The notes below the pieces were generated by a model. It saw only the letters and a program-made list of their open reading frames with translations. It did no database searches and had not been told where the DNA came from. The translations under genes and the position numbers were made by a program. Shown here piece after piece: positions 1-56,736 of a stretch of DNA of 56,736 nucleotides; the stretch's first letter is position 1; each line of letters opens with the position of its first letter. The stretch lies in the NCBI GenBank assembly GCA_944323735.1, contig CALUTO010000014.1:1-56736 (forward strand), given 5' to 3'. The DNA comes from Candidatus Gastranaerophilales bacterium (GTDB lineage Bacteria; Cyanobacteriota; Vampirovibrionia; Gastranaerophilales; Gastranaerophilaceae).

Positions 1-612
1 AAAACGCTGGAGCAAATTGCAAAAGCAATAACGGCACAGGGAAATGTAAAAGCAAGTATACAGGACGGAAAATTTACTGTAAAAAGTGAAAACGGAGAAG
101 TGAACATCAAAGCAACCGGAGATTTTGCAAGGATAACCGGGATTGGAAATTACACTGTGCAGAGTGCAACGACTACGAATACAACTGCACAGAATGTTTA
201 TCTTTCACAGGGGGCAGCTGATGCATTAACCGGCGATGAGACAATTTTAAGCGGTACTATTAAAATCGGCAGCGGGGCGGAGATTAACACTACAGGTAAA
301 ACTTTAAATCAGATAATCAACGAAATCAACTTACAGGGTAATGTTACAGCTTCTATCACTGACGGAAAGTTCACGATTGAGAGCGAGACATCGGGTGTTT
401 CCATTCAGGCCACGGGGGATATGGCGAGGGTCACGGGGCTGGCTAATTATTCGGTACAGGCGGGGACGACTACGAACACAGGAGGCTCATTAGCAACAGA
501 ATCAGCAGAGTATGTGAAAAATCAAATTTTGCAGCAAACTTCCTCAACCCTGCTCGCCCAGTCAGAAAACCTTCATTCGTCAATAATAATGTCGCTGATA
601 AGGCAGATGTAA
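1..612 (+). CDS. Flagellin-like repeat protein, C-terminal part (5' truncated by window edge)
   Basis: The reading frame is open from base 1, so the true start lies outside the window; 203 codons are visible. Two copies of a roughly 100-residue unit are seen. Each has a KTLxQI helix, a QGNVxASIxDGKFTxxS strand pair and an ATGDxARxTGxxNY segment, which resembles the flagellin hook IN motif. The last 35 residues (ESAEYVKNQILQQTSSTLLA and on to MSLIRQM) match the extreme C terminus of flagellins, which packs in the filament core. The coiled D1 segment that normally lies between the variable domain and this tail is missing: the repeat runs straight into LATESAEY. The second unit is richer in GC than its surroundings. 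It could be a working minor flagellin, a recombined cassette or a decaying copy. Confidence 0.6.
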   Translation, partial: KTLEQIAKAITAQGNVKASIQDGKFTVKSENGEVNIKATGDFARITGIGNYTVQSATTTNTTAQNVYLSQGAADALTGDETILSGTIKIGSGAEINTTGKTLNQIINEINLQGNVTASITDGKFTIESETSGVSIQATGDMARVTGLANYSVQAGTTTNTGGSLATESAEYVKNQILQQTSSTLLAQSENLHSSIIMSLIRQM

Positions 613-750
613 TCGAGAAGCAGTGTATTGAAAAAGAGTTTAAAAGACTTTTCAGGCTTTGTTTTGTAATGTCTGCATTTTTGAAGATGTTTTGTTTGAT
701 TGTCAGATGTTAAAATCTTTCTCTTTTCGTAATATTTGCGCATGAAATTT

Positions 751-788
751 TTGACAATTAACATTGTCTAAAATATGATATAAAAACT
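751..788 (+). promoter_or_regulatory. Strong sigma70-type promoter for yceD-rpmF, probably giving a leaderless mRNA
   Basis: A perfect -35 box TTGACA (751-756) is followed by 17 bases and a -10 box TATGAT (774-779). A start of transcription about seven bases downstream falls at 785-787, only two to four bases before the ATG at 789. No Shine-Dalgarno sequence fits there. The boxes are read directly; the leaderless message is inference. Confidence 0.75.
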
Positions 789-1286
789 ATGAAAGTTTCC
801 GTTGATGATATCAAAAATTCTCCCAATCAGACATTAAAAACAAGTTTTAACGGGAATATTAAAGATCTGGAAACAGACGGTCCTGTCGTTGCAGAACTTA
901 TTTTTAAATGTCTGGGGCAATGCATAAATGTGAAAGGACAAATTGTTGCAAATGTTAAGCTGACTTGTGACAGATGTCTTAAGGAATTTTATCAAAAATT
1001 TGAGTTGCCGGTTGATGAAACATATATGTCAGGTGCCTTTAATGACGGTGAAAACAAGGAAATTGAATTAAAAGACGGAGACTTTGTTATTGATTTATAT
1101 GATGAAACAGAAATTGATGCAGATGATTTAATTTATCAAACTTTAATATTGAATCTTCCAAATCCGTCTGTTTGTGATATAAATTGTAAAGGAGATGCTG
1201 AAATGGAAAAATATTTAAAAAAAGAAGTTTCAGATCCAAGGCTAGAAATTTTTAAAAATATAAACATAAGAAAAGAAGGAAAATAA
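789..1286 (+). CDS. yceD: YceD/DUF177 family protein
   Basis: 165 residues. The family (YceD, DUF177) is almost always encoded next to rpmF and is linked to 23S rRNA accumulation in bacteria and plants. Its biochemical action is not settled. The conserved zinc-like pair TCDRCL is present near residue 60, followed by a region rich in acidic residues, and a further Cys pair (CDINC) lies near residue 137. It starts two bases after a strong promoter region and ends two bases before rpmF, so the two genes are co-transcribed, which is the normal arrangement. Start at 789 is the only one compatible with the promoter position. Confidence 0.85.
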   Translation: MKVSVDDIKNSPNQTLKTSFNGNIKDLETDGPVVAELIFKCLGQCINVKGQIVANVKLTCDRCLKEFYQKFELPVDETYMSGAFNDGENKEIELKDGDFVIDLYDETEIDADDLIYQTLILNLPNPSVCDINCKGDAEMEKYLKKEVSDPRLEIFKNINIRKEGK

Positions 1287-1288
1287 AA

Positions 1289-1648
1289 ATGGCAGTACCA
1301 AAGAAACGTACAGGTGCATCAGCACAAGGACACAGAAGATCTAACTGGAAGGCTACAGTTCCTGAAACTACTGTATGCAAAAATTGCGGTGAAATTATTT
1401 TGACTCACACTGTTTGCGAGGCATGCGGCCAGTACAAAGGCAAAGTCGTCAGCAGAAAAGCTGAAGGGTTTGTTGAAGAAGCAGAAGCTAAAAAACCGGC
1501 TAAAAAAGCTTCAAAACCCAGAGTCTCTAAAAAAGCAAAAACTGCAGAACCTGTAGTTGAGGCAGCAGAAGTTAAAGAAACAGAAACAGCCGAAAATGCA
1601 CCGGCTGAGACAGAGCAAGAAGTTAAAGAAGAAAAAACTGAAGAATGA
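1289..1648 (+). CDS. rpmF: 50S ribosomal protein L32 with long C-terminal extension
   Basis: Residues 1-58 are a normal L32: MAVPKKRTGAS start, basic helix, and a CxNC...CxxC zinc ribbon (CKNCGEI and CEACGQY). L32 sits near the peptidyl transferase region of the large subunit. The usual length is 55-65 residues, but this protein has 119. The extra 60 residues are low-complexity and rich in Ala, Lys, Glu and Pro, first basic (KKPAKKASK) and then strongly acidic to the end. No frameshift or stop is needed to explain it. The gene follows yceD directly, as in most bacteria. The identity is firm; the role of the tail is unknown. Confidence 0.95.
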   Translation: MAVPKKRTGASAQGHRRSNWKATVPETTVCKNCGEIILTHTVCEACGQYKGKVVSRKAEGFVEEAEAKKPAKKASKPRVSKKAKTAEPVVEAAEVKETETAENAPAETEQEVKEEKTEE

Positions 1649-1657
1649 TTATGTTTG

Positions 1658-1697
1658 AACTGAAAGCTTTGTTATAATGATTACAGAGCTTTCAGTT
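1658..1697 (+). promoter_or_regulatory. 15-bp inverted repeat between rpmF and plsX with a -10 box in its loop
   Basis: Arms 1658-1672 and 1683-1697 pair over 15 positions with one G-U, leaving a 10-base loop. The following bases (TAATAAAAAA) are a poor U tract, so it is a weak intrinsic terminator at best. The loop holds TATAAT (1673-1678) preceded by TG plus one base, an extended -10 promoter. A start near 1685 would give plsX a leader of about 57 bases. The structure is seen; its use as a combined terminator and internal promoter is inference. Confidence 0.5.
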
Positions 1698-1741
1698 TAA
1701 TAAAAAATTGAGTATAGCTGTAAGGGGAAAGAGAATATAGT

Positions 1742-2794
1742 ATGACGAGGATCGCAATCGATGCAATGGGCGGAGATCATGCACCGCACGAGATTGTAGC
1801 AGGGGCACTGTGGGCTGCTTCGGAATATAATGTTCCGATTGAACTTGTTGGCAAACAGGATCAAATTGAACGTGAAATAGAAAAAATTAAACGCTTCGGC
1901 ATAAAATGTACAAGCCCTAACGTTCCTTATTCAAGAATCAGAGTTGATGTTGATAAGCTCGATATAAAAATTACCCATGCCGCTGAAGTTATTGAAATGG
2001 GTGAAGCTCCGGGGCAAGCTATACGAAAAAAGAAAAAATCATCTATTGTTCTTGCGGTTGATGCGGTTGCAACCGGAAGCTCGCAGGCAGTTGTTGCTGC
2101 AGGTTCTACCGGTGCTGCAATGGCTGCGAGTTTGTTCGGGCTTGGCAGGCTTCCCGGTATTGAACGACCGGCAATTGCGACGACTTTGCCGACTATGAAA
2201 AAGCCCGTTATTCTCATTGATGCCGGAGCAAACAGCAATTGTACACCTCAGATGCTTTTACAGTTTGCAATTATGGGTGCTTCTTTTGTAAGAGGGATAT
2301 GGGAAAATGAAAACCCGAGAATAGGTATCCTGAATATCGGTGAAGAAGCCGGTAAAGGTAATGAACTTGCACAATCCGCTTATAAGCTTTTCGAAGAAAA
2401 TCAGGACAAAATCAATTTCATTGGGAATATTGAGGGAAAAGAATTATTTCTTGGCAACTGCGATGTTGTCGTTTGTGACGGATTTGTCGGAAATGTTGCT
2501 TTAAAAAGCATAGAAGGTTCTTCTTCTATGTTGTTCCAGATGATTAAACAGGAATTTAAAAAAGATTTCTTTTCAATGGTTATCGGTTTGCTTGCGAAAC
2601 CTGCCATGAAAAGAATATTTAAAAGAATTAACTACGAAGAATTCGGCGGAGCTTTGCTGCTTGGTGTAAAAGGGATTACTGTAATTTCCCATGGTGCAAG
2701 TAAAGCTTATGCAATAAAAAATGCAGTAAGGGTTGCAAAAGAAGCTGTCGAAACTGAAGTTAACAAAAAAATATCAGAGTTTTACGAGGGATAG
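1742..2794 (+). CDS. plsX: Phosphate acyltransferase PlsX
   Basis: 350 residues, the usual length. PlsX makes acyl-phosphate from acyl-ACP and phosphate, the first step of phosphatidic acid synthesis in bacteria that use PlsX/PlsY. The N-terminal signature AIDAMGGDHAP is at residues 5-15, and the family segments VAAGSTGAAMA, LIDAGANSNC and CDGFVGNVALK follow in order. It is a peripheral membrane enzyme. The gene is followed after five bases by fabH, the classic plsX-fabH-fabD-fabG order. An AAGGGG sequence lies 15 bases before the ATG, a little far for a ribosome site. No plsY is in the window. Confidence 0.97.
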   Translation: MTRIAIDAMGGDHAPHEIVAGALWAASEYNVPIELVGKQDQIEREIEKIKRFGIKCTSPNVPYSRIRVDVDKLDIKITHAAEVIEMGEAPGQAIRKKKKSSIVLAVDAVATGSSQAVVAAGSTGAAMAASLFGLGRLPGIERPAIATTLPTMKKPVILIDAGANSNCTPQMLLQFAIMGASFVRGIWENENPRIGILNIGEEAGKGNELAQSAYKLFEENQDKINFIGNIEGKELFLGNCDVVVCDGFVGNVALKSIEGSSSMLFQMIKQEFKKDFFSMVIGLLAKPAMKRIFKRINYEEFGGALLLGVKGITVISHGASKAYAIKNAVRVAKEAVETEVNKKISEFYEG

Positions 2795-2799
2795 GTTCT

Positions 2800-3807
2800 A
2801 TGTCATTAAATTTAATTCCGGTAATGATTGCAGGCGTGGGTTACGGTGTACCAGACACTGTTATTACAAACGATGATCTGACGAAACTTGTTGATACAAG
2901 CGATGAATGGATTACAACAAGAACGGGTATTAAAGAACGCCGTGTTGTCTCAGGGGAAGAAAATGCAGTTACTCTGGGTATTAAAGCGGCTCAAAACGCG
3001 TTAGAAAAAGCAAAAATGGAAGCTAAAGATATAGATTTGATTATTGCCGCCGCATCTGTACCTGCTCATCCGTATCCCTCAACAGCATGCGAAATTCAGG
3101 CTGCTATCGGAGCTGACAAAGCTGCAGCATTTGATATAACAGCTGCCTGCACCGGAATGATATACGCAATGAATATTGCAAAATCATTTATTTCCTCGGG
3201 TATTTATAAGAATATATTGCTCGTTGCAACTGATGCAAACTCTAAATTTATTGACTGGTATGACAGAACCAGCTGTGTTTTATTCGGTGACGGTGCCGGA
3301 GCTCTGGTTATGAAAGAGTCAGTGGATGGTGTTGACGATATCATTGCAATGGACATGCACTCGAACGGAAAAGACGGTGATTTTATCAAAATGCCTATGA
3401 ACGGCGAAAACTGTCCGTTAGTTGAACCGTGTGCACCTCAGAAGCAGAAAATAGTTATGCAGGGCAGAGAGGTTTATAAATTTGTTGTTACAACAATGCC
3501 CGAATCTATAAGCAATTGTCTTGAAAAAGCAGGATTGGCACCGGACGATGTTGATTATTTGATTCCGCATCAGGCAAATTACAGAATTATTGAAGCAATG
3601 GCTTCAAGACTTAATTACAGTGATGACAAAATTATTGTAAACCTTCAAAAATACGGCAACACATCTGCCGCTTCAATTCCTATTGCAATGGCTGAAGGCA
3701 TAGAAGAAGGGAAAATTAAACTTCCTTGCAAAGCTATATTAAGCGGATTTGGAGCAGGGCTTACATGGGGTACAGTGATTGTACGGCTTAGAGAAGGTAT
3801 TGCATAG
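2800..3807 (+). CDS. fabH: Beta-ketoacyl-ACP synthase III
   Basis: 335 residues. FabH condenses acetyl-CoA (or a branched acyl-CoA) with malonyl-ACP to begin type II fatty acid synthesis. The catalytic triad is visible: Cys117 in ITAACTGM, His257 in IPHQAN and Asn287 in KYGNTSAAS. The N-terminal WITTRTGIKERR motif that lines the CoA site is intact. It lies five bases after plsX and 26 bases before fabD. The primer it prefers cannot be told from sequence alone. Confidence 0.97.
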   Translation: MSLNLIPVMIAGVGYGVPDTVITNDDLTKLVDTSDEWITTRTGIKERRVVSGEENAVTLGIKAAQNALEKAKMEAKDIDLIIAAASVPAHPYPSTACEIQAAIGADKAAAFDITAACTGMIYAMNIAKSFISSGIYKNILLVATDANSKFIDWYDRTSCVLFGDGAGALVMKESVDGVDDIIAMDMHSNGKDGDFIKMPMNGENCPLVEPCAPQKQKIVMQGREVYKFVVTTMPESISNCLEKAGLAPDDVDYLIPHQANYRIIEAMASRLNYSDDKIIVNLQKYGNTSAASIPIAMAEGIEEGKIKLPCKAILSGFGAGLTWGTVIVRLREGIA

Positions 3808-3833
3808 ATATTTATTAAACAGGAGTAAATTTA

Positions 3834-4781
3834 ATGGGTAAAATTGCGTTTGTATTTCCGGGACAAGGCTCACAGTCAGTGGGTATGGGACTTGATTTAT
3901 ATAATAATTCACAAAAGGCTAAAGAGATTTTTAATCTGGCAGATACCCTGCTTGGAAAAAAGATTTCAAAAATTTGTTTTGAAGGACCGGAAGAGGATTT
4001 GAAACAAACAATTAATACCCAGCCTGCAATTCTTGTCACTTCGCTTGCCGCTCTTGCCGCATTCAGAGAAAAGAGTAACATAAATCCTGATTTTGTTGCA
4101 GGTCATTCGCTTGGAGAATACGGAGCATTGTATGCTGCAGGTGCTATAGATTTTGATACGGCAATGCTTTTGATACAAAAAAGAGCAGAGCTTATGAATG
4201 ATGCAGCCTTAAAAACTAAGGGCGCAATGACTGCGGTTATTGGTATGGATAAAGAAAAAATAGAAGAAATTCTTTCAAAAATTGATGGAATTGTTTCTGT
4301 TGCAAACTACAATTCACCTGCACAGATTGTTATAACCGGTGAAGAAAGTGCTGTTAATACAGCAAATGAACTTTTAAAATCAGCAGGCGCAAAAAGAGTT
4401 ATTCCTCTTCCTGTTTCCGGCGGTTTTCATTCAATGCTTATGAAAGAGGCAGGACTTGCATTCGGAGAATACACAAAGAATTTTTCTGTTTCTGATGCTA
4501 AAGTTCCTGTAGTATCTAATACGGATGCTCTAATAACTGCTGATGCCGGCGCATTACGTTCTAAGATGCCGCTTCAAATTTATTCATCCGTTTACTGGAC
4601 ACAATCTGTTCAGGAAATGATGAAAAACGGAGTGGATACAATTATAGAGATGGGCCCGGGGAAGGTGCTTGCCGGACTTTGCAAAAAGATTGACACTTCG
4701 TTGAAAGTGTTTAATATTTATGACATGGCTTCTTTAAATCAGGTTGTATCAGAACTGAATTCGGAGACTGTATGCCCGTAA
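3834..4781 (+). CDS. fabD: Malonyl-CoA:ACP transacylase
   Basis: 315 residues. FabD moves the malonyl group from CoA to ACP. GQGSQ is at residues 10-14, the nucleophile Ser92 lies in GHSLGEYG, and the partner His199 is in GGFHS. An AGGAG ribosome site lies about eight bases before the ATG. The 3' end overlaps the next small gene by ten bases, which points to translational coupling. The C-terminal tail after LAGLCKKID is normal in length. Confidence 0.97.
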   Translation: MGKIAFVFPGQGSQSVGMGLDLYNNSQKAKEIFNLADTLLGKKISKICFEGPEEDLKQTINTQPAILVTSLAALAAFREKSNINPDFVAGHSLGEYGALYAAGAIDFDTAMLLIQKRAELMNDAALKTKGAMTAVIGMDKEKIEEILSKIDGIVSVANYNSPAQIVITGEESAVNTANELLKSAGAKRVIPLPVSGGFHSMLMKEAGLAFGEYTKNFSVSDAKVPVVSNTDALITADAGALRSKMPLQIYSSVYWTQSVQEMMKNGVDTIIEMGPGKVLAGLCKKIDTSLKVFNIYDMASLNQVVSELNSETVCP

Positions 4782-5044
4782 AACCCTTTGGTACGTTATT
4801 AAACAGTAAAACATTTAAAACGGTAAAACGGGATGTTAATTCTCCAAAATTTTACAGAGAGCATCCTGATCTTGCACCACGTAATGTTTATCTTCGTGAA
4901 GGACGGGTAATAACTAAAAAAGAGGTTGACAGGGCAATGAGGCAAATTAAGAGATTTGCAGCAATAGAAGATTTTTTTGACAGGGTTTCACTAAAATTAC
5001 AACAGTTTAAACAATTATTTAGGAAAAAAAAGATTAGAAATTAA
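4772..5044 (+). CDS. Small basic protein of unknown function inside the fab operon
   Basis: 90 residues, not recognised. The protein is very basic, especially at the C terminus (FRKKKIRN), has no signal peptide or membrane segment, and has a likely helical core (KEVDRAMRQIKRFAAIEDF). The start overlaps fabD by ten bases and a GGAG sits just upstream; the stop lies 11 bases before fabG. This tight packing supports a real gene. It could be a nucleic-acid-binding or ribosome-associated protein, but nothing in the sequence proves it. Confidence 0.6.
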   Translation: MPVKPFGTLLNSKTFKTVKRDVNSPKFYREHPDLAPRNVYLREGRVITKKEVDRAMRQIKRFAAIEDFFDRVSLKLQQFKQLFRKKKIRN

Positions 5045-5055
5045 GGAGAAAGATT

Positions 5056-5784
5056 ATGGCAGAAAAAAAAGTTGCATTGATTACGGGTGCATCACAGGGG
5101 ATAGGGAAAGTTACCGCATTGAAACTGGCAAGCTGCGGTTATGATATTGCAATTAACTATATCGGACGTGAAGACGATGCAAAAGAAGTAAAAAAAGAAT
5201 GTGAAGCTCACGGAGTGGAAGCTGAAATATTTGAATTTGATGTAACAAATATTGAAGCAGTAAACGCAGGTGTAGACGCAATTGTTAAGAGATTCGGCAG
5301 AATAGATGTTCTTGTGAACAATGCCGGTATTACAAAAGACGGGCTCTTCCTTCGTATGACACCGGATCAGTGGAATGCTGTTATTAACATTAACTTAACG
5401 GGTGCTTATAATGTCACTCATCCTGTTGTAAAAATCATGATGAAACAAAGAATCGGTTCAATCATTAACATGTCAAGTATAGTAGGTGTAATGGGAAATG
5501 CCGGACAGGCTAACTATTCTGCTTCAAAAGCAGGCTTAATCGGCTTTACAAAATCACTGGCAAAGGAACTCGGTTCAAGAAATATCAGAGTAAATGCAGT
5601 AGCACCCGGATTTATTAAAACAGCTATGACTGCAGGTCTTGATAACAATGAGATTTATCAGCACATTCCGTTAAGAAGAATGGGTGAAGCTGAGGATATT
5701 GCAACTGTTATTAAATTTCTTGCTGAAGATGCAACATATGTTACCGGTCAGGTAATAGGCGTTGACGGCGGACTTGTAGTTTAG
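5056..5784 (+). CDS. fabG: 3-oxoacyl-ACP reductase
   Basis: 242 residues. FabG reduces beta-ketoacyl-ACP with NADPH in the elongation cycle. The SDR features are complete: the GASQGIGK dinucleotide loop at 11-18, NNAG at 88-91, Ser140 or 141, and Tyr154 with Lys158 in NYSASK. The C-terminal VIGVDGGLVV ending is typical of FabG. A clear AAGGAG lies before the ATG. The operon context separates it from the more divergent SDR gene at 15422. Confidence 0.96.
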   Translation: MAEKKVALITGASQGIGKVTALKLASCGYDIAINYIGREDDAKEVKKECEAHGVEAEIFEFDVTNIEAVNAGVDAIVKRFGRIDVLVNNAGITKDGLFLRMTPDQWNAVININLTGAYNVTHPVVKIMMKQRIGSIINMSSIVGVMGNAGQANYSASKAGLIGFTKSLAKELGSRNIRVNAVAPGFIKTAMTAGLDNNEIYQHIPLRRMGEAEDIATVIKFLAEDATYVTGQVIGVDGGLVV

Positions 5785-5810
5785 TAAAAAGTCGTTTCAA
5801 TGTGTAAATA

Positions 5811-5852
5811 TTGACTTTACAAAATTGCATATTTATATTGAAATAGTATAAT
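5811..5852 (+). promoter_or_regulatory. Promoter region for acpP, two overlapping candidates
   Basis: TTGACT (5811-5816), 17 bases, TATATT (5834-5839) forms one good promoter. A second, TTGCAT (5825-5830) with 16 bases to TATAAT (5847-5852), overlaps it. Either gives acpP its own short leader with a GAGG ribosome site. An added internal promoter makes sense because acyl carrier protein is needed in far greater amounts than the enzymes around it. Confidence 0.65.
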
Positions 5853-5897
5853 AAATAGTGAAAATGAGTAGTTAATTTAAAATGAGGTAGAAAAAAC

Positions 5898-6131
5898 ATG
5901 AGTACAGTTCTTGAGAGAGTTAAAAAAGTTGTTGTTGAACAATTGAGTGTTGATGAAGCATTAGTTACTCCCGAAGCTAGCTTTACAGGAGATCTCGGTG
6001 CTGATTCGCTTGATACAGTTGAATTAGTTATGGCTTTTGAAGATGAATTCGGATGCGAAATTCCTGATGAAGAAGCTGAAAAAATCGCAACTGTTCAAGA
6101 TGCTGTAAACTACATAGAAGCTCATTCATAA
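5898..6131 (+). CDS. acpP: Acyl carrier protein
   Basis: 77 residues, the standard ACP length, and strongly acidic. Ser37 in GADSLDTVE is the site for the 4'-phosphopantetheine arm added by AcpS. The helix II sequence after it ([11 protein letters not shown]) and [10 protein letters not shown] are classic. It carries the growing acyl chain for FabH, FabD, FabG and FabF, all encoded nearby, and donates acyl groups to PlsX. It has its own promoter region upstream. Confidence 0.98.
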
Positions 6132-6154
6132 TTGTAGTTAACGTAAATGAATAT

Positions 6155-6252
6155 ATTTGCGGGGGGTTGGTCAGGTTTTGTTCTTTTATGAACGATTATT
6201 GTACAAATGTATAATTTGTTTGCCTGTTGCTCCTCGCAAATTTTTACCAACC
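6155..6252 (+). ncRNA. Structured RNA element in the acpP-fabF intergenic region (fabF leader)
   Basis: An 11-bp stem (6155-6165 with 6231-6241, two G-U pairs) encloses a CAGG/CCTG stem (6172-6175 with 6223-6226) and two hairpins (6180-6183/6190-6193 and 6203-6208/6214-6219). GGTTGGT (6165-6171) in the internal loop is complementary to ACCAACC (6246-6252) beyond the main stem, a pseudoknot arrangement. The main stem is followed by five T's. The fabF ribosome site AAGG lies only about 12 bases downstream. Complementarity is read directly; function as a cis-regulator of fabF, or as a processed small RNA, is inference. I do not match it to a known family. Confidence 0.5.
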
Positions 6253-6279
6253 GGAATAGAATAAAGGTATAAGTTAAAA

Positions 6280-7536
6280 ATGAACAAAAGAAGAGTAGTT
6301 GTCACCGGAATGGGTATCGTTTCTCCTTTCGGCGTTGGACTGGAAAAATTTTGGAATAGTTTATTGGAAGGGAAAAGCGGTATTTCGACAATTGAACGTA
6401 TTCCTCTTGAAGGACATACTGTTCATATTGCCGGAGAAGTAAAGGACTTTAATCCTGAAGAATATATTGATCCAAAAGAAGCAAGAAGAATGGACAGATA
6501 TAATCAGTTTGCAATGGTTGCAGCTGATGAGGCGATAAAAGATTCCGGAATAATAGCCGGTCAAAATGTTGATCCTTACAGATACGGCGTTATTGTAGGT
6601 TCAGCTGCAGGCGGTTTTGATACTTTTGAAAAACAGCATGACATTATTACGGCTAAAGGCCCAACGAAATGTTCTCCTTTTACTGTTCCTATGATTATTG
6701 CAGATATGGGTGCCGGCAGAATTTCTATTAAGCATGGAGCAAAAGGAGTTAACAAAGCAGTTGTTACTGCTTGTGCTACTTCTGCGCATTCAGTCGGCGA
6801 TGCTTTTCGTTCTATACAGTGGGATGATGCCGATGTTATTGTGGCAGGCGGTGCAGAGGCTGTTATCACAAAACTCGGTATTGGTGCATTTACCAGTGCA
6901 CGTACTCTTTCAAAACACAATGACGAGCCGCAAAAAGCTTCAAGACCATACGACAAAGACCGTGATGGTTTTATTATGTCAGAAGGAGCAGCTGTTTTAA
7001 TTCTTGAAGAATTGGAACATGCTAAAAAACGCGGTGCAAAAATTTATGCGGAAATTGTCGGTTATGGTCAAACTGCTGATGCGTATGATATTGTTGCGCC
7101 TGCTGCAGATGGTGCCGGTGCTGCAAAAGCGATGGAGCTTGCTGTACAAGATGCAGGTATAAAACCGGAACAAGTTGACTATGTAAATGCTCATGGTACA
7201 AGTACAGGTCTTGGTGATATAGCTGAATCACAGGCAATTGCAAGAGTGTTCGGCGATTTGGATAAAAATCCGCATCTCAAAGTAAGTTCAACAAAATCTA
7301 TGCATGGGCATATGCTTGGTGCTACAGGTGCTGCTGAATCTATTGTTTGCATAGAGGTTATTAATAACGGAATTATTCCGCCCACAATAAATCTTGATAA
7401 TCAGGATGAAGCTGTTGCAAACCTGAACTATGTTCCGCATAAAGCACAGAAAGCCGAAGTCAAATATGCTTTAACAAATTCATTCGGTTTTGGCGGACAT
7501 AACGCTTCTATTCTGTTCAAAAAATATGAAGCTTAG
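6280..7536 (+). CDS. fabF: Beta-ketoacyl-ACP synthase II
   Basis: 418 residues. FabF elongates acyl-ACP with malonyl-ACP. The Cys-His-His triad is present: Cys165 in TACATSAHS, His305 in NAHGTSTGLGD and His344 in SMHGHMLGATG. The C terminus NSFGFGGHNAS is typical. It closes the fatty acid block and is followed by a strong terminator. No fabZ, fabI/K or acc genes lie in the window, so the dehydratase, enoyl reductase and acetyl-CoA carboxylase must be elsewhere. A structured leader precedes it. Confidence 0.97.
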   Translation: MNKRRVVVTGMGIVSPFGVGLEKFWNSLLEGKSGISTIERIPLEGHTVHIAGEVKDFNPEEYIDPKEARRMDRYNQFAMVAADEAIKDSGIIAGQNVDPYRYGVIVGSAAGGFDTFEKQHDIITAKGPTKCSPFTVPMIIADMGAGRISIKHGAKGVNKAVVTACATSAHSVGDAFRSIQWDDADVIVAGGAEAVITKLGIGAFTSARTLSKHNDEPQKASRPYDKDRDGFIMSEGAAVLILEELEHAKKRGAKIYAEIVGYGQTADAYDIVAPAADGAGAAKAMELAVQDAGIKPEQVDYVNAHGTSTGLGDIAESQAIARVFGDLDKNPHLKVSSTKSMHGHMLGATGAAESIVCIEVINNGIIPPTINLDNQDEAVANLNYVPHKAQKAEVKYALTNSFGFGGHNASILFKKYEA

Positions 7537-7555
7537 AAAAAATATTATTTAATAT

Positions 7556-7584
7556 AAAAAAGAGAGCACTGTGCTCTCTTTTTT
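7556..7584. terminator. Bidirectional terminator after fabF
   Basis: A perfect palindrome (AGAGAGCAC, one base, GTGCTCTCT at 7561-7579) is flanked by an A run on the left and a T run on the right. It can stop fabF transcripts on the plus strand and read-through from nrdJ on the minus strand. Confidence 0.9.
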
Positions 7585-7611
7585 ATTGCTCCGTTTTATA
7601 CTTTACATAAA

Positions 7612-7645
7612 AATAACCCCTGATAAAACAATATCAAGGGTTATT
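7612..7645 (-). terminator. nrdJ terminator
   Basis: Arms 7612-7624 and 7633-7645 pair over 13 positions with one mismatch and an 8-base loop. On the minus strand the stem is followed by TTTTTATG. It lies just beyond the nrdJ stop codon. Confidence 0.75.
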
Positions 7646-7672
7646 CTCATTCGTATTACTTTTTTCGTATTA

Positions 7673-9643
7673 TTATGAACAACCGGAGTATCCGCAGTTA
7701 AGACAGATAAAACAACCTTCGCCGTAACCGAGAATTGTACCGCATTCGGGGCATTTGTGTTCTTCACCTTCATGCTGCTCTACAATTTCTACGGATTTGA
7801 TTTCCGGCATTTTCTTTTCTTCTTTTTTCTCAAGATTCATTGGCTGGAATTGTCTTGAGTTGTTTCTGTAAACAGTTATGCCTTTGAGATTGTTTTCAAA
7901 TGCCAGTTTGTATGAATCCGCAACATCTTCTCGTGTTGCATTTTCTTCAAAGTTAACTGTTTTAGATACAGCGTTGTCTGTATGAAGCTGGAATGCTGCC
8001 TGCATTTTTACGTGCCAGTATGGCGAAACATCATGTGCACATACAAATATTTTCTTTGCTTCCTCAGGGACTTCGCTGCAATGTGCAAGTGTTCCATCGA
8101 TTGAAATTTTCTTCATCAATTCTTCTGAATAAAATCCGTGTGCTCTTGCATAAGCTTCAAATATCGGATTAACTTCCACAAGTTTTGTACCATCCATCAC
8201 GTCTCTGATAAATACAAGCCCGAACAGAGGTTCAACACCTCCTGATGCACCTGCAATCATTGAAATAGTTCCGGTAGGTGCAATACATGTCGTCGTAGCA
8301 TTTCTTATACCGACCTGTGCAATTTGCTTATCAAGTTCTGCCCACATTTCATCTGTAATTATGCCTGCTGATTTGCCTTTATATTTTTTCGTAAGCCAGT
8401 TTTGACCGTCATATATGCTACCTTTAAAATTGTTAAACCTGCCTCTTGTTTTGGCAAATTCGATGGATTTTACTTTTGAATGATAATCAATAAATTCCAT
8501 AATTTGCGCAGCCAGTTTGGTTCCTTCTTCTGAATTGTAACCAATACCAAGCTGCATTAACATATCAGCCCAACCCATTACGCCAAGACCGATTTTTCTG
8601 TTATTTTGAACCATTTCGCTTATTTGAGGAAGCGGATAGTTGTTTATTGCAATTACATTATCAAGGAAATGTATTGCCATTTTTGTAACAGAAGCAAGTT
8701 TATCCCAGTCTACGCTCAGATTGTCTTTTTCTCCTTTAAGCATTAACCCGAGGTTAATTGAACCGAGGTTGCAAGCTTCGTAAGGAAGTAGCGGAACCTC
8801 ACCGCAGGGGTTAGTTGATTCAATTTCTCCGATTAACGGGGTCGGGTTATCATAATTCATTTTGTCAATAAATATGATGCCGGGCTCTCCGTTTCTCCAT
8901 GCACCGTCAACAATTAAATCAAAAACTTCTTTTGCGTTAAGTTTTCCTACCGGTTGTTTTGTTCTCGGGTGAATGAGCTCATAGTCTCCGCCTTGTTTTA
9001 AAGCTTCCATAAATTTATCAGTAATTGCAACAGAAATATTGAAATTGTTTAATCTGTTGTTATCTGATTTGCAATTAATAAATTCAAGAATATCAGGATG
9101 GTCAACACGGAGAATTCCCATGTTTGCACCTCTTCTTGTCCCGCCCTGTTTAACTGCTTCTGTTGCAGCATTAAACACTTCCATAAAACTGACAGGACCT
9201 GATGAAACGCCCATAGTTGAACGAACAACATCATTTTTCGGTCTCAATCTTGAGAAAGAAAATCCGGTACCGCCGCCTGATTTATGTATTAATGCAGTAT
9301 TTTTTACTGTTTCAAAAATGCCTTCCAATGAATCTTCAACAGGCAGAACAAAACAAGCCGCAAGCTGTCCGAGTTCTCTGCCCGCATTCATAAGAGTCGG
9401 TGAATTGGGCATAAAATAGCGGTTTGTTATAAAATCATAAAATTCTTTTGTTGTTTCTTTTATTTCAGAATCGGTTGCACCGAATTGTCTGTCAGCTTCG
9501 GCAAGAGTTGATGCAACACGCATAAATAAATCTTTCGGTGTTTCTGTCGGTACTCCGTTTTTGTCTCTTTTAAGGTATCTTTTTTCAAGAACTTTAATTG
9601 CGTTCTTAGACAAGTTTAGTTTTTCTTCCATTTCAAGGCTCAC
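7673..9643 (-). CDS. nrdJ: Adenosylcobalamin-dependent (class II) ribonucleotide reductase
   Basis: 656 residues. The enzyme reduces ribonucleotides to deoxyribonucleotides using a radical from coenzyme B12, so it works with or without oxygen. Family segments are NSPTLMNAG, the loop [27 protein letters not shown] and CNLGSINLG, and a C-terminal Cys-rich tail (CPECG and [10 protein letters not shown]) that delivers electrons from thioredoxin. There is no ATP-cone domain, and the protein is shorter than the longest NrdJ forms. The start is GTG at 9643, chosen because GGGGGAG lies about eight bases upstream; the next ATG, 12 bases in, has no such site. No cobalamin riboswitch is apparent upstream. 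Confidence 0.93.
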
Positions 9644-9921
9644 TTTGTGTTCTCCCCCAATCTATTATAAATTACCATGTTATATATTATATAATAAAAA
9701 AGGTTTCAAGCACAAATTAATAACCAATAATAGTTAAGGATATTAAACTTGACATTTTTCAATAGTATTTCATGATGAATAAAACCGAAAGTCATGCCTG
9801 TACATCATCTTAGTGTATTGAGATAATTGTTCATTAAAATATTTAAACATGTGTATAACTTTTATTTCACAAATATTTCTGTTAGAATATTGTTATTATA
9901 CAAAACAGGATGTAATTTTAA

Positions 9922-10560
9922 ATGAGTAAATTTTCAAAAAGGGTAGCTGAGGATTATAATCGTTTCAGGCGTGCTTTTCAGTGGCTTACCTGCAATTTTT
10001 TTGTATGTAACTTTGTAAAACTCATGTATGATTACAAAGTTGAAGGCAGGGAAAATATTCCGCAGGGCGAAAAGTTTATTGTTGCAGCTAATCATATTTC
10101 AGGAAAAGACCCTTTTCTTATTCCGTGTGCACTGAAAAAACCGGTCGCTTTTATGGCAAAAGAAGAACTGTTTGAGAAATTCTTTTCTAAAAAACTTATG
10201 GACTGGTGCGGAGCTTTTGCGGTAAAAAGAGACAAAGTTGAAGTGTCTACAATAAAAACCGCACTCGCAATAAAAGATACCTCATGGATGCTGGGATTAT
10301 TTCCTCAGGGAACCCGTGATTCTAGCCAGAATATCGATAAAATAACAAAAGGTTTCGCTACTTTTGCCAAGGTAACAAAAACAGGTATTTTGCCTGTAGC
10401 TATAATCGGCGCCGACAAAAAAATTAAATGGCCGTTCAGCGAAAAATTAACAATAAAAATTGGTCATATGATACCATACAGTGATAATGTTGATGAAATG
10501 ATGAATGAATGGTGCAGGGCGTTGTCTGAACTCACCGGGAAAAATTTTGCTCTTGCATAG
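9922..10560 (+). CDS. plsC: 1-acyl-glycerol-3-phosphate acyltransferase family protein (PlsC-like), copy 1
   Basis: 212 residues. PlsC enzymes add the second acyl chain to lysophosphatidic acid at the membrane. The catalytic NHxxxxD box is at 57-63 (NHISGKD) and the glycerol-phosphate binding motif FPQGTRD at 127-133. Its neighbour at 10621 is a clear paralogue. A possible promoter lies at 9749-9776 (TTGACA, 16 bases, CATGAT) in the 278-base gap after nrdJ, in which I see nothing else. The true acyl acceptor may differ between the two copies. Confidence 0.85.
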   Translation: MSKFSKRVAEDYNRFRRAFQWLTCNFFVCNFVKLMYDYKVEGRENIPQGEKFIVAANHISGKDPFLIPCALKKPVAFMAKEELFEKFFSKKLMDWCGAFAVKRDKVEVSTIKTALAIKDTSWMLGLFPQGTRDSSQNIDKITKGFATFAKVTKTGILPVAIIGADKKIKWPFSEKLTIKIGHMIPYSDNVDEMMNEWCRALSELTGKNFALA

Positions 10561-10620
10561 TTTTCTCGATTATCATGGAATTAAGAATTAAAGAATTAAA
10601 GAAAAAAGAAGGAAGTATAA

Positions 10621-11307
10621 ATGTCAAGACACTATTCTAAACGGTCTGCACGGGAGTTTAATTTTTTCAGAAGATGTTTTCAGCAGCTCTGGATATATCT
10701 GATTGGTGTGCCTTTGTTTCATATATTTTATCGTATCAAGATTTACGGACGGGAGAATATTCCTAAAGGTGCACGATTTATAGTTGCAGCTAACCATATT
10801 TCTTATCTTGATCCATTTATTGTATCTTATGCCGTACAAAAACCTGTTGCGTATATGGCTAAAAAAGAGCTTTTTGAAGAATCTTGGTTTCAGACACTTT
10901 GTATGGATTGGCTTGGAGCTTTTGCTGTAAACAGGGAAAAACTTGAAGTTTCTACTATAAAAACTGTAAAAGAAGTTTATAAAAGCAGTTGGATGCTTGG
11001 GATTTTTCCGCAGGGAGGAATTCGTAAAAATAAAACAATTGAAAAAATAAACAAGGGTTTTGCGGTAATATCAAAAGCTGCAAAGTGGGATATCCTGCCT
11101 GTTTCAATAACTGGCTGTGAAAAATATAACTGGATACCATTTAAAGGCAAAATGATCGTAAAAATCGGAAAACCTGTTTCTTATAAACTGGAACAAGATG
11201 AGATTATCAACGATTGGGGGTGCCAGGTTGCCGAAATGTGCGGATATCAATTTGTTCCGGCTGTTAATGAAGCAGAGTGCGAAGAAAAAAATTTAACACA
11301 GGCATAA
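10621..11307 (+). CDS. plsC: PlsC-like acyltransferase, copy 2
   Basis: 228 residues, a tandem paralogue of the gene at 9922: the same layout and shared segments such as REFNFFRR/DYNRFRR, GRENIPKG and STIKT. The NHxxxxD box is intact (NHISYLD, 58-64). The second motif is FPQGGIRK rather than the usual FPEGTRS form, so its acceptor pocket has changed. The copy also has a short extra C-terminal tail. It starts 60 bases after copy 1 and lies 64 bases before dapA, on the same strand. One copy may be the standard PlsC and the other may act on a different lysolipid. Confidence 0.85.
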   Translation: MSRHYSKRSAREFNFFRRCFQQLWIYLIGVPLFHIFYRIKIYGRENIPKGARFIVAANHISYLDPFIVSYAVQKPVAYMAKKELFEESWFQTLCMDWLGAFAVNREKLEVSTIKTVKEVYKSSWMLGIFPQGGIRKNKTIEKINKGFAVISKAAKWDILPVSITGCEKYNWIPFKGKMIVKIGKPVSYKLEQDEIINDWGCQVAEMCGYQFVPAVNEAECEEKNLTQA

Positions 11308-11371
11308 AATTTTCTTGCAATTCTCAGACCTGTTAATTTATACTGGGTTAGGAAATTTAAAGGAGAAATAT

Positions 11372-12259
11372 ATGGCAATGCGTTTTGATCTGGGTGAAAT
11401 TATTACAGCAATGATTACCCCGATGAATGAAAAAAAAGAAATTGATTACCCGTCGCTGGAAAAATTGCTGGCACACCTTATAAACAATGGCTCTGACGCA
11501 CTATTAATTGCAGGAACAACCGGAGAATCGCCCACTCTGACGCATGAAGAAGAAGTCGAACTTTTTAAATTTGTTAAATCAAAAATCGGTTCCAAATGCA
11601 AACTCATAATGGGAGCTGGTTCAAATTGTACAATTACTGCTGTTAAGGCTACTCAAAATGCAAAATCAGCAGGTGCTGATGCAATACTATCAGTTGTTCC
11701 TTATTATAACAAACCATCTCAAAAAGGATTGATTGCGCATTTTTCTGCAATAGCTGAATCAACAGATTTACCTATTATACTGTACAATATACCCGGAAGA
11801 ACTGGTATATCAATGAAACCTGAAACCATTGCAGAACTTGCGAATAAATACAAAAACATTGCAGCCGTAAAGCAAAGTCTTGCTGATATGGATATTATTA
11901 CCGAAACCAGACGACTCTGTCCTGAGGATTTCCTTATTTATTCCGGAGATGACAGTCTGACTCTTCCGATGATGTCTGTCGGAGCATACGGGGTTATTAG
12001 TGTTGCTTCACATATTATCGGCAAGGAAATGAAATCAATGATTAATCTCTATAAATCAGGAAGGTTTGAAGAAGCAACAGCATTGCATTTGAAATTGTAT
12101 CCTCTGTTCAAAAAAATATTTATGGCACCTAACCCTGTTCCGATAAAACAGTGTCTTGCCAGAATGGGTATTATAGAAAACCATGTGAGACTTCCGCTGG
12201 TACCTCTTGATGAACAAGAACGTGCAGAGCTTTATTCTGTACTGGAACAATATATATAG
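11372..12259 (+). CDS. dapA: 4-hydroxy-tetrahydrodipicolinate synthase
   Basis: 295 residues from the chosen start. DapA condenses pyruvate with aspartate semialdehyde, the first step toward diaminopimelate and lysine. GTTGES is at 48-53, the Tyr of the proton relay is Tyr139 in LYNIPGRT, and the Schiff-base lysine is Lys167 in AAVKQSL. An in-frame start exists upstream at 11315, but AAGGAG lies 7-8 bases before the ATG at 11372, and that start gives the normal family length. The gene is followed after nine bases by trkA. Confidence 0.95.
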   Translation: MAMRFDLGEIITAMITPMNEKKEIDYPSLEKLLAHLINNGSDALLIAGTTGESPTLTHEEEVELFKFVKSKIGSKCKLIMGAGSNCTITAVKATQNAKSAGADAILSVVPYYNKPSQKGLIAHFSAIAESTDLPIILYNIPGRTGISMKPETIAELANKYKNIAAVKQSLADMDIITETRRLCPEDFLIYSGDDSLTLPMMSVGAYGVISVASHIIGKEMKSMINLYKSGRFEEATALHLKLYPLFKKIFMAPNPVPIKQCLARMGIIENHVRLPLVPLDEQERAELYSVLEQYI

Positions 12260-12268
12260 GGTGATTGG

Positions 12269-13597
12269 ATGAAAATAGTAATCTTTGGTGCAAGTGAAAT
12301 AGGGTGTTTGATTGCTACAGAGTTTTTCGAAGACCATGATATAACTATTATCGATAAAGATGAAAATAAAACCGGTGCACTGGACAGACTTGATATTATT
12401 TACATTGCCGGAAACGGTTCAAATATAAATACTTTAAAGAGTGCCAATATTGAAGAAGCTGATATTTTTATTGCCTGTTCTTCTTTCGATGAAGCAAATA
12501 TAGTTGCGTGTTTAACTGTGAGTCGATTGAGTGAAGCAAAGACTGTGTGTTTTGTTAGCAAGCCTGAATATATAGAATCTCTTACACTGATGAAAAATAC
12601 AAAATATGAGATGATAGATTATGTTATATGGCCGGAGCAGCTTCTGACACAGGAAATTTTCAGGATAATTACTGTTCCAGAGGCTGTGGATGTTGAGTAT
12701 TTTGCCTCAGGGAAAGCGAGATTGCTTGAGTACAGAATAAAAGAAGATTCAGTGCTTCTCGGTAAAAAAATTAAAGAGTATCCGTTTGTAGAAAACACCC
12801 TTGTTGTCGGCATTACGAGGGATTGTAATTTATTTATACCGGATGGTGAAACTGAATTTTTGCTTAATGACAAAGTTATTTTAATGGGCTATTCAACATC
12901 ACTGGATATACTTGCGAACAGGCTGTTTCAGAACAGTGAAAAAATAAAGGATGCAACGATTATCGGCGGCGGCAATGTCGGGCTTATGCTGGCACAAAAT
13001 CTGGAAAAAGTCGGTATCAGAACAAAAATCATTGAACAGGATTACAAACGCTGTGAAGATTTAACAGAAGAATTAAAAAATACGCTTGTACTGTACGGGG
13101 ACGGTACAAATATCGAACTTTTGCAGCAAGAAGATGTGTCAGATGATGATGTTGTGATAAGCGTTACAAATAACGATGAAAAAAATCTTCTCTGTTCTCT
13201 TTTATCAAAACAGCTCGGTGCAAAACGTGTAATAACTAGAGTTTCAAAATCTTCTAATATTCCGTTGTTTGAAAAAGTCGGCATAGATGTTGCTATTTCT
13301 CCAAAAGAAGCATCAATACATGAAATAAAAAATAATTTGATAGACACGGACGTCGCTATTCTCGCAACGGTTGAAAGCGGACAGGGCAGAATAATTGAAA
13401 CGGTTGTTCCTGATAGTTTTATTCCTGTAGCTGTTATGGATTTAAATTTTCCTGCAAAAGCTTTGATTGCTATAATACAAAGAGGAGCCAAAGTCATTAT
13501 TCCGAAAGGTAATACCATTGTTCAACCGTTTGACCAGTTGATTATATTTACAAAAGATGAAGATTCACAAAAGATAAAAGAATATTTTAAGAAATAG
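12269..13597 (+). CDS. trkA: Trk potassium uptake regulatory subunit TrkA
   Basis: 442 residues. This is a peripheral, NAD-binding gating subunit for the TrkH channel. It has two RCK halves, each with a Rossmann domain (IFGASEIGCLIA at residues 4-15 and IIGGGNVGLMLA near 231) and a TrkA_C domain. The first nucleotide-binding loop is GASEIG rather than the usual GxGxxG, so the first site may be altered. It is encoded ten bases before trkH, as expected for subunits of one complex. No potassium-responsive switch was seen upstream. Confidence 0.92.
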   Translation: MKIVIFGASEIGCLIATEFFEDHDITIIDKDENKTGALDRLDIIYIAGNGSNINTLKSANIEEADIFIACSSFDEANIVACLTVSRLSEAKTVCFVSKPEYIESLTLMKNTKYEMIDYVIWPEQLLTQEIFRIITVPEAVDVEYFASGKARLLEYRIKEDSVLLGKKIKEYPFVENTLVVGITRDCNLFIPDGETEFLLNDKVILMGYSTSLDILANRLFQNSEKIKDATIIGGGNVGLMLAQNLEKVGIRTKIIEQDYKRCEDLTEELKNTLVLYGDGTNIELLQQEDVSDDDVVISVTNNDEKNLLCSLLSKQLGAKRVITRVSKSSNIPLFEKVGIDVAISPKEASIHEIKNNLIDTDVAILATVESGQGRIIETVVPDSFIPVAVMDLNFPAKALIAIIQRGAKVIIPKGNTIVQPFDQLIIFTKDEDSQKIKEYFKK

Positions 13598-13607
13598 TTG
13601 AGAGTTT

Positions 13608-15062
13608 ATGAGATTAACATATGTATTTAACGCATTGGGGTTGATTTTACGGTGTATTGCACTGGTGATACTTTTTCCTGTTGTTATTGCTCTTTATTAT
13701 CAAGATTATTTTTCTTTACTGCCGTTTGTTTCGGCATCTGTTATTTCTCTTATTCTGGGGTTTGTAATAAGAAAAAAATCCGACACATTCGAAAGTTTAA
13801 ATGATATAAAAAAAACAGAAGCACTTGCTATAGTGACTGCGGCGTGGGTTTTGTTTGCATTTATTGCAGCAATTCCGTATTTATTTTACGGATTTGGCTT
13901 CTTAGACGCATTATTTGAGGCTGTGTCAGGAATTACAACTACAGGTGCAACTATTCTAACCCATTATGATTATCCGAAAACAATGTTTTTCTGGCGTTCT
14001 ATGAGTCAGTGGCTTGGCGGTATGGGGATAATAGTGTTGTTTATTGCAATACTTCCCCAGTTTGCAGTTGCCGGTAGACAGATGTTTTTTGCGGAAACAC
14101 CGGGACCAACCGAGGATAAAATCACGCCGAGAATTAAGCATACAGCAATTGCTATGTGGACAATATATGTGTTTTTAACTTTTATAGAAATTATTTTTCT
14201 TAAAATATCAGGAATGCCGCTTTTCGATTCTGTATGCAATTCTTTTTCAACTTTATCCGGTGGAGGCTTTTCACCGAATGCGCAGAGTATTGCAGGATAT
14301 AATTCTGTTATTATAAAATGGATAATTACTGTTTTTATGTTTTTTGCAGCTATGAACTTTTCATTAATTTATAAAGTATGGATCAATAAAAAATTGTCAG
14401 TGCTTTTGAAAGATGACGAATTTAAGTTTTATACAGGAATTGTTATTGGATTTACAATAATTATTGCTCTGTGTTTGTATTTTTCAAACGGTTATAGTGT
14501 TATAAATTCAATAACAGATTCCTGCTTTCAGGTTTTGAGTATTATTTGTACATCCGGTGCGGCTTCTGTTGATTTTGCGAAATGGACTCTGGACGCAAAA
14601 TTGTTTCTGTTTTTGCTTATGTTTGTCGGGGGTTGTGCAGGTTCTGCTTCGGGTGGTCTAAAAATGGTGAGACTTTTGTTTATTTTTAAATATTTAAGAA
14701 TACAAATAGCACGTATTCTGCATCCCAACGCAGTGTATCCTATAAAGATAAATAATATGGTTATTCCTGTTGAAGTTTCAGCACAAATGATTGCATTTAT
14801 TATATTTTATTATGCATTATTTGCTGTTTCTGCTTTTTTAATGTCGTTAATAGAAATGAATGAAGTTATAGGGATAACTGGAAGTATCACAACTATAGGA
14901 AATATCGGCCCCGGATTTGGCAGTGTGATAGGTCCAATGGGAAGTTTTGCGTCATTGCATCCAGCATCTAAAATTATAGGTATTGTGAATATGCTGGTTG
15001 GCAGATTGGAACTTATTCCGTTTCTTGCCATGCTTCATCCTGACTTCTGGCGTTTGAAATAA
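13608..15062 (+). CDS. trkH: Trk potassium uptake channel subunit TrkH
   Basis: 484 residues with about ten membrane helices. Selectivity-filter-like repeats typical of TrkH/KtrB are visible: SGITTTGATIL, TLSGGGFSPN, ICTSGAASVDF and ITTIGNIGPGFG. The SQWLGGMGIIVL segment and the closing NMLVGRLELIPFLA are family hallmarks. With TrkA it forms the potassium uptake system of the inner membrane. The length suits TrkH better than the shorter KtrB. Confidence 0.95.
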   Translation: MRLTYVFNALGLILRCIALVILFPVVIALYYQDYFSLLPFVSASVISLILGFVIRKKSDTFESLNDIKKTEALAIVTAAWVLFAFIAAIPYLFYGFGFLDALFEAVSGITTTGATILTHYDYPKTMFFWRSMSQWLGGMGIIVLFIAILPQFAVAGRQMFFAETPGPTEDKITPRIKHTAIAMWTIYVFLTFIEIIFLKISGMPLFDSVCNSFSTLSGGGFSPNAQSIAGYNSVIIKWIITVFMFFAAMNFSLIYKVWINKKLSVLLKDDEFKFYTGIVIGFTIIIALCLYFSNGYSVINSITDSCFQVLSIICTSGAASVDFAKWTLDAKLFLFLLMFVGGCAGSASGGLKMVRLLFIFKYLRIQIARILHPNAVYPIKINNMVIPVEVSAQMIAFIIFYYALFAVSAFLMSLIEMNEVIGITGSITTIGNIGPGFGSVIGPMGSFASLHPASKIIGIVNMLVGRLELIPFLAMLHPDFWRLK

Positions 15063-15102
15063 ATCTTTACTGTTTGTAAAATGTATGCTAAATTTATATA
15101 TT

Positions 15103-15435
15103 ATGGATTATGTTCGCTGGTATGATAAAGATCCTGATTTGAGTCATCTTATGACTTTTTTGCAGGGATTAAATGATGAGTTGAGAGAAGAAATTGCTCA
15201 GGATATGATGCAAATATTAATGACCGAAGTTTGTATGGATTCTGATGATGAGATTCATATACTCGGAGAAAGTAAACTTACCAGTTACAAAAGATGGTAT
15301 GATAAAGATATAACCCTTCATTCCTCAATTGAAATAATAAAAAATTTAGACACTGAAAAAAGAAAAGAAATAATTTCCAGATTAAGAGAATCTATCGTGC
15401 AGATTCTGACGGATTATAACTATGACAGAAAGTAA
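15103..15435 (+). CDS. Small internally duplicated protein (RWYDKD repeats), unknown function
   Basis: 110 residues from the chosen start. The protein is two copies of one unit: YVRWYDKDPDLS at residues 3-14 and YKRWYDKDITLH near 64-75, each followed by two predicted helices ending in a similar DMMQILM or ESIVQIL segment. No signal peptide, membrane segment or catalytic motif is seen. An in-frame ATG six codons upstream (15085) is possible; I chose 15103 because the repeat then begins at the N terminus. Neither start has a clear ribosome site. The 3' end overlaps the SDR gene by 14 bases, which supports joint expression. Confidence 0.65.
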   Translation: MDYVRWYDKDPDLSHLMTFLQGLNDELREEIAQDMMQILMTEVCMDSDDEIHILGESKLTSYKRWYDKDITLHSSIEIIKNLDTEKRKEIISRLRESIVQILTDYNYDRK

Positions 15436-16159
15436 AAATGTTTTAATAACAGGCGCTTCACGGGGAATAGGCAAAGCTATAGCAAAGCTTCTTGTGAAAG
15501 AAGGTCATAATGTATTTTTGACTGCCAGAAATAAAGATATGCTAAAAACAGTCTGTCATGAGATAGGAGCGAAGGGCTATTTTGCTATAGACCTTTGTGA
15601 AAATGGCGCAGTTGAAAAACTTGTAAAACTTACTGCCGCTGCGTACGGGGATATTGATGTACTGGTTAACAATGCAGGATTGTATGTATACAGTGCTGTT
15701 GAAAAAACTGATGAAACTGACATAGATAATATGCTTGCTGTTAATATAAAAGCACCTTTTGAGCTTATAAAATATGTTGTTCCGATGATGAAAAAGAAAA
15801 GATGGGGAAGAATTGTTAATATAGGCTCAATTAGCGGTATAATCGGGGAAGCAAACGCATCACTTTATTCTATGACAAAGTCTGCATACACAGGTATGAC
15901 AAAGGCTCTGGCTCTTGAGCTTGCTGCTGATGGAATTACTGTGAATACAATAAACCCCGGATGGGTTGATACAGAGATGGGTAAAAAATCAGTAAATGAC
16001 AGTGAATTTTCTTATGAAGAAAATATAGAAACTATCCCGCAGCGGAGATTTATTGAACCTGTTGAAATTGCACACCTTGTGAATTATCTTATATCAGACG
16101 GAGCAAAAGGTTTAACCGGACAGTCAATAAGTCTTTGCGCAGGACTTAGCTGCGGATAA
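15422..16159 (+). CDS. Short-chain dehydrogenase/reductase
   Basis: 245 residues with the full SDR layout: GASRGIGK at the N terminus, NNAG in the middle, Ser in IGSISG, and the YSMTKSA catalytic Tyr and Lys. It resembles FabG and other 3-oxoacyl or sugar reductases, but differs clearly from the operon fabG at 5056. The C terminus (LTGQSISLCAGLSCG) ends with two Cys residues. Substrate cannot be told. It overlaps the RWYDKD-repeat gene and is the last plus-strand gene before a terminator. Confidence 0.8.
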   Translation: MTESKNVLITGASRGIGKAIAKLLVKEGHNVFLTARNKDMLKTVCHEIGAKGYFAIDLCENGAVEKLVKLTAAAYGDIDVLVNNAGLYVYSAVEKTDETDIDNMLAVNIKAPFELIKYVVPMMKKKRWGRIVNIGSISGIIGEANASLYSMTKSAYTGMTKALALELAADGITVNTINPGWVDTEMGKKSVNDSEFSYEENIETIPQRRFIEPVEIAHLVNYLISDGAKGLTGQSISLCAGLSCG

Positions 16160-16167
16160 AATTACAT

Positions 16168-16198
16168 AAAAAAAGGGAGATTTTTTGAAAAAATCTCC
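16168..16198 (-). terminator. Terminator for the minus-strand gene at 16285
   Basis: A perfect palindrome (GGAGATTTTTT, one base, AAAAAATCTCC, 16176-16198) has a run of seven A's to its left (16168-16174). Read on the minus strand this is a stem followed by CTTTTTTT. It lies about 90 bases beyond the stop of the 16285-17625 gene and may also slow transcripts from the SDR gene. Confidence 0.7.
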
Positions 16199-16284
16199 GC
16201 ATATGTGGTTAATAAACCTGTCTAATATGGTTTACAGGCACTAAGAATAGTGTCTTATTCCATGTATATTTGTATGGAAAACCG

Positions 16285-17625
16285 TTATGCTGCATCACCG
16301 GTATCAGTTGTTGTAGTTGTTGTAGTTGTTGTGGTGGTTGCATTTTTGTTCTGATAAGTTAATGTATCAAACTCATTAAAGAAATGGTTGACGACCTGTT
16401 GTACATTATAGGTCGGTTTTATTTTCTTTCTGTATTTTGGACGTCCGGCTCTGTATCCGTATCCGATTTTGTCATCACTGACTTTATAGTTGGCGTCATG
16501 AGCGTGATATCTGTAGGTATTTTCTTTGTCTGACAAATATGCGACTGTATTTGCAACAGCCTGATTGATATTTGCAGCTGCTTCTTCTGTCAGAGTACCG
16601 CTCTCGCTTAATCTCGAATATAGAGAAGAAGCTGCAGCATTTAAGTCTGCCATTGCCATATTAATAGCTTCTGCGTGAGCTGCATCAGTATCTGTTGTTC
16701 TGGTGCCGACACGGCATACACCCGCCAGATAATCTGCAGAAATGCTGGATTTCATCATGACATCAGTTCTGTCATATACGGGTGCGATTATATTGCCGGA
16801 GCCGCTTCCTGTTCCGTCAGTCGAGCCTGTTCCTCCGGATTCTGTAATTTCTGACATTTCTCCTTCGTATTCAACATGGTCATGTTCGCCGTATTCCTGC
16901 GGCTGGTCTAATCTTGCCAGTATGATTTCAAGCAGTGCGGATTTGTATTCATCAGAACCGACTTCCAGCGAGTTTATGTATTCCAAATCTTCTTCGCTCA
17001 TCCATTGACCGGCTGTTGCAACAAGTGTATTCCATGTTGATATAGCTTTTTGATATTCCGGATCACTTGGATTCTGTAGATTTTCATCAAACAGATAACA
17101 CGGGTCAAACTCCTGCATAGTATATGTAACCATGTCATAAGCTCCGCTTACGGAGTAATTTGTGCTGTCCTGTCCATCACTCAGACCTTCTGCATTAAAT
17201 GTTGCATCAATAACTTTTGCTGTTGATGTTCCGAGCTGTATTGCATCTACGTTATGTTGTGAAGTATCTATTCCTAATTTTTGAGCTGCTGCGTCTTTGC
17301 CTCTGAAAAATTCATAGGTGCCCGTTGTCCAGTCTATATCATAATAGTCCTCACCATCTTGTGATTGATAGAGCTGCTGGTTTGTAGTTGTATTGTTTAC
17401 AGTACGTTTGTTGGATATGGTATTTCCTTCAACACCGTCACTTTTCCAGGCACTGCCTGTTTCCATGTAGTTTTCAATACCCTGGTTAAATTTGTCTATA
17501 TCTACGCCCATCATTTGCAGATACAGATAAAACGGTATGTCCGGAAAGTTTTTTTGCCATCCGTCTCTGTACTGGGTATATAGTTGTGATGTTATAGTGC
17601 CTGTTGCACCAATACCATTAACCAT
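16285..17625 (-). CDS. Large acidic protein of unknown function with poly-Thr tail
   Basis: 446 residues, not recognised. It has no signal peptide and no membrane helix. The N terminus (MVNGIGATGTITSQLY) is rich in small and polar residues and resembles that of the other unknown at 26684 (MANGISGYN). A Gly/Ser/Thr-rich linker lies near residues 265-280, then a helical Ala-rich section (residues 315-360), and the end is 11 Thr in a row encoded by a trinucleotide repeat. A good AAAGGAG ribosome site stands ten bases before the ATG. The character suggests a secreted or surface protein using a non-Sec route, but that is inference. Confidence 0.7.
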   Translation of the reverse strand: MVNGIGATGTITSQLYTQYRDGWQKNFPDIPFYLYLQMMGVDIDKFNQGIENYMETGSAWKSDGVEGNTISNKRTVNNTTTNQQLYQSQDGEDYYDIDWTTGTYEFFRGKDAAAQKLGIDTSQHNVDAIQLGTSTAKVIDATFNAEGLSDGQDSTNYSVSGAYDMVTYTMQEFDPCYLFDENLQNPSDPEYQKAISTWNTLVATAGQWMSEEDLEYINSLEVGSDEYKSALLEIILARLDQPQEYGEHDHVEYEGEMSEITESGGTGSTDGTGSGSGNIIAPVYDRTDVMMKSSISADYLAGVCRVGTRTTDTDAAHAEAINMAMADLNAAASSLYSRLSESGTLTEEAAANINQAVANTVAYLSDKENTYRYHAHDANYKVSDDKIGYGYRAGRPKYRKKIKPTYNVQQVVNHFFNEFDTLTYQNKNATTTTTTTTTTTDTGDAA

Positions 17626-17726
17626 TTTTTATTTGCTCCTTTGCAAATTTGATTAACCACATTACTATATATATAAAAACCTTTAGTATATATGCATTTC
17701 ATATTTTGTATATATTGTTACATATG

Positions 17727-17754
17727 TTTACAAAAACCATTGTGTGTTTATAAT
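17727..17754 (+). promoter_or_regulatory. Promoter for the LCP-family gene
   Basis: TTTACA (17727-17732), 16 bases, TATAAT (17749-17754). This gives a leader of about 45 bases to the ATG at 17807. The 181-base gap also must hold the promoter of the divergent gene at 17625; several TATA-like stretches there prevent a firm choice. Confidence 0.65.
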
Positions 17755-17806
17755 TGTTTTTGAAGTAAAATATTTCTATTAAATACTATATAGATACGGG
17801 ATAGTC

Positions 17807-19108
17807 ATGAACGAACTTAAAAATAAAAATGAACAATATAATGTATTTTTAGATTACAATCAGCCGGAAAATTCATCAAAAAGCGGCATTGGAAAAATAA
17901 TATGCGGGATATTGCTTACGGTTTTTCTTGTTGCGCTTGCTGCTTTCGGATATATCGCTGCAATAGGCACAAACAGCGACTGGTCAAAGGAACTGGAAAA
18001 ACATTTTGACGGTTTGGATAAACGTGAACAAAAAGGTTTTAGCATCCCTATATTTCAGCAGCGTCAGAATATTCTTATTCTTGGTGTTGACTCGAATGGT
18101 GAAGGTGCTGACAAGTTTAAGGGCACACGTTCTGATACAATTTTGCTCCTTAACTTTGATCCCAAAACAAAATCAGTAAACGTTATATCAATACCCCGTG
18201 ACAGTAAAGTCTATCTTGCAGGTGAACATGGTGTTCAAAAGATAAATGCAGCGCATGCTCTCGGCGGTATCGATCTTGCAAAACAAACTATAGAAGAGAC
18301 TCTCGGGGTAAAAATTAATAAGTATGTTGTTGTAAACAACGAAGGTGTAAAAAAACTTGTTGATGCATTAGACGGAGTGCCTGTTTACATTGAAAAAAAT
18401 ATGTATTATAACGATGTGTCAGGCAAATTGCATATTAATCTGACAAAAGGGCTGCATGTTCTAAACGGTGAACAGGTAGAAGGATTTTTGCGTTTTAGAA
18501 AAGACGGACTCGGAGATATCGGAAGAACTTCACGTCAGCAGTGGTTTTTAAAAAGTTTGTTAGAACGTTTGCAGTCGCCTTCTGTTATTCCTAAAATTCC
18601 CGAGGTTTTAAACCTTGCTACCACATATATAAAAACAGACCTCACTCTTTATGAAATGTCTCATATTGCTGCGATGCTGAGAAATGTAGACATGAATGAT
18701 GTTGAATTTGCCACGCTTCCGGGTTCACCTTCTAAAAAAGGCTATATCAGCTACTGGATACTCGATCCTGAAAAAACACAGGAGGTCATAGACAGAATGG
18801 TTTACAGAGACAAACCTGATGTCTCTGACAAAAAGCTCACAGCCGGTATTATGTATTCTTTTGACAAAGAAGAAGAAGCTATGAAAATAAAGGAAGAGCT
18901 AAAAGCTAACGGATATGAGGTAAACTGTATCGGGCGGGCTCATCTTCCGCATTCACAGCTTATCGGTCATAATGCAGCAGTGACAAGTGAATTTGTGAGC
19001 TGGTTGAAAAAACAGATTCCCGAAATCCGACATTCCCAGTTCGTTTATGATCCGGTCAGAATGTATTGTGTTCAAAGCGATTTTACTATAATCGTTTCCG
19101 GTTCATAG
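17807..19108 (+). CDS. LytR-CpsA-Psr (LCP) family protein with LytR_C domain
   Basis: 433 residues. LCP enzymes transfer undecaprenyl-linked glycopolymers onto peptidoglycan on the outside of the inner membrane. A single membrane helix lies at about residues 26-50. The catalytic LCP domain spans about 85-250, with ILILGVDSN, GTRSDTILLL, SIPRDSKV, KINAAHALGG and GFLRFRKDGLGDIGR, which include the Asp and Arg residues that bind the pyrophosphate. A LytR_C domain follows near 345-430. It stands alone with its own promoter. Which polymer it attaches is not shown. Confidence 0.9.
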   Translation: MNELKNKNEQYNVFLDYNQPENSSKSGIGKIICGILLTVFLVALAAFGYIAAIGTNSDWSKELEKHFDGLDKREQKGFSIPIFQQRQNILILGVDSNGEGADKFKGTRSDTILLLNFDPKTKSVNVISIPRDSKVYLAGEHGVQKINAAHALGGIDLAKQTIEETLGVKINKYVVVNNEGVKKLVDALDGVPVYIEKNMYYNDVSGKLHINLTKGLHVLNGEQVEGFLRFRKDGLGDIGRTSRQQWFLKSLLERLQSPSVIPKIPEVLNLATTYIKTDLTLYEMSHIAAMLRNVDMNDVEFATLPGSPSKKGYISYWILDPEKTQEVIDRMVYRDKPDVSDKKLTAGIMYSFDKEEEAMKIKEELKANGYEVNCIGRAHLPHSQLIGHNAAVTSEFVSWLKKQIPEIRHSQFVYDPVRMYCVQSDFTIIVSGS

Positions 19109-19161
19109 TTTTATTAACGGCTTTTTTGTGACAAATAATATTTTAAGAATTGAGGAATATA

Positions 19162-20028
19162 ATGGAAATATTAAAAATAGCTATCCCGAACAAGGGCAGA
19201 CTTTCTGAAAAAATCTACGGTCTGCTTGCTGATGCTGGTTTAAACTTTCCGTCAAAGGATGAAAGAACACTACAGGTAACAACAAAAGACAAAAAGTATT
19301 CTATCATATTTGTAAGAACGTCTGATATCCCGAAATTTTTGGAGGATGGCGTTGCTGACATAGGTTTTACCGGTTTTGATATAGTTACGGAACAAAAATC
19401 CGATGTAGATAAAATAATGGATTTGGATTTTGGATATTGTGAAATGGTTGTGGCTGTTAAAGAAGAGGATCCGTATTTAAAACCAAACGATTTGCCGGCA
19501 AGTTTGAAAGTCGCCACATCTTTTCCTAACATTGCAAAAGAATATTTCAAAAAAATAGGCAAAACTGCTAAAATAATAGAAGTTTCCGGTGCGACAGAAA
19601 TAACACCGAGACTGGGGCTTGCTGATGTCGTGGTTGATATTACCTCATCAGGCTCTACATTAAAATCAAATAAACTGAGAATAATTGATAAGATTCTTGA
19701 GTCAACAGCTATAGTTATTGCGAGAAAAGGACTGTCTATAGAACTGCAAAAGAAAACAAATGCTCTTTTAATAGCTCTTAAATCAGTACTTGATGCCAGA
19801 GACAAAAAATATCTTATGGCGCATGTTCCAAAAACTGCTCTTGCTCAGATAAAAGAGTTTTTGCCGGGTTTGTCGTCTCCGACAGTAATGACCTTAATGG
19901 ATGATGAAAACAGTGTCGTTATACACGTTGTAGTTGACAGTGATAAGGTGTTCGACAGCATTGAACATTTAAAAGCACTTGGCGGTAAGGGAATACTTAT
20001 TATGACTGTAGATCAGATGGTGAGATAA
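19162..20028 (+). CDS. hisG: ATP phosphoribosyltransferase (long form)
   Basis: 288 residues. HisG joins ATP and PRPP in the first step of histidine synthesis. The N terminus IAIPNKGRLSE and the ATSFPNIAKEYF and ASGATEITPRLGLAD-like segments are typical. The C-terminal HisG_C regulatory domain (from about residue 210) is present, so the enzyme is the self-regulated long type that does not need HisZ. The start is set by TGAGG before the ATG at 19162; a TTG four codons upstream is less likely. No other his genes are nearby. It runs directly into mazG. Confidence 0.93.
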   Translation: MEILKIAIPNKGRLSEKIYGLLADAGLNFPSKDERTLQVTTKDKKYSIIFVRTSDIPKFLEDGVADIGFTGFDIVTEQKSDVDKIMDLDFGYCEMVVAVKEEDPYLKPNDLPASLKVATSFPNIAKEYFKKIGKTAKIIEVSGATEITPRLGLADVVVDITSSGSTLKSNKLRIIDKILESTAIVIARKGLSIELQKKTNALLIALKSVLDARDKKYLMAHVPKTALAQIKEFLPGLSSPTVMTLMDDENSVVIHVVVDSDKVFDSIEHLKALGGKGILIMTVDQMVR

Positions 20029-20808
20029 ATGAATTATCCGAATTTGGAAAGATTGATTGATATAATAAAAACTCTGCGTTCGGAAAACGGATGTGCATGG
20101 GATAGAGAACAGACACACAGCACTTTAAGAAGAAATATGCTGGAGGAAGCTTATGAGGCTGTGGATGCAATAGATGACAATGACATGAAACATTTGAAAG
20201 AAGAGCTCGGGGATGTGCTGTTGCAGGTGGTTTTGCATTCACAAATTGCGTCAGAGGAAAATGAGTTTAGTATAGAAGATGTGGCAAAAGAAATTTCTGA
20301 CAAACTCGTACGGCGTCATCCTCATGTATTTGGAAATGTTGAAGTCAGCACTACTGATGATATTGTTCATAACTGGGAAGAAATTAAAAAACAGGAAAAA
20401 AAACACAGAAAGTCTGTAATGGACGGAGTATCCCGTGCACAGTCTGCGCTTATGAGTGCGCAAAAAATGAGCAAAAAAGCTGTTAATGCCGGTTTTGAAT
20501 GGCCGGATGAAAATATGCTGTGGGAGTGCTTCTATTCGGAGATAAAAGAATTTAAGGATGCTGTAGTAAACAATGATAAAGCAAATTCAGAAGAAGAGTT
20601 CGGGGATATCCTTTTTGCTGCGGTTAATATTGCAAGATGGCATCATATAGATGCGGAGCAGGCTCTTATCATTGCAAACAGAAAATTTATGAAGCGTTTT
20701 AGAAAAATGGAAGAGCTTTCGGATAAGGAACTTGAAAAACTTTCTTTTGAAGAATACGATGAACTATGGCGCAGGGCAAAAAAAGCTCTGCAGGACGGTG
20801 AAAAATGA
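20029..20808 (+). CDS. mazG: Nucleoside triphosphate pyrophosphohydrolase MazG
   Basis: 259 residues with the tandem MazG halves. It hydrolyses NTPs to NMPs and pyrophosphate and is a house-cleaning enzyme. The metal-binding EExxE...ExxD set appears in the N-terminal half (LEEAYEAVDAI and LKEELGDVLLQVV) and again in the second half (EEEFGDILFAAVN). CAWDREQTH near the N terminus is a strong family mark. The ATG follows the hisG stop with no gap, and the 3' end overlaps deoB by four bases (ATGA), so the three are coupled. Confidence 0.93.
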   Translation: MNYPNLERLIDIIKTLRSENGCAWDREQTHSTLRRNMLEEAYEAVDAIDDNDMKHLKEELGDVLLQVVLHSQIASEENEFSIEDVAKEISDKLVRRHPHVFGNVEVSTTDDIVHNWEEIKKQEKKHRKSVMDGVSRAQSALMSAQKMSKKAVNAGFEWPDENMLWECFYSEIKEFKDAVVNNDKANSEEEFGDILFAAVNIARWHHIDAEQALIIANRKFMKRFRKMEELSDKELEKLSFEEYDELWRRAKKALQDGEK

Positions 20809-21980
20809 AAAGAGCTGTTGTAATTGTAATAGATTCTATGGGGATAGGCGCAATGCCTGATTGTCGGGAATATAATGATATTCCTGAATGTAATACGATA
20901 AAAAATATTGCAGAAAAAAAAGAGGACGGGTTAAATATCCCGAATATGCAGATTCTCGGTATCGGAAATCTATGTGATATCAAAGGAGTAAAGAATATAG
21001 AAAATCCGGTAGGTCAGTATGGAATAATGACAGAGCTCTCCAAAGGCAAAGATACAACAACAGGTCACTGGGAAATGGCAGGACTGGTGCTGGATGTTCC
21101 GTTTCGTGTTTATCCGGAGGGCTTCCCGGAAGATGTAATTGCTCAATTCATTGAAAAATCCGGCTGTAAAGGAATTCTTGGCAATTATCCGGCTTCAGGC
21201 ACGAAAATTATTACAGATTTGAATGAAGAACATCAAAAAACAAAATACCCAATTGTTTATACCAGTGCAGACAGCGTTTTTCAGATTGCGGCTGACACCG
21301 ATTTGATACCGCTTGAAACTTTGTATAAATGGTGCGAAGCTGCAAGAAGTATTCTAAACGGCGAACACAATGTTTCAAGAGTTATTGCAAGGCCCTACAA
21401 AGTTATAGACGGCAAACCGACAAGAATTTCAAAGGACAGGAGGGATTATTCAGTTGTTCCTCCGAAACCGACAGTGTTAAATGAAATAGTTGAAAAGGGT
21501 GGAAGAGTTACAGGTATAGGAAAAATAGAAGATATTTTTGTAAAATCCGGAGTAACACATGCACTACATACAGGTTCAAATGCAGAGGGGTTGGATTTGA
21601 CATTGCAGGCAGTTCAAAATGAACTGAATCTTGAGGATATTAAAGTTGCAGATTGCAGTGATGAACCGGAGTTTGAATTGATATTTACGAATCTGGTTGA
21701 TACAGATATGCTATACGGGCATAGAAACGATTATGCGGGATATGCCAGAGCTGTGGAAGAAATCGATGCTTTTTTGCCTAAAATAATGTGGGCTATGACG
21801 CCGGAGGATATGCTGATTGTAACAGCAGACCATGGCTGTGACCCGACTGTTCCCGGTACTGACCACACAAGAGAACGGGTGCCTCTTCTTATTTACGGAA
21901 AAAATATAAATCCGAAACCGCTTGGAGAAATTAACGGGTTTACATATGTTGCCGACAGAATTAGAGAGTGGCTCTTTTAG
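20805..21980 (+). CDS. deoB: Phosphopentomutase
   Basis: 391 residues, normal length. DeoB interconverts ribose or deoxyribose 1- and 5-phosphates in nucleoside salvage. Metal-binding and phospho-acceptor motifs are intact: DSMGIGAMPD at the N terminus, DTTTGHWEM for the phosphorylated Thr, and TADHGCDPT and GTDHTRE near the C terminus. The ATGA overlap with mazG implies joint translation. No nucleoside phosphorylase is in the window. Confidence 0.96.
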   Translation: MKRAVVIVIDSMGIGAMPDCREYNDIPECNTIKNIAEKKEDGLNIPNMQILGIGNLCDIKGVKNIENPVGQYGIMTELSKGKDTTTGHWEMAGLVLDVPFRVYPEGFPEDVIAQFIEKSGCKGILGNYPASGTKIITDLNEEHQKTKYPIVYTSADSVFQIAADTDLIPLETLYKWCEAARSILNGEHNVSRVIARPYKVIDGKPTRISKDRRDYSVVPPKPTVLNEIVEKGGRVTGIGKIEDIFVKSGVTHALHTGSNAEGLDLTLQAVQNELNLEDIKVADCSDEPEFELIFTNLVDTDMLYGHRNDYAGYARAVEEIDAFLPKIMWAMTPEDMLIVTADHGCDPTVPGTDHTRERVPLLIYGKNINPKPLGEINGFTYVADRIREWLF

Positions 21981-22024
21981 CGGTTTGTTTAAAATTCATC
22001 TATTATTATGATTTAAAATCCTGT

Positions 22025-22063
22025 GCCGTTTTTTATACTAGAGTAGTACTATTGAAAAACGGC
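22025..22063 (+). promoter_or_regulatory. Inverted repeat just upstream of the methyltransferase start
   Basis: GCCGTTTTT (22025-22033) pairs with AAAAACGGC (22055-22063). The loop contains the palindrome TAGTACTA, and TATACT (22034-22039) is a possible -10 box. The stem ends next to the GGGGG ribosome site of the TTG start at 22074. It lacks a T tract, so it is not a plain terminator for deoB. It may shape translation of the methyltransferase. Confidence 0.4.
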
Positions 22064-22073
22064 GGGGGATATT

Positions 22074-22955
22074 TTGGCAATTCATTCAGGAAATTTAAAA
22101 AGAAAACAAAAAGTCTCAAAAGCAGACCTGAAAGTCGTTGAAAAAGAGGAGGTTTTGACCAAACCATACAGCGACATAAACCTGAAAAAATGGAAGGAAT
22201 ATAACCATATTCTGACCGGTACGCTATGGGAGTTCCCGTCAAGAGTAAAAGAAAACGGTCACTCAAACGACTACCACGGCAACTATATTCCGCAAATAGC
22301 AGAACAGCTTTATGAAAGATTTACCAAAAAGCATGATATAGTTCTTGATTTGTTTTTTGGTTCGGGGACTTCAGGAATTGAAGCAATAAATATGAACAGA
22401 CGCTGCATTGGAGTAGAGTTAAAGCAGGAATTGTGTGATTATGTAAGTTCGAAATTTACCCCCAGGCAACTCGTTACAGACGTAAACATTATTTGCGGCG
22501 ACAGTGCTTCTGATGAAATAGGGGAAAAAATACAGGCAAGACTTGAGGTAATGGGAGCTGAAAAAGCCCAGCTTCTTATGCTTCATCCTCCATACGATGA
22601 TATTATTAAATTTTCAGATAAAAAAGAGGATTTATCTAATTGCGCTTCAACCGAAGCTTTTTATGATTTGTTTGAAAAAGTAGCAAGAAACGGTTTTGAA
22701 AAACTGGAAAAAGGCAGGTTTGCAGCTTTGATAATTGGCGACAAATACAAGAAGGGTCAATATTATCCTTTGAGTTTTGGTTGTATGGAACGTATGAACA
22801 GGGCAGGTTTTGTGACAAAAGCTGTTATTGTAAAAGACATTCAGGGCAATGAGCGTGCAAAAGGGAAAGATGCGCAATTGTGGAGATACAGAGCTTTGTA
22901 CGGCGGTTTCTACGTTTTTAAACATGAATATGTAATGGTATTTCAGAAGCCATGA
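22074..22955 (+). CDS. Orphan N4/N6 DNA methyltransferase
   Basis: 293 residues. SAM-dependent amino-methyltransferase with motif I LDLFFGSGT at 91-99 and the catalytic motif IV HPPY at 171-174, in the I-before-IV order. A motif X-like stretch (HGNYIPQIAEQL) precedes motif I. HPPY replaces the usual DPPY or SPPY, which is uncommon. No restriction endonuclease lies nearby, so it is an orphan; it could be a regulatory methylase, or it could modify another nucleic acid. The start is TTG with GGGGG about nine bases upstream; no better ATG precedes motif X. The 3' end overlaps the HAD gene by four bases. Confidence 0.75.
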   Translation: MAIHSGNLKRKQKVSKADLKVVEKEEVLTKPYSDINLKKWKEYNHILTGTLWEFPSRVKENGHSNDYHGNYIPQIAEQLYERFTKKHDIVLDLFFGSGTSGIEAINMNRRCIGVELKQELCDYVSSKFTPRQLVTDVNIICGDSASDEIGEKIQARLEVMGAEKAQLLMLHPPYDDIIKFSDKKEDLSNCASTEAFYDLFEKVARNGFEKLEKGRFAALIIGDKYKKGQYYPLSFGCMERMNRAGFVTKAVIVKDIQGNERAKGKDAQLWRYRALYGGFYVFKHEYVMVFQKP

Positions 22956-23605
22956 AATTTGATGCAATAATTTTTGATTTAGACGGTACATTGCTTAATA
23001 CGCTTTTTGATTTAAAAGAGAGTACGAATTTTGTACTTGGAAAATACGGATATCCTGAACGAACAATTGAAGAAGTAAGGATGTTTGTCGGAAATGGTGT
23101 GGCTAAGCTAATAGAACGTGCGCTGCCCGAGGGTTTGAAAAATCCGCTGTATGAACAGTGTCTGATGGATTTTAAAAGTGATTATAAAACGAGAATGTAT
23201 GAGCATACAAAACCTTACGACGGTATTTTGAGAATGCTCGATGATATTAATGCTGCCGGCATAAAAACGGCTGTTGTTTCAAATAAATTCGATGCTGCTG
23301 TAAAAGAATTATGCAAAATATATTTTGGAGAAAGAATAATTGTAGCTATCGGAGAATCTGAAAAAGTAAGAAAAAAGCCTGCTCCGGACAGTGTTTTTAG
23401 AGCTATGGAAATATTGAAGGCGAACAAAAGAAAAACAGTGTATTGCGGGGATTCTGATGTTGATATACAAACAGCAAAAAATGCCGGTCTGAAATCTATC
23501 GGGGTAAGCTGGGGTTTTCGGGATAGAACACTTTTGATAAAAGAAGGTGCTGATTTTATTGTTGATACGCCACAGGAAGTGTTTTTATTGTTATCCGGAG
23601 ACTGA
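22952..23605 (+). CDS. gph: HAD-family phosphatase, phosphoglycolate phosphatase type
   Basis: 217 residues. DLDGTLLNT at the N terminus carries the nucleophile Asp9 and the acid/base Asp11. The helical cap (residues 15-80) is of the Gph/PGP class, motif II is VVSNKF, and motifs III and IV are RKKPAPD and CGDSDVDI. It likely removes phosphate from 2-phosphoglycolate, but related HADs accept other small substrates. The overlap with the methyltransferase gene and the two-base gap to the next gene show one transcription unit. Confidence 0.82.
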   Translation: MKFDAIIFDLDGTLLNTLFDLKESTNFVLGKYGYPERTIEEVRMFVGNGVAKLIERALPEGLKNPLYEQCLMDFKSDYKTRMYEHTKPYDGILRMLDDINAAGIKTAVVSNKFDAAVKELCKIYFGERIIVAIGESEKVRKKPAPDSVFRAMEILKANKRKTVYCGDSDVDIQTAKNAGLKSIGVSWGFRDRTLLIKEGADFIVDTPQEVFLLLSGD

Positions 23606-23607
23606 CT

Positions 23608-24297
23608 ATGAACAACAGTAAAAATGACAGCAAACAGATTAATATAGTAATTGCTGCAGCCGTAATTATGTGTTCATTTGTTGTATTCTATGGCAAAACT
23701 TCTTATTATAAACCCGAAAAAGTTCCCGTTCCAGTTATTTATGAGCCTCAGCAGATAAATCTTCCTCCGGAGTATAAGCTTTCTTTGACCGGACAGAGAG
23801 ATATAAAAAATCAGGATGTTTTTATATATGCACAGGCATACTATAAAATATACTGTCGTGTTGTTCATATAATGCCTTATTATACAGGGATCTCAGGCGG
23901 GCTTGCGCCGGTTGATTTTGCTGTTGTGTGGGGAGAGCTTGTAAAAAAAGAAAACTATTCGAATATAGATTTTAAACAGTCAGGAAGATGGGCATATTTC
24001 CGTCCGAAGGAAAAATGTCTTTATGATAATGAATATATTTCAAAGCATTTTTCCAATATGCATATTATTCCTGCGGATGAAAATGTGCTTGCCGGGCTCA
24101 AAAAAGTGAAAAAATTTGATGAAATATATCTTGAAGGGTATCTTGTCAATATTGAGAGTTTTAAAAACGGCAAACTTTCTATGACATGGAACAGCAGTCT
24201 TTCCCGAGACGACAAAGGTGATGGGGCTTGTGAAGTTATGTATGTTACAAAAATCATTAATAAACAGGGTAAATTTGAAAGTGCAAAAAATCACTGA
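23608..24297 (+). CDS. Membrane-anchored protein of unknown function
   Basis: 229 residues. One N-terminal membrane helix (about residues 12-28) is followed by a domain that should lie outside the inner membrane. A chain of motifs resembles a widespread uncharacterised family: APVDFAVVWGEL, QSGRWAYFR, SNMHIIPAD and LEGYLVNI. I recall such motifs in hypothetical proteins of gammaproteobacteria, but no function is known to me. Three Cys residues are scattered. It follows gph after two bases and precedes another anchored protein. Confidence 0.7.
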   Translation: MNNSKNDSKQINIVIAAAVIMCSFVVFYGKTSYYKPEKVPVPVIYEPQQINLPPEYKLSLTGQRDIKNQDVFIYAQAYYKIYCRVVHIMPYYTGISGGLAPVDFAVVWGELVKKENYSNIDFKQSGRWAYFRPKEKCLYDNEYISKHFSNMHIIPADENVLAGLKKVKKFDEIYLEGYLVNIESFKNGKLSMTWNSSLSRDDKGDGACEVMYVTKIINKQGKFESAKNH

Positions 24298-24350
24298 CAC
24301 TATTGCAACTCTTAAGTACTGTTGATAGAATAATTCTTAACGGAGGCTAA

Positions 24351-24857
24351 ATGCAAAAAGTTATAAAAATAATGAATTTTCTTATTATAGCGGCCATTCT
24401 TGTTTCAATTTATCATTATAATAAAAATAATGTATCACGTTCTGGAAGCTCTGCTAAAACAAATTCACTTGCCGGTAGTGTTCAACTGCCTTATATTGTT
24501 TTGAGTTCAACAAAACGTCATGACTATTTGTTTGATGCTTTATTCGGACAAAAAAAGAATGTTGTTATTTTTTCTGACCTGTATTCCGATGATTTTAAAC
24601 GTCAATTAGAACGGCCTTTTTATGGACAAAAACTGGATGTTTATTATAATTATATGCCTGTAATGTCTCCAAAAGGGGAGGCTATGAAATGTGAGGACGG
24701 AACACAGAACTGTTTTGTCCATTTTTTCTTGAAACACTGTCCTCCTTCTGTTGCAACAGTTTGTGTGGTTAATCCTGTTGCAAAATCCATTATTCCTTTG
24801 AAAACAAATGAGCCTGAAGCTTTGCTTCAAATTCTGGATAAGTATAAAAACTGGTAA
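24351..24857 (+). CDS. Membrane-anchored thioredoxin-like protein lacking CxxC, unknown function
   Basis: 168 residues. A short cytoplasmic stub and one membrane helix (about residues 5-22) come first. The soluble part has alternating strands and helices (VVIFSDLYSDDFKRQL, VATVCVVNPVAKSIIPL, LLQILDKYKNW) that suggest a thioredoxin-like fold, but no CxxC pair is present; four Cys residues sit apart near 118-143. GGAGG stands just before the ATG. It ends three bases before the convergent ABC permease gene. Role unknown; the pairing with the 23608 gene suggests an envelope function. Confidence 0.6.
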   Translation: MQKVIKIMNFLIIAAILVSIYHYNKNNVSRSGSSAKTNSLAGSVQLPYIVLSSTKRHDYLFDALFGQKKNVVIFSDLYSDDFKRQLERPFYGQKLDVYYNYMPVMSPKGEAMKCEDGTQNCFVHFFLKHCPPSVATVCVVNPVAKSIIPLKTNEPEALLQILDKYKNW

Positions 24858-24860
24858 AAA

Positions 24861-25703
24861 TCAGCCTTTTACGGCACCGTCGTTTTCACCGGAAATAAAG
24901 TATTTCTGCATAGCTATAAAGAAAATTAAAATAGGTATTGTTGAGATAAGAGAACCTGCTGCAATGTATCTCCAGTTTGCACTGAACATTCCCTGAAGAT
25001 CATTTACCCCCACCGGAAGTGTGTATAGTGCTTTTTTTGTAAGAACAATACTCGGCCACAAAAATTCGCCCCAGGAACCTATAAAAGTAAAAATAGCAAG
25101 CACCGCCAGTGTCGGTTTTACCATAGGAATTAGAATTTTCCACCATATCTGAAAGACATTGCAGCCGTCAACAAAAGCCGCTTCTTCCAGCTCTCTGGGT
25201 ATTGCCAGAAAAGCCTGGCGCATTAAAAATATTCCGAATGCGTTTACAGCAAATGGCAGTATCAGCCCTAAAAAACCCATAAAATTGTTTACGGAATCCA
25301 CCATGTTCAGTTTCAGTATTATTAAATAAACAGGAAGCATTATAGCCTGAAAAGGTATCATTATTGTAGATAAAAGCAGATAAAATACCGGTTTTTTCCC
25401 TTTAAAATCCATTCTTGCGAGAGGGTATGCAGCAAGCGAAGACAGAATTAAATTTAATATAACGGTAAAAACTGCAACTATCATGCTGTTCCAGAAGTAA
25501 AGCATGAATGGTATCTGGTGCCATACACCTTTAAAATTAGCAAAAGTAAATTGCTCGGGTATAAATACCGGAGGATATTGAAATATATTTTCATCGGGTC
25601 CTTTGAGTGCGGTTGAAAGCAGCCAGATAAAAGGAAATACCGACAAAAGTGATACAATTATCAGGATAAAATGTGAGAAAAATCCTTTTGCTTTGCTTTT
25701 CAT
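24861..25703 (-). CDS. Carbohydrate ABC transporter permease, MalG type
   Basis: 280 residues with six membrane helices. The EAA loop that docks the ATPase is EEAAFVDGCNVFQIWWKIL near residue 190. MalG-type permeases pair with a MalF-type partner, which is encoded directly upstream with a one-base TAATG overlap. Neither the binding protein nor the ATPase gene is in the window, so the substrate cannot be named; a sugar, oligosaccharide or glycerol-3-phosphate is likely. Confidence 0.9.
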   Translation of the reverse strand: MKSKAKGFFSHFILIIVSLLSVFPFIWLLSTALKGPDENIFQYPPVFIPEQFTFANFKGVWHQIPFMLYFWNSMIVAVFTVILNLILSSLAAYPLARMDFKGKKPVFYLLLSTIMIPFQAIMLPVYLIILKLNMVDSVNNFMGFLGLILPFAVNAFGIFLMRQAFLAIPRELEEAAFVDGCNVFQIWWKILIPMVKPTLAVLAIFTFIGSWGEFLWPSIVLTKKALYTLPVGVNDLQGMFSANWRYIAAGSLISTIPILIFFIAMQKYFISGENDGAVKG

Positions 25704-26584
25704 TACAGCTGATACCTCTTCTTTTCAAAAAATACAAAATTTATAATTGAAATAGCAAGAACTATTACAAGAAGAATAACAGAAGCAGCTGACGCAATTC
25801 CCAGATCCAGATTTTCAAAGGCACGTTCATAGATGTAATAAACAATGGTTTTTGATGAATCCAGCGGGCCTCCTTTTGTCATAACATAAATTTCTGCAAA
25901 AACTTTCATAGCAGAAATACAGGAGATTGTTGTCACGAGACCGACTGTGGGCATGAGATGCGGAATTGTTACGGTTAAGTGTTTGGTTAATACATTTGCA
26001 CCATCAACATCGCAAGCTTCATACAAATCTTCAGGCACGCTCATCAGTGCCGAAAGATATATCATCATGTAATATCCGATACCTTTCCAAACAGTAACGA
26101 TTATGACTGAATATAATGCAACATCAGGATCTGTGAGCCAGCCGAGTGCCGGCAGATGAAAGATGTCAAGCAGGTAATTTAAAATCCCCTGCTGTGCATA
26201 AAGCCATTTAAACGCAATTGCTGCAACAACTATAGAAACAATAACCGGCAGATATATAAGTATCTTATACAATGTAATCCCCCGGATTTTTTGATTGAGC
26301 ATAATAGCGAGAACAAGAGGTATCAGGGCAAGCAGCGGTACGGCCGTTATCATATATATAAATGTATTAGCCAGTACTTTATAAAATACAGGTGATTTTA
26401 AAAGTGCTGTGTAGTTTGCCAGTGAGACAAAATCAGGATTGTAAATATTAGAATTGTAATCAAACAGGCTCAAAATAATTGTTTCAAAAAACGGTATAAA
26501 AAAGAACAGAAGCAAAATGACTCCAGCCGGTATCAGAAACAAATAGGGCACATATTTTTTATAATACTTATACATTGTATTCAA
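25703..26584 (-). CDS. Carbohydrate ABC transporter permease, MalF/UgpA type
   Basis: 293 residues with six membrane helices and the EAA loop YEACDVDGANVLTKHLTVTI near residue 190-210. It is the first gene of the permease pair and shares a TAATG junction with the second. The short form without the large periplasmic loop of enteric MalF fits UgpA, LacF and similar. In this arrangement a shared MsmK-like ATPase from elsewhere may power it. Confidence 0.9.
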   Translation of the reverse strand: MNTMYKYYKKYVPYLFLIPAGVILLLFFFIPFFETIILSLFDYNSNIYNPDFVSLANYTALLKSPVFYKVLANTFIYMITAVPLLALIPLVLAIMLNQKIRGITLYKILIYLPVIVSIVVAAIAFKWLYAQQGILNYLLDIFHLPALGWLTDPDVALYSVIIVTVWKGIGYYMMIYLSALMSVPEDLYEACDVDGANVLTKHLTVTIPHLMPTVGLVTTISCISAMKVFAEIYVMTKGGPLDSSKTIVYYIYERAFENLDLGIASAASVILLVIVLAISIINFVFFEKKRYQL

Positions 26585-26621
26585 TTATAGATATTTAATC
26601 CGGCATTTGCAAGCTTAAAAC

Positions 26622-26667
26622 TTAATAAAAAAGATTTTCAATTTTTATTGAAAATCTTTTTTATTAA
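26622..26667. terminator. Long perfect palindromic terminator
   Basis: A 21-bp perfect stem (26622-26642 with 26647-26667) with a TTTT loop has A and T runs in the arms, so it can act in both directions. It lies 16 bases beyond the stop codon of the 26684 gene and upstream of the permease pair, insulating the two units. Confidence 0.85.
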
Positions 26668-26683
26668 TATTATATTCTGATTT

Positions 26684-27937
26684 TTATGCAGTCGGGTTTA
26701 GCGGAGTTGCCGGAATGAATTGATTTTGTCCGGTAACAGCCGGTGTTGTTTGTGCTGTTGTTTGCGCCGGAATTGTGAACATTGATGCATTGTTTCTCAT
26801 TTGTTCATACAGATTCATATCATAAGATGTACCGTTAAAGCCGGGGACTGAAGGAATGAAGCTGCCTGAAAATGCCGGCTGCTGCGCTATTGGAGTCTGC
26901 TGCTGGACTTGAGTATGTGCGGCCGGTGAACTTTGAGCAGGTGTCGTAGACGGATTAGCCTGTGCAATTTGTGTTTCTTTCAGGATATTGTTTGCTGATT
27001 CAACTGCAGCCAGTGCTTCTTTGTTATCGGGGTCAATTTTTAAAATTTCGTTTGCATAAGCCAGTGATTCCTGTGCAAGTTGATTTTTTACCGTCGTATC
27101 ATTTTCTATCAGAGTAGTTTGTTCTGATATTTGTTTTTCTTTTAATAATTCAACTTCTGATTTGCCGGTAAGTTCTGTAGCTGCTTTTCCTGCAAAATGA
27201 CATGCAAGTGCACCTCCGATGAAACCTCCTATGAATTTACCTATAGCCGTACCTATACCGGGGCAGATTGCTGTGCCGATAGCTGCACCGGCGGCAGAAC
27301 CTATTGCTTCGCCTGCGACCCATCCTGCGGCATTTGCTGCTACTCTTGTACCGGATTTCGCAATTTGTTTAATTCCTGATTTTGCGCCGCCCTGCTGAAA
27401 TGCCGGTACAACTTCCGTAAATGTGCTTAAAAGTCCTTCTGCTGCAATCATAAAGCCTGCACCGGAACGACCCATTGCCTGACCAAAGCCGGTTGGTCTG
27501 ATTTTTTTGTATCCCGGAATCCAGTCAAGCATTTTTCCAAACCAGCTTCTCGGTTTTGCTTGAATTGCTGCTTTTTCTGCCGGAGTAAGCCCTTTAAATA
27601 ATTTTGTCGAATAATCTTTTAATCCTGATGCAAAATTTTTCGGTATATTCCTTCCGTTTGCCGCAAGTGCTTCATTTTTTAATATATCTGCTGCCCCTTT
27701 TAAGTTGTGTCTGTTTTTTACAAGCCATGGAACACCTTTTATTCCGCCAAATACTGCAAGTGCAGGTGCTGTCCAGAGAACAGTTTGTCCCAGTGAAGAA
27801 TTCTGTGTATTGTTTATCGGTTGACCGTTGATAAATTTTACCAGATTACCGACGTCATTCGAGTGTGCAGCTGCAACTGCTTTCATACCGTTGTAAACTG
27901 TGTAATTAGGATTGTATCCTGATATTCCGTTAGCCAT
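26684..27937 (-). CDS. Glycine-zipper protein of unknown function
   Basis: 417 residues, not recognised. The N terminus is MANGISGYNPNYTVYN, with no signal peptide. A hydrophobic stretch lies near 55-72 (VLWTAPALAVFGGIKG). A strong Gly/Ala zipper spans about 200-255 (GEAIGSAAGAAIGTAI, GKFIGGFIGGALA), the type that inserts in membranes or packs helices. A TPR-like helical pair follows (LAQESLAYANEILKIDPDN), then a Pro/Gln/Thr-rich disordered tail. It might be a pore-like, surface or secreted protein. It stands alone between a terminator and a divergent 5'-nucleotidase. Confidence 0.7.
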   Translation of the reverse strand: MANGISGYNPNYTVYNGMKAVAAAHSNDVGNLVKFINGQPINNTQNSSLGQTVLWTAPALAVFGGIKGVPWLVKNRHNLKGAADILKNEALAANGRNIPKNFASGLKDYSTKLFKGLTPAEKAAIQAKPRSWFGKMLDWIPGYKKIRPTGFGQAMGRSGAGFMIAAEGLLSTFTEVVPAFQQGGAKSGIKQIAKSGTRVAANAAGWVAGEAIGSAAGAAIGTAICPGIGTAIGKFIGGFIGGALACHFAGKAATELTGKSEVELLKEKQISEQTTLIENDTTVKNQLAQESLAYANEILKIDPDNKEALAAVESANNILKETQIAQANPSTTPAQSSPAAHTQVQQQTPIAQQPAFSGSFIPSVPGFNGTSYDMNLYEQMRNNASMFTIPAQTTAQTTPAVTGQNQFIPATPLNPTA

Positions 27938-28086
27938 TTTACCTACCTGAATGTATAATTAACCTTATATTTATAAAAACATTTTGAGCTTAAAAATTTA
28001 CATAAATTGAAATTTTGTAAACAATTCTTCACATGCTGGCAAATAAAAATTTTTACGGTATTTATTCAGGTATAAATAAGTGATGG

Positions 28087-29637
28087 ATGAAAAATATGCA
28101 TGTAAATTTATTTAACCAATTCATATACAAAAGTACACGCTCCCCTTATAAGCAGCAGAATTCAAATGAAGTACGGGTACAGACTCTTGCTTACAATGAT
28201 GTTCACGGTAATCTTCCGGCATTGTCCAGAATAAAAACGGAGGTTGACAGATTTATTTATACAAAACCTCAGGGTGTGATTAGAAATGTAATTGATGCAG
28301 GTGATGCATCTGTCGGAGCAAATGAAGCTAAAAACAGGGCGATAGTCGCAATTACAAACGAAATTTCTCCGGTGCGTTCTCCGGGAAACCATGAGTGGGA
28401 TTTTTTTGGCAGTGCGGGTTATTCAAAAATGCTTGATTATGCAAACTTTAAAACGCTTGCTTTGAATCTTGTCCCGAAGGAAGGAAGTGCTTTTCAGGAT
28501 GATATTGAGGCAGGAAGACTTGCAAAATCACATATTGTTGAAGAAAATGGTGTAAAAGTCGGATATATAGGGCTTATACCATGTGATTTGAAAAACCGTT
28601 TAAACCGTCAGTGTAAAGAAAAAAGTACAGACATAGATGTCCTTCCTCTTAATGAGACAATTAAAGCAGTTCAAGAGGAGGTTAACAATCTGGAGGCTCA
28701 GGGTGTAAAAATTATACATGTTATTTCTCATATGGGATATGATGCAGATGTAGAACTGATAAAAAATGTTGTGGGAGTTGATGTAGTAAACGGAGGCCAC
28801 TCGCACACATTGCTTGAAGGGCTTGTGCCCGGTAAAAATTATTTTCTGTCAAAAAGAGGAGAACCTGTAATACTTACACAGGCATACAAAAACGGTCATT
28901 ATGTCGGATATCTTGATGTTATATACAAAGACGGGGTTATTAATAAAGCAAAATATGAAGTAAAAGATATAGATAACAATCAGCATAGTCTGGTTGTAAA
29001 AATGCTTGAAAATATGTATCTTGGTGCTCCTGAAAAGATAGGAACAATTGCGCATCCTGTAAAGGCTCTGCCTGAATATATGCTTGAAGAATCTCCGCTA
29101 AACTCTTTTCTTTGTGACGGGTATAAAAAATACACGGGTGCACAGATAGTGTTTAATAATCTAGGCACAATGAGATACAGTATGCCTCAGGGTGATATTA
29201 CAGACAGACAGGTTATGGATATACTTCCTTATTACAATGATGTTTTTATTTATAAATTAAGTGAAAAAGATGTTATTACCGCATTGAACGGTGCAATTGA
29301 GGCTGCAGGAAAATATCACAGAACCGGTGCCCTGCAGGTAGCCGGGTTGAAATACACAATCGGAAAAGACAACAGGGTCAAAAATGTCTTTCTGGTAAAG
29401 GATGACGGCAGCGAAGAAAAACTAAATTCGGACAATCCATCGTCAGAAAAATTCTTTACAGTCGCTTATAATTCTTTTCTCGGAGGCGGAACAGAAGGAC
29501 TGGATATTCTTAATGCACCTGAAAAAATAATTGGTAAGTGCGACAGAAGCGAGACGGATATATTTAAAGATTATATTGCCTCTTTCAATAACCGGCCTGT
29601 TTCTATAGAGAAAACAGGGCGAATAGTTCGGGAATGA
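28087..29637 (+). CDS. 5'-nucleotidase/metallophosphatase family protein without signal peptide
   Basis: 516 residues. The dimetal core is complete: Asp38 and His40 in YNDVHGN, Asp73 in DAGD, Asn101-His102 in GNHEWD, His215 in ISHMG and His238/His240 in GGHSHT. A 5_nucleotid_C domain follows from about residue 335 (PLNSFLCDGYKK, NLGTMRYSMPQGDIT). UshA and CpdB relatives act outside the cytoplasm on nucleotides or cyclic nucleotides. Here the N terminus (MKNMHVNLFNQFIYKSTRSP) has no hydrophobic core. No ribosome site fits the ATG at 28087 or the one nine bases in. Export by another route or a cytoplasmic role are both open. Confidence 0.88.
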   Translation: MKNMHVNLFNQFIYKSTRSPYKQQNSNEVRVQTLAYNDVHGNLPALSRIKTEVDRFIYTKPQGVIRNVIDAGDASVGANEAKNRAIVAITNEISPVRSPGNHEWDFFGSAGYSKMLDYANFKTLALNLVPKEGSAFQDDIEAGRLAKSHIVEENGVKVGYIGLIPCDLKNRLNRQCKEKSTDIDVLPLNETIKAVQEEVNNLEAQGVKIIHVISHMGYDADVELIKNVVGVDVVNGGHSHTLLEGLVPGKNYFLSKRGEPVILTQAYKNGHYVGYLDVIYKDGVINKAKYEVKDIDNNQHSLVVKMLENMYLGAPEKIGTIAHPVKALPEYMLEESPLNSFLCDGYKKYTGAQIVFNNLGTMRYSMPQGDITDRQVMDILPYYNDVFIYKLSEKDVITALNGAIEAAGKYHRTGALQVAGLKYTIGKDNRVKNVFLVKDDGSEEKLNSDNPSSEKFFTVAYNSFLGGGTEGLDILNAPEKIIGKCDRSETDIFKDYIASFNNRPVSIEKTGRIVRE

Positions 29638-29695
29638 TAATAAAATCCGACAAAATAATATAATTGAATGATTAAATATGTACGGGCATTTAATA

Positions 29696-29717
29696 TTATA
29701 CTAAAGTATAGTATAAT
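29696..29717 (+). promoter_or_regulatory. Promoter -10 box inside a palindrome, upstream of the response regulator
   Basis: TTATACTA (29696-29703) and TAGTATAA (29709-29716) form a perfect inverted repeat with a five-base spacer. The right arm contains the best -10 box, TATAAT (29712-29717). The -35 region is poor (TTTAAT), which is common for activated promoters. A dimeric regulator, perhaps the response regulator itself, could bind here; this is inference. Confidence 0.45.
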
Positions 29718-29745
29718 GTTTTATTATTGAATATCAGGATTATTT

Positions 29746-30375
29746 ATGTCATCAATTGCAAAGATATTAATTATAGACGATAAACCCAAATTTTTGGCTG
29801 ATGCGCTTCCTCTATACGGTTATGACGTGGAAGTGGCTACAGACGGAATGCAGGGGATAAAAAAACTAACGAATGCAAAAACCGGTTTTGATTTAGTTTT
29901 GCTTGATGTCATGATGCCAAATATGGACGGCTGGGATACATTAAAAGCTATCAGACAGAATAAGCGTTTTTCTGAGATACCGGTGATAATGATTACTGCA
30001 CTGAACGAGGAACAAAAGGAAATATCCGGATTAAAGTTCGGAGCTGACGATTATATAGTAAAACCCTTTATACTGCCTAATTTGCTTGCCAGAATAGAAG
30101 CACTTTTAAGGCGTTCAGGCTGGCAAAAAGAACAGTGCAGCCCGAGTAAAGATTTAAAATTCATGAGAGAGGGCGAAATTGAACCTTTGTCTGCACGAGA
30201 AAGAGAAGTTTTAAAATATGCAGCACTGGGTGACAGCAACAGTAAAATTGCTGAAAAATTGTATGTAAGGGAAGTGACTGTAAAAACCCATATGAATACA
30301 ATATTTAAAAAGCTGAAAGTAAACAGCAGAACACAGGCTGTTCTTCTGGCTATGCAAATGAGATTAATTGATTAG
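29746..30375 (+). CDS. NarL/FixJ-type response regulator
   Basis: 209 residues. The receiver domain (about 6-120) has the phospho-acceptor Asp54 in LLDVMMP, Asp11/Asp12 for metal, Thr84 and Lys106 in VKPF. The C-terminal LuxR-type helix-turn-helix (about 145-205) has LSAREREVL and VTVKTHMNTIFKKL. It should bind DNA as a dimer after phosphorylation. No histidine kinase is encoded next to it, so its signal is unknown. It is followed after 24 bases by a pentapeptide-repeat gene, possibly co-transcribed. Confidence 0.92.
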   Translation: MSSIAKILIIDDKPKFLADALPLYGYDVEVATDGMQGIKKLTNAKTGFDLVLLDVMMPNMDGWDTLKAIRQNKRFSEIPVIMITALNEEQKEISGLKFGADDYIVKPFILPNLLARIEALLRRSGWQKEQCSPSKDLKFMREGEIEPLSAREREVLKYAALGDSNSKIAEKLYVREVTVKTHMNTIFKKLKVNSRTQAVLLAMQMRLID

Positions 30376-30399
30376 AAAAACAAAAGGAGATATGCACGA

Positions 30400-30930
30400 A
30401 TGTCTGCGTTCACTAAAGATGAATTATTTGATTTGATTGTAAATGATGTAGAAAGATATAATGATTATAAAAAAACACAGGAAGAACTGGATTTAAGTGA
30501 ACTGGATTTTTCTAATTTGACGCTTGAGGATGTTGATTTGTCCGGTGCGGATTTGTCCGGTAGTTCTTTTGCCGAAGTTCATTTTACAAATGTCAATTTT
30601 GCAGATACTGATTTGACTTCTGCGGATTTTTCTCATGCAAACCTTGTTGAGTGTGATTTTTCGGGTGCGTTGCTTAACGGTACAGAATACAGTTATGCGG
30701 CGGTCAGCTATTGTAATTTTACTGATGCGGATTTAGCCGGTGCTGTGTTTAATGAAAGTGATTTGAGCAATTCTGATTTTTCTGCTGCTGACAATCTTAA
30801 TGCTGCACGTTTTGATGATGAAACCATCTGGCCTGAACAGGATTTGCTGCCTGAAGATTTTGATACTACTTACACAAAGGATTTGTCTTCGCTTGAGGAT
30901 GAAGATGATATGGCATCACAGGATTACTAA
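30400..30930 (+). CDS. Pentapeptide-repeat protein
   Basis: 176 residues. About 20 consecutive A(D/N)LxX-type pentapeptides occupy residues 30-135 (for example VDLSGADLSGSSF, TDLTSADFSHANL), which should fold as a four-sided beta helix. The N-terminal 30 residues are helical and the C-terminal 40 acidic. No signal peptide, so it is probably cytoplasmic. Such proteins can mimic DNA and protect gyrase (Qnr, MfpA), but many have other or unknown roles, and nothing here shows gyrase protection. An AGGAG ribosome site is present. Confidence 0.85.
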   Translation: MSAFTKDELFDLIVNDVERYNDYKKTQEELDLSELDFSNLTLEDVDLSGADLSGSSFAEVHFTNVNFADTDLTSADFSHANLVECDFSGALLNGTEYSYAAVSYCNFTDADLAGAVFNESDLSNSDFSAADNLNAARFDDETIWPEQDLLPEDFDTTYTKDLSSLEDEDDMASQDY

Positions 30931-30957
30931 AAACTCAGAAGCTAACCGCAAAAAAAA

Positions 30958-30974
30958 GCTCCGGATAACGGAGC
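30958..30974 (-). terminator. Hairpin with terminator polarity on the minus strand
   Basis: GCTCCG, GATAA loop, CGGAGC. Seven A's stand to the left (30951-30957), so on the minus strand the stem is followed by TTTTTTT. To the right there is no T run. No minus-strand gene precedes it for more than 2 kb, so it would end either an unannotated antisense RNA or stray transcripts. It may also act weakly for the pentapeptide gene. Confidence 0.5.
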
Positions 30975-31023
30975 AATACTTTAATAGGAAGGGAAGGTTA
31001 GGAAGTTAGGTAGGTTAGTTAGT

Positions 31024-31098
31024 GTGAAAGTCTCATCTTATTTAATATTTATTTGTGTTTATTTTATGTTTGTTGTTGTATGTCTTACATATATATAA
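31024..31098 (+). CDS. Candidate 24-residue hydrophobic peptide
   Basis: A GTG-started frame encodes a short peptide that reads VKVSSYLIF then a continuous membrane-spanning run ending in VCLTYI. An AGG within TAGGTAGG lies nine bases upstream, in a purine-rich stretch of AGGAAGG- and GTTAGG-like repeats (30985-31020). It fits the size and character of type I toxin peptides or small membrane proteins. T-rich DNA makes hydrophobic frames by chance, so this is a weak call. The rest of the 301-base gap (30931-31231) holds only the minus-strand hairpin at 30958 and AT-rich sequence. Confidence 0.25.
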   Translation: MKVSSYLIFICVYFMFVVVCLTYI

Positions 31099-31231
31099 AG
31101 TATATAATATTTGAAAAATTGCTATTGTCTTTGTTTTTCTTTACATTTGTTTACATTTTGCCAAAAATAAACAAAATAACCGCAAAAAGAAAAATTGTGG
31201 TATTTTAAATAAACAGTGATGGAATCAGCTA

Positions 31232-32194
31232 ATGAAACTAAGTAAGGTAAAGAACATAGTATTTGATACAAAAGCAATAGTACCGTCTGTATTTGTAATT
31301 GCGGGCGGGGTAAAAATGTATTCTGATTACAAAACTGCTAAACCTGAAAAGAAAAAGTCAATATTTATAAAAGACGGAACAATTCTATCCGGTTCTGCTC
31401 TTGCCTCTTTGGGGATGTATTATCTGATAAAAAAAACACCGGACTATGAGGTGATAAACGGTTTTGTTAAGTTTGTAGGGAAGAATATTAAACAAATCGG
31501 AAATACAAAATTTGTGAGAGAGAAAATAGTTCCAAAAGCAAAATTTCTTTATAAACCGGTAAGTGCAACCGGATCTGCAGTAAAGTATTCACTAAATTCT
31601 ATAGAAAGAGCAATTAAGGATTGTATAGGTGCTGCATTTTTGACATTATCGGCATTTGGAGGTGCACTTGGTGCTAATGCACTTCTAACTAAAATTATCT
31701 TTAAAAAACGTAAAAATCCTGAACAAAAACTGGAAAAGACAATATCGCAGGAAGAGTTTAAGGAAAACACTAAAAAAGAAGAAAAGCGTATTGCGAGATA
31801 TATGAAATTTGTGGATGATAAAATTGCAAAAGATAGCGCAAACAATGCATTCTCCGCTATAATAAAGGATATTCCCGCTCTTAAAATGCTGGATAAGCCG
31901 CTTGTTGCGCTTGCAGGTTTTGATATTATTAAAGAGAAAACATTTGAGGACAGGTTTAAAAGAACGACAAATGAACTGATAGCAAATACTCTTATTCCTA
32001 CTTTTATAATTTCAATTGCAACTGCTATTACACAAAATATGCATAATTTTATAAGATTTCCGCTTGTTGTGCTTTCTGCTGTCGGTGGTGCTTATGCAGG
32101 TAAACAGGCAGGAGAAAAAGTAAAAAATAAATTCCCAGAACATCTTGATTATAACGAAATGTTAAAAAATTGGCATGGCCTAAAACTGTGGTAA
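31232..32194 (+). CDS. Membrane-associated protein of unknown function
   Basis: 320 residues, not recognised. Hydrophobic segments lie near 17-25, 50-65, 132-150, 250-266 and 272-290, separated by long Lys-rich loops (EKTISQEEFKENTKKEEKR). The last is glycine-rich (VVLSAVGGAYAGKQAGEK). The style of short amphipathic or glycine-zipper helices between basic stretches resembles the pair at 49222 and 49763. There is no standard signal peptide. It stands between the 301-base gap and the STAS-like gene. Confidence 0.65.
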   Translation: MKLSKVKNIVFDTKAIVPSVFVIAGGVKMYSDYKTAKPEKKKSIFIKDGTILSGSALASLGMYYLIKKTPDYEVINGFVKFVGKNIKQIGNTKFVREKIVPKAKFLYKPVSATGSAVKYSLNSIERAIKDCIGAAFLTLSAFGGALGANALLTKIIFKKRKNPEQKLEKTISQEEFKENTKKEEKRIARYMKFVDDKIAKDSANNAFSAIIKDIPALKMLDKPLVALAGFDIIKEKTFEDRFKRTTNELIANTLIPTFIISIATAITQNMHNFIRFPLVVLSAVGGAYAGKQAGEKVKNKFPEHLDYNEMLKNWHGLKLW

Positions 32195-32244
32195 TATTTG
32201 ATTATGAAAGCTTTTGAATAAGCGGTTATTTTCTGGTTGGGTTT

Positions 32245-32547
32245 ATGACACAAAAAATTTTTATTGAAAATTTGTTAAAAGAACAGAACGGGCTGAAAAA
32301 ATTAACTATAGAAGCAAATGAACAGCTTGAACTTGATTTTTCTAATATAAAAGAGATACGACTGCCTGATATTCAAAAATTGCTTGCTTTGCATAAGCTT
32401 GCTATTTTTAACGGACTGCACCTGCAGGTTGCACATATTGCTCCTCAAATTCAGCTTTTGCTCGAACAAACAGGATTGTATAAAACATTAAATACAATGA
32501 ATCTCAATACGAATAGAAACATAAAAAAGCGGGTAGTTTTGGATTAA
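32245..32547 (+). CDS. Degenerate STAS-domain protein
   Basis: 100 residues. The order of strands and helices, and the segments LELDFSNIKEI, LLALHKLAIFNGLHLQVAHI and QIQLLLEQTGLYKTL, match anti-sigma factor antagonist (STAS) proteins. The DSSG loop, where a kinase normally phosphorylates the Ser, reads RLPDIQ here, so phospho-switching by an RsbW-type kinase is unlikely. It overlaps rsmI by one base (TAATG). It may act as a scaffold partner or in lipid/organelle transport; no function is shown. Confidence 0.65.
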   Translation: MTQKIFIENLLKEQNGLKKLTIEANEQLELDFSNIKEIRLPDIQKLLALHKLAIFNGLHLQVAHIAPQIQLLLEQTGLYKTLNTMNLNTNRNIKKRVVLD

Positions 32548-33365
32548 TGACAAATCTGTATGTTGTTGCAACTCCTATAGGCAATAAAGATGACATAAGT
32601 AAAAGAGCACTGGATACTCTGCGTAATGTTGATATCATTGCATGTGAAGATAGTCGTGTCAGCAAAAAACTTCTTGATTTTTACGGAATACAAAAACCGC
32701 TGGTAAGTTATCATAAATTTAATGAGAAGCAGCGAAGTGAAAAACTAATTGATGAATTGAAACAGGGAAAAAACATTGCACTGATTTCTGACGCCGGTAT
32801 GCCCTGTATATCAGATCCGGGAAGAATATTAGTGAAAGAAGTCATGGAAAAACTTCCGGATGTTAATGTGATCTGTGTTCCGGGTGCCAGCTCTATTACT
32901 TCATTTCTTGCTATAGTGCCAAGAGATAGAGAAGAATTTGCTTTTACCGGATTTTTGCCGAGAGTGGAAAGTCAGCAGTCTAAAATTTTTTCTCAATATA
33001 AATTTATTGATACGGTATTTTTTGAGTCTGCGAAAAGGTTACTTGCGACTCTGGAAAATATCAAATTAACAAGAGGTGCGGACTGCAAAATTGCAATTGG
33101 CCGTGAGTTGACGAAAATATTTGAAGAAATAAAAACAGGGACACCTGATGAGATAATCAGTTACTACAATGACAATCCGCTAAAAGGTGAAGTAATCGGA
33201 TTGATTTATGCAGATGAAAAATCCGGTGACGATGACGGAGTAGACGACAAAATTAAATCACTTCAAGCGTTAAACTATTCGGCAAAAGATATTTCACAAA
33301 TTTTAAATGCCTTATACGGAGTAAATAAGAATAAAATATATAAGTCTGCAATAAAAAAGGATTAG
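32547..33365 (+). CDS. rsmI: 16S rRNA (cytidine1402-2'-O)-methyltransferase
   Basis: 272 residues. RsmI methylates C1402 in the decoding centre of 16S rRNA. Typical segments are LYVVATPIGNKDDIS, IACEDSRVSKKLL, LISDAGMPCISDPG, VPGASSITSFLA and FTGFLPR. The C-terminal helical domain (residues 225-272) is intact. It begins at the stop of the STAS-like gene and converges with the diguanylate cyclase gene with a four-base overlap of stop codons. Confidence 0.95.
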   Translation: MTNLYVVATPIGNKDDISKRALDTLRNVDIIACEDSRVSKKLLDFYGIQKPLVSYHKFNEKQRSEKLIDELKQGKNIALISDAGMPCISDPGRILVKEVMEKLPDVNVICVPGASSITSFLAIVPRDREEFAFTGFLPRVESQQSKIFSQYKFIDTVFFESAKRLLATLENIKLTRGADCKIAIGRELTKIFEEIKTGTPDEIISYYNDNPLKGEVIGLIYADEKSGDDDGVDDKIKSLQALNYSAKDISQILNALYGVNKNKIYKSAIKKD

Positions 33366-34969
33366 TCATAAACTCCGTTAGGAAGTAAAATACATCCTTC
33401 CGGTGTGTACTGGCAGACGCAGTTTTTGCCATTGTTTTTCGCATTGTAGAGAGCAACATCGGCAAGCTCTATCAATGTTTGTTCATCTAATGCGCAGGAC
33501 GGGTATTCTGCCATTCCGATACTTACTGTAGGACAGATTATATCTTCTTTTACTGCAATTTTTATATCGCTTATATTTTTTCTTAGCCTTTCTGCAATTA
33601 TTCTGGCATCCTGTCCGTTTGTTTCAGGTAAAATGACCGTGAATTCTTCCCCACCGTATCTTGAGGCTATATCTATTTTTCTCACTGTTGTTGAAATAGC
33701 GTTTGCAATTTCCCTTAAAACCTGGTCTCCTACCGGATGTCCGTATGTGTCGTTTATTGATTTGAAGTTGTCAATATCCATCATAAGCAGAGTAACTTCG
33801 TGATTATACCTTGCTGAACGCTTGAGTTCTGTTTCGAGCAGTGTATAGAAGTGTCTGTATATATATAGTTTTGTTAATCCGTCTTTTGTAGCCAGTTCAT
33901 AGAGTTTTGCGTTATCAATAGCTATTGCTGCCTGATTTGCTAGTGCTTCAATGAATTCCAAATCCTGTTTGTTAAATAATTTTCCGTTAAGTTTGTTTGT
34001 TATATTTATAACCCCGATTGGCTCGCCTTTGGCGATTAAGGGTACACAAAGCAGTGATGCAACATTCAGTTCACTGCCGTTGTCCAGAAATCTGGGGTCA
34101 TTTTTTCCGAGGTTTGATATTATAGATTTTTTTTCAACAAATACGGTGCCTGCAATACCTTCACCCACTTTTATTTTTGAGCATTCGACCATCCCGTTAT
34201 TTATTGCTGTTTCGAGGTTTTTGTCTGCCAGACCGTATACCACCTTTGTTTGCAGAACATTTTCTGTGTAATTATAAAGCATCAATGAGCCTTTTTCTGC
34301 TTCAATAGTTTCCAGTGCTTTGTTTAGAATTACCCGCAACAGCCGCTTCAGGTCATCGATGAAATTTACTGCCTGTGAAATGTTATACAAAATTGAAATA
34401 TTATGGAGGGATTTTTGTAATTTTTTTAGATCATTTTCCTGTTCACGACGTTTAATGTATTTAATCAGTATTGGCTGTATGTAGTTAAAAACTTTTTCCA
34501 GATATTGGATTTCTATATCGGTGAATTTTTCGTTATTTGCTTTTGCACCTATAGAGCATATAAAATATGCTATACCATCTTTTTGAAAGAGTTTGAAATA
34601 AGAGCTTTTCAGGTCTTGTAATCCGTATTTATCCCAGAATGATTTATATATCGGGTCTCCGTTGTCGGTTGATACTTTTATAAAATCATTTTTGTTGAGA
34701 ACTTCCCAGAAACCTTCATCATCGTTTTCAAACTGGATAATATCTCTGTTTTCATCATGATGGTTTGCTACCATATAATAAACACGATTGTGGTTTATAA
34801 AAAAATGTATGTTTGTTAATCCAAGAGTATCAATTATAAAGTCTGTGATTTTGTCTACCAGATCCTCTAATGACTCGGCCTGTGTGGCAATAATACTTAA
34901 TTCAAAAAGATTATTTAAATCATAAAAATTTTTTTGTAACGCCGTTAATTTTTCTGAAATATTTTCCAT
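33362..34969 (-). CDS. GAF-GAF-GGDEF diguanylate cyclase
   Basis: 535 residues. Two GAF-like sensor domains (about 15-165 and 190-350) precede a GGDEF domain (about 365-525). The active-site loop is GGEEF at 439-443, so the enzyme should make c-di-GMP. The RxxD product-inhibition site is present five residues before it (RKID, 430-433). The second GAF has the classic VGEGIAGTVF and LCVPLIAKGEPIGVINI segments. The protein lacks membrane helices and is likely cytoplasmic. The signal is unknown. No EAL, HD-GYP or PilZ protein is in the window. Confidence 0.93.
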   Translation of the reverse strand: MENISEKLTALQKNFYDLNNLFELSIIATQAESLEDLVDKITDFIIDTLGLTNIHFFINHNRVYYMVANHHDENRDIIQFENDDEGFWEVLNKNDFIKVSTDNGDPIYKSFWDKYGLQDLKSSYFKLFQKDGIAYFICSIGAKANNEKFTDIEIQYLEKVFNYIQPILIKYIKRREQENDLKKLQKSLHNISILYNISQAVNFIDDLKRLLRVILNKALETIEAEKGSLMLYNYTENVLQTKVVYGLADKNLETAINNGMVECSKIKVGEGIAGTVFVEKKSIISNLGKNDPRFLDNGSELNVASLLCVPLIAKGEPIGVINITNKLNGKLFNKQDLEFIEALANQAAIAIDNAKLYELATKDGLTKLYIYRHFYTLLETELKRSARYNHEVTLLMMDIDNFKSINDTYGHPVGDQVLREIANAISTTVRKIDIASRYGGEEFTVILPETNGQDARIIAERLRKNISDIKIAVKEDIICPTVSIGMAEYPSCALDEQTLIELADVALYNAKNNGKNCVCQYTPEGCILLPNGVYD

Positions 34970-35021
34970 AGTACCTATTTTAGACTAAGTTATCCAATAA
35001 TTCAAATATTTATATTCCGTC

Positions 35022-36131
35022 TCAATATTTTGGATATAACTCACACAATATATCCGGATTTATAAATTTTACATGTTTTATGTCAAATTGGCATGCATCA
35101 TTTATATTATTTAGGGCAAATCCGGATATCCACTGTTTTGCATAAATATCACCTGTTGCTTTCGGAGCGGTGTAGAGGTAAACCTTGTCTATTAAACGGT
35201 CTTTTATAAATTGTCCGCATAAATCACCGCCGGCTTCTATCAAAATTGAATATATTCCTTTCTCGAATAATTTGTTTGTCAAGTAGTTTAAGTCAATTTT
35301 ATTATTTTTTAACGGGCAATGTATAAATTCAATATTGTTTGGATATTTGTTTTTTAATGCCGGGTTAATAAATTCAGAAACAGCAATAAAAACTTTTACT
35401 CCGTCATCAGTGTATGCTTTTGCAGCAGGCGGGGTTTTCAGGCAGGAATCTATAATAATTCTTACCGGATTTCTGCCGTTTTTTATTCGTGCAGTTAAAG
35501 AAGGATTGTCTGTAATTATAGTATTTGAGCCTGTTAATATTGCATCGTATTTGTTTCGTAATTTTTGTACGGACAATCGTGATTTTTCGGATGTAATCCA
35601 TTTTGATGAGCCTGTTTTTGTTGCGATTTTTCCATCGAGAGTAACAGCTGATTTTATTGCAATAAATGGTTTGTTTTCGATTTTATTTTTAAAGAAAATT
35701 TCGTTAAGCTCTCTGCAATCGTTTTCAAGAACACCTGTTATTACCCTTATACCTGCAGCTTTCAGCTTTTTTATTCCTTTGCCGGAAACAATGGGATTAG
35801 GGTCTAGAATACCTGCGACAACTGTTTTTATACCCTTCTCTATAATTAAATCAGCACAGGGCGGTGTTTTTCCGTAATGAGAACAAGGCTCAAGATTTAC
35901 AATAATAGTACCGCCTTCTGCTTTTTCTCCTGCCTTTTTTAGTGCATTGACTTCTGCATGTGCTTCCCCGACCCTTTTATGCCTGCCGGTGCCGCATAAA
36001 TTGCCGTTTTTATCCAGAACAACTGCACCGACCAGAGGATTTGGTGAAACAAAGCCCTCTGATTTTTTTGCCAGGGAAATACATTTTTTCATATATTTCT
36101 CATAAATTTTTTTTTCTGATACTGCGTTCAT
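35022..36131 (-). CDS. ribD: Bifunctional riboflavin deaminase/reductase
   Basis: 369 residues. The N-terminal deaminase domain has zinc ligands in HAE (His58, with Glu60) and Cys83/Cys92 in EPCSHYGKTPPC. The C-terminal reductase domain begins near residue 150 (KPFIAIKSAVTLDGKIATKTG). Together they perform two successive steps of riboflavin synthesis. No other rib gene is near and no FMN riboswitch is seen. The gene shares a TAATG junction with the upstream anchored protein. Confidence 0.95.
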   Translation of the reverse strand: MNAVSEKKIYEKYMKKCISLAKKSEGFVSPNPLVGAVVLDKNGNLCGTGRHKRVGEAHAEVNALKKAGEKAEGGTIIVNLEPCSHYGKTPPCADLIIEKGIKTVVAGILDPNPIVSGKGIKKLKAAGIRVITGVLENDCRELNEIFFKNKIENKPFIAIKSAVTLDGKIATKTGSSKWITSEKSRLSVQKLRNKYDAILTGSNTIITDNPSLTARIKNGRNPVRIIIDSCLKTPPAAKAYTDDGVKVFIAVSEFINPALKNKYPNNIEFIHCPLKNNKIDLNYLTNKLFEKGIYSILIEAGGDLCGQFIKDRLIDKVYLYTAPKATGDIYAKQWISGFALNNINDACQFDIKHVKFINPDILCELYPKY

Positions 36132-36742
36132 TATTTTACTTTGTTAAAAAACTGTTCGGTTATTATTTGGGAATATTTGTCATTTTCATTTGCGGCCAGG
36201 AGTATTTTGCTCTGTTTTTCTTTCCCTTCATTATATTCTGCAACTGCAACGAGCCCCTGTATTTTTCCGACAGGCAGGTTTACTACATCAGCCTCAAATC
36301 TTGCATACGGCACAGTCTGACCGAGAGCTGAAAAAGTTCCCTGTTTTTTTATTTTAAGGTTTTCAAGTCTGATAAATTGATACGCAAATTTGTCGTTTAA
36401 TTCGTTCAGCTTTTTAGAAAGTGTGCTGCCGTTGAAATCCTGTTTGCTCAAAAGAGTTTTTTTCCCGGGATTCAGTATAATCAGTTTTTGTCCGGAGGCT
36501 TTATGTTCTGCGAGAACTGTTTTAAACCCGAGAACATTTGCTGTTTTGTCTATTTCATACTCTTCAGATATTCCGGAAAAATCTGCTACATCTTTGCTTT
36601 TTTCTATCAATGTCTCCTGCGATGGCTTTTCAAACAGGAGAGGGATTTTATTTTTTACAAAATCCCAGCCGCCTACGGCTTTAAAGCCTATTAGTGCAAG
36701 AACTATAACTACTGCACGTATTATAGATTTTAAACAGCCCAT
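36131..36742 (-). CDS. Membrane-anchored protein of unknown function
   Basis: 203 residues. An N-terminal membrane helix (about 7-22, IIRAVVIVLALIGFKA) is followed by a soluble domain of mixed strands and helices with no motif I recognise. A strong AAGGAG site precedes the ATG. The gene lies nine bases after purB and overlaps ribD by one base, so purB, this gene and ribD form a unit on the minus strand. The link to purine or flavin metabolism is positional only. Confidence 0.65.
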   Translation of the reverse strand: MGCLKSIIRAVVIVLALIGFKAVGGWDFVKNKIPLLFEKPSQETLIEKSKDVADFSGISEEYEIDKTANVLGFKTVLAEHKASGQKLIILNPGKKTLLSKQDFNGSTLSKKLNELNDKFAYQFIRLENLKIKKQGTFSALGQTVPYARFEADVVNLPVGKIQGLVAVAEYNEGKEKQSKILLAANENDKYSQIITEQFFNKVK

Positions 36743-36751
36743 AATTCTCCT

Positions 36752-38044
36752 TTACAAGTCAAATCTTTTATAAATTTCCGAGATGTTTCTCAGATAATAC
36801 TCTGTATTAAAGCATTTTTCAATTTCTTCTGTGCTCAATATTTTTTTTATTTCTTCGTCATTAAGAAGATTTTCTTTGAAATTTCCGTGATTATTAAATG
36901 CATCCAGTGCATTTTTTTGAACAATTGTATATGCCTGTTCTCTGGAGAGACCTTTCTCTGTTAGCGCAAGCAGCACACGCTGGGAAAACACAATCCCTCC
37001 GAACAGAAAGGTGTTTTTCTTCATATTTTCTTTGTGTATAACCAGCCCTTCAACAAGTTTTAAAAATCTGTTGAGCATATAATCAATAAGTATTGTTGAA
37101 TCAGGGAAAATTATTCGTTCCACCGAACTGTGTGAGATATCTCGTTCATGCCAAAGTGCAATGTTTTCAAATGCTGCAGATGCATTTGATTTTACTATTC
37201 TGGCAAGGCCTGAGAGATTTTCAGCTGAAATCGGATTTTTTTTATGAGGCATTGCTGATGACCCTTTTTGACCGGTTTTGAAAGCTTCTTCTGCCTCCAG
37301 AACTTCTGTTCTCTGCAAGTGTCTCAGTTCTATTGCGCATTGCTCTATTGCAGATGCAATTAAAGCAAGAGCACTCATATAGTTTGCGTGTATGTCTCTG
37401 GGAATAACCTGTGTTGAAATTTTTGCCGGTTTAAGACCCAGTGCGGCGCATACAATTTTCTCTATTTCAGGAGAAATATTGCTGTATGTTCCGACAGGAC
37501 CTGAAATTTGTCCGGTTGCCGCTTCATCTGCTGCCAATTGAAATCTGGTTTTGCAACGTTCAAACAGTGCAAGCCAGGAGCACAGCTTTACTCCGAAGGT
37601 CATTGGTTCAGCTATGACTCCGTGTGAACGGCCTATGCATATAGTATCCTTGTGTTCTTTTGCTTTGTTTTTAATCACTGCAATGACTTTATCAATATCT
37701 TTTTCAATGATAGATGAAGCTTCTTTTATCTGTAGAGCCAGTGCAGTGTCAATAACATCTGAGCTTGTCAATCCCATATGTATATAATGTGAATATTTTC
37801 CGACATTTTCATTAATATTTGTTAAAAAAGCTATGACATCATGGTTTACTTCTTTTTCTATTTCGTTAATTCTTTCTATAGAAAAAGCTGCTTTTTCTTT
37901 TATTTCTTTCATTGCTTCATCTGGAATTATGCCGGTTTTGTTGTATGCTTCACAAACGGCTATTTCTGTTTTCAGGTAATACCCGAATTTTTCTTCAGGT
38001 TCCCAGATTTTTTTCATTTCTTCACGGCAGTATCTTTCAATCAT
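36752..38044 (-). CDS. purB: Adenylosuccinate lyase
   Basis: 430 residues. PurB works twice in purine synthesis, splitting fumarate from SAICAR and from adenylosuccinate. The fumarase-superfamily signature SSAMPHKKNP is intact near residue 260, as are MGLTSSDVIDTALALQ and GRSHGVIAEPMTFG with its catalytic His. It is the first gene of a minus-strand unit that continues to ribD. No other purine gene is in the window. Confidence 0.95.
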   Translation of the reverse strand: MIERYCREEMKKIWEPEEKFGYYLKTEIAVCEAYNKTGIIPDEAMKEIKEKAAFSIERINEIEKEVNHDVIAFLTNINENVGKYSHYIHMGLTSSDVIDTALALQIKEASSIIEKDIDKVIAVIKNKAKEHKDTICIGRSHGVIAEPMTFGVKLCSWLALFERCKTRFQLAADEAATGQISGPVGTYSNISPEIEKIVCAALGLKPAKISTQVIPRDIHANYMSALALIASAIEQCAIELRHLQRTEVLEAEEAFKTGQKGSSAMPHKKNPISAENLSGLARIVKSNASAAFENIALWHERDISHSSVERIIFPDSTILIDYMLNRFLKLVEGLVIHKENMKKNTFLFGGIVFSQRVLLALTEKGLSREQAYTIVQKNALDAFNNHGNFKENLLNDEEIKKILSTEEIEKCFNTEYYLRNISEIYKRFDL

Positions 38045-38121
38045 TTCTTAAATCCATTTACGGTTTGGTAGATTTTTTCTTTTATTATATATTATCCATA
38101 AATTTTTTTAGTGTTGCAATA

Positions 38122-38158
38122 AAATTCCCGCAGGCATGTTAACTTCCTGCGGGAATTT
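38122..38158 (-). terminator. Terminator of the small exported protein gene
   Basis: AAATTCCCGCAGG (38122-38134) pairs perfectly with 38146-38158 over 13 bases with an 11-base loop. On the minus strand the stem ends in ATTTTATTG. It separates the gene at 38200 from purB. Confidence 0.8.
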
Positions 38159-38199
38159 CTTATTTTTTGTAAGTAAATTTTTATTAACAAAAATTTAAA

Positions 38200-38505
38200 T
38201 TATAGATCATCTACTGTCATGTGTTTAAATTCTGTATTATGATTTCCGAACGGTGTATGTTCAAAAGTCGGATCTACTGTATAGATGAATTTTTTGCCAA
38301 TACCTTTCCAAACTGTATCTTTTTCTTTTACAGGTTCAGGTGCAAGCGGGTCTTTCGCTCTGAGTTCAATAAGCCGTGCTGCTTCATCTGAATATCCCTG
38401 ATTTTTCATAAATACGGGATTAGTTGTATCAGCAGGTGTTATTTCTGCCTGTGCACACATCGGAACCAATGCAAGTAAACCAAACAATACAAAATATTTT
38501 TTCAT
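38200..38505 (-). CDS. Small exported protein of unknown function
   Basis: 101 residues with a clear Sec signal peptide: MKKYFVLFGLLALVPMCAQA, probably cleaved after AQA at residue 20. The mature part is about 80 residues, soluble, with no Cys. The region DEAARLIELRAKDPLAPEP suggests one helix followed by an extended linker. GAGGT lies before the ATG. It has its own terminator, and it is not obviously tied to a neighbour. I do not recognise the family. Confidence 0.75.
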   Translation of the reverse strand: MKKYFVLFGLLALVPMCAQAEITPADTTNPVFMKNQGYSDEAARLIELRAKDPLAPEPVKEKDTVWKGIGKKFIYTVDPTFEHTPFGNHNTEFKHMTVDDL

Positions 38506-38573
38506 ACTTTACATACCTCTTCTTATATATTTATATACTATATTATTTTCTTGATTTAGGCAAATCATATAAA

Positions 38574-39620
38574 TTAACTATTTTTTATTAAATTTAACAA
38601 TTCTTCTAATATTTTTTCTTCGGGCACTCTTTTTATTATTTCACCTTTCTTAAATATATAGCCTTCTTTTATTGCCCCGGCAACACCGAAATCAGCGTGT
38701 TTTGCTTCACCGGGGCCATTTACGGGGCAGCCCATAACAGCTACTGTCAGGGGTCTGTCTATATTTTTCAGGGCATTTTCTACTTTTTTTGCCAGTGTAA
38801 TTAAATCAATCTGGCACCTTCCGCAGGTAGGACAGGAAACAAAATTAATTCCTTTTTGCCGGAGTTCAAGGGCTTTTAGTATTGAATAACCGGCATGAAC
38901 TTCTTCTGCTGGATTTTCTGTAAGAGAAACACGTATAGTATCCCCTATCCCTTCTGCTAAAAGCGTTCCCAGACCGGCTGCCGATTTTATCAATCCGCCT
39001 TTTAAAGTTCCTGCTTCTGTCACACCCAGATGCAGCGGGTAGTCTATGAGTCTTGATATTCTTCTGTATGCATCAATTGTTACAGGTACGCTGCTGGATT
39101 TCAAAGAAACTTTTATCATATCAAAATCATTATCTTCAAGAATTTTTATATGCCGCATGGCACTTTCAACCATTTTTTCCGAAAGCGGAATTTCCTTTGC
39201 TGCTATATCTTTTTCCAGAGAACCTGCGTTTATGCCTATTCTGATTGGAATTTTATTTTTTTTAGCTTCCTGAACGACTTTTTTTATATTTTCTTCTTTT
39301 CCTATATTACCAGGGTTTAGCCGCAGTGCGTCTATTCCGTTTTCTATACATTGCAGGGCAAGCCTGTAGTCAAAATGAATGTCTGCTATCAAAGGAATTT
39401 CTATTTTTTTCTTTATTTCTTTTATTGCTGCTGCAGCATCTTTATTTAGAACAGCAACCCGAACAAGTTCGCATCCGGCTTCTTGCAGTTCTTTTATCTG
39501 GCAGATTGTTTTTTCAAAATCTCTTGTATCGGTGTTGCACATTGATTGTACCGAAACAGGTGCATCGCCTCCGATTTTTACGTTTCCGATTGTGATTTGC
39601 TTTGATTTTCGTCTTTCCAT
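38574..39620 (-). CDS. ispG: 4-hydroxy-3-methylbut-2-en-1-yl diphosphate synthase
   Basis: 348 residues, the compact bacterial form. IspG is an iron-sulfur enzyme of the MEP pathway to isoprenoids. Cluster ligands are in SCPTCGRC and GCPVNGPGEA. The TIM-barrel N-terminal segments VSVQSMCNTDTRD and LRLNPGNIG are typical. An AGAGGAC ribosome site lies before the ATG within the end of the PHP gene, three bases away, so both are likely translated from one message. Confidence 0.96.
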   Translation of the reverse strand: MERRKSKQITIGNVKIGGDAPVSVQSMCNTDTRDFEKTICQIKELQEAGCELVRVAVLNKDAAAAIKEIKKKIEIPLIADIHFDYRLALQCIENGIDALRLNPGNIGKEENIKKVVQEAKKNKIPIRIGINAGSLEKDIAAKEIPLSEKMVESAMRHIKILEDNDFDMIKVSLKSSSVPVTIDAYRRISRLIDYPLHLGVTEAGTLKGGLIKSAAGLGTLLAEGIGDTIRVSLTENPAEEVHAGYSILKALELRQKGINFVSCPTCGRCQIDLITLAKKVENALKNIDRPLTVAVMGCPVNGPGEAKHADFGVAGAIKEGYIFKKGEIIKRVPEEKILEELLNLIKNS

Positions 39621-39623
39621 AAA

Positions 39624-40298
39624 CTATAAGTCCTCTTTTTTATGCAGTTTGTCTGCAATTTTGTAGTGAGAGTCAGTTCCTCCTGTCGCTATTAATCCGT
39701 ATTTTTTTGCTACTTTAGCGACAGTTGCTGCAAAATGAAATTTGATTATGCCCCTGTGGCGTTTGTACGGATAATATGCCTCAACACCATCTAAGCCATA
39801 TTTCATAAGCGATTTAACAAAAAAATCCAGACTGAAACACCAGTAACAGGCTGGATGAGCCAGTATTGCCGCTCCTCCCGCATTTTTTATTGCTTTTATT
39901 ATGTCTTTCGGATGTCTGTGATTAAAAAGTCTTACTATATCCGCTTCTGTGCCCCTTTTGTCTTTAGCACAGTATCGCTGCAATTCTTCGTTGTTTACAT
40001 CAATTCCGTATCCGAGAATATGAACGAGTACTCCCTGATACCAGCAATCGAATTCTATTGCCGGAATAACCATTTTATTGTTCAGTATATCTGTTTCAAT
40101 GTATGCATTTACTGTATTGTGGTCAGCTATTGCAATATATCTGAGGCCTTTTTTTTCTGCGTCAAGTACCAGTTCCTCCGGTGTCATATGACCGTCTGAA
40201 TATGTGGAATGTATGTGCAAATCCACATCTTTTTCAAAGTCTTTTTCCGTAAAACTCTTTAACAATCCAATTATGTTTTGCTCGTTCATATTAAACAT
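39624..40298 (-). CDS. PHP-domain phosphoesterase
   Basis: 224 residues. The metal-binding motifs of the PHP superfamily are present: DLHIHSTYSDG, AIADHNTV, HPACYW and GGTDSHYK. The relatives are TrpH/YciV-type nucleases and phosphatases, also the PHP parts of PolC. It probably hydrolyses a phosphoester, but the substrate is unknown. Two in-frame ATGs lie three codons apart, neither with a clear ribosome site; the first is used. It is upstream of ispG. Confidence 0.8.
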   Translation of the reverse strand: MFNMNEQNIIGLLKSFTEKDFEKDVDLHIHSTYSDGHMTPEELVLDAEKKGLRYIAIADHNTVNAYIETDILNNKMVIPAIEFDCWYQGVLVHILGYGIDVNNEELQRYCAKDKRGTEADIVRLFNHRHPKDIIKAIKNAGGAAILAHPACYWCFSLDFFVKSLMKYGLDGVEAYYPYKRHRGIIKFHFAATVAKVAKKYGLIATGGTDSHYKIADKLHKKEDL

Positions 40299-40374
40299 GT
40301 TAATATAAATATACTCAGAATAAAAATATTATTTTATACGGCAGTAAGTAGAGATAAAACATACAGAGAGGAAT

Positions 40375-41337
40375 ATGAAAAAGAAAGAAACTGTTTTTTC
40401 AAATGCAATTAAAATCTTTTTCAACGGTTTAAAAATATATTTCATGAATTTCCCCGGGTTTACGAAATATATGGCATTTCCGGTGCTGGGGCAGATTACC
40501 GGAATATGTTTGATATTTACGGCAGCATATTTTTTTACATTAAAAGTCGGGGATATAACGAGAGTCAGTCCTGTATTTGACAATATTCTTTTTGTTTTTA
40601 TATTGTTATTGCTTATCGCACTGCCCGGATTTTTTGTATTTTGTAAAGCCTTCTGGGATTATCTTATTGCAATGGTTGCTTTAAATTCTATGGCTAGTAA
40701 TATAATTGAGGGCGGAGAACTTGATGATATAAGCATTCATGTGGACATGGCCAGACGCCGCTCGTTTTCATACATAATGCTGCTTTTAATACTGGGTATT
40801 ATATATTTAATCGGCATTTTCCCGTTGTTCTGGGTTATACTTGCTGTTGCTGCTATATATCTTGCCTTATGCTTTCAGGTTTTTGCGCTTGAGGACGAGG
40901 CAGGGCCGTTTGAAGCAGTTTCTATGAGTGTCAGTTTTGTTAAATATAATTTTGGAAAAACTTTGATTTTATTATTGTGTTTATTCATTACAACGTACTG
41001 GCTTCTTCCGTGGGGCATTAGCCGGGGATTTAATGCCGGTAATCTTACCGGATTTTTGTCCTATCCGACAGAGCAATTTTTGAAACTTTTACCGATTAAT
41101 GATATAAATACTGCTTTTGTTCAATACCATATTCCGTTGAAGCTTCAGAGTTACAAGATTGCAGAAAGTATTGTTTTGTCTGTTGTGAGCTTTTGTGTTG
41201 TCGGTTTTACTCTTCCGCTCAGGAGTATTTGCTGTACTATACTGTATAAAGAGATATATTCACAGAATTATGCAGGAAAAATTGCCGTTGAGCAAACGGA
41301 TGAACTTGCAGAAAAGCGGAAAAGAAAGCAAGAATAG
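40375..41337 (+). CDS. Multi-pass membrane protein of unknown function (EI24/CysZ-like layout)
   Basis: 320 residues with about six or seven membrane helices, a short basic N terminus and a basic C-terminal tail (AEKRKRKQE). The start NAIKIFFNGLKIYFMNFPGF and the arrangement of helices recall the EI24/CysZ or DUF4013-type membrane families, without a firm motif. AGAGGAAT lies just before the ATG. It precedes a small zinc-ribbon gene by two bases. It is divergent from the PHP gene. Confidence 0.65.
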   Translation: MKKKETVFSNAIKIFFNGLKIYFMNFPGFTKYMAFPVLGQITGICLIFTAAYFFTLKVGDITRVSPVFDNILFVFILLLLIALPGFFVFCKAFWDYLIAMVALNSMASNIIEGGELDDISIHVDMARRRSFSYIMLLLILGIIYLIGIFPLFWVILAVAAIYLALCFQVFALEDEAGPFEAVSMSVSFVKYNFGKTLILLLCLFITTYWLLPWGISRGFNAGNLTGFLSYPTEQFLKLLPINDINTAFVQYHIPLKLQSYKIAESIVLSVVSFCVVGFTLPLRSICCTILYKEIYSQNYAGKIAVEQTDELAEKRKRKQE

Positions 41338-41339
41338 AT

Positions 41340-41555
41340 ATGTTTATCTGCAAAAATTGTAAATCTATAGACAAGTTTGAATTGATGTTTGCACCGGATT
41401 ATAAAGGTGCCAGAAACTATAAACAGGAATACAACGAAAATAAAGATATTATTATTACAGTGGACGGTTATACTTTTATTCCTGATTTGAATTTTATGAA
41501 CCAGCATGCTGTATGCAGATATTGCGGTCAGATTTACAGCTGGGACTATGATTAG
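41340..41555 (+). CDS. Small zinc-ribbon protein of unknown function
   Basis: 71 residues with two Cys pairs, CKNC near the N terminus and CRYC near the C terminus, spaced as in a zinc ribbon. The part between is rich in Tyr and Asp. It follows the membrane protein gene by two bases and its stop overlaps the stop of the convergent Clp_N gene by four bases. It could be a nucleic-acid or protein-binding adaptor; no more can be said. Confidence 0.65.
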   Translation: MFICKNCKSIDKFELMFAPDYKGARNYKQEYNENKDIIITVDGYTFIPDLNFMNQHAVCRYCGQIYSWDYD

Positions 41556-42931
41556 TTGTGTTCATTGCCTAAAAGTTGAAGCTCGGTCATAATACCCTGT
41601 CGAATTTCAAGAACATCTACTGCCATATTTGATAAAACTCGCATTGCAAGTGAATTTTGCTCAAGAGTGATTGCCCACAGTAAATCTTCTGAGTATATTT
41701 TTGTTTTGTTAAAGCGTTTTGCTCTCTCCCAGGCTTTTTCAAGAATTCTTTTAGCTCTTTCGCTGAAAGATATATCTTTGTCTACATAATCCGAGCTTGT
41801 GCCGAGGACTTTTTCTACTTCTATTCTTGCGTCTCTGATGTTTATACCTAATTTATTGAGCACGCAGGCACCTACTCCTACCGCTTCATCAATTATACCG
41901 AGCAGCAAAAATTCCGAACCTACTATATTTCGTCCGAAATTTCTGGCTTCTTGTTTTGCAAATCTTAAAATAGTAAGTGTTTCCGGCATTTGCTTTTCTA
42001 TCGGTTTTATAATTTTATGCGCAAGTTCATTATCTGCAACTTTAAGCTCTTTAAATATGTTGTATGCAATACCGCTTTTGTTTTTTAAGAGTCCGAGTAT
42101 GATGTGTTCCGGTTTTACTGTTGCGCTCCCTAGTTCTTTTGCTGTTTCGATTGCAAGCAGCATTGTCTTGAATGCATTCGGGGTGAAAATAATTTGTTTT
42201 TCTTCAAATTCTGCCTGTCGTGAACTTATTTCTTTTAGCTTTTGGGTATATGAGTCCAGATTTATTCCGTATTCATTTAATGTATGTGAAAGTGAAGAAT
42301 CCCCATCCTCCAGAATAGACTGCACGATTTGTTCTGTTCCGAGGATTTCATAATTTGAGGCAGTGAGTTTTGCTACCGCTCTGGACAAAACATCCTGCAA
42401 ATCCTGTTCTTTAAACAGACTCAGTATATTTGTATAACCGTCTGAAATTTGCTCAGAAATTTTATTTTCAGGATGATGTTGTATTTTTCTTCGTTTTTTC
42501 TCCAGCAGTTTAATTAGAGTGGAGCGCAATTTTTCTATATCAATGTCATAAAGCTTGAGAATTTTTGAACATTCTGTTCTGTCATTTTTTATTAATGCAA
42601 GCATTAAATGCTCAGGTATTATGTAAGAATTTTGATACTCGTGCGCAAATACAAATGCATCGGTGACAACCTGTTTTGCTTCATCGCTAAAGGTCAGAGT
42701 GTGTTCTTTTTTTTCAGGTTTGTTATGGTATTTGACGCGCTGCATTCTTTCTCTCAGGTCATTTGTGTTAATACCGGAAAAGGAAAGCAGTCTGGCGCAG
42801 ATGTTTGACTTTGACTGTATAATACCCAGAAGTATGTGCTGGGGATAAATTTTGCATTCATTTAACATCTGTGCTTCTTTTTGAGCCGTAGATATTATGT
42901 TAATTGCTTTTTCTGTGAATTTCTCTAACAA
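41552..42931 (-). CDS. Protein of three Clp_N domains without ATPase
   Basis: 459 residues. Six copies of the Clp_N half-repeat are seen, starting near residues 1, 78, 172, 246, 315 and 390. Each has the pattern A...A...Y/I-xxEHLLLGI, for example YPQHILLGII, IPEHLMLALI, KPEHIILGLL and GSEFLLLGII. Together they make three complete Clp N domains. No Walker A or AAA module follows. Clp_N domains in ClpC and ClpB bind substrates and adaptors such as McsB or MecA, so this protein may be an adaptor, a decoy or a regulator of a Clp machine. The start is TTG at 42931, with AAGGA about ten bases upstream. Confidence 0.75.
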   Translation of the reverse strand: MLEKFTEKAINIISTAQKEAQMLNECKIYPQHILLGIIQSKSNICARLLSFSGINTNDLRERMQRVKYHNKPEKKEHTLTFSDEAKQVVTDAFVFAHEYQNSYIIPEHLMLALIKNDRTECSKILKLYDIDIEKLRSTLIKLLEKKRRKIQHHPENKISEQISDGYTNILSLFKEQDLQDVLSRAVAKLTASNYEILGTEQIVQSILEDGDSSLSHTLNEYGINLDSYTQKLKEISSRQAEFEEKQIIFTPNAFKTMLLAIETAKELGSATVKPEHIILGLLKNKSGIAYNIFKELKVADNELAHKIIKPIEKQMPETLTILRFAKQEARNFGRNIVGSEFLLLGIIDEAVGVGACVLNKLGINIRDARIEVEKVLGTSSDYVDKDISFSERAKRILEKAWERAKRFNKTKIYSEDLLWAITLEQNSLAMRVLSNMAVDVLEIRQGIMTELQLLGNEHN

Positions 42932-43000
42932 AACCTGTTCCTTATCTTTTTATCTGATTATATTACATAAAAATAAAAGTAATGTCATTAGATTAAAAGA

Positions 43001-44710
43001 TTAATCCTTTTTCTGTTTTATTTTTTCAATCAATGCATATTTGACGCCTTTTTCTTTTATTTCAAAATTTATATCTTTTGATAATGCTTTTAAGTCTGAA
43101 TTTTTTACTATAAATCTGGTATCGGGATAAGACTCGGCATAAATAGCCATATCCTCAACCTGTCCTTCTTTATATGAAACATATTCCTGTTCATAGTAGA
43201 AAAATACAGAGGCTTCATTATTCAGCCCGTATGTGACGATAGGTGTTTTATCCTGTTTTGCTTCAGTTGTATATTTTATAATATCATTTTCTCCAAATGC
43301 GCAAACAAAATCAAAAAATCCTGCAGACATTATCATGGATGCACCGGTCATCAAAATGATAATTGATGAGAACATGACTTTCTTTGCATTTTTTATGTAA
43401 GAAAATATCTGCATTGTAACTACAACAAGCAATAGCAATAAAATTTCAGGACGCACCCCTGTGATTTCAAGTTTTGCCTCTCCTTTAAAAAATTCTGGAA
43501 TAATAAATATTCCTGCTATGCCGAGAAAACATAGTATTGTCAGAATAATCATTGTGATATTTATTGCAATATTATGTTTGTCCTCTTCAAAGTAATCTGT
43601 CCAGAATTTCCCCAGAATAACCGATGCCGGAATGATTGCAGGCAGTGCATACCACGGAAGTTTTGCGGCAGATAAAGAGAAAAGAATAATAATCGTAAGA
43701 AAATATATTACATTGCAGAATATGAACTTTTGCGGAAAATTTAAAGACTCAAAGTCAAAACAGTATTTGCCCAAATGCAGACTTTTTTCTTTAAAAAATA
43801 CAAGAATTTGTGCAATAAATGAAAATATCCACGGGAAAAATGCAGCAAAAAATGCGGCAACAATAAAATACCACGGTGCCGGATGACTGGTTGAATATAA
43901 ATACCAGTATTTGTCTATATGATTTTTTAAAACATAGTTTTCAAAAAACTGCGGATTGTAATATGTCATCATAATCAAATGCCACGGCAGTGTTATGATT
44001 GTAAAAAATATAAGCCCCGGGATAATATTTACAGGCTTTAATATTTCTAAAAGTTTTTTAGAAAAGCCATAACAGAGTACTGACGTAACCAGAGGAATTA
44101 AAATCCCCGGCAGACCTTTGGTCATTAGTGCAAAAGCTGTAAAAATATAAAACAGCCACCAGAAATATTTTTTCTGTGAATCTTTACAGAATAAAGTATA
44201 AATGCAAGAATATACAGAAACACCGGTACAAAAGGCAAACAGCATTTCCGCAACAGCTATTTTAGCAAACAGAATATACATGATACTTGTTGCAAGTATA
44301 AGTGATGAAGCTATTGCGTGTTTTCTTGAAATAAGTTTTCTGCACAGACTGTATACGAGAAATACACCGGCTGATGCGTATACTGCAACAGGTATGCGGG
44401 CAGTAACTTCACAGGCTTTTCCGAAAATAGAAAATGCTATTGTTTCCAGCCAGAAGTATAGAGGCGGGATTTCAAAATAAAAAGTGCCGTTCAAATAAAG
44501 CGCAAAAAGCTCGCCGGTTCTATACATCGAACGGGCAATAGAAACGAGTTTCGTTTCATATGGATCAATAAGAGGATAACTTCCCATTGCAAAACAGTAC
44601 AAAATCAAACATATAACTAAAATACCAAGAATAGTAAAAATTTCTTTGTGTGTTCTAAAAAATTGTGTAAACTTTTCTTGCATTTTGTATTTTTCTGTTT
44701 CTTTTTCCAT
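43001..44710 (-). CDS. Glycosyltransferase family 39 (ArnT/PMT-like) membrane protein
   Basis: About 569 residues from the chosen start, with a dozen membrane helices. The first outside loop has LIDPYETKLVSIARSMYRTG, matching the acidic catalytic loop of ArnT/PMT enzymes, and the next loop holds EIPPLYFWLETIAF. It probably moves a sugar from a polyprenyl-phosphate carrier to a lipid or protein outside the inner membrane. The start is uncertain: the frame is open to 44779 (TTG), an ATG lies at 44752, and I favour ATG 44710 with AAGGAG upstream. The C-terminal soluble region is short. Confidence 0.8.
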   Translation of the reverse strand: MEKETEKYKMQEKFTQFFRTHKEIFTILGILVICLILYCFAMGSYPLIDPYETKLVSIARSMYRTGELFALYLNGTFYFEIPPLYFWLETIAFSIFGKACEVTARIPVAVYASAGVFLVYSLCRKLISRKHAIASSLILATSIMYILFAKIAVAEMLFAFCTGVSVYSCIYTLFCKDSQKKYFWWLFYIFTAFALMTKGLPGILIPLVTSVLCYGFSKKLLEILKPVNIIPGLIFFTIITLPWHLIMMTYYNPQFFENYVLKNHIDKYWYLYSTSHPAPWYFIVAAFFAAFFPWIFSFIAQILVFFKEKSLHLGKYCFDFESLNFPQKFIFCNVIYFLTIIILFSLSAAKLPWYALPAIIPASVILGKFWTDYFEEDKHNIAINITMIILTILCFLGIAGIFIIPEFFKGEAKLEITGVRPEILLLLLVVVTMQIFSYIKNAKKVMFSSIIILMTGASMIMSAGFFDFVCAFGENDIIKYTTEAKQDKTPIVTYGLNNEASVFFYYEQEYVSYKEGQVEDMAIYAESYPDTRFIVKNSDLKALSKDINFEIKEKGVKYALIEKIKQKKD

Positions 44711-44813
44711 ATTAAATTGAATTCTCCTTTTCTCCTCGCTATTGCCGTTCATTTTGTATTTTAATTTAAACAGGGACAATATATTAAGACCATTATGTCA
44801 ATCTTTTTTGTAA

Positions 44814-45722
44814 TTATACTACACTAACTATTTCTGCTGCAATTTCTTCATCAGTCATTTTTTCTATATCAAACCATTTTATGGATTTGTTCCTTCTAAA
44901 CCATGTCAACTGTCTTTTTGCGTAACGCCGTGTGTTTTGTTTTATGGCTTCGACAGTTTGTTCGTAAGAAATTTCACCTTTGAAATAGCTGTAAAATTCT
45001 TTATATCCTATAGTATCGAAAAGTAACTGCAGATTTGCGTATTTTTTAAACATCTCACGGGCTTCGTTTTCCAGTCCGTTTTCTATCATTATATCTACAC
45101 GTTGATTTATTCTGTTGTACAAAAAATCTCTGTTTTCTGCATTCAGCCCGAACCAGATAACATCAAAATCGGGCTTTTCTTTTACTTTTTGTGCTTCTGA
45201 CATTGGAATGTTCAGAGTTTTGCATACTTCAAGAGCTCTTATTATTTTTACGGTATTATTGGGATGGATTTTTTGCGCTATTATCGGGTCATATTTTTGC
45301 AGCATTCTGTATAGTTCTTCAACAGTAAGTTTTTCAAGTTCTGCTCTGAGTTCTTTATCCGGTTCCACTCTCGGTAAATCAAAATTTTCGAGCAGTATTC
45401 TGAAATACAAACCTGTTCCTCCGGCAACAACAGGAATTTTGCCTTCATTATGCAGCCGGTTTATTATTTTTTTTGCTTCATCTGCAAAATTTGCTACAGT
45501 AAATTCCTCGTCAGGACGGACAATTCCTATCATATGATGTTCGATTTCTTCCGTTTCTTCCTGAGATGGTTTTGCTACCGCTATTTTAAAATCTTTGTAT
45601 ATCTGTCTGGAATCAGCAGATATAATTTCTGTGTTTAGAGCTTTTGCGACTTTTATCGCAACGGACGTTTTGCCTGAGGCTGTAGGCCCTGCTATTGCTA
45701 TAACTTTATTGTTTTGAGTCAT
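44814..45722 (-). CDS. miaA: tRNA dimethylallyltransferase
   Basis: 302 residues. MiaA adds a dimethylallyl group to A37 of tRNAs reading codons that begin with U. The P-loop GPTASGKT is at 12-19, then SADSRQIYKDF, AGGTGLYFR and the C-terminal KRQLTWFRRN. Its dimethylallyl diphosphate substrate comes from the MEP pathway, in which the nearby ispG acts. The start overlaps the upstream membrane-protein gene by 17 bases. Confidence 0.95.
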   Translation of the reverse strand: MTQNNKVIAIAGPTASGKTSVAIKVAKALNTEIISADSRQIYKDFKIAVAKPSQEETEEIEHHMIGIVRPDEEFTVANFADEAKKIINRLHNEGKIPVVAGGTGLYFRILLENFDLPRVEPDKELRAELEKLTVEELYRMLQKYDPIIAQKIHPNNTVKIIRALEVCKTLNIPMSEAQKVKEKPDFDVIWFGLNAENRDFLYNRINQRVDIMIENGLENEAREMFKKYANLQLLFDTIGYKEFYSYFKGEISYEQTVEAIKQNTRRYAKRQLTWFRRNKSIKWFDIEKMTDEEIAAEIVSVV

Positions 45723-46539
45723 AATATAAGAATATCAAAATCATATAATAAGTTGCAAAATAAAACATTATAAAAAATGCAATTATTGAAAGTATAATGT
45801 TTATACTAAATATTGCATTTATTGCAAACACTATAAAATTTAATATAGAAAGAAAACACATTATTCCGAAAGCCCCTAAGAAATTTTTGAATAAAAATTT
45901 TATGTTTTTCCGGAAAGATATAAAAGGTGACAAAAAATTTATTTTTTCGAGATAAAAAAGCGATGGGAACCAGAACAAGGTAAAAAAGCTGAACAAAGCT
46001 GCTGAAAAAGTCAGGGCTGTCATCCAGATATTTATTGCCTGAAGTTGCCCGAAGGTCATTGAATATAAATATTTCTCAAGTGCCTGCTGGGATTGCATTG
46101 CTGTTTGATATATTTCGTTGACATGTACATTGTGTGTTTCAAGATACCCGAGTCCCCACTCAAATCCGACAAGGTAAATAATCCCTGCTGACAAAAGCGT
46201 GTAGATTAGAAACACTGCTGTTACCGGCGCAAAATATGCAGCTACTCCCGGAAAAAATTCTTTTAAAAGTCCGAAAGAAGCGGCTGCTTTTTCTTCCGGC
46301 TTTTCGTATTCGATTTTTGATTGTTCAATTGTTTTCTTTATCATGAAAAACCAGCCTGCAAGAAATGCAGTTGTCAGCAGAAAATTTGAAATAAAGAAAA
46401 CAATAAAAGCAATTTTGTTTGACTGCTGTGCCAGCCCGATTGATGTAAGGCTGATAATAAGTAAAAACACAATCAAAGGCTGTGCGGTGACTATATTGTC
46501 TCTTGTAATATCAAAAGCTTTTTTTATAACTGATGCCAT
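45706..46539 (-). CDS. Multi-pass membrane protein of unknown function
   Basis: 277 residues with about six membrane helices and a basic short N terminus. The layout (N-terminal amphipathic helix, long helices, an external loop with many Gln, then FPSLFYLEKINFLSPFISFRKN) resembles the 40375 protein in style, though sequence identity is not evident. It overlaps miaA by 17 bases. The function is unknown; it may be a membrane homeostasis or transport protein. Confidence 0.6.
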   Translation of the reverse strand: MASVIKKAFDITRDNIVTAQPLIVFLLIISLTSIGLAQQSNKIAFIVFFISNFLLTTAFLAGWFFMIKKTIEQSKIEYEKPEEKAAASFGLLKEFFPGVAAYFAPVTAVFLIYTLLSAGIIYLVGFEWGLGYLETHNVHVNEIYQTAMQSQQALEKYLYSMTFGQLQAINIWMTALTFSAALFSFFTLFWFPSLFYLEKINFLSPFISFRKNIKFLFKNFLGAFGIMCFLSILNFIVFAINAIFSINIILSIIAFFIMFYFATYYMILIFLYYDSKQ

Positions 46540-46619
46540 AGTGTGTATTATTATATCATAATTTCAAGATTATTGTTGTATAATTGATACATAAACAGTA
46601 CTAACCAAGGAGGATATAA

Positions 46620-48278
46620 ATGAGAAGCGATAATGTTAAAAAAGGTATGCATAAAGCACCGCACCGCTCACTGTTATATGCAACAGGTGTTTCAAAAGAA
46701 GGTATGAAAAGACCATTCATTGGTATCGCAAGCTCATTTTCGGATCTGGTTCCCGGGCATGTCGGGATGAGAGAGCTGGAACGGCAGATAGAAAAAGGAA
46801 TTCATACAGGCGGAGGACAGGCTTTTATATTCGGCGTTCCTGCTGTGTGTGACGGTATTGCAATGGGGCATAGCGGTATGAAGTATTCGCTTCCGTCCAG
46901 AGACCTGATTGCAGACTGCGTAGAGACGGTAGCAGGTGCCCATCAGCTTGACGGACTTGTTTTGTTAACAAACTGTGATAAAATTACCCCCGGAATGCTT
47001 ATTGCTGCGCTTCGTATGGATATTCCCTGCATCGTGGTTACGGCAGGACCCATGCTTGACGGGTGCAGCAAGAAAGAAGTTCTCACTATGATTAGAGGTT
47101 CTTTTGAAGCTATCGGTAAATTCTCAAACGGAGATATTACGGAAGAAAGACTTTACGAACTTGAAGAAGAATGCTGTCCTTCTGCAGGTGCTTGCCAGGG
47201 GCTTTATACCGCAAATACAATGGCATGTCTGACAGAAGTAATGGGAATGAGTCTTCCATACTGTGCTACTGCATCAGCTGTTTCTGCAAAGAAAAAACAG
47301 ATTGCTTTTAATTCCGGCATGCAGATAGTCGAATTGGTAAAGCATAGTATAAAGCCTTCCGATATAATAACAAGGGATTCAATGAGAAATGCAATTGCAG
47401 TTGATATGGCAATGGGCGGTTCAACTAACACTATCCTTCATATGCTTGCGATTGCAAATTCGGGAAAAATTGATATTACGCTAAAAGATTTTGATGAATT
47501 GAGCCATAAAATTAACCAAATAATAAAACTCGACCCGTCAGCACTTCCGACTATGACTGATTTTGCGAACGCAGGAGGAATTCCCGGATTGCTGAAAACA
47601 ATGTACGGTCATACTCCTGAAATCAAAGATACGAAAGGTGTTTCCGGTTTGAAAATCAGTGAAATAGCAAAAAATGCCTGGGTTGATAATGAGATTATAC
47701 ATACACTGGACGACCCGCTTACTGCAACAGCAGGTCTTGCTGTGCTTCACGGAAATCTTGCACCGGACGGGGCTGTTGTAAAAACGTCGGGTGTAGCTAA
47801 AGAATGTCTGGAGTTTGAAGGTACTGCAAAAGTCTTTAATTCAGAAGAAGAAACAATGGACGCAATAGATAACAATAAAATTAAAGAAGGCGATGTTGTT
47901 GTTATTTGCTATGAAGGGCCAAAAGGCGGGCCGGGAATGAGAGAGATGCTTGCTCCTACTTCAATGATTGTAGGAAAAGGGCTTGGTAGCAAAGTTGCGC
48001 TTATCACCGACGGAAGATTTTCAGGCGGAACAAGAGGACTGTGTATCGGACATATCTGTCCTGAAGCGGCAATGGGCGGGCTTATCGGTCTTGTTAAAGA
48101 CGGTGACAGGATAAAAATCAGCATACCGGAAAGAAAACTCGAACTGCTTGTTCCGGAGGAAGAAATTGCGCAAAGAAAAGTAGATTTTGTGCCGAAAGAA
48201 CCTAAAGAAACCAAAGGTTATCTTTCTAAGTATGCTAAAATAGTACAGAGTGCGTCATCAGGCGCAATTTGCGAATAA
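46620..48278 (+). CDS. ilvD: Dihydroxy-acid dehydratase
   Basis: 552 residues, normal length. IlvD dehydrates dihydroxy acids in valine, leucine and isoleucine synthesis and carries an iron-sulfur cluster. Cluster and active-site segments are [21 protein letters not shown] and [10 protein letters not shown]. The C-terminal [13 protein letters not shown] is typical. A perfect AAGGAGG lies six bases before the ATG, so translation is strong. No T-box or leader peptide was seen and no other ilv gene is close. yebC follows after 27 bases. Confidence 0.97.
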
Positions 48279-48305
48279 TAAGAAAAACAGGAAAAGGAAT
48301 AAAAT

Positions 48306-49055
48306 ATGTCAGGACACTCAAAATGGTCAACAATTAAACACAAAAAAGCAAAAGTCGATGCCCAGCGAGGTGTTGCCTTTCAGAAATTTTCAAAAGAAAT
48401 TATAGTTGCTACAAAAATGGGCGGGCCGGATCCGTCTGCAAATTTCCGTTTGAGAACGGCAATTGAAAAAGCAAAAGCAGCAGGTTTGCCCAACGATAAT
48501 ATAAAAAGAGCGATTGAAAAAGGTTCCGGAGGCGGTGCCGGTGATAATTATGAAGAGCTTACGTACGAAGGCTACGGTGCAGGCGGAGTCGCAATAATAA
48601 TAGAAGCAATGACTGATAACAGAAATAGAACAGCAGGAGATTTGAGAAGCTATTTTACAAAATATAACGGCAATATGGGTGAAACAGGCTGTGTCGGCTG
48701 GATGTTTAAACAGGCGGGTGTTATTACTTTTGATAAAGAAACAACGGACTATGAAAAACTTTTTGAAGAAGCGATAAATGCCGGTGCACAGGATTTTGTA
48801 GATGAAGATGATGAATACAAAGTTATTACAGGTGTTGAAAATTTTCAGATAATTACGGAGTCACTTGAAAAGCTCGGCTTTTCTCATAAAAGCGCAGAAC
48901 TCACAAGACTTCCTGAAAATACAATTGAGATTACTGATGCAGCAGTTGCGTCAAATATATTGAAATTGATGGATAAACTGGAAGAACACGATGACGTTCA
49001 GAATGTCTATTCAAACTTTGATATTTCAGATGAAATAATGGAGTCTGTACAATAA
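48306..49055 (+). CDS. yebC: YebC/PmpR/TACO1 family protein
   Basis: 249 residues. The start [21 protein letters not shown] is the family hallmark, followed by [11 protein letters not shown] and [19 protein letters not shown]. Members act as transcription regulators or, by more recent work, help ribosomes through stalled stretches such as proline runs. It is normally linked to ruvC; here it follows ilvD instead. It ends before a clear terminator. Confidence 0.95.
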
Positions 49056-49083
49056 TTAAATAGGATTCTGAAAAAAATATAGG

Positions 49084-49114
49084 CGCATTCAGTAAAAATA
49101 AAATACTGAATGCG
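49084..49114 (+). terminator. Terminator after yebC
   Basis: CGCATTCAGTA (49084-49094) pairs perfectly with TACTGAATGCG (49104-49114) around a nine-base A-rich loop, followed by TTTTATT. It lies 28 bases after the yebC stop. Confidence 0.85.
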
Positions 49115-49221
49115 TTTTATTGTGGATTTTTTGTAAAATGTTACAATTTTGCAGGCAATTTTTTACTGCCTTTTGTTTTTATTGTTGCGTAAGTAAGTGC
49201 ATTGTTTGAAAGTGTAAACCC

Positions 49222-49776
49222 ATGCTTGTAACAAACAATAGAATCATTAATGCCGTAAATCGGGCAGGCAGAAGGCTCAATTCTGTTGAACAAAGGATTG
49301 TGCTCGGGGCTACTGCGCTTTTGTCCCAGCCATTTTTTGATTATTTCAACAAAAATGTTGATGAAGATACAAGAAAAGTTTCAACTGCACGCACTGTTGC
49401 AAAAATCGTTGCGGGAACACTTGTCGGTGTGGCTGTACGTATTTTATGTATAAATGGGTTCAGGAAATTTTCGAATTATGACCTGAAAATAGTAAACGGT
49501 TGTGTTGAGAAAGTTCTGCCAAAAACAAATAAAGATGTTTTTGTTCCCGTATTTGCAAAACTTAAAAAAGGCATGACCGTTGATGAGTTTAAAAATGATT
49601 ATGAAAATTATGTAAAAACAGGCGGTGTAATCGGGGCTTCGCTTGCTATGATTGCGACGAACTTTTTGCTGGATGCTCCTCTTACGAATATTTTGACGAA
49701 CAAAATGACTTCTTGTATGAAGCTTTCAGGTGAAAGCAAAGAAAAAGACGGGGAGGTTTTGAATGCAGCAGCCTAG
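49222..49776 (+). CDS. Lineage-specific membrane-associated protein, first of an overlapping pair
   Basis: 184 residues, not recognised. Two hydrophobic segments are visible, near 65-85 (AKIVAGTLVGVAVRILCI) and near 135-152 (GGVIGASLAMIATNFLL). The C terminus is charged and ends in Ala. It lacks a signal peptide, and no ribosome site is evident. It overlaps the next gene by 14 bases, which strongly suggests that the two are made together. Its style resembles the 31232 protein. Confidence 0.6.
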   Translation: MLVTNNRIINAVNRAGRRLNSVEQRIVLGATALLSQPFFDYFNKNVDEDTRKVSTARTVAKIVAGTLVGVAVRILCINGFRKFSNYDLKIVNGCVEKVLPKTNKDVFVPVFAKLKKGMTVDEFKNDYENYVKTGGVIGASLAMIATNFLLDAPLTNILTNKMTSCMKLSGESKEKDGEVLNAAA

Positions 49777-50455
49777 TCTATTCCAAAAATCTTTGACGAA
49801 AATATGGGATATTTATTCAAAGGATGTAGGCAAGTCTTTAATCCATTTAGGGGCTGTGGGCTGGTTGTTCGGTGCACTTGCTCAGGTAGGGGCTCTTGCT
49901 TTTAATAAAAAAATAGACAAAGATGAAAAATGTTTTTTGTTTCCACAGGAAATTGCTGACGGAGTTATTAATGTGGGTTTGTACTACACAATCTGTCAGG
50001 GGATAAAATCCTTCGCAGATAAATGTGTGGATAAAGGAAGTTTTATCCCTGAAAATGTACACAAAGCCTATGAAAAACTGTTGTCAAACAAGCAACTTTT
50101 TACGACTGATGAGCAGACACAAATCTTCGGCAGCAAAAAAAATATTACCGGAGCTTTGAATAAGGTGACAGATTCTGGTTTTGTAAAAAAACTTTCACCT
50201 GCGGCAGCTAATTTTGTAAATAATGAAATAAAGCCGGCTGCAGCAAAAATGGCAGGGTGGAAGAACGGTATTGGTACAATAGCCACTTTTGCAGCCTCGG
50301 TGCTTGCATGTAATATAATAACCCCGTATGCCAGAAACGCAGTAGCAAGTAAAATACAAAATATGACGGGCAAAAAGACCTACTATGACTACAAAGCATA
50401 TGGAAAAATCTGTTCATTTGCCCAATCAAAAACCTTTAGCAAATTTAAAATATAA
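49763..50455 (+). CDS. Lineage-specific membrane-associated protein, second of an overlapping pair
   Basis: 230 residues, not recognised. Hydrophobic stretches are near 27-46 (LIHLGAVGWLFGALAQVGAL), 70-84 and 172-190 (GTIATFAASVLACNII). The region 90-165 is soluble and Lys-rich with Cys residues. GGGAGG lies just before the ATG, inside the upstream gene. It is followed by a weak CCC/GGG hairpin near 50462. Its hydrophobic segments suggest that it joins its partner in or at the membrane. Confidence 0.65.
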   Translation: MQQPSLFQKSLTKIWDIYSKDVGKSLIHLGAVGWLFGALAQVGALAFNKKIDKDEKCFLFPQEIADGVINVGLYYTICQGIKSFADKCVDKGSFIPENVHKAYEKLLSNKQLFTTDEQTQIFGSKKNITGALNKVTDSGFVKKLSPAAANFVNNEIKPAAAKMAGWKNGIGTIATFAASVLACNIITPYARNAVASKIQNMTGKKTYYDYKAYGKICSFAQSKTFSKFKI

Positions 50456-50581
50456 AAAAAACCCGGATAAAGGGCTTTTAAATTAAAAAACTTTGTTTTG
50501 CCCTGCATCCAGGAATGTGTGTATATGTGTGTTTATTAATATTCCGGCTAGTAAGTGCATTACCAGCACAATGTGTGTTTG

Positions 50582-50881
50582 TTAGATTTTGTATAAAACT
50601 TTTTCGTCAGATTTTGTGCTTAAATAGTTCTCAATAGCTTTATCAAGAACTCTTGCTTTTTCTGTATTTTCTTTTGAGAACAATTTGTCCATCAGTTTTG
50701 CAAAACCTGAAATTTTATGGTTTCCTGTTTTTACTGTCTGAACAAACTGATCAGCAATAGCCTGCTGCGTAATATAAGCAGAAGCTGTCGTTTGTTTAAA
50801 TGACGGCACTGAAGCATTGTATCCGGTGCTGGCTTTGTTTATATTAGAGTAGTCTGTATAATTAACTCTATTAACTTTCAT
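50582..50881 (-). CDS. Small protein with N-terminal PSFKQ motif, unknown function
   Basis: 99 residues. The N-terminal 30 residues are polar, rich in Asn, Ser, Thr and Tyr (MKVNRVNYTDYSNINKAS), and end in SVPSFKQTT, followed by a helical section (AYITQQAIADQFVQTV) and a basic helix. No signal peptide. I associate short N-terminal segments of this kind (a PSFK- or TSFG-like box after a polar leader) with many unknown proteins of Gastranaerophilales; this is a recollection, not a search. An AAGGAT site lies eight bases before the ATG. No neighbour explains its role. Confidence 0.65.
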   Translation of the reverse strand: MKVNRVNYTDYSNINKASTGYNASVPSFKQTTASAYITQQAIADQFVQTVKTGNHKISGFAKLMDKLFSKENTEKARVLDKAIENYLSTKSDEKVLYKI

Positions 50882-51181
50882 TTTTTTTATCCTTATGTTG
50901 TGAACATGAATTAAGTGTTTTTAATACACTATTTATTACATTTTTATTATGTATCATATTGCATTTTTTGTCAACCCTTTTTTGTTAAATCTTTATATTT
51001 CCTTTAGATGCTTTAGAATTAAGGGTTTTGGAAAAAGTGCATTTTGTACACTTATTATTTCTATATTACATCACATAAACAATAAAAAAAATATACCCGA
51101 CTGGCTAAAGTCTTTGATACATCAGGTGGTTTTTGGTTTTAATATAGTATGTTAAATGGTATATTGCGTGAATTTGTGTCT
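50882..51181. other. AT-rich intergenic region
   Basis: About 300 bases without a convincing gene. A 68-codon frame at 50949-51155 has no ribosome site and the composition of random T-rich sequence, so I do not call it. TGCATTTT occurs twice (near 50962 and 51037), and AAGTG/CACTT makes a minor inverted repeat near 51033-51052. The promoter of the 50881 gene must lie in the first 80 bases, but no clear boxes stand out. Confidence 0.5.
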
Positions 51182-51219
51182 AAAAACAGAACGCTGCATT
51201 TTTGCAGCGTTCTGTTTTT
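51182..51219. terminator. Strong bidirectional terminator at the glk 3' end
   Basis: A 17-bp perfect stem (51182-51198 with 51203-51219) with a TTTT loop is flanked by an A run and a T run. It lies 20 bases beyond the stop of the ROK kinase gene on the minus strand. Confidence 0.9.
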
Positions 51220-51239
51220 ACAATTGGATGTTTAATATT

Positions 51240-52199
51240 CTAGTTGTCTATTAACAGACTGGAACCTATAATTCCGGCAGTGTTTCCGAGTTGTGCCGGA
51301 ACAACTTCTACAGCGGCTCCCTGAATAGGCATGGTTCTGGATTTTAAAGTTTTTCGTAATGGTTCAAGAAGGATGTCCCCTGCATCAGCAACTCCGCCTC
51401 CGATAACGATTTTTTCTGGATTCAAAAGATTGACAACACTGGTCAAACCAATGCCGATATATTCGCCTGTGATTTCAAATATTTTTTTTGCTACAGAATC
51501 GCCCTCATTAGCTGCCTGTGCAACTATGGCAGGGGTTATTGCGTCTACTGAACCTGCGATTTCTCTGAATTTTGCTGATTTGCCGCCAAGAACATATTCT
51601 TTAGCCATTGCAACAATAGAAGGACCGGAAGCGTAAGCCTCGAGACATCCTCTGTCTCCGCAGCCGCAAAGCAGACCGTCATGCATTTTTAGTTTTATAT
51701 GTCCGATTTCGCCGGCTGCATTGCTTGCGCCACGTACAATTTTTCCATTTATTATAATACCTGAGCCGATTCCTGTGCCGACAGTTATGCAGATGAGGTT
51801 TTTGCAGCCTATGCCGGCTCCGAAGTTTAGTTCTGCCAGTGCTGCGCAGCGGACATCATTGTCTACTTTTACCGGAACATTAAACTCTTTTTGCATAATT
51901 TCAGAAATAGGAACATTTACCCAGCCGGGAATATTCGGAGCAAGTCTTACTATGCCTTTGTCGCAGTCAATTTGTCCGGGAAAGCCGAAACCTATTCCTT
52001 CAAGAGAGTTTTTTTCAATACCGGCTTCTGTTATTAAATCTTTTATAGACTGTTGTATATTTCCGATAGTATACTCATATCCCATTTCTGCACGGGTAGG
52101 AACGGTTTTCGGGCATTTTATTTCACCTTTTTTGTCAACAAGTGCAATTTTTACGTTTGTGCCGCCTACATCCACGCCTATTCTGTATTTTTCGAACAT
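51240..52199 (-). CDS. glk: ROK-family glucokinase
   Basis: 319 residues. It phosphorylates glucose (or a close hexose) with ATP in the cytoplasm. The phosphate loop GVDVGGTNVKIALVD is at residues 8-22, the sugar loop includes NFGAGIGCKN, and the zinc site CGCGDRGCLEAYASG is intact. There is no N-terminal helix-turn-helix, so it is an enzyme and not a ROK repressor. GAGAGAGG lies before the ATG. It stands alone. N-acetyl-hexosamines are an alternative substrate. Confidence 0.9.
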   Translation of the reverse strand: MFEKYRIGVDVGGTNVKIALVDKKGEIKCPKTVPTRAEMGYEYTIGNIQQSIKDLITEAGIEKNSLEGIGFGFPGQIDCDKGIVRLAPNIPGWVNVPISEIMQKEFNVPVKVDNDVRCAALAELNFGAGIGCKNLICITVGTGIGSGIIINGKIVRGASNAAGEIGHIKLKMHDGLLCGCGDRGCLEAYASGPSIVAMAKEYVLGGKSAKFREIAGSVDAITPAIVAQAANEGDSVAKKIFEITGEYIGIGLTSVVNLLNPEKIVIGGGVADAGDILLEPLRKTLKSRTMPIQGAAVEVVPAQLGNTAGIIGSSLLIDN

Positions 52200-52271
52200 T
52201 TATACCTCTCTCCGTTTAATAATATTGCATATAAAATCATATCACGGACGCAGAAAAATATACAAACATTA

Positions 52272-53462
52272 TTACCAGATATACGGGATAAATCTGTATT
52301 TTACTTTTTTGCAGTATTTTACATATTCTTCATCTTTCAGCAGATGGCGTTCCTCTGTTACAGCTCTGAAATAGTACAGAAAAGTTGTTGAAAGTATGTT
52401 AAGAAAAATAAATAAAAGTGCAACTATGCATTTAATGATATCAATACCTGAAGCTTTAAAACTTAAGAATATCAAAGGAATGACGGGCACTGACCAGAAT
52501 AGTATTTTACTTGCATATGCAGGATGTCTTACCATACTGTACGGCCATTTGTCTACAATTCCTCTGTTTGTTAAATTACTGGCTTTTGCAAACAGAGCAA
52601 CAGAAGCGGCTGCGTATATGAATAAGAAAAACAGATAAATGCATTTCAATATCCACGTACCCAGTCCATCCGGACTGTTGTTAAAAACCAGTGACTCTGG
52701 AAGGTAGCCGCCGAGCAGTGTGCCGGTTGTATCATTAAACGGCGGATAGCAGGAAAGACAAAAGAATATTCCTGCCGGTGTAAGGTCCACGGATTTTATT
52801 CTGTTATTAAAAAGAGTTGATTCTGTTAAATATCCGATTGCAAAACAAAATAAATCCGCAAAATACATAAGATTTAAAAGCAGAGTGTAGAATGCATCTC
52901 TTGCTGTATTTAATATAACCGGATTATAGTATAAAGATTTATTAAAAATAAAAATATTTTTTATACTCTCAACTGTCCACGGAAAATCAATACGTATATT
53001 TTCGCAGGTAATAAAAAGAGAACCGAGCACAAAAGAGCCGAAAAACATTTTTATTAACGTAATGCCAAGAGCTGTTGCTTCTTCTTTATCAGGAATAAAC
53101 CTTTCTATGCCTGAGGTTATTTGTTCATTTTCCGCTGCGATTGATTGATTGAACGGTTGAATGGTTGAGCAAATGATGCGTTTAAAATAATTAAATACCA
53201 GTATAGTGTGTGACCGGAATAATGTTTTCGGCTTAAAAATATAAAATAAAACAGGAGACAGCAGCAGATAAAGGACGAATATAATGTTAAAAAAGTTTCT
53301 TGCAGAAAGCCCCATGAATGTACTTTCCAGCGTAGAGTAAAAATACCGGTTAAAATTAAAAATTAGTATAATAACACCATAAACAACTGCCGAACAAAAC
53401 CAGTGTCTGAAAATTTGTCGTGTCCCCGGGGTGTCATTAAACGAAATATCTTGTTCATCCAT
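52272..53462 (-). CDS. Isoprenylcysteine-methyltransferase-like membrane protein
   Basis: 396 residues with about eight membrane helices. The C-terminal third (from residue 300) has the ICMT/PEMT fingerprint: WPYSMVRHPAYASKI, then EERHLLKDEEYVKYCKKVKY and FIPYIW, which bind SAM at the membrane face. The first 290 residues form an extra membrane domain not found in the short bacterial ICMT-like proteins. It probably methylates a small lipid or amphipathic substrate; prenylated protein is unlikely in bacteria. It lies 72 bases upstream of glk on the same strand, but the link looks positional. Confidence 0.75.
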   Translation of the reverse strand: MDEQDISFNDTPGTRQIFRHWFCSAVVYGVIILIFNFNRYFYSTLESTFMGLSARNFFNIIFVLYLLLSPVLFYIFKPKTLFRSHTILVFNYFKRIICSTIQPFNQSIAAENEQITSGIERFIPDKEEATALGITLIKMFFGSFVLGSLFITCENIRIDFPWTVESIKNIFIFNKSLYYNPVILNTARDAFYTLLLNLMYFADLFCFAIGYLTESTLFNNRIKSVDLTPAGIFFCLSCYPPFNDTTGTLLGGYLPESLVFNNSPDGLGTWILKCIYLFFLFIYAAASVALFAKASNLTNRGIVDKWPYSMVRHPAYASKILFWSVPVIPLIFLSFKASGIDIIKCIVALLFIFLNILSTTFLYYFRAVTEERHLLKDEEYVKYCKKVKYRFIPYIW

Positions 53463-53658
53463 AATAATTATTAAAGCTCCGCAAATTTATTTGTTCTTTT
53501 TTGTTCTGATTTTTATCTATATGTGACTTTCAAAATGTGTGAATTCTGCAGTCAGATTATATCATAAACTTATATTAGCGTTTTATACAGCGTCTATTGT
53601 ATTCATTTAACTTATAAAAAAGATATAATATTAAAAAAATAAAAATGGAATTTGGAAA

Positions 53659-56052
53659 ATGGAATACAACATAAATAACGAAAATGACGTTAATAATAAA
53701 TATGTTATTTATGAACTAAAAAAAATAAAATGTCTGTCTTTTCTTATAATGTTGTTTATTCTTTTATTTGTTTTGTGTATATGCAGCTATTTTAATTTGC
53801 AGAGTTTAATGGAACATTTGGGAAATTTGATTATTCCTGCTGTGATTTTGCTGAATATCGTGCCTGTGGTGCTTATTACGTATATTATTTTAGGATATAA
53901 TAAGTACGAAAAGGTTATGGTTTCTTCCGAAACAAGGACAGTATGTTTCGTAAAAAATAATTCTATAGAAAAAGTTTTTTCATTTGACTGTATTGTGAGA
54001 GAAGAGTATCGGAGAAATTCTTTGAGCTTAACGTCACATACCGGTGATGAAGTCAGGCTGGTTATGAAAAATCAGGATGCTCTTGAGCTGTTCAACTATC
54101 TGCAGCCGTATGTAGAGAAAAATGTTTCGAAAGTATACAAAGTGAGTATAAAAGAAACTTTTGCTCTGTTAGTTAGTGCTGTTATTCTGATTGTTTTGTG
54201 TTCAATGATTTTTTCTGTAATGACCTGTGATTGCCGTAGAGAAACAGGATTTTGCACTCTAAAATCATATACTTTTTTTACTCCGTATGAACATGTTTTT
54301 GACATAAAAGATATTCTGGATGTAAAAGTACTATATAAGAGGGCAGGCCGTTATGGTCATAATGAAATAAATATAGATATAAATAATAATGGTGCGGTTT
54401 ATACAATAAATCCGGAAATTTATTTTTATGAGCCATTTGTTGCAGACTATTTTTCAGACAGGTTTAATAAGTTTTTAAATAGTTCTGATACGGATTTTTC
54501 TTATAATTATGTGTCGCCGGTTTTGTTGCTGATTATATTTGTAGTTATATGGGGAATATTTATAGTTGTTATTCCCCAAAAGGCCCTGGAAAAATATATT
54601 ATTTTATTGAGTGTAATTGTCTCTGTTGCTATTTATTCCGGTATTTGTGCTAATATAAGTCTGAATTTTGATTCGGGCAAAGCCGGTGAGAAAACTTTTG
54701 TTTCTTATTATTCGCAAGCCGTAGATTTTTTGTTAGAAAAAAAGATAAATGATGCACTGGAACTCTTAAAAAAATCAGAGCAGATATACAAAGATGATTA
54801 TTTGGTTGCATTAAAAATTTCAGATATTTATCTGGATAAAAAAGATTATAAAAATGCGCTGTTTTATGCAGAAAAGTCTATTGCACTGATTGATTCAGGT
54901 AAAGAATCAATTATTGCAAAAAATATTTCATATACAGACGATAGCTTTGATGCAAAAGTTAAAGCTTTAAATTATGCGGCCGCTTCTTTCAGAAAAACAG
55001 GTGACTGTAAAAATGCTGTTGTATATTATACAAAACTGCTGGATACGGTAATTATTCCGGAAAATTATGCTTCTGTTAGACTGAACAGAGGCAAGTGTTA
55101 TCTCAAACTTGGTGAAAAAGAAAAAGCACTTAATGATTTTTTGAAATATAGAGATATTGTTAAAAGAAGTTTGAAAGAAAATTCTTTTAAATATTCCATA
55201 AAAAATCTTGTTGAAGCAGAGAAGCTTATTGACTTTATTGACAAAAATGCAGTGAAAAAACAAAAAACTGAAAATATGCAAATCAGTAAAGTGTTATTTG
55301 CTGATATGGAAAAAATTAAGATAAATCCTCCGTCAGAATATGATAATCTGACTCAAAAAGAGATATTTGATTTGAGACAAAAATACGTTAAAGAATCAAA
55401 ATTTGCATCTATATTTTATAAACCCGATAAAGAAGTTTTTGGAGGTATTCACGATAAAACACCCTGGTACGGACTGGATAACGTGGCATGTCCGTTTGGA
55501 AAGGATGTTGCTTCAGGACCTTCAGCAAGAAGTATTTATATAAACAATCCGTCATTGCTTCTCGGGGTAATAAATCATCTTGGATATCACTATCCTAAAA
55601 ATGCTCCGTTTTGTAAAAATAAGCTTTTACAGTTTATACCGGAAGCATTGTATTTTGACAAAAATCACAATATGATAATTGCCGTATATAAAGCTGATAA
55701 AAGCCTAATCAAAAATATACAGCAGCCGGAGTTTATGATGCCGTTTTCGTTTGTTGGTTTAAATGCACGTGATTTTGGATATGAATATGTATATGTCTAT
55801 GAAAAATATAATCTGTATTTTACAAAAAAAGATAACGTTTCTCAAAGTGTGTACAAACTTTCTGACTATATCCATTTAGGCACAAGCTGTAAGTTAGACG
55901 GGGGATGTAATAATACTTCTCCGATGCAGCCAAAATTGGAATTCGGCATAACAGCACTGCCGGCAGAAGTTACTTTTAAACTCTGGAAAAAACTGCCATT
56001 GTATAATACACAGGGTGCTGATATTTACTTTAAAGCTATTTTTGAAGAATGA
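53659..56052 (+). CDS. Large membrane protein with TPR region and C-terminal domain of unknown function
   Basis: 797 residues. Membrane helices lie near 25-45, 56-78, 165-188, 292-312 and 316-340. Between the second and third is a PH-like strand-rich part (TVCFVKNNSIEKVFSF). Tetratricopeptide repeats follow (about 355-545), for example ALELLKKSEQIYKDDYLVAL, KDYKNALFYAEKSIAL and DCKNAVVYYTKLLD. The last 200 residues are a separate, strand-rich domain I do not recognise, with several Cys residues. The TPR part should be on one side of the membrane as a docking surface. The gene seems to stand alone. Confidence 0.75.
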   Translation: MEYNINNENDVNNKYVIYELKKIKCLSFLIMLFILLFVLCICSYFNLQSLMEHLGNLIIPAVILLNIVPVVLITYIILGYNKYEKVMVSSETRTVCFVKNNSIEKVFSFDCIVREEYRRNSLSLTSHTGDEVRLVMKNQDALELFNYLQPYVEKNVSKVYKVSIKETFALLVSAVILIVLCSMIFSVMTCDCRRETGFCTLKSYTFFTPYEHVFDIKDILDVKVLYKRAGRYGHNEINIDINNNGAVYTINPEIYFYEPFVADYFSDRFNKFLNSSDTDFSYNYVSPVLLLIIFVVIWGIFIVVIPQKALEKYIILLSVIVSVAIYSGICANISLNFDSGKAGEKTFVSYYSQAVDFLLEKKINDALELLKKSEQIYKDDYLVALKISDIYLDKKDYKNALFYAEKSIALIDSGKESIIAKNISYTDDSFDAKVKALNYAAASFRKTGDCKNAVVYYTKLLDTVIIPENYASVRLNRGKCYLKLGEKEKALNDFLKYRDIVKRSLKENSFKYSIKNLVEAEKLIDFIDKNAVKKQKTENMQISKVLFADMEKIKINPPSEYDNLTQKEIFDLRQKYVKESKFASIFYKPDKEVFGGIHDKTPWYGLDNVACPFGKDVASGPSARSIYINNPSLLLGVINHLGYHYPKNAPFCKNKLLQFIPEALYFDKNHNMIIAVYKADKSLIKNIQQPEFMMPFSFVGLNARDFGYEYVYVYEKYNLYFTKKDNVSQSVYKLSDYIHLGTSCKLDGGCNNTSPMQPKLEFGITALPAEVTFKLWKKLPLYNTQGADIYFKAIFEE

Positions 56053-56117
56053 TGTTTGCATTTTCTTTTTCTTCTGGTAAAATTTTTTTGAATTGGTAAA
56101 AAAATAAGAGTGTACGG

Positions 56118-56219
56118 ATGAGAAAAAGAACAATAATAGCACTGGTTTTGACGATTATATGTGTAGTTGCTGCAAATAGGTACCGGTTCATTTTTAAGCC
56201 GTTAAACGTCGGATTTTGA
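56118..56219 (+). CDS. Candidate 33-residue membrane peptide
   Basis: A basic start MRKRTIIAL is followed by a hydrophobic run to VVAAN and a short basic tail ending in NVGF. It resembles a truncated signal anchor. No strong ribosome site precedes it (ACGG six bases upstream). Next to a broken acyltransferase tail, it may be the surviving N-terminal part of a lost gene, or a small membrane protein. Confidence 0.3.
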   Translation: MRKRTIIALVLTIICVVAANRYRFIFKPLNVGF

Positions 56220-56259
56220 AGACATAAATAGATTATGATAATAAAATAAAAGATTTAAT

Positions 56260-56508
56260 ATGTTCCGATTGGTAAAAGTCCATGATATTGCGTATTCGTT
56301 GCAGTATTATGTTGATTCGTATGAGGTTATAATGCTTTGCGCGGCGTTGATTTGTTCAGTACCGGTATTTAGAAATATATTGAATGTGAAACGCGAGAAT
56401 AAAATTTTGTACGGACTTGTAAATTTATGGCTGCTTTTTCTGTTCATCCTTTCTTCGGCAACAATAGCAGCATCTACATATAATCCGTTTATATATTTCA
56501 GATTTTAA
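56260..56508 (+). pseudogene. C-terminal remnant of an MBOAT O-acyltransferase
   Basis: 82 codons. The sequence matches only the last two membrane helices of MBOAT acyltransferases of the AlgI/DltB/PatA type: a DSYEVIMLCAALICSVPVF helix and the hallmark ending STYNPFIYFRF. The full family is about 450-500 residues with a catalytic His much earlier, which is absent here. Stop codons lie immediately upstream in this frame, and no other frame continues the family. It is therefore most likely the tail of a gene whose front was deleted, next to a tandem repeat. Confidence 0.6.
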
Positions 56509-56560
56509 TAATTGCAATTTATTCTTGTTTTGATAGAATTTTTATATAGTCAAATTTGTT

Positions 56561-56736
56561 CGATGTGATGACTGACCGTAGCGAAGCGGAGAAAATACAG
56601 ATTAGAGTCTACCGATTTCATCACAGAAGCAAAAAGTGAAAATAGAATATAATAAATGCCGATGTGATGACTGACCGTAGCGAAGCGGAGAAAATACAGA
56701 TTAGAGTCTACCGATTTCATCACAGAAGCAAAAAGT
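56561..56736. repeat. Tandem structured repeat, 99-bp period, running off the window
   Basis: Bases 56561-56637 recur without change at 56660-56736 (77 of 77 visible). The 22 bases between (56638-56659) are AT-rich. Within each unit TGTGATGA (56564-56571) and TCATCACA (56618-56625) form an outer stem, GTAG and CTAC an inner one, and TAGAGTCTA is a small palindrome. The unit is richer in GC than its flanks. The array begins at 56561 because no copy precedes it. The second copy is cut by the window edge, so neither the number of units nor the identity of the 22-base part is known. Confidence 0.85.

Follow-up and report, generated by a model that had tools for sequence, protein, structure and literature searches.

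The window, that is, the whole stretch of 56,736 nucleotides analysed from a Candidatus Gastranaerophilales bacterium, carries a series of genes that we take, from their protein sequences, to be plsX, fabH, fabD, a small ORF, fabG, acpP and fabF, in that order. The last two are codirectional and separated by a gap of 148 nt, which holds the hairpin described here (Table 1). Homologues of acpP adjoin fabF in Gastranaerophilales loci, acyl carrier protein (ACP) matches were found in 111 of 117 genomes of the phylum, and the fabF homologues in 80 loci, for the most part from genomes named as Gastranaerophilales, were 70-98% identical. The preceding fabG-acpP gap (5785-5897) contains a promoter-like TTGACT-17-TATATT at 5811-5839 and a TATAAT at 5847-5852. 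These sites, whose number is no higher than chance, plausibly fit a separate acpP promoter, which would push in the same direction as we propose below for the hairpin, namely ACP over FabF.

Table 1. Features of the acpP-fabF region, in window coordinates.
Feature	Position	Strand	Basis or remark
acpP, acyl carrier protein, 77 aa, upstream of the hairpin	5898-6131	+	ORF list
Outer stem, 5' arm (ATTTGCGGGGGGT)	6155-6167	+	MFE and centroid fold; kept in 4/4 species of the genus; covariation across related genera
Proposed pseudoknot, 5' strand (GGTTGGT)	6165-6171	+	Pairing not conserved: two C.A mismatches in 3/3 sister species
Branched apex, genus-specific	6172-6226	+	MFE fold
Inner stem of apex	6172-6176/6222-6226	+	MFE fold
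First apical hairpin	6178-6183/6190-6195 (spans 6178-6195)	+	MFE fold
Second apical hairpin	6198-6204/6209-6215 (spans 6198-6215)	+	MFE fold
Outer stem, 3' arm (GCTCCTCGCAAAT)	6229-6241	+	Fold, genus conservation and covariation, as for the 5' arm
T run at stem end (TTTTT)	6241-6245	+	Sequence, tail counts
Proposed pseudoknot, 3' strand (ACCAACC)	6246-6252	+	Pairing not conserved
fabF, 3-oxoacyl-ACP synthase II, downstream of the hairpin	6280-7536	+	ORF list

An earlier sequence-only reading had described an 11-bp closing stem, an inner stem and two hairpins ahead of fabF, followed by a T run. The closing stem lies where it was placed but is longer, at 13 bp with G-U pairs included (helix energy, -18.6 kcal/mol), while the inner stem and both hairpins appear in the predicted fold and the T run is present as described. 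The minimum free energy of positions 6155-6253 was -33.1 kcal/mol (z = -4.79), a value equalled by none of 200 shuffles, and the predicted fold leaves the fabF ribosome-binding region free. Directly 3' of the stem stands TTTT and then ACCAACC, so that four of the eight tail bases are T; this mediocre tract (AAATTTTTACC) falls below a classic one and resembles those of other hairpins of the same genome. Owing to its loop of about 61 nt, the element went unscored in a simple terminator scan.

We compared 80 distinct acpP-fabF gaps, extracted from fabF loci of Gastranaerophilales, with a control set of 28 fabG-acpP gaps that these loci also provided. A stem was present in all 80, and it was strong (a helix of -10 kcal/mol or below) in 97% of them as against 25% of the controls. 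The best uninterrupted helix had a median of -17.2 kcal/mol in the acpP-fabF gaps and -7.8 kcal/mol in the fabG-acpP gaps, and the mean folding z was -3.16 versus -1.18. The hairpin started 27 nt past the acpP stop and ended 34 nt ahead of fabF (medians). Most gaps held a plain hairpin with a T-rich yet imperfect tail (median 4 T per 8 nt, up to 7). Its sequence diverged widely among genera (TTGCGGGGAG..., AAGACTGCAAA..., TGCGAGAGTGAGA..., AAAAAGTTGCAA...). Three genomes from another family of the class had plain hairpins of 12-13 bp in the same gap, and farther out in the phylum several members had short gaps or no clear hairpin. In one other Gastranaerophilales group (loci L032-L044 and L082) the hairpin takes the form CAAAAAAGTTGCAA..TTTGTAACTTTTTG and encloses an inner stem, GAT..ATC; its sequence hardly changes from species to species, in contrast to the free variation of the hairpins in other groups.

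Among the genera nearest the window the stem could be aligned, and 12 pairs were compared. Two-sided changes occurred at 5 of these pairs, in 9 cells (shuffled means, 2.1 and 2.6), and depending on the measure between 0 and 7 of 500 shuffles showed as much compensatory change. Since the stem arms were chosen by anchors within the stem, pairing is somewhat favoured in the further comparison, in which 88% of cells in the aligned stem were paired versus 45-61% for slid partners. The covariation score was 0.233, against 0.121 in shuffles (none of 500 as high). At alignment column 8/17, for example, a G-C pair is replaced by A-U in the sister species and by G-U in the window species. These data indicate that the outer stem is kept through compensatory change and not through its sequence.

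The same relatives bear on a 7-base complement, GGTTGGT/ACCAACC, which the sequence-only reading had proposed to pair across the main stem as a pseudoknot. The complement is present in the window species, where it competes with the outer stem for 3 bp at the top, and mononucleotide shuffling of the stretches compared yields a Watson-Crick complement of this length in about 7% of cases. In the other three species, GGTCGGC faces ACCAACC or ATCAACC, so that two of seven positions are left unpaired (C.A), and the GGC pairs within the inner stem instead (GGCTA/TAGCC). The estimated energy of the pseudoknot helix rises from -9.9 kcal/mol in the window species to -3.3 or -0.5 kcal/mol in the other three, all of which retain the full 13 outer pairs within nearly identical flanks. 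Cross-stem complements in relatives reach lengths of 4-5, the background level, and a linker of 4 nt across a 13-bp stem would be sterically tight. Because two of the seven pairs are mismatched in close relatives whose flanks are kept, the pseudoknot is unsupported as a conserved feature; on these mismatches, the background complement lengths and the chance rate of about 7% we rejected it.

Only the window's genus, represented by four species, showed the branched apex. Full-length sequence matches to the element were likewise confined to the genus, with none in other genera beyond three marginal partial matches (E about 5e-4). Within the genus the inner stem of relatives sits in a shifted register, and the second apical hairpin is largely lost in one species (G001). 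At loci whose FabF is 87-94% identical the loop usually measures 10 to 25 nt, and the branched apex looks like a loop expansion of an ordinary hairpin; we treat it as a loop elaboration in this genus and assign it no separate function. A TATAAT at 6210-6215 lies inside the second apical hairpin (6198-6216); of the other three species two share it and G001 has lost it. It may give fabF a weak start site within the operon.

To set the hairpin against others of its genome, genes were called with a simple ORF caller on the window and on a further 400 kb of that genome. Hairpins of -12 kcal/mol or below with similar T tails stood at 50% of convergent gene ends versus 28% of the gaps between codirectional genes. 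In this sample about 10% of codirectional gaps held an equally strong helix, and the element is therefore unexceptional by strength. Searched against the whole genome, the Rho RNA-binding domain had no match and the full Rho model gave only weak partial matches far below the cut-off, which are probably related ATPases; the lineage therefore seems to be without Rho. Rho is likewise reported to be absent in cyanobacteria (PMC13289151). Internal terminators whose GC-rich stems are longer and whose U content is lower are reported to raise the transcripts of the upstream gene in Clostridia (PMC9045158). Given hairpins at gene ends in this genome, no detected Rho and the internal terminators of Clostridia, partial termination and/or 3'-end protection is the simplest account.

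We therefore favour the reading that the element is probably a terminator-like hairpin inside the operon, part of the acpP 3' untranslated end, and would act by partial termination and/or protection of the 3' end. RNA polymerase would terminate in part at the acpP-fabF hairpin, and/or the hairpin would halt 3' exonucleases following termination or cleavage. Short, stable acpP messages would then build up, while a minority of transcripts would read through into fabF. ACP is known for its high abundance, and from this abundance together with the proposed mechanism we infer that ACP would be raised over FabF, the hairpin setting the ACP:FabF ratio. The suggestion that the element is an attenuator thus comes close, provided that it is taken to mean a leaky terminator, or a 3'-end hairpin, that works constitutively and not as a regulated switch. 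The stem is real and conserved, ordinary in kind, and does not constitute a new RNA class. Our literature search returned no paper describing this RNA or any RNA motif in Gastranaerophilales.

The nearest competitor is an SRPS processing hairpin at the 3' end of acpP, inside the operon, which we hold to be possible but rather unlikely. SRPS involves stem-loops at the 3' ends of selected operon genes (PMC4423207, PMC8219983), and many Gastranaerophilales tails are poor as U tracts (e.g. TTATTTAT). Against this, most tails are rich in T (a median of 4 in 8 bases, at most 7), and the terminators of several relatives come near the classic form, as where a T run follows a GACTGC...GCAGTC stem. The two accounts are inseparable by sequence alone, as a processing or stabilising hairpin acting without termination would show identical sequence features.

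Far less probable is a pseudoknotted riboswitch or attenuator special to the genus and sensing a ligand or ACP, although the branched apex is common to the four species and absent in other genera and the window species does carry the 7-base complement. Three of the four species lack an intact pseudoknot, the register of the inner stem is shifted, and one species has lost most of the second hairpin. Moreover, no competing antiterminator fold was found, the fabF ribosome-binding region is not sequestered, and Rfam gave no match at the gathering score, a relaxed threshold returning only chance-level hits. The earlier proposal of a lipid- or ACP-sensing RNA also finds no conserved primary-sequence core, and in nearly every relative a plain hairpin occupies this position. 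We are equally doubtful that the genus' branched apex of about 60 nt, set on an ancestral plain hairpin, renders a leaky terminator responsive to a protein or metabolite connected with fatty acid synthesis; the apex would there consist of the inner stem and one or two hairpins, with the pseudoknot in one species.

An internal fabF promoter within the apex, built on the TATAAT at 6210-6215, is just as improbable. The motif is retained in three of four species, and for E. coli known internal promoters have been listed ahead of both acpP and fabF (PMC1779546), but the motif has been lost in G001 and stands outside the scored promoter-like sites because it has no acceptable -35 element; such a promoter would also leave the conserved outer stem unexplained. 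Least probable of all is an independent small RNA, as had also been suggested, or an acpP 3' end released as one: a stable fragment might be released from a 3'-UTR hairpin that carries a T run, but nothing specific speaks for it, the acpP-fabF gap contains no scored promoter-like site, the genome has no further copy beyond short chance-like matches, and the sequence is unconserved outside the genus.

The reading of the element as a leaky terminator or 3'-end hairpin can be set beside known systems. With SRPS it has in common a 3'-UTR stem-loop of a selected operon gene, cleavage at the acpP-fabF hairpin being putative. In E. coli MG1655 (NC_000913.3) the same gap between the same genes holds a GC-rich hairpin of 9 bp, CAGGCGGTC-GTTC-GACCGCCTG with the T-rich tail AGTTTTATCTTTTT, 11 nt past the acpP stop; it differs from the window's in being perfect and short, with a 4-nt loop and an unrelated sequence. 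That the gap keeps a hairpin at one position throughout Gastranaerophilales, and has one in E. coli too, while the sequence varies freely, is what would be expected if a fixed ratio of ACP to condensing enzyme were under selection, a modest point on operon stoichiometry in a lineage without detected Rho. A close parallel is offered by the internal terminators of Ruminiclostridium, which lie downstream of substrate-binding-protein genes and set gene stoichiometry (PMC9045158). Shared with these are an upstream gene needed in abundance, a neighbour in the same operon, a long GC-rich stem and a reduced U tract, whereas the element described here belongs to another operon and lineage and bears, in this genus, a branched apex of about 60 nt.
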